The notes under the pieces: model-generated
Told to the model about the DNA's origin: nothing
What the model saw: only the letters and a program-made list of their open reading frames with translations
The model's database searches: none
Source: a bacterium
GTDB lineage: Bacteria > Patescibacteriota > Minisyncoccia > Moranbacterales > GWC2-37-73
Reading direction: 5' to 3'
DNA: 33,488 nucleotides
NCBI GenBank assembly: GCA_003251635.1
Contig: QKEW01000008.1
Span: 1 to 33,488 of the forward strand
In this document: positions 1-33,488 of the stretch, piece after piece
Layout: every line of letters starts with the position of its first letter
How positions within the stretch are numbered: position 1 is the stretch's first letter
Made by a program: the position numbers and the translations under genes

Positions 1-120
1 GTTTTCAATTTCACTATTTTGAGCAACTTTGTAAATTAAAAAAACAACTATCAATAAAACCGCCAAGACCAAGCCGGCAGTTAAAGCATTGTTAGTTTTT
101 TGTTTTTTTCCTCTTTTCAT
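1..120 (-). CDS. Partial membrane protein, N-terminus only
   Basis: The first 40 codons of a minus-strand gene run off the left edge of the window. The start codon is at 118-120. The product begins with a very basic stretch (MKRGKKQKTNN) followed by one strongly hydrophobic segment at about residues 13-33 and then a polar stretch. This looks like a single-pass membrane anchor with a short cytoplasmic N-terminus. No Shine-Dalgarno precedes the ATG; the leader is A-rich. A promoter with an extended -10 lies about 47 bases upstream. The function cannot be told because the rest of the gene is outside the window. Confidence 0.6.
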   Translation of the reverse strand, partial: MKRGKKQKTNNALTAGLVLAVLLIVVFLIYKVAQNSEIEN

Positions 121-166
121 TTTTTTGTTTTTACTTTTTATTTTAAGAATAACTACCATTAAAAAC

Positions 167-175
167 AGTATACCA
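167..175 (-). promoter_or_regulatory. Extended -10 promoter of the partial gene at 1-120
   Basis: On the minus strand the sequence reads TGGTATACT, an extended -10 element with TATACT as hexamer. A weak TTGGGC-like -35 lies about 16 bases further upstream. The predicted start of transcription gives a leader of about 40 bases before the ATG at 120. Confidence 0.45.
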
Positions 176-208
176 CATCTTTTCATCTGCCCAAAACATT
201 CTTCCATT

Positions 209-463
209 CTAAAAATTCCAAGCATCGGCTACCGTCTGAATTATCCTAACCGAAGTTACGCTGCTTTTATCATTGTGAAAAGTTTCGATTTTTTCAATCT
301 GGTCCTTGGAAATTTTATTTTCTTTCAAGAGATTATCAATCTCGCTTAATAATTTCTCCGAAAGCGACAGCTCGCCTTGCCACTGCTTTTGAGCAAAATT
401 CTTCCCTTCTTTCTTGATTTCCAATTTAACCTCTCCCTGTTCTAGGGTTATTTTTAAAATCAT
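209..463 (-). CDS. Short TsaB/YeaZ-like protein, degenerate
   Basis: This is an 84-residue protein starting one base after the stop of the amidase gene upstream, so the two are probably co-transcribed. Its pattern resembles the start of TsaB (YeaZ), the partner of TsaD in making the t6A modification of tRNA. It has an LSEKLLSEIDNLLKE helix, then a short linker, then SSVTSVRIIQTVADAW, where TsaB proteins have a GPGSFTGLRIG-type motif followed by a helix. The glycine-rich part of that motif is missing, and the protein stops where the second half of TsaB would begin. It could be a structural partner without ATPase residues, a remnant, or an unrelated protein with a similar helix pattern. The resemblance is by eye only. 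Confidence 0.55.
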   Translation of the reverse strand: MILKITLEQGEVKLEIKKEGKNFAQKQWQGELSLSEKLLSEIDNLLKENKISKDQIEKIETFHNDKSSVTSVRIIQTVADAWNF

Positions 464-464
464 A

Positions 465-1229
465 TTATTTGCTTATTTTATTCCAATCAAAAACCCACGG
501 ATCAGTTTTACGCTCTGGCGCAATCTCATCGTGACCCAAAACATATTTTATCTCTCGCTCATTCTTAATCTTATTGATCAATTCTTGAAGTTTTTCATAT
601 TGCTTTTTAGTATAGCCATCTGTCTCATTGCCCACTAATTCAATACCGATTGAAAATTTATTGACATCCGTGCGCCCATCTGGAACCGAACTTACTCCAG
701 CATGATAGGCAATGTCGTTTTCCTTGACCAATTGATAAATAACACCGGCGCGATCAATAATATAATGCGGAGCCACACCATAATCTTTATAAATAGCAAT
801 TATTTTTTCCAAACTGTATTGGTCGCCGCCCAGGGAGTTATAGGAAGAGTGAATAACGATCGTATCGATCTTTCGAGTTCCGGAAAATTTTTGAAACCCA
901 AAACTGACCAAATTATTTTTAATTGATAGATTATTCAATTCATCTTTGGTAATCTCGGTGCTTTCAGTAACCTCCTCTTTCTCATCTTTAACCAAATCAT
1001 CCCCATCTTCTATTTTTTCTTCAGCATTTGAAATTTGATCGCTTTCCGGTTGAATCTGAGTTGAATCTAGTTCATTATCAATAATAATGCTTTCGGTATT
1101 TTCATCTTTTTCAAGACCACTCGTTTGGTCAATTTCCCATTGCCGACCATTTTTACCAAATAGAAAAAACCAAAACAAAATCACTCCAATCAACAGCACT
1201 AAAAATAAACTTGCAAGAATCTTTTTCAT
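465..1229 (-). CDS. Membrane-anchored N-acetylmuramoyl-L-alanine amidase (Amidase_2/PGRP fold)
   Basis: This 254-residue protein should cleave the amide bond between N-acetylmuramic acid and the stem peptide of peptidoglycan, outside the cytoplasmic membrane. Residues 4-24 form one membrane segment. Residues 30-105 are a highly acidic, low-complexity linker. The Amidase_2 domain runs from about 118 to the end. Likely zinc ligands are His127 (in IVIHSS), His233 (in VLGHDE) and Asp243 (in KTDPW), and Glu197 (in IGIELVG) is a likely catalytic residue. All the expected key positions are present, so it should be active. An extended -10 lies at 1285-1293. The linker suggests the catalytic domain is held away from the membrane. 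Confidence 0.9.
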   Translation of the reverse strand: MKKILASLFLVLLIGVILFWFFLFGKNGRQWEIDQTSGLEKDENTESIIIDNELDSTQIQPESDQISNAEEKIEDGDDLVKDEKEEVTESTEITKDELNNLSIKNNLVSFGFQKFSGTRKIDTIVIHSSYNSLGGDQYSLEKIIAIYKDYGVAPHYIIDRAGVIYQLVKENDIAYHAGVSSVPDGRTDVNKFSIGIELVGNETDGYTKKQYEKLQELINKIKNEREIKYVLGHDEIAPERKTDPWVFDWNKISK

Positions 1230-1284
1230 ATCTTGAAAAAATTACGCTTTAATACTCGAGATACGTTTATATTTTAATGATTTT

Positions 1285-1293
1285 ATTTTACCA
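1285..1293 (-). promoter_or_regulatory. Extended -10 promoter of the amidase gene
   Basis: The minus strand reads TGGTAAAAT between the folC stop and the amidase start. The -35 region is not convincing, as is usual for extended -10 promoters. The leader would be about 50 bases and lacks a Shine-Dalgarno. Confidence 0.4.
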
Positions 1294-1323
1294 CAAAAAG
1301 ACTTTGAAATTCCACTTCCTGTT

Positions 1324-2676
1324 TTAAAAACTGCGACGTCTTTTCAAAATTCGTTTTTCACTTATCCATTTTTTTCGCAGTTCTCCCGCTAAATAAAACG
1401 AACCTGTCACTAAAATTAGATCATTCTTTCCAGCCGATTCAAAAGCTTTTTCCAGAGCTTGAGAGGAATTTTTTTCAAATTCAAAACCAGTTTCTTTTTT
1501 TGCATACTTTTTGACTGACAATCGCATTTTTTCCTCACTCAAAGATTGTCCGAAATTCAAAGTAGTCCCGATAATCTGATTAGCCAAAGGTATGATTTTT
1601 TGAATGATCTTTTCGGTTTCCTTTTTTTCTCCCAGCCCCAAAACCAAAATTAATTTTTCATAATTGATTTTTTTCAAATTGGCCACTGTTGATTTTATTT
1701 TATCAACATTGTGCGCCCCATCCAAAATTACCTGGGGATTTTTTTGCACCGTTTCAAAGCGACAAGGCAAATTAACCTGTGAGATTCCCCGGCGAATATG
1801 GCGCGGCGAAATTTGTAAAAATTTCGCCGCCGCTGCTACCAAGGCTATGTTCCTAATTTGATGATCACCGCGCAAACGACTTTTAATTTTTCCAGAAAAA
1901 CTATCCAGCCAAACTTCCATCTTGCCGTTTAACCAAGCAATCTTCCTGGTTTTGGTAACAACCTTTTGCATTGAAACCTTTTGTGATTGGCAAATTTGCT
2001 TAAAAATTTTCAACATCTCCGGTTTTTTTTCACTCGTAAAAAATTGACAACCCTCTTTGATGATTCCGGCTTTTTCCCAAGCAATCTCTTCCAAACTGTC
2101 CCCAATGATGTGAGCATGATCCATGCCAATATTTGTGATCAAAGCCAATTCCTTTTTTTCAATCACATTAGTAGCGTCATAACGACCTCCGCAACCAACT
2201 TCCAAAACCACCCACTCGCATTTTCGCTGTTGAAAATAAAGAAAAGCCATGACCAAGAAAACTTCAAAATAAGTTGGACGTCCCCAGGGACACTCACGCA
2301 CTGACTTGGCAATCAAGGGTCTGATTCTTTCCACAATAAGGACAAAATCTTTTGGCTGAATATATTTTCCATTAACTGCAATCTTTTCAATAGAAGTTGT
2401 GGCAAAAGGCGAAGTAAAAAGACCGACTTGGCGTCCAGCAACTTTCAAAACAGATGCCAACATAGTAGCCGTTGAGCCCTTTCCAGAAGTTCCGGTCACG
2501 TGGATAAATTTAAACTTACGATCCGGATCACCCAATTGATTCAAGAGCCAACGAGTTCTTTTGAGATAGTGTTGCGGATTAGGATTTTGAGCTGGCGCAA
2601 AACAACCATTATTGATGGATGGGAGGTTTTCCAAATATTGGACAGCTTCAAAATATTTTTCAAATCGTTTTTGCAT
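1324..2676 (-). CDS. folC: FolC-type Mur ligase (folylpolyglutamate/dihydrofolate synthase family)
   Basis: This 450-residue protein has the full FolC layout. The ATP-binding loop is HVTGTSGKGSTATML near residues 60-75. A TNIGMDHAHIIGDSLEEIA segment lies mid-protein, with EKAGIIK after it. The C-terminal Rossmann-like domain carries ILDGAHNVDK. The family joins glutamate to dihydropteroate or folate with ATP, in the cytoplasm. No other folate gene is in the window, and orphan FolC copies are common in reduced CPR genomes, so the real substrate may differ. There is no Shine-Dalgarno before the ATG. The C-terminus is short and basic (KRILKRRRSF). Confidence 0.88.
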   Translation of the reverse strand: MQKRFEKYFEAVQYLENLPSINNGCFAPAQNPNPQHYLKRTRWLLNQLGDPDRKFKFIHVTGTSGKGSTATMLASVLKVAGRQVGLFTSPFATTSIEKIAVNGKYIQPKDFVLIVERIRPLIAKSVRECPWGRPTYFEVFLVMAFLYFQQRKCEWVVLEVGCGGRYDATNVIEKKELALITNIGMDHAHIIGDSLEEIAWEKAGIIKEGCQFFTSEKKPEMLKIFKQICQSQKVSMQKVVTKTRKIAWLNGKMEVWLDSFSGKIKSRLRGDHQIRNIALVAAAAKFLQISPRHIRRGISQVNLPCRFETVQKNPQVILDGAHNVDKIKSTVANLKKINYEKLILVLGLGEKKETEKIIQKIIPLANQIIGTTLNFGQSLSEEKMRLSVKKYAKKETGFEFEKNSSQALEKAFESAGKNDLILVTGSFYLAGELRKKWISEKRILKRRRSF

Positions 2677-2703
2677 ACCAAATCAATTTAGCTCAAAAAA
2701 AAC

Positions 2704-2729
2704 AAAAAGGCAACTAAACGTGCCTTTTT
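2704..2729 (-). terminator. Rho-independent terminator after the 2775-3998 gene
   Basis: The 9-bp stem AAAAAGGCA/TGCCTTTTT has an 8-base loop. It is followed on the minus strand by a long T-rich tract (GTTTTTTTT). It lies just downstream of the stop at 2775 and upstream of folC, so folC is transcribed separately or by read-through. Confidence 0.75.
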
Positions 2730-2748
2730 AAAATCCTCCTTTAAATTT

Positions 2749-2770
2749 AATACGTATTATAATACGTATT
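2749..2770. repeat. 22-bp perfect palindrome made of two AATACGTATT units
   Basis: Two copies of the 10-base palindrome AATACGTATT are separated by AT, so the whole 22 bases are also a perfect palindrome with TATAAT at its centre. It sits between the stop at 2775 and the terminator at 2704-2729. On the minus strand an AAGGAGGA sequence follows within about 10 bases, but no start codon does. It could be an operator overlapping a -10 element, or a protein-binding site; no -35 is evident. Confidence 0.5.
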
Positions 2771-2774
2771 AAAA

Positions 2775-3998
2775 TTACTGAGCTTTTTTTAGAATATCAT
2801 TAATCACCTCTTCATCGCCGCAAGAATATTTGCGATCAGCCGAATAAAACTTGCGGCTTTTGCCGTGACAACCGCCGTTGTCCTTAGGCAGCACCGCTAG
2901 CATCGGCATCATGAAACCAACATCCTTGCCCACAAAATAACTGTGCAAATTTTGCAAGGTCTGGGCGCGCAAATCATCGTTCATTCGAGCAAAAGTGCTC
3001 ATGTCATCCCCCAATTTTCCACTCCAATCAAAATGAACAAAAACGTTTTTAGCTTTGGAAGAAAAACGTTCATTCCAAAGCAAGGCCCAGCACCAATCGC
3101 CGTCCTGTTTCCACCAGCGAGAAAAACAGGGACCATTTTCAACACTGCCATCATTTCTCAAGCCAACCCCACCTTCAATATAATCAAAATTTTGCAAATA
3201 TTCTTCATTATCCGTGTCATTGGTTTGAGCTCCAACCACAATTTCAATTCCAAAAAATTTAGCTTTTTCTTTCATCTGAAAAATTAACTCTGTAACTTGA
3301 GGATCATGGATATCCTCTTCCTGATAACGAATCTGACCGAAAAGAAAACTCTGAATTCCCATATCCATAGCCTTTTCAGTAATATAGAGAACGTACTTAC
3401 GATATTCTTCCCGCTCAAAAGACGGGATACAAGTGTGTTCTCCCCAATAATTATCACCGAAATTTTTGCGGCACATGGCCGAAAAATCAAAATAACGATC
3501 TTCCGCTGGATAGAAAAGCTTGGCTTTCTTGTCAATTGCCTCAGCAATAAACATACCATAAACCAAATCATCTTTTTCAATTTTCTTTTTGATCTTTTGT
3601 GCTTTTTCAAAATCGGGCGCTTCCAGCCAAGTCTCCAAAGCCCGATGCAAATAATAGCAATTCGAACGATTGATCATTTGCACGTTGCGCTTGTAGTTGT
3701 CGCCATAATCCGAAAGTAATCCATCAGCCACGCAGCCTTGGGATTTCATTCTTTCCATATCAGGCGAGTCTGGCCTAACCGGAATTTCATCCGATTCAAC
3801 GCCCACCCACTCACTCAAACTCTCCAGCCAAGAATTAGCTGTTTCTCCAATTGCCAAATCAGCCATTCCAGTCTCTTGAGTTTGTTGTGGCGCTTCAGCC
3901 GACTGAGCTCGCCAAAAAAACGACCCGCTCAAAACTAAAAGCGCAGCCAAAAAAACCAAAAGATGTTTTCGATATTTTTTCCAAAATTTACTCGACAT
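2775..3998 (-). CDS. Secreted, membrane-anchored Cys-rich protein of unknown family
   Basis: I do not recognise this 407-residue protein. Residues about 10-32 form one hydrophobic segment (a signal anchor, or a signal peptide ending near AQSAEA). The rest looks extracytoplasmic and has eight cysteines (CVAD, NCYY, MCRK, HTCI, GPCF, DWCW, GGCH, YSCG), enough for four disulfides. The middle and C-terminal parts alternate helices with short strand-like stretches ending in charged or aromatic residues (FGIEIVVGAQ, FDYIEGGVG, NVFVHFDWSG). That is suggestive of a TIM-barrel-like enzyme such as a glycoside hydrolase, but I cannot name catalytic residues. It ends at its own terminator. There is no Shine-Dalgarno on the coding strand. 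Confidence 0.85.
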   Translation of the reverse strand: MSSKFWKKYRKHLLVFLAALLVLSGSFFWRAQSAEAPQQTQETGMADLAIGETANSWLESLSEWVGVESDEIPVRPDSPDMERMKSQGCVADGLLSDYGDNYKRNVQMINRSNCYYLHRALETWLEAPDFEKAQKIKKKIEKDDLVYGMFIAEAIDKKAKLFYPAEDRYFDFSAMCRKNFGDNYWGEHTCIPSFEREEYRKYVLYITEKAMDMGIQSFLFGQIRYQEEDIHDPQVTELIFQMKEKAKFFGIEIVVGAQTNDTDNEEYLQNFDYIEGGVGLRNDGSVENGPCFSRWWKQDGDWCWALLWNERFSSKAKNVFVHFDWSGKLGDDMSTFARMNDDLRAQTLQNLHSYFVGKDVGFMMPMLAVLPKDNGGCHGKSRKFYSADRKYSCGDEEVINDILKKAQ

Positions 3999-4075
3999 AG
4001 AAATAGGAGGAAAAATTAATCATTCCACCCAATAATACCACAAACTGCAAGATTTTTTTTCAAAATCCAAGAAAA

Positions 4076-4243
4076 TCAGCCAGTGACCATAGCACTAACC
4101 GCCAAACCAATGTAGTAGGGCCAAAAAATAATCGCTAAAACGCCTTTCCAAAAAGCCAAATGCAGGAAACCAATCGTGAAAAGCCAACCAGCAAACCAAG
4201 AAAACATAGTAAAGCCATGTTGCTCAATTTTAATTTTTTGCAT
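4076..4243 (-). CDS. Small two-helix membrane protein, 55 residues
   Basis: This is a short complete frame from ATG (4241-4243) to TGA (4076-4078). The product starts MQKIKIEQHGFTMFSWF and has two hydrophobic, tryptophan-rich segments at about residues 12-30 and 34-53, joined by a short FWKG turn. Charged residues are confined to the N-terminus and the turn, as expected for a small inner-membrane hairpin. It fills an otherwise empty 350-base gap between two minus-strand genes. There is no close Shine-Dalgarno. The family is not recognised; small proteins like this often accompany membrane complexes, but the sequence shows nothing about its role. Confidence 0.6.
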   Translation of the reverse strand: MQKIKIEQHGFTMFSWFAGWLFTIGFLHLAFWKGVLAIIFWPYYIGLAVSAMVTG

Positions 4244-4348
4244 AAATTTGCTTTAAAAAATTAGCTCCTGTTTATTGATACAATTAATCTCTAAAAATTT
4301 TTCAAATACCACAAAAGTTCCTTTTGAAAAGGCCATTTGTTTTTTTAG

Positions 4349-5092
4349 TTATCTCGCTCTCCATCCACCATCCACATGAAGGACTTCTCCGGTCACATAG
4401 GAAGACGCGTTGTCATCAGCCAAATACAAGGCAGCTTGAGCAATATCTTCAGGTTTTCCAACATATCCCATCGGCGTGTTGGCCCTGACCATGTCACCAA
4501 ATTCTGAAGCCAAAAAATCTTTGGTCATGTTTGTTTCAATAAATCCAGGTGCGATAGCATTAATCCTGATTCCACTTTTTGCCAAATCCAATGAAGCGGC
4601 ATGCGTAAGTTGCACGACACCGCCTTTCGCACTGCAATAAGCAATCGTGCCTTCAAGACCAACTGTTCCCAAGATTGATGATATGTTTATGATTGATCCC
4701 TTGATGTTTTTTTCTTTCATATACCTGGCCGCCGCCCTTGAACCATAGAATACTCCGCTCAAATTGATGCTAATGATCCTGTTCCAATCCTCGTCGCTGC
4801 ATTCGATAATTCCACCCAATCCACCAACTCCGGCATTGTTAACCATAATATCCAGTGATCCAAATTTTTCTTCGGCAAACTTAACCAATTCATCAACTTT
4901 CTCAGATTTGGAAACATCACAAGAAAAAAAAGTTGCATTTTCACCTATTTCTTTAGCTGCTTTTTCGCCAGCTTCCACTCCAATGTCTGAAAGAATCACT
5001 TTGACTCCCTCTTGAGCGTAAAGTTTGGCAATAGCAAGTCCTATCCCAGACGAAGCACCGGTAACGATGGCTACTTTGTTTTGTAGTTTCAT
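4349..5092 (-). CDS. Short-chain dehydrogenase/reductase (SDR, classical)
   Basis: This NAD(P)-dependent cytoplasmic oxidoreductase has about 247 residues when started at the ATG at 5092. A longer frame is open upstream to 5212, but it runs through the leader hairpin and promoter, so 5092 is the better start. The cofactor motif TGASSGIG lies near residue 12, NNAGVGG near 85, the active-site Ser in NISSILGTVG, and the catalytic YCSAK motif follows. The C-terminus has the usual LHVDGGW of FabG-like enzymes. FabG (3-oxoacyl-ACP reductase) is a close structural match, but no other fatty-acid gene is near, so the substrate is open. It is preceded by a strong promoter and a leader hairpin. Confidence 0.92.
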   Translation of the reverse strand: MKLQNKVAIVTGASSGIGLAIAKLYAQEGVKVILSDIGVEAGEKAAKEIGENATFFSCDVSKSEKVDELVKFAEEKFGSLDIMVNNAGVGGLGGIIECSDEDWNRIISINLSGVFYGSRAAARYMKEKNIKGSIINISSILGTVGLEGTIAYCSAKGGVVQLTHAASLDLAKSGIRINAIAPGFIETNMTKDFLASEFGDMVRANTPMGYVGKPEDIAQAALYLADDNASSYVTGEVLHVDGGWRAR

Positions 5093-5117
5093 GTTTTTTG
5101 TTTTTAAAAATAAAAAA

Positions 5118-5135
5118 GACGGGTCACCACCCGTC
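5118..5135 (-). promoter_or_regulatory. Leader hairpin with U-tract (attenuator-like) before the SDR gene
   Basis: The stem GACGGGT/ACCCGTC has a 4-base loop and is followed on the minus strand by TTTTTTATTTTT. It starts about five bases after the predicted transcription start and ends about 25 bases before the ATG. By form it is an intrinsic terminator placed inside the leader. Two further hairpins with the same ACGGGTG core occur at 18452 and 29954. Confidence 0.6.
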
Positions 5136-5146
5136 TCACTTTCTCT

Positions 5147-5175
5147 ATTATAGCAGAATTTAGACTCTTTGTCCA
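5147..5175 (-). promoter_or_regulatory. Strong sigma70-type promoter of the SDR gene
   Basis: On the minus strand the -35 is TGGACA (5170-5175), the spacer is 17 bases, and the -10 is TATAAT (5147-5152) preceded by TGC. The same -35 and -10 recur at 18510-18538. Confidence 0.75.
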
Positions 5176-5225
5176 GACTATGCAAATACAACCAGTAATC
5201 ATTCTCAACCAAACACAGGAAAATT

Positions 5226-5260
5226 AAAAGGGGGCAGGTCCTGAAACGAACCTACCCCTT
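5226..5260 (-). terminator. Terminator after the 5281-5949 gene
   Basis: On the minus strand an AAGGGG-UAGGU arm pairs with ACCUG-CCCCCUU, with one bulged C and a loop of about 10 bases. TTTTAATTTT follows. It closes the transcript of the two-gene unit at 5281-7208. Confidence 0.65.
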
Positions 5261-5280
5261 CATCATTCTGATCTAGAAAC

Positions 5281-5949
5281 TCAGACGAACGTCGATGCGG
5301 AAACTATTACCGCCTGCAGCCCATTCGCCTTTATTTGCCTTGCTCCATTCCTGACCAGCTCTGCCGGCCAACACGACACCAGGAGCAATTTCATATCTGA
5401 CCACCGGGCCACAAAAAGGGCCCATTCGTTTTTGGCGTCCGCCCAGCGATCATAGACCGCATTAAAGCCCACGCCAAGTTTCCCGAAACGCTGAACGACC
5501 TCAAGAAAGTTGTCATTGTAACTTTGACCATTTCCTACAATATCCTGATACCAGCGAAGATCCAATGCTATGCAGATATCTTTGAAAGACTTAATCCACC
5601 AAAGCCCACTGTGAACAAAGTCGTTTCCGGCGCTATCAGTGGCCATCCCCAAAACCAAATAATAGGGACCTCTATTGAGCGTTGCCGTAAATTTGGAATT
5701 GGTATAATCTTTTTTCGGCGTTGTCTGGACATCAATTCCAAAGCCAAGTCCGAAATCTTTCAAGTCGCTGTGCCAATAGGCTATCACCTCGTGTCTAAAT
5801 GAGGACTCACCATCTTTTTTCGGCACAATATAATCATTGCGAAGCGTCAATGAGGTCGAAATCTTGCCGAGCAATGAATCAGCAAAAACCGAATTGCTAG
5901 TGAAAATAACTAGCGTGATGGCCAATAAAAATACAGTTGTTTTTTTCAC
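5281..5949 (-). CDS. Beta-barrel outer-membrane-like protein, frameshifted near the C-terminus
   Basis: The start is taken at GTG 5949, because AGGAG lies six bases upstream and a clean signal peptide begins there (VKKTTVFLLAITLVIF...NSVFADS). The mature part alternates polar and hydrophobic residues in short strands with aromatic ends (TLRNDYIV, LGFGIDVQTT, YYLVLGMATD, GLWWIKSF, LGVGFNAVYDRW), typical of an outer-membrane barrel. The last 45 codons in this frame are unlike the rest. Adding one T to the T5 run at 5413-5417 moves to a frame reading PVVRYEIAPG...NSFRIDVRLSF and ending at 5273, with the terminal Phe typical of barrels. So the gene is frameshifted, or the assembly has an error there. 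The family is unknown. Confidence 0.7.
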   Translation of the reverse strand: MKKTTVFLLAITLVIFTSNSVFADSLLGKISTSLTLRNDYIVPKKDGESSFRHEVIAYWHSDLKDFGLGFGIDVQTTPKKDYTNSKFTATLNRGPYYLVLGMATDSAGNDFVHSGLWWIKSFKDICIALDLRWYQDIVGNGQSYNDNFLEVVQRFGKLGVGFNAVYDRWADAKNEWALFVARWSDMKLLLVSCWPAELVRNGARQIKANGLQAVIVSASTFV

Positions 5950-5955
5950 GTCTTT

Positions 5956-5960
5956 CTCCT
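5956..5960 (-). promoter_or_regulatory. Shine-Dalgarno AGGAG that fixes the GTG start at 5949
   Basis: AGGAG lies six bases before the GTG codon. It rejects the longer frame open to 6036, whose extra residues overlap the upstream gene's coding end and precede the signal peptide. Confidence 0.75.
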
Positions 5961-5987
5961 TGAGTTTATTGTTTGGATTGTCATCTT

Positions 5988-7208
5988 CTAAACAAACAAA
6001 CCAAACAACCAAATAGGCACGTGACCTATATCCCAAGGAAATCCTTCCAGCAAAATACCTCTCCTTTCTGCCCTGGCAAATCTTTCTTTTTCTGCCGGTT
6101 GGACGTGGAAAACAAAATAACTCAGAAAATCATCCGGCTGATAAAAAATCTTAGAGTAAAAATCTTTGCTCACTGGACAATGCGCTTGCACCGCGCATAC
6201 GCTTTCTCCGCCACTGCAGCTGAGCTCAATTCCAACTGGATCACCTCTTGGAGAAATTCCTGATTGATCCGCTAACACCTCGCCGACCGATAGCGGGAAA
6301 AGAAAATAAAGAATAATCGCGGGCAAAATTGTCGCAAGCAATCCCCGCCTAAAAAGCCTCTGATTATTTTTCCGATAAGCCGCTATCCAGTTCTCATATT
6401 CATCGCTGGACGCAACTTGCCTAGCTGTCATTTTTTCTGCAAATGTCAATTTGCGGAAAAGACTACCAACTCTGCGCAACTCAGCCTCGACTCGAATCTC
6501 TCGAATCGTATTGCTGGGATAGTTGAAAACATATTTCGGCCAAAAAAGCAAAGCTTTTGCAAATCTGCTCTTATCCGCAAGAATTGTTTCTAGAATCCCT
6601 TTCCTATAAGAACTGGGCATTTTGATCAAATAAATTAAAGCGGCGATCAGTAGACACTTCAGATAGGTTCGCAAAACAAATATGCAAAAATCCCTAAATG
6701 TTACGCCACTGAAAACGTATTCTCCGTTTTTCAATCCCGTTGCGGTATTCATATGAACAATATGAGGTTCCGCATTCATCCAGTCTGCGTACTTTTGAGA
6801 CTGGGTTGTCATCTCCTCTTCAGCAATCACGCCATTCTTACTATGAAGCAATATATGTTGCAAATTCTCCTGCGTGCCAAACGCAGGCAAAAACGTCAGG
6901 GAATATTTTTTCCACAGGCGATATTCTTCCATTCGCATCGCCCGCAAATCACGAAAATATTCGCTAAACCCATAGTGCCCGCTTTTTTCCGCCTCCTCTT
7001 TCATTTTGTAACAAAAAACACTGTATTCGCTCTTAATCTTGATTATCTCGATAGGCTCGAGATTTATTTCTGGATTTTCAACGTTAAAATAAAATCCTGT
7101 TAATGCGCCCAGGTTCAAGACCCAAGCAAGAAAAAGCAATAGCACAAATGTCTTGAAATAGACTTCATATTCACATATGAAGCCTTCAATCATTTTAATG
7201 ATTTTCAT
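5988..7208 (-). CDS. Membrane protein of unknown family, upstream partner of the barrel gene
   Basis: This 406-residue protein is not recognised. Hydrophobic segments lie at about residues 19-41, 172-196 and 289-309. A soluble region of about 130 residues sits between the first two, and a basic helical region between the second and third. The last 95 residues follow the third segment and hold three cysteines (LSCSGG, SVCAV, AHCPVS). It starts with a strong GGAGG Shine-Dalgarno seven bases before ATG and ends 38 bases before the barrel gene, so the two are one operon. Its start signals and base use differ from the flanking genes, which suggests transfer. A role in anchoring or exporting the barrel protein is only a guess from adjacency. 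Confidence 0.75.
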   Translation of the reverse strand: MKIIKMIEGFICEYEVYFKTFVLLLFLAWVLNLGALTGFYFNVENPEINLEPIEIIKIKSEYSVFCYKMKEEAEKSGHYGFSEYFRDLRAMRMEEYRLWKKYSLTFLPAFGTQENLQHILLHSKNGVIAEEEMTTQSQKYADWMNAEPHIVHMNTATGLKNGEYVFSGVTFRDFCIFVLRTYLKCLLIAALIYLIKMPSSYRKGILETILADKSRFAKALLFWPKYVFNYPSNTIREIRVEAELRRVGSLFRKLTFAEKMTARQVASSDEYENWIAAYRKNNQRLFRRGLLATILPAIILYFLFPLSVGEVLADQSGISPRGDPVGIELSCSGGESVCAVQAHCPVSKDFYSKIFYQPDDFLSYFVFHVQPAEKERFARAERRGILLEGFPWDIGHVPIWLFGLFV

Positions 7209-7215
7209 GACTTCA

Positions 7216-7220
7216 CCTCC
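7216..7220 (-). promoter_or_regulatory. Strong Shine-Dalgarno of the 5988-7208 gene
   Basis: GGAGG with a seven-base spacing to the ATG. It is notable because most genes here have none. Confidence 0.8.
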
Positions 7221-7346
7221 GCGAATAATGATTATTGTCAGTCAGATATATATGTAAAATTGTCAAAAAACTTTGACTATAAATACTGACATAAAAAAAT
7301 AACCTTGTCAAGCTAAGATTCAATAGAAAAAATAAAAATACATCTA

Positions 7347-7365
7347 GTCGAGGACGGTCCTCGAC
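7347..7365. repeat. Perfect inverted repeat between tRNA-Gly and the 7208 gene
   Basis: GTCGAGGAC and GTCCTCGAC are separated by one base, giving a hairpin of about 7 bp with a 5-base loop. On the minus strand TATTTTTATTTTTT follows, so it could end the tRNA transcript. Alternatively it may be an operator for the gene downstream. The rest of the 7209-7420 gap is AT-rich. It contains two TTGACA-like sequences (7261-7266, 7306-7311) without a convincing -10. Confidence 0.5.
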
Positions 7366-7420
7366 TCAAGAAAGTCCAATTCGCCTCTCTGGCACTGGGT
7401 TCGATTCTTTATCTAAACCA

Positions 7421-7462
7421 AATTTAAAAATCCCCAGGATAAACCTGGAGATTTTTAAATTT
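7421..7462 (-). terminator. Long AT-rich hairpin just after tRNA-Gly
   Basis: The arms AATTTAAAAATC and GATTTTTAAATT flank a CCAGG/CCTGG core with an ATAAA loop. It begins three bases after the tRNA 3' end on the minus strand, where a processing or termination hairpin is expected. Confidence 0.6.
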
Positions 7463-7464
7463 TG

Positions 7465-7536
7465 AGCGGGTAGGGGGAATCGAACCCCCCTCCTCAGCTT
7501 GGAAGGCTGATATAATAGCCACTATACGACACCCGC
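7465..7536 (-). tRNA. tRNA-Gly(TCC)
   Basis: A 72-base cloverleaf can be folded on the minus strand. The acceptor stem is GCGGGTG/TACCCGC with one G-U pair. The anticodon stem is TCAGC/GCTGA with loop CTTCCAA, so the anticodon is TCC, reading GGA and other glycine codons. The T-arm is GGGGG-TTCGATT-CCCCC. The discriminator base is U and no CCA is encoded. A promoter lies at 7592-7619. The tRNA 3' end faces the atypical two-gene unit at 5281-7208, but I found no repeat of the tRNA end on the far side. Confidence 0.95.
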
Positions 7537-7591
7537 CTGCTTATGATATTGCAAACGCACCAGATATGTTTCAAACAAATTTCACAAATCA

Positions 7592-7619
7592 ATTATACAC
7601 GCTTATCAAATTTTGTCCA
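7592..7619 (-). promoter_or_regulatory. Promoter of tRNA-Gly
   Basis: The -35 is TGGACA (7614-7619), the spacer is 16 bases, and the -10 is TATAAT (7592-7597) preceded by TG. It overlaps the 3' end of the glycosyltransferase gene. The leader to the tRNA is about 49 bases. Confidence 0.65.
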
Positions 7620-8787
7620 CTGTCTGGTCAACCTGCTCTTTCCCTATCATCTCTTCATAAACCCCCAACATCTTCTCGGCGCAGATTGAATCGACATAAT
7701 TTTCCCGTGCGATCTTGGCTGAATTTTGAGAAAACCTCTGTCGCAATTCCTTGTCCTTGATCAATTTCCCAACCGCTTCCACAAATTCCTTCTTGTCTTC
7801 GCGAACCAAAAAGCCATTGGCACCATTGATAACTTGATCACTAACACCCGATGCATCAACTGCCACAATCGGCAAGCCCGAATACATCGCTTCAGCAATC
7901 ACCAAGCCCTGCGTTTCCGATTTGGAAGCATAAACAAAAATATCTCCAGCCGCAAAAATACCCTGTTTGTTGTTTTCTTCGCTTTCCAAGCTGAATACAA
8001 TCTGTTTATCCAAGCCTTTTTCGATCACTAAATTTTTCATATCTTCTACTAGATTTCCTTTTCCTTCAACCAAAAAAACGACATCGTTATTTTTTTCCAA
8101 AACTTCAAAAACCGATTCAAACAAAAACTCAATATTTTTCTCAGCCGTAAAACGAGAGACCAGATTCAAAACAATTTTATCTGAATCTATTTTATATTTT
8201 TGCCTAATTTTTTGCCCGTCAGCCCGATCAAAGGCTGCCCTATCAACTCCAGTTGGGATGACAAAAATATTTTGATTTTTTACTCCCCATTTTTGAATCA
8301 CTTTCTTGACTGAATCAGTTGGCGCAATCACTGCCTGAGCCTTGTTGGCGTACTTAACCGCATTGCGTACCACCCACCAGGTAGCCAATTTTTGAGGTAT
8401 GAAAAACGGCACAAAATGCGTATAAAAATCATATAGAGTGTGCCAAGTAAAAACCAACGGTACTTTCTTTTTGTGCGCCCACCTGTGCGCTGCAACCCCT
8501 AACAAATTCGGGTGCTGAGAATGCACAATATCAATCTCCAACTCGTCTAAAATTCGAGTTATTTTGGATGAATAAGGAATGGCCAAAGGAAAACTAATCT
8601 TGTATTCAAAATCAATTGAATCATAACGAAAAACATTTGGATTCTCATCAACATAACCGCTGGTCTTGGGCGCAAAAATATAAACCGTATGCCCCATTTT
8701 CTCAAACTGTTTTCGAAAACTTTCAATTGAAGCACTGACCCCAAAAATGTTAGGCAAGTAATTGTTAGTAAAAATGGCGATTTTCAT
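7606..8787 (-). CDS. GT4-family (GT-B fold) glycosyltransferase
   Basis: This 393-residue cytoplasmic or membrane-associated enzyme transfers a sugar from a nucleotide donor to a lipid or glycan. The N-terminal Rossmann domain starts KIAIFTNNYLPNIFGVS. An HSQHPNLLG segment near residue 90 is typical of diacylglycerol glucosyltransferases and mannosyltransferases. The C-terminal donor-binding domain contains ETQGLVIAEAMYSGLP, with the glutamates of the EX7E motif, followed by GANGFLV. It is the last gene of a three-gene unit with the hydrolase and glucosidase-like genes (gaps of 18 and 16 bases), so it probably acts in envelope glycolipid or storage-glycan metabolism. The acceptor is not shown by sequence. 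Confidence 0.9.
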   Translation of the reverse strand: MKIAIFTNNYLPNIFGVSASIESFRKQFEKMGHTVYIFAPKTSGYVDENPNVFRYDSIDFEYKISFPLAIPYSSKITRILDELEIDIVHSQHPNLLGVAAHRWAHKKKVPLVFTWHTLYDFYTHFVPFFIPQKLATWWVVRNAVKYANKAQAVIAPTDSVKKVIQKWGVKNQNIFVIPTGVDRAAFDRADGQKIRQKYKIDSDKIVLNLVSRFTAEKNIEFLFESVFEVLEKNNDVVFLVEGKGNLVEDMKNLVIEKGLDKQIVFSLESEENNKQGIFAAGDIFVYASKSETQGLVIAEAMYSGLPIVAVDASGVSDQVINGANGFLVREDKKEFVEAVGKLIKDKELRQRFSQNSAKIARENYVDSICAEKMLGVYEEMIGKEQVDQTVDKI

Positions 8788-8805
8788 AAACTTAATCGCA
8801 AAAAA

Positions 8806-9645
8806 TTAGTTTTTCTCTAAAAAATCTAGGATATCATCAAAAACGTGTTCATTGTTAATGTCAGCTATGAACGTGTGGTAAGCTCGATCAATATATCTTT
8901 TAATTTTAATTTGCGATCTGGTTTTTTGGTAAATTTGTTCTAAACTCGAAGCAGTCACAATATGATCGTGAGTTGACTGCATAGCTAACACCGGCTGTGA
9001 TATCAAATGTACATTTCGACGAGCCGCTTGAGTTGCTCCAATGGCATCCAAAACACTTTTGATCGGAAAGACTTGATAAGAAACCACTCGCGTCACTATT
9101 CCGGACGATCCAAAAGAAGGTGGGTAAAATTTCTTATGATATTTGCGTCCAAAAAATAAAAACAAATGAGCAAAAAATTTAGTTGTCCTTTCCAGACGCA
9201 TCTTGTAAGGCGTGGCCATCAAAATCAATCCGTCAATTTTGGCAATTTTTTGAGCCAAAATCATAGCCAGCGTCGCTCCAATCGAAGTTCCGCCCACATA
9301 AACTTTCGAACACTTTTCTTTTAGTTGCTGATAGCCTCTCTCAACATCATCAACCCAATCATGCCAGCTAACCTTTTCCAAATCAATCGACTGAGTGCCA
9401 TGACCACTAAGTAAAATACCTAAAACTGTGTACCCTTTAGAATTTAGGAATTTTCCTAATCTTCGAATTTCATAGGGAGTTGACGTCCAACCGTGAACCA
9501 GCAAAACCCCTTTCCCATTGGTCCCCTCAAAGAAAAATGGCTTATTAATCAAATGTTTTTCATCTTCAAAGAGAGATTTGGGATCTTCATATAAAGGCTT
9601 TTCCACTTCACTAAGAATTTTTTTAGTTTTCCTGATTTCAAACAT
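8806..9645 (-). CDS. Alpha/beta hydrolase (carboxylesterase/monoacylglycerol lipase type)
   Basis: This 279-residue cytoplasmic hydrolase has an oxyanion segment VLLVHGWTS near residue 50. The nucleophile elbow GGTSIGAT puts Ser near 118. The acid is in MQSTHDHIV, and the catalytic His is in RAYHTF near the C-terminus. It is most like the esterases that release acyl groups from small esters or monoglycerides. It lies between a glucosidase-like gene and a glycosyltransferase, so deacylation of a glycolipid is plausible, but this is inference from the operon. No signal peptide and no Shine-Dalgarno. Confidence 0.88.
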   Translation of the reverse strand: MFEIRKTKKILSEVEKPLYEDPKSLFEDEKHLINKPFFFEGTNGKGVLLVHGWTSTPYEIRRLGKFLNSKGYTVLGILLSGHGTQSIDLEKVSWHDWVDDVERGYQQLKEKCSKVYVGGTSIGATLAMILAQKIAKIDGLILMATPYKMRLERTTKFFAHLFLFFGRKYHKKFYPPSFGSSGIVTRVVSYQVFPIKSVLDAIGATQAARRNVHLISQPVLAMQSTHDHIVTASSLEQIYQKTRSQIKIKRYIDRAYHTFIADINNEHVFDDILDFLEKN

Positions 9646-9661
9646 TATATTTTATCAAAAA

Positions 9662-10822
9662 TTAAACTTCTAAATTTTCACCTTCAGCTAAAATTTCCCG
9701 GCAAACTTCCAAAAAAATCCCGCTATTCCAAGCAAAAGGTTTGGCGCTTTTCCAAAATTTTGGCTCATAGGGCTGTCCGTTTTCATGATAAACCTCATGA
9801 ATTGCCCCGTTTTTTAGCAAATTTGAAGAAATTCTCTGCAAAATCGCCTGAGCCTCCTTTTTTCGTCCAATTCTCTGCCAACCCAATGCTAGCAATAAAT
9901 CGATCCAAAGCCAACACTTGCCATTGTGATATTCTCCCAGACCCAAAAATATAGCCAGGGGGTTTATTTTCCAAAATGAATGCCTAGGACTAACAGTTGG
10001 AATCAAAATGCCTTTGCGAATTTTTTCAAAATGTTCTAAAACCTTCAAGCACTTGTCAGCTGAGGTTATTTGCAAGGCGCAAATCAAAGCATTTCCCGCA
10101 CTATCAAAAACTTTTCGACCACCTAAAATATCATCAAAATAATTTCCACTCCAAAAACTCTCTTCGATTTTCAAGCTGGTCTTCTTGAATATTTTTTCAT
10201 ATTCTTGACTGTCTTGATCTTGTCCAAGCCTTTTGGCAATTTCCGAAATAACTTTTAAGCTTTCAGCGTAGAGCACGTTGGTATACAAGACTCGACCGCT
10301 TTTAAAAACCGTATCCATCCAATTGGACAAAAAATATTCCCGGATCAGTCCGTCTTTCTTTTTTGGATTGTACCACTCCAAGCTCTTCTTTAATTTTTCG
10401 TAATAATGCTGAGCAAACTCCAAATCACCAGTTTTATTCAAATATTTACCAAAAGCAATAAGACAAAGCGAATTGCTATCCATAGTATTAAAGGGCCGAA
10501 TCAAAGAAGCATAAATAGCCCTTGGTTTTTTACGCCAAATTGATTTTTTGAAAAGATATTTCAAGCCATTGAAATCGCGCACAAATTTACGGGCAATCTT
10601 CCCGTCAGATTTTTGATTGTCCAAAAAAAATTTCAAAGTTTCCCTAACCACTTCAAAGTCGCCGATTTCCAGGCAGCCACCAACCGCAAAGAAACTATCC
10701 CGGGCCCAAAAATCTGAAAAACGCATCGGCGAGGCAATAATTTTTCCATCTAAATAACAAGCGCGCAGACTATTCTGCGCCAATTCAAAAGCCTGTCCAA
10801 TTTTTCCATCGTCAATTTTCAT
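9662..10822 (-). CDS. (Alpha/alpha)6-barrel glucosidase-like protein (glycogen debranching/GH63-like)
   Basis: This 386-residue protein resembles the C-terminal domain of amylo-alpha-1,6-glucosidases and related trehalases. FSDFWARDSFFAVGG near residue 40 matches the conserved WxRDxF entry of these barrels. MDSNSL, NWMDTV and a WLWIDLLLALGW helix follow at regular intervals, and the end has AFAWNSGIFLE. It would hydrolyse alpha-glucosidic bonds in a storage or surface glycan. No secretion signal is seen, so it should act in the cytoplasm. It is first in a three-gene unit with the hydrolase and GT4 genes. The exact linkage cannot be read from the sequence. Confidence 0.82.
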   Translation of the reverse strand: MKIDDGKIGQAFELAQNSLRACYLDGKIIASPMRFSDFWARDSFFAVGGCLEIGDFEVVRETLKFFLDNQKSDGKIARKFVRDFNGLKYLFKKSIWRKKPRAIYASLIRPFNTMDSNSLCLIAFGKYLNKTGDLEFAQHYYEKLKKSLEWYNPKKKDGLIREYFLSNWMDTVFKSGRVLYTNVLYAESLKVISEIAKRLGQDQDSQEYEKIFKKTSLKIEESFWSGNYFDDILGGRKVFDSAGNALICALQITSADKCLKVLEHFEKIRKGILIPTVSPRHSFWKINPLAIFLGLGEYHNGKCWLWIDLLLALGWQRIGRKKEAQAILQRISSNLLKNGAIHEVYHENGQPYEPKFWKSAKPFAWNSGIFLEVCREILAEGENLEV

Positions 10823-10862
10823 TGGATTAAATCAAGATATTTTCAAATTCTCAAAACGAAAG

Positions 10863-11462
10863 TTATTCAAAATTTTCAGTAATAGTCCTGGATTCTCTTT
10901 TTTTAAAAAAAGTTATGAAAACATAGGTTAAAACCGCTACTACACCAATTATCCAGCCAACCCAATCGATATAATTGCTAACTTCTCTCCAAAGATAACC
11001 ATAGAAATAACCCATGGCTACCAAAAATCCACTCCAAACAATTCCGCCCAAAATAGAAAATTTCACAAATTTTCCAAAGTCCATGCCGGCAATTCCAGCT
11101 GCCACGAAAGTCGCCCAACAAAGTCCGGTTGTTGATTTGACGGCAAAAATCGTTTTACCTCCATGTTTTCGAAAGTACCTTTCCATTTTCAAAACCAAAC
11201 TTTCCGTAATTCCCATGTAACGGCCAAAACCATGCACAAATTTCATTCCAAAGCGCCGACCCAAAAGAAAAAGGATAACATCTCCAACTACATCGCCCAA
11301 AACAGAAAAAAACAAAACCATTGGCCAAGCAAAAGCTCCCAGAGAGGCCAACATTGCCGCTACAATCGTCACCACCGGTCCTTCGATTATCATCAGGGGT
11401 AACATGCCCCAATAACCCCAGTGACGCAAAAACTCAAAAATTGTGTGTCCCGTTTGTTCCAT
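10863..11462 (-). CDS. DedA/VTT-domain membrane protein
   Basis: This protein of about 199 residues is taken from the ATG at 11462. The frame stays open to 11618, but that extension crosses the terminator of the upstream gene and a TATAAT seven bases from the ATG, so it is rejected. DedA proteins are polytopic inner-membrane proteins, some of which flip phosphatidylethanolamine or undecaprenyl phosphate. The signature here is EGPVVTIVAAMLAS, followed by LGDVVGDVILFLLGRRFG, and FRKHGGKTIFAVKSTTGLCW, matching the conserved E, G-D and basic residues of the VTT domain. The last membrane helix ends near residue 188, before a short basic tail. The message appears to be leaderless. Confidence 0.88.
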   Translation of the reverse strand: MEQTGHTIFEFLRHWGYWGMLPLMIIEGPVVTIVAAMLASLGAFAWPMVLFFSVLGDVVGDVILFLLGRRFGMKFVHGFGRYMGITESLVLKMERYFRKHGGKTIFAVKSTTGLCWATFVAAGIAGMDFGKFVKFSILGGIVWSGFLVAMGYFYGYLWREVSNYIDWVGWIIGVVAVLTYVFITFFKKRESRTITENFE

Positions 11463-11468
11463 TTTTTG

Positions 11469-11497
11469 ATTATAACCCGTTTCTGAAAAATCCTCAA
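11469..11497 (-). promoter_or_regulatory. Promoter giving a leaderless dedA message
   Basis: A TTGAGG -35, a 17-base spacer and a TATAAT -10 (11469-11474) stand directly before the gene. The A of the ATG is the seventh base after the -10, the usual initiation point, so the transcript should begin at or next to the start codon. Confidence 0.65.
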
Positions 11498-11515
11498 TCC
11501 GCAAACAAAACAACC

Positions 11516-11550
11516 AAAAAATCCCCGCCAACCAGGGCGGGGATTTTTTT
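11516..11550 (-). terminator. Terminator of the RRM gene
   Basis: The strong GC stem AATCCCCGCC/GGCGGGGATT has a 6-base loop and is flanked by A and T runs on both sides. On the minus strand it follows the RRM stop by about 20 bases. Confidence 0.9.
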
Positions 11551-11568
11551 ATTTCTTCAAAAAAGAAA

Positions 11569-11847
11569 TTAGTCGTTGAAAGATTTCTTTGGTCTTTCTT
11601 CCAATGGACGAGCCTCATTAACAGTCAAGGTTCGACCACCAAATTCCTTTTCATGGAACATTTCAATCGCTTTTTGAGCTTCGTCATCGTTAGACATTTC
11701 TACGAATCCAAAACCTTTTGAACGACCGGTCATGCGATCCATAATGATCACAGCTGACTCAACTGCTCCAGCAGCGGAAAAATAATCCTTCAATTCATCT
11801 TCAGTAGTTGAATATGGAAGTCCGCCAACGTAAAGTTTCTTTGCCAT
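11569..11847 (-). CDS. RRM-family single-domain RNA-binding protein
   Basis: This protein of about 92 residues is started at the ATG at 11847, because MAKKLYVGGLPYST is the usual beginning; the frame is open for six more codons. RNP2 is LYVGGL and RNP1 is KGFGFVEM, with the aromatic residues for base stacking present. A short basic C-terminal tail (LEERPKKSFND) follows the domain. Proteins of this kind in cyanobacteria and other bacteria bind RNA in the cytoplasm and are often cold-induced. The gene stands alone with its own promoter, a leader of about 100 bases able to form a long stem, and a terminator, so leader-based control is likely. Confidence 0.93.
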   Translation of the reverse strand: MAKKLYVGGLPYSTTEDELKDYFSAAGAVESAVIIMDRMTGRSKGFGFVEMSNDDEAQKAIEMFHEKEFGGRTLTVNEARPLEERPKKSFND

Positions 11848-11871
11848 TTTTTTGTCGATTAACACTGATTA

Positions 11872-11919
11872 GTTTTGTAAGGCGACCCTGGTCTTCGCTG
11901 CTCTTTCTCCTCACAAAAC
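11872..11919 (-). promoter_or_regulatory. Structured leader of the RRM gene
   Basis: In the minus-strand RNA, GUUUUGUGAGG (11909-11919) can pair with CCUUACAAAAC (11872-11882) over 11 bp with one G-U pair, enclosing a purine-rich loop. A second pairing, UUAGUUUU (11926-11933) with AAAACUAA (11869-11876), overlaps it, so two alternative folds are possible. The start codon is about 25 bases downstream. Autoregulation or a temperature switch is possible. Confidence 0.5.
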
Positions 11920-11955
11920 GAAGGGAAAACTAACGAAACACTTACAAACATTTTT

Positions 11956-11983
11956 ATTCTAGCAGAAAAATCGCTTTAGTCAA
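11956..11983 (-). promoter_or_regulatory. Promoter of the RRM gene
   Basis: The -35 is TTGACT, the spacer is 16 bases, and the -10 is TAGAAT preceded by TGC. It overlaps the stop codon of the upstream flavoprotein gene. Confidence 0.7.
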
Positions 11984-13235
11984 GGACTTTTTCAGCCGCA
12001 TTTTCTCCGGCTAAATAACCGCTGCTCCAGCACATTTGCAAGTTATATCCGCCGGTCGGGCCATCCAAATCCAAAACTTCGCCGACCAAAAAAAGATTGC
12101 TGACTATTTTTGAGCGCATGTTTCTTGAATCAACCTCTTTTAGATCAATTCCCCCAGCCGTCACCATCGCTCTTTCAAATCCCGAAAGACCCGCCACCTC
12201 CAGACGCATATCCTTGAACAACTCAATCAAAACATGACGGTCCTTGCGACTTATTCTCGAGTTATTTATTTGAGAATCAATCTTAGCCAAATCTAAAATC
12301 AAATCCCAAAATTTGGGAGAAAAAAAATCAAAAGATAGATTGGCAATCTTTTTGGCTGAATTTTTCTCAAGCTCTTTTTGCAAAATTTCATCCAACTTTT
12401 CCCGAGTAAGCTGGGGTTTGCTGTCCAAACCAATCTCAACCGGACCATTTTTCAAAAGCACTCCGACTTCCCGACTAACGTTCAAAACTGCCGGCCCACT
12501 GATTCCAAAATGAGTGAAAATCAAATCTCCGCTTTGAGAAAATTTCTTTTTCCCATTTTGATAAACATTGAGTTCAACACCTCGCAAACTAATGGCTTGG
12601 GATTTTTCCAAAGGAAAATTTTTAATTTCAAGCGGGGTTAAAGCGGGACGAGGATCGACTATTTTGTGTCCCATTTTTTGCGCCAGCGAATAACCGCTTC
12701 CATCCGAACCAGTAACCGGATAGGATTTGCCGCCGGTTGCCAAAATATAGTTTTCAGCCACTATCGCGCCCTTTTTCAAAATCAATCTCTCAATTCGAGA
12801 ATTTTTTATTTCAACATCTCGTACTGCGTTTTTCATCAAAGTTGTAATTCCATTGTCGCGCAAGATCTTTTTCAAAACTTCAATCACATCCAACGATTTA
12901 TTACTTGAAGGAAAAACGCGTCCGCTATTTTCGACTTTCAATTTCAAATTTTCTCCTTCCAAAAAATCCATCAACTGGCTTGGACCAAAAAGATTAAAAG
13001 CGGAAAAAAGAAATTTGCCTTTAGATCCGAATTTCGCAACCAACTCGGGCAAATCAAATTCCGCTTGAGTTATATTGCAACGACCATTACCGGTAATCAT
13101 CAACTTCCGACCGATTTGCTCATTCTTGTCAATCAAAACCACGCGCGCGCCCTTTTGCGCCGCTCTGATTGCTGCCATCACGCCAGCCGGTCCTCCACCG
13201 ATGACCGCTACATCAAATTGAATATCCTCAGACAT
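11976..13235 (-). CDS. HI0933/BaiN-family FAD-dependent oxidoreductase
   Basis: This 419-residue flavoprotein has the N-terminal dinucleotide-binding fold AVIGGGPAGVMAAIRAA. It continues with IDKNEQIGRKLMITGNGRCN, the family hallmark (GRKxxxTGNGRCN). YILATGGKSYPVTGSDGSGY lies mid-protein, and the C-terminus has the second FAD contact, LFLVGEVLDLDGPTGGYN. Members are cytoplasmic; BaiN reduces bile-acid intermediates, but the general substrate of the family is unknown. It is complete and divergent from obg. A possible weak promoter (TATACT) lies around 13275. Confidence 0.9.
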   Translation of the reverse strand: MSEDIQFDVAVIGGGPAGVMAAIRAAQKGARVVLIDKNEQIGRKLMITGNGRCNITQAEFDLPELVAKFGSKGKFLFSAFNLFGPSQLMDFLEGENLKLKVENSGRVFPSSNKSLDVIEVLKKILRDNGITTLMKNAVRDVEIKNSRIERLILKKGAIVAENYILATGGKSYPVTGSDGSGYSLAQKMGHKIVDPRPALTPLEIKNFPLEKSQAISLRGVELNVYQNGKKKFSQSGDLIFTHFGISGPAVLNVSREVGVLLKNGPVEIGLDSKPQLTREKLDEILQKELEKNSAKKIANLSFDFFSPKFWDLILDLAKIDSQINNSRISRKDRHVLIELFKDMRLEVAGLSGFERAMVTAGGIDLKEVDSRNMRSKIVSNLFLVGEVLDLDGPTGGYNLQMCWSSGYLAGENAAEKVLD

Positions 13236-13324
13236 TTGAGTTAAAAATAAATTATCTTTTGCACTCCTCAGAGTATACTAAATCCCACAAAAAGTCCACC
13301 CTTAAGCAAATTGCAGGCTTAGGG

Positions 13325-13353
13325 TTTACAATCCAATCAAAATGTGCCACAAT
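13325..13353 (+). promoter_or_regulatory. Promoter of obg
   Basis: The -35 is TTTACA, the spacer is 17 bases, and the -10 is CACAAT preceded by TGC. The leader is about 30 bases of A/T-rich sequence without a Shine-Dalgarno. Confidence 0.5.
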
Positions 13354-13389
13354 AACTCGAAACAATTTTTAGATTATAAATAAAACTCT

Positions 13390-14346
13390 ATGTTGGTAGA
13401 TGATGTCAAAATAAAAATTAAAGCTGGCAAGGGCGGAAATGGCAGCGTTAATTTCAATAAAAACCTAATGTCACTAGGTCCGACTGGCGGCAGCGGCGGA
13501 CAAGGCGGCAACGTTTGGGCTGAAGGCGTTTCCGACCTGGGGGCCCTTGGTCAATTTCGTTTTAAAAAAGAAATCTGCGCCCCAGACGGAAAAGACGGGC
13601 GCGGACAATTTCGCGATGGCAGCGACGGACAAGATTTAATCTTAAAAATTCCAATCGGGACTGAAATAGACCTAGGTTCAGAAAAAAAGGAATTAACCAA
13701 GACGGGAGAAAAAATTCTCCTAGCTAAAGGTGGCCGGGGAGGCAAAGGTAATTTCCTTTTTCGCAGTTCTCGCAACACTTCACCTAAAGAATTTCAGGAA
13801 GGTTTAGGCGGCGAAAATCATGTGGTGCATCTGCAATTGAAAATGATTGCCGACATCGGATTTGTCGGACTACCGAACGTCGGAAAATCCAGCCTACTCA
13901 ACGAACTAACCAACTGCCAAGCCAAGGTTGCCAACTATCGATTTACCACTTTGGAGCCAAACTTAGGCGTTTATTACAACTTGATTTTAGCTGATATTCC
14001 TGGACTGATTGAAGGAGCAGCCGAAGGTAAGGGTCTGGGCATAAAATTTCTCAAACATATCGAAAGAACCCACATCATCTTTCATTTTATTTCAGCCGAC
14101 TGTGACAATCCTCTCCAAGACTATGAAACCGTGCAAAAAGAATTGGAAAGTCATAATCCGGAGCTTATTCAAAAAAAGACTTTCATAATATTAAGTCGAG
14201 CTGATCTTATCTCCCCTGAAGATCTAAAGGGAAAAACAGAGATGCTCAAAAAAACCAAGAAGAAAATTATTCCACTTTCAATTCAAGATAAAAACGGACT
14301 GGAAAAAATCCGAAAAATCCTAAACACAATTTCTCAAGAAAAATAA
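13390..14346 (+). CDS. obg: Obg/CgtA GTPase
   Basis: This 318-residue ribosome-associated GTPase acts in 50S assembly and stress signalling. Residues 1 to about 155 form the glycine-rich Obg fold, with repeated GGxGG turns (KGGNGSVNF, GGSGGQGGNV). The G domain follows: GLPNVGKSS (G1), FTTLEPNLG (switch I), DIPGLIEGA (G3) and LSRADL in place of the usual NKxD (G4). It ends right after the G domain, so the C-terminal OCT domain of the E. coli type is absent. It is one of only three plus-strand genes in the window. Its stop lies three bases from the stop of the convergent membrane gene. Confidence 0.95.
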   Translation: MLVDDVKIKIKAGKGGNGSVNFNKNLMSLGPTGGSGGQGGNVWAEGVSDLGALGQFRFKKEICAPDGKDGRGQFRDGSDGQDLILKIPIGTEIDLGSEKKELTKTGEKILLAKGGRGGKGNFLFRSSRNTSPKEFQEGLGGENHVVHLQLKMIADIGFVGLPNVGKSSLLNELTNCQAKVANYRFTTLEPNLGVYYNLILADIPGLIEGAAEGKGLGIKFLKHIERTHIIFHFISADCDNPLQDYETVQKELESHNPELIQKKTFIILSRADLISPEDLKGKTEMLKKTKKKIIPLSIQDKNGLEKIRKILNTISQEK

Positions 14347-14348
14347 AA

Positions 14349-14690
14349 CTATTTTTTCTTTTCTATTCGATGCAAGAAAGAGTTGACTAAAAATAGAATC
14401 AAAGAAAAAGCCAGGGCCCACCAAAAATCTTTTACCCAAAAACCTGGCACGATTTTGGAAGTCAGCATGATCAAGAAAGCGTTGATAACCAAAGTAAAAA
14501 GACCCAAGGTTATCAAAGTTATCGGCAAAGTCAATAAAATTAAAATTGGCCGGATGAACGCATTCAAAATTCCAATGATCACCGCTGCCGTTAAGGCTGC
14601 CCAAAAACCGCTAACAGTGACTCCTGGCAAAACATAGGCTGTTATGAAAACTGCCAAAGCGGCCGCCATCCAATGAAAAATGATTTTCAT
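14349..14690 (-). CDS. YvlD/phage holin superfamily IV membrane protein
   Basis: This 113-residue protein has four hydrophobic segments, at about residues 3-22, 28-48, 52-76 and 88-106. The pattern NAFIRPILILLTLPITLITLG is the signature of the COG1950/DUF360 family, named after mycobacterial phage holins. Chromosomal members such as YvlD are linked to envelope stress, not lysis, and no phage gene is near. It is convergent with obg with almost no spacer. Its promoter has the extended -10 TGCTATAAT around 14734-14742. Confidence 0.88.
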   Translation of the reverse strand: MKIIFHWMAAALAVFITAYVLPGVTVSGFWAALTAAVIIGILNAFIRPILILLTLPITLITLGLFTLVINAFLIMLTSKIVPGFWVKDFWWALAFSLILFLVNSFLHRIEKKK

Positions 14691-14733
14691 ATTTTTTATC
14701 TTTTTCTGAAAAATTCAAATTAAAAACAATTTG

Positions 14734-14742
14734 ATTATAGCA
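14734..14742 (-). promoter_or_regulatory. Extended -10 of the YvlD-like gene
   Basis: The minus strand reads TGCTATAAT, matching the other extended -10 elements of this window. It sits just downstream of the dihydrouridine synthase coding end. The leader is about 40 bases. Confidence 0.55.
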
Positions 14743-14755
14743 CAGAAGCTTCAAA

Positions 14756-15715
14756 TTATTTAGTTTTTTCCAAATATCCTTGCATGATTTTTTTAACTTG
14801 CCCAAAATTTTCCGTCTGCATCAATTCTTCGCGCAGCTGCCTGGCACCGGCAAAACCTTTAACATAGGCTTTGAAATGCTTTTTCATGACATAGAAATTT
14901 TTTATCCCCTTCATTTCTCGCTCAAAAAGTTCAGTGTGTTCAAGCATTATTTGCAGTTTTTTTTCAAGAGAAATTTTTTGAGACTTGGGTTGGAAAAACC
15001 AAGGTTTTCCGAAAAGTCCTCGTCCGATCATTATTCCATCCACCCCAAATTCTTCAGATTTTTCAACTCCCTCAACCAAATTTTTGACATCGCCATTGCC
15101 CACAAAAACAATGTTTTTTTTCTTGGCAATCCTAGCCGCCAAGGCAATCTCGTCCCAATGGGTCGCCACAGCCGACATTTCTTTTTTGGTTCGACCATGC
15201 ACGATCAAACAATCCGGCTTGGCAGTTACAAGTTGAGAAATCCATTTCTCAGTTTCTGCGGCATTAAAACCAATCCGGGTTTTGACTGACACTGGAATAT
15301 TTTGAGCGCTTTTTTTGGCAGCTCTGATTATTTCACAGGCCAATTCCGGATTTTTTATCAAAGCCGACCCAGCTCCCTGTTTGATCACCGCCTTATCTGG
15401 ACAGCCCATATTAATATCCACACCGTCAAAACCTAATTCCTCGATTAATTTGACGGCTGCGGCAACATTTTCCGGCTTAGCTCCAAAAATCTGAGCCACA
15501 ATTGGACGCTGCTGTTTGGAAAAACGCAAGCTTCGTATCAAAATCTGACGACCTTTTTCCGAAGCCAGGCCATCAGCCGACACAAATTCCGTATAAAAAA
15601 CATCGGGTGGGCCATATTTGGCAAACATTTGACGAAAAGCAAAATCAGTCACATCCGCCATTGGCGCCATCACAAAAAAGGGTTTTTTCAATTTTTGCCA
15701 AAAATTACCATTCAT
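14756..15715 (-). CDS. dus: tRNA-dihydrouridine synthase (DusB-like)
   Basis: This 319-residue FMN enzyme reduces uridine to dihydrouridine in the tRNA D-loop, using NADPH. The TIM barrel begins MAPMADVTDFAFRQM. The catalytic cysteine lies in NMGCPDKAVIKQGAGSAL. FMN-phosphate contacts are VKTRIGF, IVHGRTKKE, FVGNGDV and IMIGRGLFG. A C-terminal helical tRNA-binding domain has HFKAYVKGFAGARQLREEL. It is complete. Its start has no Shine-Dalgarno and lies 27 bases downstream of the coiled-coil gene, so the two may be co-transcribed. Confidence 0.93.
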   Translation of the reverse strand: MNGNFWQKLKKPFFVMAPMADVTDFAFRQMFAKYGPPDVFYTEFVSADGLASEKGRQILIRSLRFSKQQRPIVAQIFGAKPENVAAAVKLIEELGFDGVDINMGCPDKAVIKQGAGSALIKNPELACEIIRAAKKSAQNIPVSVKTRIGFNAAETEKWISQLVTAKPDCLIVHGRTKKEMSAVATHWDEIALAARIAKKKNIVFVGNGDVKNLVEGVEKSEEFGVDGIMIGRGLFGKPWFFQPKSQKISLEKKLQIMLEHTELFEREMKGIKNFYVMKKHFKAYVKGFAGARQLREELMQTENFGQVKKIMQGYLEKTK

Positions 15716-15742
15716 AATCTGACTGACAAAATGGCAGTCAAA

Positions 15743-16171
15743 CTATTCTTCCGTGGTTTGGCCGCCTTCAACTTTTTTGAAATTAACCTTAAAAACCGGT
15801 TCATAGGGATTTTCATATTCATCTTTAACCTCAACTCTCTCGCCCTTCATCAAATTGTTCATGGCTAAATCCGAAATCATTTCCTGTTGCGATTCCATTT
15901 CATATTTCAAATCATCCAGTCTTTCCCAGGCCTTTCCCATTTCACCTTGAATTCTTTCTTCAATCTGTTTTTTCTTTTCTCTAAGTTTTTTTATTTCTTC
16001 AACAATTTCTTCATAGTGATCAGTCTGGGAAAGCGCATCTTTATACATATCCCGAAGCTCTTTTTGCTCCTTTTTTAATTCGCGCATTTTAATGAAAATA
16101 TCCTGAACATTTTGGATGCCCTGAACGCTTTGAGTAGTTTGATCATTTTGCTCACTTTGAACATTTTCCAT
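15743..16171 (-). CDS. Cytoplasmic coiled-coil protein of unknown function
   Basis: This 142-residue protein is started at the ATG at 16171, just inside its promoter; the open frame to 16240 runs through the -10 element. It opens with a Gln/Asn/Val-rich low-complexity stretch (SEQNDQTTQSVQ). Heptads follow from about residue 25 to 100, rich in Lys and Glu (KELRDMYKDAL, EIVEEIKKLREKKK). The tail of about 30 residues ends EGGQTTEE. There is no membrane segment. I do not recognise a family; small coiled-coil proteins of this form are frequent in CPR genomes. It precedes the Dus gene in the same direction. Confidence 0.75.
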   Translation of the reverse strand: MENVQSEQNDQTTQSVQGIQNVQDIFIKMRELKKEQKELRDMYKDALSQTDHYEEIVEEIKKLREKKKQIEERIQGEMGKAWERLDDLKYEMESQQEMISDLAMNNLMKGERVEVKDEYENPYEPVFKVNFKKVEGGQTTEE

Positions 16172-16203
16172 AAATTTATTTTTCTTAATTTTTATACCAA
16201 TCA

Positions 16204-16212
16204 ATTCTAGCA
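16204..16212 (-). promoter_or_regulatory. Extended -10 of the coiled-coil gene
   Basis: The minus strand reads TGCTAGAAT, with a TTGGGT -35 about 16 bases upstream. It is identical in form to the RRM gene promoter. The leader is about 30 bases and A-rich. Confidence 0.6.
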
Positions 16213-16295
16213 CATCCCACCAAAAACCCAAGCCCATCAAAAAAATCGCGATCAGACGCGAGATAATAAATTTTTATGCCTAATTTTAACTAACT

Positions 16296-17015
16296 CTAAT
16301 TAATGACTTTCTTAGCGTAATAATCCACATCGCTGATCCACTTTCGTACACTCTCGTCGCTGTGACCGTCACAACTGAATCCACACTTCCAAACAATCAT
16401 GTCCTTGGCTGACTGGACATCATTTTGTTTGATTATCTCATTGATTCGATTAGCCACCACGTTCACAGCCTGGCGAGGCGAATCAAAACAGGTGTGACCA
16501 CCGCTTCCTATCCGCTCACTTTGACCACGGTAACCCCAATAATTAAAACAATCTTGGCCATCCAAAACTGGATGACGCTTGCCCCAATTGCTTTCTTTCT
16601 TGCCAATTCCCACCAAAAAAGAGGCGGTCTTCTCGCCCTTTTCGGAAATGTAAGAAGCCATCTCTTCCATTGGAGTTCCGGCCAAAATTTTTCGAATTCG
16701 ATTTTCCAATTTCTGCTTCTTGATTTCCGCCAAAGCTTTTTCTGGCGGAAGATCCTTGGTTAGTTCGTAGTAATAATATTTTTTTACCAAAACCAATTGC
16801 CCGGCAAAAAACAAAATAAAAAAAAGCCCCACTAAGAGCACTTGTTTTTTGGAAATCCGACCCAGGTCAAAAATTTTTCGTCTCTCCTCGATTTGAATGG
16901 GAGATTTTTTTCTAATTTTAGTCCCAAAACCACCAAGTTTGGTCTTGATTTTTGTCTTAGTCGCAGCCTTAACTTTCGGCTTGGATTTTGCTTTTATTTT
17001 ATTTTTTGTGGCCAT
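16296..17015 (-). CDS. Membrane-anchored lysozyme-like (glucosaminidase/transglycosylase-type) protein
   Basis: This 239-residue protein begins with a Lys-rich tail of about 50 residues, then one membrane segment at about 54-73, then an outside domain. That domain has SFLVGIGKKESNWGKRHP, where the Glu after KK fits the catalytic Glu of lysozyme-like folds. DCFNYWGYRGQ and the segment HTCFDSPRQAVNVVANRI follow, as in glucosaminidase and SLT families. Four cysteines (DCFN, HTCF, WKCG, FSCD) could make two disulfides. It probably cuts glycan strands of peptidoglycan next to the membrane. It follows a small Lys-rich frame and a DUF389 gene. Confidence 0.78.
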   Translation of the reverse strand: MATKNKIKAKSKPKVKAATKTKIKTKLGGFGTKIRKKSPIQIEERRKIFDLGRISKKQVLLVGLFFILFFAGQLVLVKKYYYYELTKDLPPEKALAEIKKQKLENRIRKILAGTPMEEMASYISEKGEKTASFLVGIGKKESNWGKRHPVLDGQDCFNYWGYRGQSERIGSGGHTCFDSPRQAVNVVANRINEIIKQNDVQSAKDMIVWKCGFSCDGHSDESVRKWISDVDYYAKKVIN

Positions 17016-17116
17016 GGATTTTGAACCCCAACTTTGGATTTGGACTTTGGTTTGACACTAAGTTTTAATTTGGATTCAGATTTTGATCTCGTTTGTTTTT
17101 TTCTTTTTGTTTCCAT
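16994..17116 (-). CDS. Small Lys-rich frame overlapping the start of the lysozyme-like gene
   Basis: A complete 40-codon frame runs from ATG (17114-17116) to TAA (16994-16996), overlapping the next gene by 22 bases in another frame. The product (METKRKKQTRSKSESKLK...) is very basic and resembles the Lys/Ser/Pro-rich N-terminus of the next protein. It may be a leader peptide. It may also be the original start of that protein, separated by a frameshift, or a chance frame in low-complexity DNA. Composition alone cannot decide. Confidence 0.3.
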   Translation of the reverse strand: METKRKKQTRSKSESKLKLSVKPKSKSKVGVQNPWPQKIK

Positions 17117-17119
17117 TTT

Positions 17120-17887
17120 TTATTTTTCCTTCTTCTTTTCATCTAGCATTTCCTTGACCTCCAAAACTGTTTTCTCAATTTTAGCCAAATTTTCTTTATC
17201 CTGTTCCTTCTTTTCCTTTTGAACAACTTTTTCCTCTCCGCGAATTTTTCGCTCAATCACCTCTCGCACTTCATAAATTTTCATCAAAGAAAAAACTGAA
17301 ACAGCCGCGAAAATTATTCCAATCAAGTTAACCAAAAAGAGTTCCAATGAACCGACGATCATATCCTTCTCCAAAAAAGAAATTGAAATTCCAACAGCTG
17401 CCAAAGGTGGGATCAAGGCCACCGAAATAGCAATGCCTGGTAAAATTTCCGAAAGCGCCGGTCGCACCAAAGCATAGGTCACGGCAGCTCCCGAAACGAT
17501 GGCAATTACCAAATAAGCCAGCGACGGATATACACGAGAAAGAATTTCACTGGTTATCTGTCCGTCAATTTTGAAAGAAGAAATTACAAAAGAAATGACA
17601 ACAACCATCAAAACTGACCAGACAATCGTCATTCCAGATCGTTTCATAAGTTTTGCATTTCCAATCACCACCCCCATTGAAAAACCCAGAAGCGGTGAAA
17701 GAATCGGAGCGATCAACATACCGCCGATTACCACTGCCGCACTGTCAATCAAAAGTCCCAGTGTCACAATGATTGCCGAAAGCAAAAGCATTAAATAAAA
17801 ATCGGCACTGGGCGTGCTTTGATTAAAAACCCGACAAAGAGCTTCTTCCTTTTGGCTCTTGCTCAATTTTTCATTTTTTAAAAGCAT
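17120..17887 (-). CDS. DUF389 membrane protein
   Basis: This 255-residue polytopic membrane protein belongs to the DUF389/COG1808 family of unknown function. The core signature is a helix with LLIDSAAVVIGGMLIAPILS followed by LLGFSMGVVIGN. Four to five further hydrophobic helices run up to about residue 210, including GAAVTYALVRPAL and GIAISVALIPPLAAVG. The last 45 residues are a Lys/Glu-rich, probably coiled-coil cytoplasmic tail. The tail is longer and more charged than in most relatives. The gene is followed directly by the Lys-rich small frame. Confidence 0.88.
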   Translation of the reverse strand: MLLKNEKLSKSQKEEALCRVFNQSTPSADFYLMLLLSAIIVTLGLLIDSAAVVIGGMLIAPILSPLLGFSMGVVIGNAKLMKRSGMTIVWSVLMVVVISFVISSFKIDGQITSEILSRVYPSLAYLVIAIVSGAAVTYALVRPALSEILPGIAISVALIPPLAAVGISISFLEKDMIVGSLELFLVNLIGIIFAAVSVFSLMKIYEVREVIERKIRGEEKVVQKEKKEQDKENLAKIEKTVLEVKEMLDEKKKEK

Positions 17888-17964
17888 AGTTTTAACAATA
17901 AATTTGTTTCTATTTTAACAAATTATCTTCGAAAATCCAAACCGATCTGACAAATTTCAGTTTT

Positions 17965-18432
17965 TTATTTTTTATGTTTTTCCAAACTTTTTTCAATTTC
18001 CTCCAAAGTTTGCGACATCTGATTAATTTTTTTCTTAAGCTTGACTGTCTCTTCAATTTCGCTGACAACTTCGACTTCGGTTTTTTCAGCTATTTTTTTA
18101 TCCCCTCTAACACCAGTTAAAATCACTTCGTTTCCAATAAAACTGGAAACGAAAACTCCCGTCATCAAAAGCAAAATTCCACCCAAAACCATGGAGGAAA
18201 TTCCATCCCACCAAGGCAATGTGCCAAATTCGAAAGAATAACGTCCAGATAGGGCAAAAAATATCCGATTGTTAACATAATCAGTAAAGTGCCAAAGACC
18301 ACGCCAAAATAAAATTACTCCGGTGCCGCCAACAAGCGCATAAAACAAAGGTTTGCGACTTAGACGATGACGAACCCTGTCTTCCAGTTTATCGAAAAAA
18401 TAGACTATTTTTTGAAAAATATTTTTCTCCAT
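17965..18432 (-). CDS. Membrane protein with C-terminal coiled coil, family unknown
   Basis: This 155-residue protein is started at the ATG at 18432; the earlier in-frame codons lie in the leader hairpin. A basic helix (EDRVRHRLSRK) precedes two hydrophobic segments at about residues 30-52 and 76-98. A basic/acidic region then leads into a coiled coil (KLKKKINQMSQTLEEIEKSLEK) at the end. Both ends are therefore probably cytoplasmic. No known domain is apparent. It has a near-consensus promoter and a leader hairpin of the ACGGGTG type. Confidence 0.75.
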   Translation of the reverse strand: MEKNIFQKIVYFFDKLEDRVRHRLSRKPLFYALVGGTGVILFWRGLWHFTDYVNNRIFFALSGRYSFEFGTLPWWDGISSMVLGGILLLMTGVFVSSFIGNEVILTGVRGDKKIAEKTEVEVVSEIEETVKLKKKINQMSQTLEEIEKSLEKHKK

Positions 18433-18451
18433 TGCTTTTTTAAACAAAAAC

Positions 18452-18471
18452 AAACGGGCCATCACCCGTTT
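18452..18471 (-). promoter_or_regulatory. Leader hairpin with U-rich tract before the 17965-18432 gene
   Basis: The stem AAACGGG/CCCGTTT has a 6-base loop, and GTTTTTGTTT follows on the minus strand. It lies about 32 bases after the predicted transcription start and 20 bases before the ATG. It shares the ACGGGTG core with 5118 and 29954. Confidence 0.55.
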
Positions 18472-18509
18472 GATTGCAGAAATTTTTGAAAATAATTCTC
18501 ATTTGCTCA

Positions 18510-18538
18510 ATTATAGCATATTTCAAAGCCTCTGTCCA
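18510..18538 (-). promoter_or_regulatory. Strong promoter of the 17965-18432 gene
   Basis: The -35 is TGGACA (18533-18538), the spacer is 17 bases, and the -10 is TATAAT (18510-18515) preceded by TGC. This is the same architecture as the SDR promoter. Confidence 0.75.
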
Positions 18539-18540
18539 CC

Positions 18541-18572
18541 AAAAAAATACGCCCAATTCGGGCGTATTTTTC
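18541..18572 (-). terminator. Terminator of groES-groEL
   Basis: The stem AAATACGCCC/GGGCGTATTT has a 5-base loop, and seven T follow on the minus strand. It comes 24 bases after the groEL stop. Confidence 0.92.
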
Positions 18573-18595
18573 AGTTTAATTTTTTTGAAAAGATT

Positions 18596-20269
<1,674 letters not shown>

Positions 20270-20322
20270 TCATTTCAAATAGCAAATTTATTTGCCAATG
20301 AATTTCTTCGTTAATTTTTAAT

Positions 20323-20598
20323 CTATCCAATGACTGCCAAAATATCTTCGTTTTTTAGAATCAAATAATTTTTTCCGCTTATCTTCAATTCGCTTCCGCT
20401 AAACTTGCGAAAGATTACTTTCTGTCCTTTTTTTACTTCGATTTTTTCATCTTGCCCGATTGCAATCACTTTGCCTTCCTGCGAACTTTCTTTTTGAGCG
20501 TTGTCCGGCAAATAAATTCCTTGGGCAGTTTGCTTTTCTTTTTCAAACAACTCAACCAAAACATTGTCGCCCAAAGGCTTGACCATATTTTTTTCCAT
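20323..20598 (-). CDS. groES: GroES co-chaperonin (Hsp10)
   Basis: This 91-residue protein forms the heptameric lid of the GroEL chamber. The family pattern begins at [16 protein letters not shown]. The mobile loop region is [14 protein letters not shown], and [17 protein letters not shown] and [12 protein letters not shown] follow. A second ATG four codons later (20586) gives MVKPLGDN, closer to the usual family start, and may be the real one. It is the first gene of groESL and has a CIRCE element in its leader. Confidence 0.96.
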
Positions 20599-20618
20599 AT
20601 TGATTTAAAATTTAATTA

Positions 20619-20645
20619 TTAGCACTCACCATCATCGATTGCTAA
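20619..20645. promoter_or_regulatory. CIRCE operator (HrcA binding site)
   Basis: TTAGCACTC - 9 bases - GATTGCTAA matches the consensus TTAGCACTC-N9-GAGTGCTAA with one change in the right arm. It sits between the promoter and groES, the usual place. This implies an HrcA heat-shock repressor elsewhere in the genome. Confidence 0.93.
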
Positions 20646-20650
20646 TTAAT

Positions 20651-20679
20651 ATTTTAATCAATTGGATTTATAGTGTCAA
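20651..20679 (-). promoter_or_regulatory. Promoter of groES-groEL
   Basis: The -35 is TTGACA (20674-20679), the spacer is 17 bases, and the -10 is TAAAAT (20651-20656). The CIRCE element starts just downstream. Confidence 0.8.
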
Positions 20680-20693
20680 GAGAAGTTTTGTTT

Positions 20694-21461
20694 TTAAACC
20701 TCGATTTTGGAAAAAAGCCAACTGCCGATTCCCAAAGCTAAAAAAACCAAGATAATAATTATGCCAAAGTCATGACTGAAACCAAAATGAAGCTGACTGC
20801 TTAAAGCTCCGCGAATTCCATCCACCCCATAGGAAAGCGGGTCCAGATAGGTGATGATTTGAATAGTCCGCGGCAAGCCCTCCAGCGGAAACAAAGCGCC
20901 GGAAAGAAAAAATAGCGGCATGATCAAAAAATTAATGATCAAAGGAAAAGCCTGCATATCCTCCAATTTCGAAGCGATGGCCGTTCCCAACGCCGTAAAA
21001 AAAGTGGCCATCAAAATCATCATCAAAATTGCAACTGGCAAAAGCCATAAATTGTCCGGTCGAAATCCAATCAAAAAGGAAATAACCAAAACGATTAAGC
21101 CTTGAATAGTGGCTACTGTTGCGCCGCCCAGTGTTCTTCCCAACATTATGTTCCAACGTTTGACTGGTGCCACCAAGGTTTCTTTCAAAAAACCGAATTG
21201 CTTGTCATAGATAACTTCGATGCCAGCAAACATGGCTGTGAAAATAATGCTCATAGCCACGATGCCTGGCGCAATGAACTGAATGTAATCACCTCCACCA
21301 GCCCTTTGATAAATCGGCCCAAAACCAAATCCCAAAGCCACCAAAAAAAGAATGGGTTGCGCCAAAGAACCAACCACGCGGGCTCGCGAACGGTAGTGTC
21401 GCTTGATTTGTCGCAGCCACAAAATATAAATTATTTGTCCGTATCTTTTTATCTTCTCCAT
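20694..21461 (-). CDS. ABC-2 type transporter permease
   Basis: This 255-residue inner-membrane protein has six hydrophobic segments and the ABC-2 layout. A cytoplasmic N-terminal helix (IYILWLRQIKRHYRSR) leads to the first segment. KQFGFLKETLVAPVKRWNIMLGR lies in the long loop after the second, and the typical LDPLSYGVDGIRGAL comes before the last. It pairs with the ATPase encoded just upstream, overlapping it by 13 bases, so translation is coupled. The family exports drugs, lipids or polysaccharides; the DrrB-like motif content favours small hydrophobic molecules, but the substrate is not defined. Confidence 0.92.
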   Translation of the reverse strand: MEKIKRYGQIIYILWLRQIKRHYRSRARVVGSLAQPILFLVALGFGFGPIYQRAGGGDYIQFIAPGIVAMSIIFTAMFAGIEVIYDKQFGFLKETLVAPVKRWNIMLGRTLGGATVATIQGLIVLVISFLIGFRPDNLWLLPVAILMMILMATFFTALGTAIASKLEDMQAFPLIINFLIMPLFFLSGALFPLEGLPRTIQIITYLDPLSYGVDGIRGALSSQLHFGFSHDFGIIIILVFLALGIGSWLFSKIEV

Positions 21462-22240
21462 ACTCGTCGATTAGTTCTTAGGCGATCAATAGCTTTAGCG
21501 CTGTCTTCACGAATATCCTTGCCAGTCAGTTGCAAAAAAGCATCCTCCAGAGTGTCTGTCTGCGTTTGTTTTTCCAAATCCTGAGCCGATCCTTGGGCAA
21601 CAATTTTTCCGTGATCAATAATGGCGATTTGATCAGCCATCTTCTCAGCCTCTTGCATATAATGGGTGCTGAAAAAAACAGTCACGTCTTCTTTTTGGTT
21701 CATATCTTTAATATAGCCCCAGAGATGATTGCGCGTCTGCGGATCCAATCCCAAAGTCGGTTCGTCCAAAAAAATTATTTGAGGATGATGCAAAAGTCCG
21801 CGCGCAATTTCCAAACGTCTTTTCATGCCCCCGGAAAATTCTTTGACCAGATGATCGCGCCGATTTTCCAACTCAACCACTTTCAAAAGTTCTTCGATTC
21901 TTTGACGACGAATTTTTTTTGACACCCCGTAGAGCACCCCATGAAATTCTAAATTCTCCCAAGCCGTCAACTCATCATCCAAACTTGGGTCTTGAAAAAT
22001 AATTCCCAAAGACTGTCGAACCGAATCAGATTGAGTGCTCGGATCAAATCCATTGATGGAAATCTTGCCGCTGGTCGGCTGCAACAGAGTGGTAAACATT
22101 TTGATTGTGGTGGTTTTGCCAGCTCCATTGGGACCTAAAAAAGCAAATATTTTTCCTTTTTCCACTGCAAAAGAGATGTCGTCAACCGCCACAATATCAT
22201 CAAACCTTTTGACCAAATTTTTCACTTCAATAATATTCAT
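21449..22240 (-). CDS. ABC transporter ATP-binding protein (DrrA/CcmA-like)
   Basis: This 263-residue ATPase has Walker A GPNGAGKTTT, Q-loop GIIFQDPSLDDELTAWENL, signature FSGGMKRRLEIARGL, Walker B IIFLDEPTLGLD and the switch His in STHYMQEAEKMAD. All catalytic residues are present. It powers the permease encoded immediately downstream. The gene starts two or three bases after its predicted transcription start, and the -10 lies inside an inverted repeat, which suggests repressor control. Confidence 0.95.
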   Translation of the reverse strand: MNIIEVKNLVKRFDDIVAVDDISFAVEKGKIFAFLGPNGAGKTTTIKMFTTLLQPTSGKISINGFDPSTQSDSVRQSLGIIFQDPSLDDELTAWENLEFHGVLYGVSKKIRRQRIEELLKVVELENRRDHLVKEFSGGMKRRLEIARGLLHHPQIIFLDEPTLGLDPQTRNHLWGYIKDMNQKEDVTVFFSTHYMQEAEKMADQIAIIDHGKIVAQGSAQDLEKQTQTDTLEDAFLQLTGKDIREDSAKAIDRLRTNRRVWRR

Positions 22241-22277
22241 ACCTGCCTATTATGACAGGTTTGTTTAGTCCTTACAA
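22241..22277 (-). promoter_or_regulatory. ABC operon promoter with an overlapping inverted repeat
   Basis: The -35 is TTGTAA (22272-22277), the spacer is 17 bases, and the -10 is CATAAT (22249-22254). The arms ACCTG/CAGGT at 22241-22260 flank the -10 and the initiation site, a typical operator position. The ATG is at 22240, so the message is essentially leaderless. Confidence 0.6.
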
Positions 22278-22283
22278 CATTGA

Positions 22284-22318
22284 AAAACCGCCCTTGTGCA
22301 ATGCACAAGGGCGGTTTT
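22284..22318 (-). terminator. Long GC-rich terminator hairpin, probably bidirectional
   Basis: The two 17-base arms (AAAACCGCCCTTGTGCA and its complement) meet with almost no loop. It begins eight bases after the stop of the 22326 gene, and short A and T runs flank it on both sides. Confidence 0.9.
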
Positions 22319-22325
22319 GAAAAAA

Positions 22326-22961
22326 TTAAACAATAAGCCTCAATGGAATTGGCTCATTGATTATTAATGGCAAGATTGACGGAACACTAAATTCAATAAT
22401 GTCCCTACAAACTTCGAATTTCTTCCCTTTTTTCTCAACTTTCTTAAAAAAAACTTTCGTAAATCCCAGGGGGCAATCAATTGGAGCATTTGATACAGAA
22501 AAAACACTCCAACCATTACCCAACACGTCTCTCATAAATTCGCCTTCGCCCTTCTCATCCTTAAAACGAGGGCTCAAACCAGAAACAATCTTGAAACGAT
22601 CATTTTGAAAGGCTATTGGGAGATCCATATCTACCCCAATCCATCCAAATGGCCGGGTATTCCAAAACTGATGTCTCGGAATGTAAGGATTGACCACTGG
22701 GCGATCCAAAATTTCAATTCCATTAGCCAAGATTCTTCCGTTAAAAGGCCAATCGGCTGTCCATCTTTGAACATCCACGAAATTATCAATATGGGAATAG
22801 CTAACCTCGCAGAGAGAATTCCTGGGGATATCTTCAGTTTCTCCCTCTTCACCGCCATTCATAATTAAAACAGTTGCAAATCCATCTTGCAACCGAATCA
22901 ATTTACATAAAAAACCGGGCTTGGTTGCAATATTGTAGACTTTCCGAAATGGATCAATCAT
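22326..22961 (-). CDS. Unknown cytoplasmic protein, second gene of a coupled pair
   Basis: I do not recognise this 211-residue protein. It has no membrane segment and reads as a mainly beta protein with many aromatic residues (GWIGVDMDLPIAFQ, NGWSVFSVSN, GFTKVFFKKV), which could be a beta-sandwich. Its ATG overlaps the TGA of the upstream gene (ATGA), and an AAGGGA Shine-Dalgarno lies seven bases before it. It ends at a strong terminator. The pair differs from its neighbours in having Shine-Dalgarno sites, so it may be an acquired cassette. A defence or toxin role cannot be supported from the sequence. Confidence 0.7.
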   Translation of the reverse strand: MIDPFRKVYNIATKPGFLCKLIRLQDGFATVLIMNGGEEGETEDIPRNSLCEVSYSHIDNFVDVQRWTADWPFNGRILANGIEILDRPVVNPYIPRHQFWNTRPFGWIGVDMDLPIAFQNDRFKIVSGLSPRFKDEKGEGEFMRDVLGNGWSVFSVSNAPIDCPLGFTKVFFKKVEKKGKKFEVCRDIIEFSVPSILPLIINEPIPLRLIV

Positions 22962-23431
22962 TTTTTAATCCCTTCTGTTAAAAAATCAACTAAATCTAAA
23001 AAAATTTCCTGATTTGATTCATTATCAACGGCACCTTTAAGCTTAGTAATAGCCTGTTTAACCAAATCGCTTTTAGGAATATGGTTGTGTCTCGGCTCAA
23101 TCAAGATCTCTTTACTGGTTATAAAAAAAGAAAGTTGCACACACACCCCCTCAGAAAAAGCAACGACTATTGTTGAATTTCTGATAACATAATTCCAACC
23201 ATCACAACAAACAATATCTATTTTTACGCCTGCCTCTTCTAATTTCTTAAGTAAACAAATGGCTCGCGCCTTATTTTCCTGCTTTTTTAAAAATATTTCC
23301 TTGTATGTTTTAATTGTTTCCAAAGAAAGCTCTCTGTATTTTAAGTATCTGTATAGAGAACCAATACATGAACGATCCTTGATATAAAATCGTGCAACAA
23401 TAGCTGAAACCACTGACTCCAAGATAAACAT
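22958..23431 (-). CDS. Unknown protein, first gene of a coupled pair
   Basis: This 157-residue protein is started at the ATG at 23431, because GGGAGG lies nine bases upstream; a TTG at 23437 is only three bases from it. The first 18 residues are hydrophobic (MFILESVVSAIVARF), a possible membrane or signal segment. A Lys-rich helix and the segment VKIDIVCCDGWNYVIRNSTI follow, and the end is helical and acidic. No family is recognised. It overlaps the next gene by four bases, so the two products are probably made in fixed ratio and may form a complex. Confidence 0.7.
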   Translation of the reverse strand: MFILESVVSAIVARFYIKDRSCIGSLYRYLKYRELSLETIKTYKEIFLKKQENKARAICLLKKLEEAGVKIDIVCCDGWNYVIRNSTIVVAFSEGVCVQLSFFITSKEILIEPRHNHIPKSDLVKQAITKLKGAVDNESNQEIFLDLVDFLTEGIKK

Positions 23432-23440
23432 GACCAATTC

Positions 23441-23446
23441 CCTCCC
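23441..23446 (-). promoter_or_regulatory. Shine-Dalgarno GGGAGG that decides the start at 23431
   Basis: The spacing is nine bases to ATG 23431 and three to TTG 23437, so the ATG is preferred. Confidence 0.65.
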
Positions 23447-23491
23447 TTTTTAGAAACTTTATTTTTTTAAATAACCATCATTAGCCCACTC

Positions 23492-24553
23492 TTAAATTCT
23501 AAACTCCACCACATCTCCATCTTGCATAATGTAGTCTTTGCCAACCATCTTGATCGCGCCAACTTCTTTAGCCTTACCCCAAGAACCGATCTCCAGAAGT
23601 TTTTGCCAATCAATCACTTCAGCTCGAATAAATTTTTCCTGAAAATCCGTGTGGATGACCGCAGCCGCTTCCGGCGCGCTGGAACCTTTTTTGAAAGTCC
23701 AAGCCCGAGTTTCTTTTTCGCCAGTAGTCAGGAAGGTTTCCAATCCCAACAAATTGTAGGCTGCCACAATCAAACTGTCAATGTTGGATTTTAATTCCAA
23801 TTCTTTCTTTTCCTCCTCACTCATTTCCAAAAGCTCTTCTTCGATCTTGATGTCCAACTTAACATGCCCTTTACTCTCCAAAAAATCATCTAGTTTTTGA
23901 TCAATATCAGAGACATTAAAAACATAGAGGAAGGGTTTCATGGTCAAAAGCTGCATTTCGCGCACGATAGTTTTTCCATTTTCTTCTTTCAAAATTTCTG
24001 CCAAATCCTGGGTTTCATTAGCCAGATGGCCGCTTTCCAAAGTCGATTTAATTTTTTCAACCACTTCCAACTGTTTGTCCGCCCCTTTTTTTCGAGCGCG
24101 CACCTCCTTTTCAATTCGATTTTCGGTTTTGGAAACCGTTTCCAGATCAGCCAAAATCAGTTCCGCATTGATCACCTCAATGTCCTCGCGGGGATTGATT
24201 TCGTTGTGAACATGAGTGATTTGATCGTTTTGAAAAACCCGCACCACCTGCACAATCGCATCCACTTCACGAATATTAGCCAAAAATTTATTGCCCAAGC
24301 CTTCGCCCTCCGAAGCACCCTTAACAATTCCGGCAATATCCACAAACTCCACCACCGCTGGCACAATTTTTTCAGTTCGAGACATTTGGGAAAGCTTTTG
24401 CAATCTTTCATCCGGCACTTCCACGATTCCAACATTCGGTTCAATGGTGCAAAACGGATAGTTGTTGATATCCACCGGGTTTTTGGTCAGGGCTTTAAAA
24501 AGCGTTGATTTTCCAACATTAGGCAGCCCCACAATTCCAATTTGAAGACTCAT
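23492..24553 (-). CDS. ychF: YchF/OLA1 GTPase/ATPase
   Basis: This 353-residue cytoplasmic P-loop NTPase binds the ribosome and prefers ATP in studied members. Motifs are [15 protein letters not shown] (G1), [12 protein letters not shown] (switch I) and [20 protein letters not shown] (G3). FNVSD stands at the G4 position instead of NKxD, as is normal for YchF and consistent with its loose base preference. A coiled-coil insertion follows G3, and the C-terminal TGS domain includes TWTFKKG-like [14 protein letters not shown]. It is complete and single, with no Shine-Dalgarno. Confidence 0.96.
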
Positions 24554-24627
24554 AATTTTGATTCATTTTTATTTCCTTATCCTAAATACGATACAAGAAA
24601 TTCCCAAAATAAGCAACCCTTTTAGCC

Positions 24628-24656
24628 TTTACAAAACGCTCTGGAAAAAGTACAAT
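24628..24656 (+). promoter_or_regulatory. Promoter of the zinc-ribbon gene
   Basis: The -35 is TTTACA, the spacer is 17 bases, and the -10 is TACAAT. The leader is about 50 bases and ends in an AGGGAGGG Shine-Dalgarno at 24697-24704. Confidence 0.65.
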
Positions 24657-24715
24657 GGATTGAACTTTAAAAAACGAAAAATTGGAATTGGGCAAAAAGG
24701 GAGGGAAAATTATCT

Positions 24716-24868
24716 ATGGACAATAATAAGTCTGACGCAAGTGTAAAAACGAGTTATATATGCCCAGGCTGTGGTGAAATTTATTTTGACAATATAACTA
24801 AAAACAAAACTTGCGCAAATTGCGGAGAACTACTCCGTGAGTTGCCGTGCGAAAGCATAGCCAGATAA
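24716..24868 (+). CDS. Small zinc-ribbon protein, 50 residues
   Basis: A complete frame runs from ATG to TAA, preceded by AGGGAGGG about 11 bases upstream. The product has two CxxC pairs, YICPGCGEIYF and KTCANCGELL, 13 residues apart, the layout of a rubredoxin-like or rubrerythrin-like zinc ribbon. A polar N-terminus and a short acidic C-terminus surround it. Such proteins bind zinc or iron and often act as small RNA- or DNA-associated or redox proteins; the role is open. It has its own promoter and a strong downstream hairpin, so it is a single-gene unit on the plus strand, just before thiI. Confidence 0.75.
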   Translation: MDNNKSDASVKTSYICPGCGEIYFDNITKNKTCANCGELLRELPCESIAR

Positions 24869-24872
24869 CAAT

Positions 24873-24907
24873 TTCGGCGAGAGCTCCCTGCCCAATCTCT
24901 CGCCGAA
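24873..24907 (+). terminator. Hairpin after the zinc-ribbon gene
   Basis: The 11-bp stem TTCGGCGAGAG/CTCTCGCCGAA has a 13-base loop and is followed by CCCAATTCTAATTTTTTG. The T-rich tract starts late, so termination may be partial, and thiI may be reached by read-through. Confidence 0.65.
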
Positions 24908-24940
24908 CCCAATTCTAATTTTTTGTTTTCACAATTTATC

Positions 24941-26125
24941 ATGCTGCAACCCAATCGCATCATTTGTCACTACGGCGAGCTGGCTCTCAAGGGCGGCAAC
25001 CGCAATTTTTTCGAAAAAAAACTGCAAGAAAATATTCAAAAAAAATTGGCTGCTTTTTTGCCTAGTCCTATTGAAAAAATTCGCCGCGAATATGGCCGGA
25101 TTGTCATTGAACTTGATTTTCCAAACCAAAAAGATTTGGAAAAGATTCAAAAAAACTTAGGTCAAGTTTTCGGTTTGGTTAATTTTTCAATGGCTTTCGA
25201 ATGCGACCTGGATTTGGAATCAATCAAAAAAATGGCCGTGGAAATTTTTGAGCCGCTTGAAAACAAAGCTGAGACTTTCCGCGTATCCACTCGCCGATCC
25301 AACAAAAACTTTCCCCTAAACTCCGAAGAGGTTAACCGTCAAATCGGCGCTTTTTTAGTGGAAAAATCTGGTCAAAAAGTTTCCCTCAAGAATCCGGATC
25401 AAACACTATTTCTGGAAATTACTGAAAAAAAAGTTTTCCTTTATTTGAAAAAAATTTCCGCTGTTGGCGGTCTTCCAGTCGGTACGGCTGGACGCGCCTT
25501 GGCACTGCTAAGTGGCGGACTAGATTCACCCGTAGCCGCCTTTTATGCTCTCAAGCGCGGCCTCAACGTCAACTTCATTCACTTTCATTCGCGGCCCCAC
25601 ACCAGTGCCGCTTCCGTGGAAAAAGTTTTTGAGTTGGCTAAAAAGTTGCAAGATTTTCAAGCCGGTTCCAAAATTTTTTCCGTGCCTTTTGCCCAGGTTC
25701 AAAAACAAATCATGCTGAATTGTCCTGAGAGTTTGCGCGTGATTCTCTATCGTCGAGCGATGCTCAAAATTTCCGAAGCGATTGGACGAAAAAATAAAGC
25801 TGGAGCTTTGATTACCGGTGATTCATTGGGACAAGTGGCTTCCCAAACTTTGGAAAATCTTTCAGTTGTTGGAGAGGCTTCCAATCTTTTGTTGCTGCGC
25901 CCTTTGATCACTATGGACAAAGAAGAAATCATGCAAAAAGCTCGCCAAATTGGAACCTATGACATTTCAATTTTGCCCCACGACGATTGCTGCACCCGTC
26001 TCATGCCCAAAAAACCTGAGCTTCATGCCAGACTAGATCAAGTGCTTGAAGCCGAGAAAAACTTAGACATGGAAAAAATCATTCAAGATAGTTTGGAAAA
26101 ATTGGAAATTATTGAACTGAAATAA
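24941..26125 (+). CDS. thiI: ThiI, tRNA 4-thiouridine synthase
   Basis: This 394-residue protein is started at ATG 24941, which gives the usual MxxxxIxCHYGELALKGxN beginning; a TTG at 24923 is less likely. The NFLD/THUMP region covers about residues 1-165 and binds tRNA. The PP-loop LLSGGLDSPVAAFYAL near residue 190 activates U8 of tRNA by adenylation. The segment HDDCCTRLMPKKP near 355 holds cysteines for sulfur transfer. The C-terminal rhodanese domain of the E. coli type is absent, as in many Gram-positive and CPR forms. A diverged copy of its last 100 bases lies at 26488-26587. Confidence 0.95.
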   Translation: MLQPNRIICHYGELALKGGNRNFFEKKLQENIQKKLAAFLPSPIEKIRREYGRIVIELDFPNQKDLEKIQKNLGQVFGLVNFSMAFECDLDLESIKKMAVEIFEPLENKAETFRVSTRRSNKNFPLNSEEVNRQIGAFLVEKSGQKVSLKNPDQTLFLEITEKKVFLYLKKISAVGGLPVGTAGRALALLSGGLDSPVAAFYALKRGLNVNFIHFHSRPHTSAASVEKVFELAKKLQDFQAGSKIFSVPFAQVQKQIMLNCPESLRVILYRRAMLKISEAIGRKNKAGALITGDSLGQVASQTLENLSVVGEASNLLLLRPLITMDKEEIMQKARQIGTYDISILPHDDCCTRLMPKKPELHARLDQVLEAEKNLDMEKIIQDSLEKLEIIELK

Positions 26126-26363
26126 AATGAGGCAGCGTGTACATGTACACCTGCCCCTTGTTATCCTCCCGAATATCAGTTTTTCGCTCACGCTACTAAC
26201 ACTGTCGGGAGGCACGCATATTTTATTGCCCATTTGCATTACCGCGCGCGCTTTGCACGATAACTCCGCAATCTGCCCTAGTCCTACCAGGAACGCAACA
26301 GAAACTAACCGGTATGTTCTGTTGCCGTGACAATGGCGCGAAGAATCTCACTGTCACCCAGTA
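26126..26363 (-). ncRNA. Candidate structured non-coding RNA, family not recognised
   Basis: A promoter at 26370-26397 drives a minus-strand transcript of about 235 bases with no credible reading frame. The segment is visibly richer in G and C than the flanking DNA. In the RNA it forms consecutive hairpins. The first is GUGACAGUG/CAUUGUCAC (26349-26357 with 26327-26335). The second is GCAACAGAA/UUCUGUUGC (26317-26325 with 26295-26303), one base away. A third is a small GUCCU/AGGA stem. The fourth is CCUCCCGA/UCGGGAGG (26205-26212 with 26165-26172) with an inner CAGU/ACUG. The last is a GGCAG...CUGCC end hairpin (26131-26155). The first stem contains a G-U pair that would be an A-C mismatch on the other strand, favouring a minus-strand RNA. 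It shows no RNase P, tmRNA, SRP or riboswitch core that I know. Confidence 0.55.
26131..26155. terminator. Hairpin between thiI and the candidate RNA
   Basis: GGCAG and CTGCC enclose the palindrome GTGTACATGTACAC. It follows the thiI stop by five bases and is also the end of the candidate RNA on the other strand, where TCATTTTATTT follows. It may end both converging transcripts. Confidence 0.55.
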
Positions 26364-26369
26364 ATAAAC

Positions 26370-26397
26370 ATTATATACACGCAAATAAAATTGTCAA
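26370..26397 (-). promoter_or_regulatory. Consensus promoter of the candidate RNA
   Basis: The -35 is TTGACA (26392-26397), the spacer is 16 bases, and the -10 is TATAAT (26370-26375). It is one of the two best promoters of the window, yet no protein gene follows it. Confidence 0.75.
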
Positions 26398-26411
26398 TTA
26401 TAATAAATCTC

Positions 26412-26429
26412 CCCGAGCTTAAGCTCGGG
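26412..26429. repeat. Perfect palindrome CCCGAGCTT/AAGCTCGGG
   Basis: A 9-bp perfect stem lies 15 bases upstream of the -35 of the candidate RNA gene, in AT-rich surroundings. It could be a regulator site, or a REP-like or terminator hairpin. The stretch from 26430 to 26487 shows nothing further. Confidence 0.5.
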
Positions 26430-26487
26430 AATTTAGAGACCTATTAAAATAAATTACCCAAACCACGCAACAACATGAAAAATTTTT

Positions 26488-26587
26488 TGCCAAGCTAAAT
26501 CAAGTGCTTGAAGCCGAAAAAAACTTAGACAGTGAAAAAATTATTCAGGAAAGCTTGGAAAAGTTGAAGATTATTGAGCTGCAATAA
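26488..26587 (+). pseudogene. Second, diverged copy of the thiI 3' end
   Basis: These 100 bases match 26026-26125 without gaps at about 85 positions. The frame is kept through to the TAA: the encoded end LNQVLEAEKNLDSEKIIQES corresponds to LDQVLEAEKNLDMEKIIQDS of thiI. Most differences are synonymous or conservative. No thiI sequence precedes it and there is no start, so it is a remnant. It may come from a second allele or paralog that was largely replaced by the segment holding the candidate RNA. Confidence 0.85.
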
Positions 26588-26621
26588 AAAAAGTGGCGAT
26601 GCATCTTTGTGCATTGCCACT
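26585..26621 (-). terminator. Terminator of the 26648 gene
   Basis: The 12-bp stem AGTGGCAATGCA/TGCATCGCCACT (one G-U pair) has a 6-base loop, and seven T follow on the minus strand. Confidence 0.9.
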
Positions 26622-26647
26622 CCGAATTCAAACGATTTTATCGTCTT

Positions 26648-26881
26648 TTAAAAAGTCTTCAAATCAGATTTTTTGAAACAAAAAACTGATCCGGAATGAA
26701 TTTTGTTTAAAATCTTAATTTTAAAAAACTGACCCCTTTCTCCACGCCATTCAAAAACTTCTTCCTCAACAACAAACCTGGTCCACTGCTCTAAAAAACG
26801 AGGCTTATGACCAAGGATTGGTTCTTGAAGATCAAACTCCAGCTTTTCTCTTAAAAGGTACTGTGCTCCCAATATAATCAT
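26648..26881 (-). CDS. Small unknown protein, 77 residues
   Basis: The gene starts at ATG 26881 with AGGGG eight bases upstream and ends before its own terminator, so it is a single-gene unit. The product is rich in Glu, Phe, Trp and Arg (RFLEQWTRFVVEEEVFEWRG) with alternating strand-like stretches and no membrane helix. I do not recognise a family. Its start type and composition resemble the unknown pair at 22326-23431 more than the housekeeping genes. The stretch upstream (26882-27048) is very AT-rich and holds no clear site. Confidence 0.65.
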   Translation of the reverse strand: MIILGAQYLLREKLEFDLQEPILGHKPRFLEQWTRFVVEEEVFEWRGERGQFFKIKILNKIHSGSVFCFKKSDLKTF

Positions 26882-27048
26882 GCATTAATCCCCTTTTTTT
26901 AAATACTACGATTAATGTTTAATTTTAAAAAAGCTGGAAAAATTCTCTAGTCTAAAAAACAAGCAGTAAAATCATTTAACTAAATCAATATAAAACAAAA
27001 ATTAATTTTATTCAATATCATCAGAGAACTTTCAAAAAACTTCAAAAT

Positions 27049-28170
27049 TTAAACTACCTTCTTTGTCAACAAGGGCGAAATTCTAGCCATAATTTCATAA
27101 TTGATTGTGCCGATTTTTTCCGCCATTTCTTCAGCGGTAATTTCTTCACTGCCTTGAAAACCCAGCAAAACCACCTCATCCTCCACTTCAACTTTTTTTA
27201 AATGTGACACATCTACCACAAACATGTTCATCATGACTCGTCCCAAAATTGAACATTTCTTTCCTCCAATCAAAACCTCCCCGCAATTGGAAAATCCTCG
27301 ATCAAATCCGTCACTATATCCTTGGGGAACCACCGCGATCTTAGTTTCTTTTTTGGTCACAAAAGTTAAACCATATCCAATTGGAAATCCCTTAGGTAAA
27401 ATTTTGACCTGCGCAATACGTGAAATCCAACGCAAGACCGGTTTCAAATAAATTTGTCCACCAAATTTTTGTTTCAAATCTTGAGAAGGCCACAAACCAT
27501 AAAGTCCGATTCCCAACCGCACAAAATCCGATCTTCCCTGTTGCTTTTCCCAAACCAAGATTCCCGAGGTCGCACTCAAATGAGTTTTAACCTTAGCAAA
27601 TCCATTTTGACGAAAAACTTCAACTGCTTTTTCAAAATTTTCAATTTGCTTTTGAGCGTGAGAAAAATCGTCAGTATCTTCAATATCGGAGAAATGTCCA
27701 TAGAGTGCTTCGACTTCCAAGTGCTCAAAACGCGAGAGTGCTTGAGAAAAATTTTCTGCCTCATCAGTTAAAATTCCCTGCCGTCCCAAAAACGCATCAA
27801 TCTTGACATGAATCTTAATTTTTCTTTTTTTCTCTTTGGCAAGCTCATCCAAAATCCGAGCTCGCTCCAAATCATAGATTACCAAAATTGCGCCCAACTC
27901 AACCGCCTCTTTCAAATCTTCTTTTGGTACATAGCCTAAAAGTAAGACTGTTTTTTGACTGACTTTTCGCAGCTGCCGCAGCTCATCCAAATCGTCCAAG
28001 GCAAAATAATCAGCCAAAGGTTCCAAAATATTGGCTACTTCATTTTGACCACAGCCATAAGCGTTAGCCTTGATAACTGCAATCGTTTTGATCGGTCGAT
28101 TGACATAATTTTTCAGCGCCTCAAAATTATGCTTCAAATTTTCGCACGATATTTCTATAAAAGAAAGCAT
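27049..28170 (-). CDS. alr: Alanine racemase
   Basis: This 373-residue PLP enzyme interconverts L- and D-alanine for peptidoglycan. The PLP lysine is in IAVIKANAYGCGQNEVA near residue 34. YGHFSDIEDTDD and HLSATSGI follow in the barrel. The C-terminal beta domain has PIGYGLTF and VPQGYSDGFDRGF, with the catalytic Tyr of the other subunit's active site, and GRVMMNMFVVDVS. The gene is complete and last in a corA-nudix-alr run with gaps of about 10 bases, so it is co-transcribed. Confidence 0.95.
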   Translation of the reverse strand: MLSFIEISCENLKHNFEALKNYVNRPIKTIAVIKANAYGCGQNEVANILEPLADYFALDDLDELRQLRKVSQKTVLLLGYVPKEDLKEAVELGAILVIYDLERARILDELAKEKKRKIKIHVKIDAFLGRQGILTDEAENFSQALSRFEHLEVEALYGHFSDIEDTDDFSHAQKQIENFEKAVEVFRQNGFAKVKTHLSATSGILVWEKQQGRSDFVRLGIGLYGLWPSQDLKQKFGGQIYLKPVLRWISRIAQVKILPKGFPIGYGLTFVTKKETKIAVVPQGYSDGFDRGFSNCGEVLIGGKKCSILGRVMMNMFVVDVSHLKKVEVEDEVVLLGFQGSEEITAEEMAEKIGTINYEIMARISPLLTKKVV

Positions 28171-28181
28171 ACATTTTAAAA

Positions 28182-28652
28182 TTAATTCAATTCCTCAACC
28201 TCCCTGATTTCATAATTTTGAATCTCTCCATTTTCGCCAAAAACGAATTTGCCGGCAAATTTTTTTCCAACCAATAAAATCGGCATCCAAAATTTGTCAT
28301 CCGGCCACATTTCATCCAAAGGTATCTTTTCAAAATCAAACCATTCGGGATGCATTTCTCGACTCTCAGTCAACTCTCCGATAAAATCAAAGGTTTTGAA
28401 AAAATGCACTTGCTGATTCCAATCCGGATTTTTAACAAACTCAAAATCCAGGATTCCAACTTTTTGCAAATTGGAAACTTGCAGGCCACTTTCTTCGCGC
28501 ATTTCCCTGACCGCCGCTTGTTCAATCGTTTCATTTTTTTCAACCTTGCCGCCAAACCCGTTCCAGCGTCCTTTGCCAAAGCCGCATTTTTTCATTCCAA
28601 GTAAAATTTTTTCGTCTTTCAAAACCAGAACTACTGTGGCAATTGTCTTCAT
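28182..28652 (-). CDS. NUDIX hydrolase (MutT/MTH1-like)
   Basis: This 156-residue protein hydrolyses a nucleoside diphosphate linked to another group. The Nudix box is complete: GKVEKNETIEQAAVREMREE followed by SGL. The opening TIATVVLVLKDEKILLGMKK and the segment KGRWNGFGGKVE are close to the 8-oxo-dGTPase MTH1, as is the PEWFDFEKIPLDEMWPDD segment that forms the substrate pocket in that group. Cleaning oxidised nucleotides is therefore the best guess. It lies between corA and alr in one transcript. Confidence 0.92.
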   Translation of the reverse strand: MKTIATVVLVLKDEKILLGMKKCGFGKGRWNGFGGKVEKNETIEQAAVREMREESGLQVSNLQKVGILDFEFVKNPDWNQQVHFFKTFDFIGELTESREMHPEWFDFEKIPLDEMWPDDKFWMPILLVGKKFAGKFVFGENGEIQNYEIREVEELN

Positions 28653-28662
28653 AAGCTTCAGT

Positions 28663-29583
28663 TTAAATCCAATCTTTTCTTTTGAAAAAAATAAACAAAA
28701 GACCGGAAATTAAAAGTGAACATAAAATTATCAAACCAAATGTGCTTGGATTTTGAGCAAGCGGAATGGTAACATTCATCCCCAAAAAACTGGAAATCAT
28801 GGTTGGGACCGTCAAGAGAATCGTCAAAGATGTTAGGAACTTAATGACTCGATTCAACTCATTAGTCATGATCGTTGAATAAGCTTCTCGAATGTTAACA
28901 ATGTATTTCAGCGTTGATTTGGAAACTTCAATGTGTTGATTGCTTCCCAGCAAAACGTCTTCCAAGAGCTCTTTATCTTGTTCATAAAGTCGAATGTGAC
29001 GACCCTCAACCAAAGTAGAAATCACCGTTGCAGTCGGAACCAGAGCCGCCAAAAAATCATTCAGAATTCTTTCATAATCAATAAATTGAATGATGTCTTG
29101 ATTGCCCAGCCTTTTAATTTTAAATTTGATCGCCCTAATTTTGCGACTAATGTCAGTTAAAAAAACATTGTATTGGGTGTTGACAGCAAAAAGAAGTTGG
29201 AGAAAAAATTTTATTCTTTGAGTTGTATAGATCGGAGTTATGCCTTCGATAAACATGTCCAAAAAATCGGCCTTCTTATCGGATATTGTCAGAATAAAAT
29301 CACTGCCAACCGCAATTAAAAAAGGAGCGGTTATGATTTCCTTATTTTCAATTTTGGGAATTCGAGTAAAAAAATAGGTTATCTCTTCATCACGCTCCAT
29401 GCGTGGAACTTCGTTTGGATCAATAGCATCCAGACAAAGACTCTCGTCCACTTGCAAAAATTTGCTGACATTTTTTATTTCTTTTTTGGTCGGATTTTCC
29501 AGATGAACCCAACAACCCTTTTTAAACTCCGGAACTTTTTTCAATTTCCGACCTTTGACGGCGCAATAATAAATATTCAACAT
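28663..29583 (-). CDS. corA: CorA-family magnesium/divalent cation channel
   Basis: This protein of about 306 residues is started at ATG 29583; the open frame to 29634 crosses the promoter. The N-terminal cytoplasmic domain has the family pattern CWVHLENPTKKEIKNV and MERDEEITYFFTRIP. A long stalk helix follows. Two membrane helices close the protein, the first ending in FLGMNV, the GMN selectivity signature, and the end is basic (FFKRKDWI). It forms a pentamer in the inner membrane. It is first in an operon with the Nudix and alr genes. Confidence 0.93.
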   Translation of the reverse strand: MLNIYYCAVKGRKLKKVPEFKKGCWVHLENPTKKEIKNVSKFLQVDESLCLDAIDPNEVPRMERDEEITYFFTRIPKIENKEIITAPFLIAVGSDFILTISDKKADFLDMFIEGITPIYTTQRIKFFLQLLFAVNTQYNVFLTDISRKIRAIKFKIKRLGNQDIIQFIDYERILNDFLAALVPTATVISTLVEGRHIRLYEQDKELLEDVLLGSNQHIEVSKSTLKYIVNIREAYSTIMTNELNRVIKFLTSLTILLTVPTMISSFLGMNVTIPLAQNPSTFGLIILCSLLISGLLFIFFKRKDWI

Positions 29584-29614
29584 GATAAAAATAATCTTTA
29601 ACCAATTTGTTTTT

Positions 29615-29623
29615 ATTATATCA
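29615..29623 (-). promoter_or_regulatory. Extended -10 of the corA-nudix-alr operon
   Basis: The minus strand reads TGATATAAT. The -35 region falls in the T tract of the preceding terminator and is not conserved. The leader is about 25 bases. Confidence 0.55.
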
Positions 29624-29629
29624 TCAAAA

Positions 29630-29656
29630 AACAAAAAAATCCTCCCGCAGGAGGAT
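29630..29656 (-). terminator. Terminator of the small 29680 gene
   Basis: The stem ATCCTCC/GGAGGAT has a 4-base loop, and seven or eight T follow on the minus strand. Confidence 0.9.
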
Positions 29657-29679
29657 CTTTTTTAGAAGACAGAAGGCTC

Positions 29680-29820
29680 TTAAAACAAGCCCATTTGACC
29701 AAAGAAAGTGAAGACTACCAAAGGAATACATGAAAGAAGAATTGCGAAGCTGGTTTCTTCTTGAGCTTCTTCTTGATTCCTTCTTTCCTCACATTGAGGA
29801 CAATTGCAAGCTTTTTTCAT
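29680..29820 (-). CDS. Small Cys-motif membrane protein, 46 residues
   Basis: The preferred start is ATG 29820, giving MKKACNCPQCEERRNQEEAQ, then one hydrophobic segment (FAILLSCIPLVVFTFFG) and a short tail. The CxCPxC group at the N-terminus could bind a metal. A longer frame opens at 29916, but its first 32 codons run through a 15-bp RNA hairpin. The gene has one of the best promoters of the window, two leader hairpins and a strong terminator, a large investment for such a small product. Family not recognised. Confidence 0.6.
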   Translation of the reverse strand: MKKACNCPQCEERRNQEEAQEETSFAILLSCIPLVVFTFFGQMGLF

Positions 29821-29831
29821 AAGCTTTTTTG

Positions 29832-29870
29832 GCTTTCGGCCTTGTCCTAAAATAAGACAAAACCGAAAGC
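29832..29870 (-). promoter_or_regulatory. 15-bp leader hairpin directly before the small Cys gene
   Basis: In the minus-strand RNA GCUUUCGGUUUUGUC pairs with GACAAGGCCGAAAGC over 15 bp including two G-U pairs, with a 9-base loop. The two G-U pairs would be mismatches on the plus strand. The stem ends 11 bases before the ATG at 29820. Confidence 0.65.
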
Positions 29871-29953
29871 TGATTTTAATTTTTATTTTTACCAGAGAAA
29901 GAAACTCTTTTTCCATTTTTTGCTTTTCTAGGAAAAATTACCTAAAAAAGACA

Positions 29954-29980
29954 AAAACGGGTAAAAGAATCACCCGTTTT
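29954..29980 (-). promoter_or_regulatory. Leader hairpin of the ACGGGTG type with U-tract
   Basis: The stem AAAACGGGT/ACCCGTTTT has a 9-base loop, and TGTCTTTTTT follows on the minus strand. It starts about 11 bases after the predicted transcription start, well before the gene. Confidence 0.6.
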
Positions 29981-29997
29981 CATATCTCTATAAGTCC

Positions 29998-30026
29998 ATT
30001 ATACACCCTTTTAGGTCGTTTGTCAA
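29998..30026 (-). promoter_or_regulatory. Perfect consensus promoter upstream of the small Cys gene
   Basis: The -35 is TTGACA (30021-30026), the spacer is 17 bases, and the -10 is TATAAT (29998-30003) preceded by TG. Both hexamers match the sigma70 consensus exactly. Confidence 0.85.
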
Positions 30027-30041
30027 ATCCAAAACAAACTA

Positions 30042-30677
30042 CTAAAAAATCGAGCTGCCGCTCAAAGCTGAAACAACGGCTTTTAGAATTAAATACCCGG
30101 AAAGTCCGACAATGATTCCAACCACCGACCACTTGGCGTTCCTTTTGGCTACTTCAATAACTCCAGTATCCCCAGCTGCTACAAGATATTGAATGCCAGA
30201 AACGACAAAAGCCATGATGGAAAGAATTGAAAATAAAGCGAAAAGCCAAGAAAGTAACTTTTCTAAAATTTCCAAAACACCCTTGTCAGAAAGTCCGATC
30301 AACTCACTGCTCGGCATGCAAACTCCAGCCACCTCCGAAAAACCACTGCCACATTTAGTTCCAGAAGAAGTTGTGGAAGATGTTGATGAGGTCTCCTCAG
30401 TGCTTCCACCAAACAGATCACTATAGTCAGTACCGGAAGTGCTAGTGGTAGTGCCAGAAAAAGTATCTTTAACGCAAATATAATTACCCTCATTTAAACC
30501 GCATATTCCTTTAGAGCCATCATCCATCGTACAGTCGTTTCCGGTCTTCTTGGCCGCCTCGCACTCTTCCGATCCAGCTTCGACTTTCTCAATGCCATAG
30601 TTGCTCAGCAAAAAAATTGCAGCGAGAAAAAGAAAAGAAATAAAAATTTTTTTATTTTTCATAAATTTTATCAACAA
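30042..30677 (-). CDS. T4SS-type pilin with Cys-rich N-terminal module
   Basis: This 211-residue protein starts with a signal/anchor segment (residues 8-28). A module with cysteines at CEAA, DCTM, GICG and YICV follows, then a Ser/Thr/Gly linker of about 50 residues. A second short Cys pair (KCGSG, GVCMPSS) leads into the two-helix pilin core. The core matches its neighbours: SGIQYLVAAGD between the helices, then AKRNAKWSVVGIIVGLSGYL, and a C-terminal Phe. It lies 11 bases after the 30689 gene and is co-transcribed with it. The extra module could make it a tip or adhesin subunit. Confidence 0.82.
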   Translation of the reverse strand: MLIKFMKNKKIFISFLFLAAIFLLSNYGIEKVEAGSEECEAAKKTGNDCTMDDGSKGICGLNEGNYICVKDTFSGTTTSTSGTDYSDLFGGSTEETSSTSSTTSSGTKCGSGFSEVAGVCMPSSELIGLSDKGVLEILEKLLSWLFALFSILSIMAFVVSGIQYLVAAGDTGVIEVAKRNAKWSVVGIIVGLSGYLILKAVVSALSGSSIF

Positions 30678-30688
30678 AAAGTTGAGAT

Positions 30689-31087
30689 CTAAAAATCATC
30701 CCTGCCACCCAACCAAGCATTGATGGCTTGCAAAGCAATGAAGCCAGAAAGTCCGACAATGATTCCGACAATTGACCACTTCATAGCAGCTTTGGCTTTA
30801 GTGATCAGATCATTATCTCCAGCCGCTACCAAGTAAATAATTCCGGAAATTACAAAACCGATAATTCCAACTATCCCAAACAAACTCAAAAGCCAAAAAA
30901 GAAGATTCTCCACGATTCCCAAAATAGTTCCGTCCGGCAAACCGTAATCCTGCCCAACGGAAAAACCACCACTGGAACCATCCGAGCCAATCGAGATGCT
31001 CCAATCCAACGAAGCCAAAGCGATGGTTGGCAAAAACAAACCGGTAGCAGCCAAAGAATAAAAAAGCGTTTTAATTTTGTTTTTCAT
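30689..31087 (-). CDS. T4SS-type two-helix pilin
   Basis: This 132-residue protein has a signal segment ending near ALAS and a short Gly/Ser-rich region. Two membrane helices follow, separated by SGIIYLVAAGDNDLITKAK, and it ends GGRDDF. The pattern is that of the TrbC/VirB2-like T4SS pilins common in CPR genomes, which are thought to build surface filaments for attachment or DNA uptake. It is first in a unit with the 30042 gene, under the promoter at 31160-31188. Confidence 0.85.
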   Translation of the reverse strand: MKNKIKTLFYSLAATGLFLPTIALASLDWSISIGSDGSSGGFSVGQDYGLPDGTILGIVENLLFWLLSLFGIVGIIGFVISGIIYLVAAGDNDLITKAKAAMKWSIVGIIVGLSGFIALQAINAWLGGRDDF

Positions 31088-31159
31088 TTTTATTTTTAAT
31101 TTTTCTTAGTCAAAAAATGTCCAAAAAAAATTAGCAATAAGATATTTTAAATTTATTTT

Positions 31160-31188
31160 ATTATACCACAACCCAACACCTTTTACAA
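31160..31188 (-). promoter_or_regulatory. Promoter of the 31087-30042 pilin pair
   Basis: The -35 is TTGTAA (31183-31188), the spacer is 17 bases, and the -10 is TATAAT (31160-31165) preceded by TGG. The leader of about 65 bases is AT-rich and has no Shine-Dalgarno. Confidence 0.7.
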
Positions 31189-31201
31189 TTTTACCAGCCA
31201 C

Positions 31202-31226
31202 AAAAAAACGCGGCCGAAGCCGCGCT
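31202..31226 (-). terminator. Terminator with UUCG tetraloop after the 31253 pilin
   Basis: The stem CGCGGC/GCCGCG has a TTCG loop and seven T follow on the minus strand. It separates the upstream pilin unit from the downstream pair. Confidence 0.92.
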
Positions 31227-31252
31227 TTCCTATATTTATTAGCTTTGCAAAA

Positions 31253-31603
31253 CTAAAAATTATCACTACCGCCCAAAAGACCTTGAACTGCTCGAATTAC
31301 CACCAAACCAATCAAAGCTACCAAAACTCCAATAATAGAGTTGATCATAGCTTTTTTAGCGGTTCCAATGCGATTTTCATCACCAGCTGCCGTCAAATAC
31401 ATAATACCGGAAATCACAAAACCAATAACACCGATGATACCCACAATCATCAAAAGCCAGTTCATGATACTGGTTATGATGTCCGTCAAACTGGCTGAAG
31501 GCAGATTGGTTCCGGATGGAGCCTGAAATTGAGCTAGGGCCAAAGACGGAGCGGTCATAACAGCTACCGCCAATGATCCAATCACTGTTTTTACTCTGTT
31601 CAT
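31253..31603 (-). CDS. T4SS-type two-helix pilin with strong Shine-Dalgarno
   Basis: This 116-residue protein has a signal peptide MNRVKTVIGSLAVAVMTA ending near ALAQ. A short region leads to two helices separated by SGIMYLTAAGDENRIGTAK, and it ends GGSDNF. It is the most compact and canonical pilin of the four. AAGGAGG lies six bases before the ATG, the only strong Shine-Dalgarno in the array, and a strong terminator follows. This suggests it is the major, highly expressed subunit. Confidence 0.87.
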   Translation of the reverse strand: MNRVKTVIGSLAVAVMTAPSLALAQFQAPSGTNLPSASLTDIITSIMNWLLMIVGIIGVIGFVISGIMYLTAAGDENRIGTAKKAMINSIIGVLVALIGLVVIRAVQGLLGGSDNF

Positions 31604-31609
31604 ATTACA

Positions 31610-31616
31610 CCTCCTT
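31610..31616 (-). promoter_or_regulatory. Strong Shine-Dalgarno of the 31253 pilin
   Basis: AAGGAGG with six bases to the ATG; the neighbouring pilin genes have none. Confidence 0.8.
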
Positions 31617-31658
31617 TTCTGATTTTAATTTTAATTTTTATTTTTTCTATCCTATTTT

Positions 31659-31988
31659 TTATTTTGCAAAAAAACTTCCAAACAATCTCATTATCATCAA
31701 AGCGGAAAAAGAAATTATGAGTCCGACAATTGCGTAGGTTGTTGATCTTTTGGCAAAATGAGTTCGCCTAAAATCTCCTCTGGCAAAAAAATAAATAATT
31801 CCACTCACAATCAGCATTATTATAGCAAGAATTCCGACCACCGACAAGGCGAATTTCAAAACGTTAACCAAAACTGTCGAAATTCTGGGCGCGTCAGAAA
31901 TAACCCCAGCCCTTCCAATTTGTGGAGAAAAAATAACAACGGCCAAAAAACCAATCTTTAAAATTTTGCTAAAAATATTTCTCCTCAT
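31659..31988 (-). CDS. T4SS-type two-helix pilin-like protein, divergent
   Basis: This 109-residue protein has a signal segment (LAVVIFSPQIGRAG) and two helices separated by SGIIYFFARGDFRRTHFAKRS, so the AAGD turn is ARGD here. It ends FFAK, without the terminal Phe of the other three. It lies seven bases after the 31996 gene and 55 bases before the 31253 pilin. A structural or assembly role distinct from the filament subunit is possible. Confidence 0.8.
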   Translation of the reverse strand: MRRNIFSKILKIGFLAVVIFSPQIGRAGVISDAPRISTVLVNVLKFALSVVGILAIIMLIVSGIIYFFARGDFRRTHFAKRSTTYAIVGLIISFSALMIMRLFGSFFAK

Positions 31989-31995
31989 TATAGTT

Positions 31996-33414
31996 TTACG
32001 TCAGGTCAACCGTGTTACCACTAATTTTAGGAAGATCATCCCAAGACTCCATAGGATCCGTGTTTCCTCCATCCACAAAACCCATTGGAGTTATTCTGTT
32101 TATGACTATAGGGGACTTTTTAATCTCAACTTTTTTTAAGATTTTTTCTTTTGAGATTGGAGCGCTGCCCAAGTGAGACTGAATTTCAAAAGCTGGTTTT
32201 GATTGACCAATCGTCGATTTGATTGAAAGTGGTTGAGGAGTTTTCTTGCCAAGCGAATCTGTTTTTTTGGTTTCTTTTTTCGATTCCCGGTTACCTTCCT
32301 TTTCGACTGGCAGGGTTTGCGGGGAAGAAAATCTCACTTTACCTTGAATCGAAGGTGATCCTTGAATTTTTTCCTGGTTGCCAATTAATGATTTGGGTTT
32401 ATTTTCATTCCCATTCAAATTCAAACCACTTCGAACATTAGCTGCCGGATTCCAAGCATTGTTTGATAAATTATTTTTTTCTGAAGCTCCGGGAATTTTA
32501 TAAGGTTCATTGCTGGCCATATCCAGGGATTTTTTCAAAAGATTTTTATCTTTTACGCCCGGTTTTGAAATCTTAATCGAACCGGTCAAGAAAGATCTCT
32601 TAGGGTTTCCCTCGCCAATCGAATCGCCTAGGATATCATACACCGGCGGAGTCTGACCAAGATCCATACCTCTTCTAGTAGAAGGTTTTTTGTTTGAATT
32701 TCCAAACGAATTAGAGAAAATTATTTTCTTGCCAACTTTATCAATTGGAAGTTTATCCCCATCGTCCAAGGATTTTAGAATTAAAGTCAATCTATCCCGA
32801 TCACCCGAATCAAGTCTTTTGGTGTTCTCGCCATGAAAAAGAAAATTGCCACGCTGCATCATTTCATGCTTACCATTGCCCACATTATCGTGATAGTCAA
32901 CAATCCAGTTCTTTATTGAAGGTTTAACCATTTCGGTAAAAGCTCTGAGCTTCAAGGGATTGGAAGTGATCAATTGCTCACCCAAACCGGGAAATTCTCT
33001 CATGGCTTCAATCAAGGACATTTTGTTGGCTGAATCATTTTCGCCCGATGAATCCTCCGGTTTTTGAGCAAGAATTTTCAAAATCACATCCTTGATTTTA
33101 GCAATTTCTTCGGGAGAGTTTTTGGAAAATTTCTTAGCCAAAATTTCATCCAACTGTTCTTTTTTTGTCTCACCCCAAACTAAATCGCGCACGGTTCGAG
33201 AAATTTCAGAAGTTTGTTCTAAATCCAATTTCAAACTGTCTTGTAATTCTTCAATTGAATCCAAAGTAAAATCACTACTAAGTAACTCTTTGTCTAATTT
33301 AGACAAAGAGCCATTCTTTTTCCATCTTTGTTGGCGCTGTTGATCAGTTTCCTTTTCACAAATCGGAACAATCAAAGGAGAAACTGCTACGGCCTGTTTC
33401 ATGTTATCATTCAT
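31996..33414 (-). CDS. Large cytoplasmic protein with disordered middle, upstream of the pilins
   Basis: This 472-residue protein is not recognised. Residues 1 to about 225 are helical and charged (KLDKELLSSDF, SPEEIAKIKDVILKIL, FPGLGEQLI). Residues about 225-440 are Pro/Ser/Asn/Lys-rich with repeated IKS and KIS-type pieces, probably disordered. The last 30 residues are acidic (TDPMESWDDLPKISG). There is no membrane segment or signal. It is first in the visible part of the pilin unit and may be a cytoplasmic assembly or regulatory partner of the secretion machine. There is no Shine-Dalgarno. The 74 bases to the window edge show no gene. Confidence 0.75.
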   Translation of the reverse strand: MNDNMKQAVAVSPLIVPICEKETDQQRQQRWKKNGSLSKLDKELLSSDFTLDSIEELQDSLKLDLEQTSEISRTVRDLVWGETKKEQLDEILAKKFSKNSPEEIAKIKDVILKILAQKPEDSSGENDSANKMSLIEAMREFPGLGEQLITSNPLKLRAFTEMVKPSIKNWIVDYHDNVGNGKHEMMQRGNFLFHGENTKRLDSGDRDRLTLILKSLDDGDKLPIDKVGKKIIFSNSFGNSNKKPSTRRGMDLGQTPPVYDILGDSIGEGNPKRSFLTGSIKISKPGVKDKNLLKKSLDMASNEPYKIPGASEKNNLSNNAWNPAANVRSGLNLNGNENKPKSLIGNQEKIQGSPSIQGKVRFSSPQTLPVEKEGNRESKKETKKTDSLGKKTPQPLSIKSTIGQSKPAFEIQSHLGSAPISKEKILKKVEIKKSPIVINRITPMGFVDGGNTDPMESWDDLPKISGNTVDLT

Positions 33415-33488
33415 AACAGTCTAATTTTGTTTTTATTTTTGACAAAAATTCTATATCTGAATTCCGCTATTTCGCATTGCCTCCTTAT

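Follow-up and report, generated by a model that had tools for sequence, protein, structure and literature searches.

A candidate structured non-coding RNA gene within a probably late insert at thiI in a Moranbacterales genome

Does the DNA between thiI, a tRNA-modification gene, and a second copy of its 3′ end hold a gene for a structured RNA, and does that RNA stand for a new class? The original prediction had proposed both. Here, we report a computational analysis of this locus and of the window around it (the whole stretch of DNA that was analysed, 33.5 kb). The features are listed in Table 1.

Table 1. Features predicted at the thiI locus (positions are those of the window)
Feature	Position	Strand	Basis or remark
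thiI 3′ end, first copy	26026-26127	+	Inside intact gene 24941-26125; reading frame intact
Insert containing the candidate RNA gene, ~360 bp	26128-26487		Bounded by thiI-end repeats
thiI 3′ end, second copy	26488-26589	+	15 of 102 bases differ; frame open, without a start
Predicted structured non-coding RNA, ~240 nt	26120-26364	-	Fold, G+C segment, absent coding signal
Sigma-70 promoter, TTGACA-N16-TATAAT	26370-26397	-	12/12 consensus; predicted start ~26361-26364
Hairpin P1, 9 bp	26327-26357	-	Pair probabilities 0.79-0.98
Hairpin P2, 9 bp	26295-26325	-	Pair probabilities 0.66-1.0
Hairpin P3, 6-7 bp	26276-26292	-	Pair probabilities mostly 0.8-0.99
Hairpin P4, 14 bp, internal bulge	26234-26271	-	Pair probabilities 0.57-0.96
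Hairpin P5, 16 bp, internal bulge	26165-26212	-	Pair probabilities mostly 0.81-1.0
Hairpin P6 (26157-26129) and tail TTTTATTT (26127-26120), probable terminator	26120-26157	-	Pair probabilities 0.8-1.0
Palindrome ahead of the promoter, forming a terminator-like hairpin on the minus strand	26410-26431		Consensus scan; resembles G101 repeated hairpin

The minus-strand promoter, described at first as near-perfect, proved to match the sigma-70 consensus at all 12 positions (consensus scan), and is one of two perfect promoters in the window (0.00 in 100 shuffles). The stretch downstream is also richer in G+C than its surroundings, as had been proposed (50.6% in 26128-26364, against 29% in 26365-26487 and 39% in the whole window). 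Maximal-segment analysis of 26126-26600 placed the maximal G+C-rich segment at 26129-26361, with a score matched in 1 of 2,000 shuffles; its right border (26361) is the start predicted by the promoter, and its left border (26129) is the final base pair of hairpin P6. Past P6 on the minus strand, a single A precedes TTTTATTT, which overlaps the thiI stop codon, and from this sequence the hairpin and its U-rich tail are probably the intrinsic terminator of the candidate RNA. The pair is absent from the terminator list of the consensus scan, probably because the stem is bulged. In our view, nothing argues more strongly for a single transcription unit than the agreement of borders drawn from composition only with those set by promoter and terminator. 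RNase P RNA, on a different contig of the same genome, has 50.3% G+C between flanks of 37%, so that the candidate is compositionally like a known structured RNA of its own genome.

The second perfect promoter (TTGACA-N17-TATAAT, 30026-29998, minus strand) has a strong hairpin of terminator-like form, AAAACGGGTGATTCTTTTACCCGTTTT, within ~30 bases downstream; the region 29940-30026 (minus strand) is possibly an attenuated leader ahead of a 78-codon frame (29680-29916). No other site in the window folds locally as strongly as 22241-22325 (minus strand; z of about −7.5), an intergenic hairpin, AAAACCGCCCTTGTGCA/TGCACAAGGGCGGTTTT, that is long and perfect and has the form of an ordinary strong terminator. 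Both sites were set aside as terminator-like hairpins between genes, unrelated to the candidate RNA.

At least four consecutive hairpins, the last facing thiI, had been predicted for the candidate. That part stood: six main hairpins form in a row on the minus strand (minimum free energy [MFE], −89.1 kcal/mol; z, −3.6), with pair probabilities mainly >0.8, and a further 3-bp hairpin at 26216-26229 is weak. The fold is clearly, though only moderately, unusual and not extreme, with equal stability in 1 of 300 shuffles, an equal number of firmly paired bases in 7 and an equally low ensemble diversity in 12; across the 33.5 kb, 4 to 6% of 120-nt windows reach z < −3 (sliding-window scan).

The position of this unit between thiI and a duplicated thiI end was borne out. 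The two copies are identical at 87 of 102 bases (85%), stand as a direct repeat at both borders of the insert, as in integrative elements that use gene 3′ ends, and keep the reading frame open; they are closer to each other than to the nearest other genus (g2). By manual count on the alignment, roughly half of the codons that differ do so synonymously, which suggests that both ends evolved as coding sequence before they were joined. The insert is single-copy in the genome, and no integrase gene was found in its ~360 bp, which gave no coding signal or family match. Past the second thiI end come a terminator-like hairpin (26595-26620), a 77-codon frame and alr, and in one relative (G002) alr and thiI are convergent direct neighbours, an arrangement suggesting that the insert came later into an older thiI-alr order. 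Judged from sequence, the insert at thiI is thus probably a late acquisition. The candidate RNA was not seen downstream of thiI in the relatives' sequences read for this purpose, which covered part of the loci (where thiI lay on the minus strand, the other flank was read); the DNA and covariance-model searches described below took in whole genomes.

Two short frames lie near the locus. The 77-codon frame on the alr side of the second thiI end (26648-26881, minus strand) has no Pfam match, was not found beside thiI in relatives and may have been acquired together with the insert. Upstream of thiI, a 50-codon frame (24716-24868, plus strand) encodes two CxxC pairs, with weak zinc-ribbon matches below cut-off and no counterpart found beside thiI in relatives.

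The candidate had been said to fit no known RNA class, and the searches agree: among Rfam 15 families (RNase P, tmRNA, SRP, 6S, riboswitches and others) there was no match at gathering score, and at a lax threshold all matches fell far below the gathering scores. Neither these nor the protein-family searches tied it to a known family, so the family match that would have refuted the prediction did not appear. DNA similarity searches gave short matches only, both in the relatives and in larger genome sets from the order (131), the phylum (380) and the class (384); these sets overlap, and the genomes listed by the searches included none from the same genus. A covariance model built from the single sequence (R1), and hence insensitive, returned only the self-match from the order, the class and the nearest relatives; its sole match in another genome, in the phylum set (G179, 24 bits), lies inside a protein-coding frame, aligned with large deletions, and was rejected, and a 25-base DNA match (G710) was taken as chance from its length and E value. 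Searches of phages and plasmids for the candidate RNA were empty, as were those of viral contigs and GTDB contigs, made with exact patterns that diverged copies would escape. A ThiI search found none in the viral contigs and distant relatives only in the genome contigs.

The lack of homologs in these searches counts in favour of the main rival explanation, in which the insert is decayed foreign DNA of higher G+C, a remnant of an element or of recombination, whose hairpins and promoter are leftovers and which makes no functional RNA. So do the duplicated gene end, of the kind that integrative elements leave, a G+C content that exceeds the window mean and the moderate fold statistic. What such decay fits poorly is the shape of the G+C-rich segment, which stops at the promoter start and the terminator and not at the ends of the insert (26365-26487 has 29% G+C), and the promoter itself, which is perfect and not decayed. 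We regard this explanation as unlikely, while taking it seriously.

The hairpins might instead act as DNA, or on the plus strand as the 3′ untranslated end of the thiI mRNA, as a terminator, a stabilising element or a site in single-stranded DNA. Strand preference had been argued from one stem with a G-U pair suited to the minus-strand RNA; such G-U pairs exist, but in several stems, and the argument is weak: the energy gap between the strands (−87.8 kcal/mol for minus versus −68.5 for plus; z, −3.5 and −2.7) is largely one of composition, because G is abundant on the minus strand, whose shuffles likewise fold better. The plus strand, too, beats its shuffles, and P6 lies directly past the thiI stop codon. 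On that strand, however, P6 has no U-rich tail, the perfect promoter faces the opposite way, and a terminator-like hairpin is at hand after the second thiI end (26595-26620), all of which makes a role as DNA or thiI mRNA improbable.

An artificial join of thiI ends from two strains during assembly is very improbable. The second copy does start abruptly in mid-frame, at 15% difference from the first, and the source genome may be metagenome-assembled; against this, the flanks fit (thiI and alr lie side by side and converge in G002), the region read has no run of N, the contamination estimate is 0.01%, and the RNA gene itself would stand even if the join were real.

The claim that ~235 bases hold no credible reading frame was upheld, since frames of at least 20 codons overlapping the candidate have codon-usage scores of −0.26 to −0.65, where the genes of the window score +0.08 to +0.47, and six-frame translations gave no Pfam or PHROGs match except one at chance level (E, 0.08). 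A short protein, such as one from the 67-codon frame that begins beside the thiI stop codon (26127-26330), is scarcely credible with a codon score of −0.39 and no family match.

We therefore lean, with moderate confidence, towards a stand-alone, structured non-coding RNA gene of ~240 nt on the minus strand, within the probably late insert. It is the best reading of a promoter, a G+C-rich segment that ends at the start and the terminator, a fold and an absent coding signal taken together; counting against it are the lack of a homolog in any search, and hence of covariation or conservation, and a fold statistic that is only moderate. The step from one such gene to a new RNA class, which the original prediction had taken, is unsupported, because no search gave a second example, which leaves a class without the covariation, conservation or function that would define it; that claim is premature.

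For this RNA gene, we infer from the sequence how transcription, termination, the mode and direction of insertion and any function might run. RNA polymerase would start at ~26363 from the consensus promoter, transcribe P1 to P5 and stop at P6 and its U-rich tail, beside the convergent thiI stop codon. The insert would have come by integration or recombination, as DNA of a close relative or as an integrative element carrying a thiI end, leaving thiI intact; homology-assisted recombination with a relative would leave the same pattern as an integrative element. The RNA would then most probably be cargo or a remnant of the acquired DNA and, if active, might be a trans-acting small RNA, regulatory or protein-binding. 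A more specific version, in which a structured RNA of a kind not seen before is the sole cargo of a tiny cassette that inserts at and restores the thiI 3′ end and is mobilised in trans in this reduced-genome lineage, we consider a long shot.

If transcribed, the candidate would add one well-bounded RNA gene for bacteria whose non-coding RNAs appear, from our impression of the literature, to be little studied, and would be one case in which an RNA gene was gained beside a gene for tRNA modification. Because the sequence stands alone, with no relatives found, it neither defines a class nor settles any open question.

Among known systems, IS200/IS605-type elements come to mind through the palindrome upstream of the promoter, which resembles the repeated hairpin of G101. 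This repeat is one 120-base sequence (CCCCGAGCTTACGCTCGGGG hairpin and an apparent coding end) near three contig ends (L040, L041 and L042, ~1501-1625); it probably broke the assembly, and the reverse-strand sequence beside its hairpin reads like a transposase C terminus. An IS200/IS605 origin was rejected: a search of the genome for the Y1 transposase (PF01797) found none, the palindrome occurs there only once, and these elements do not typically duplicate the target end. A match to the palindrome in G074 is flanked by two ordinary genes, and no element gene was seen there; we treat the palindrome as an ordinary terminator-like hairpin.

Integrative elements that use gene ends leave an imperfect copy of the gene's 3′ end on each side of the insert. 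The locus resembles SGI1 in trmE (PMC8409611) in that imperfect copies of a gene 3′ end flank the insert, the gene is intact and the target is a tRNA-modification gene; unlike SGI1, the insert is only ~360 bp and is without an integrase or other element gene. G+C-rich intergenic regions in A+T-rich genomes are an established route to RNA genes (the GC-IGR approach), and its authors report that many of them lack homologs even in close species and may represent rare classes or be functionless (PMC8632094). Orphan candidates of this kind are common. The thiI candidate is like those orphans (PMC8632094) in being long, G+C-rich and unannotated, with a predicted fold, an A+T-rich genome and no known homologs, and unlike them in that its promoter is perfect, a terminator is probable and a duplicated gene end surrounds it.
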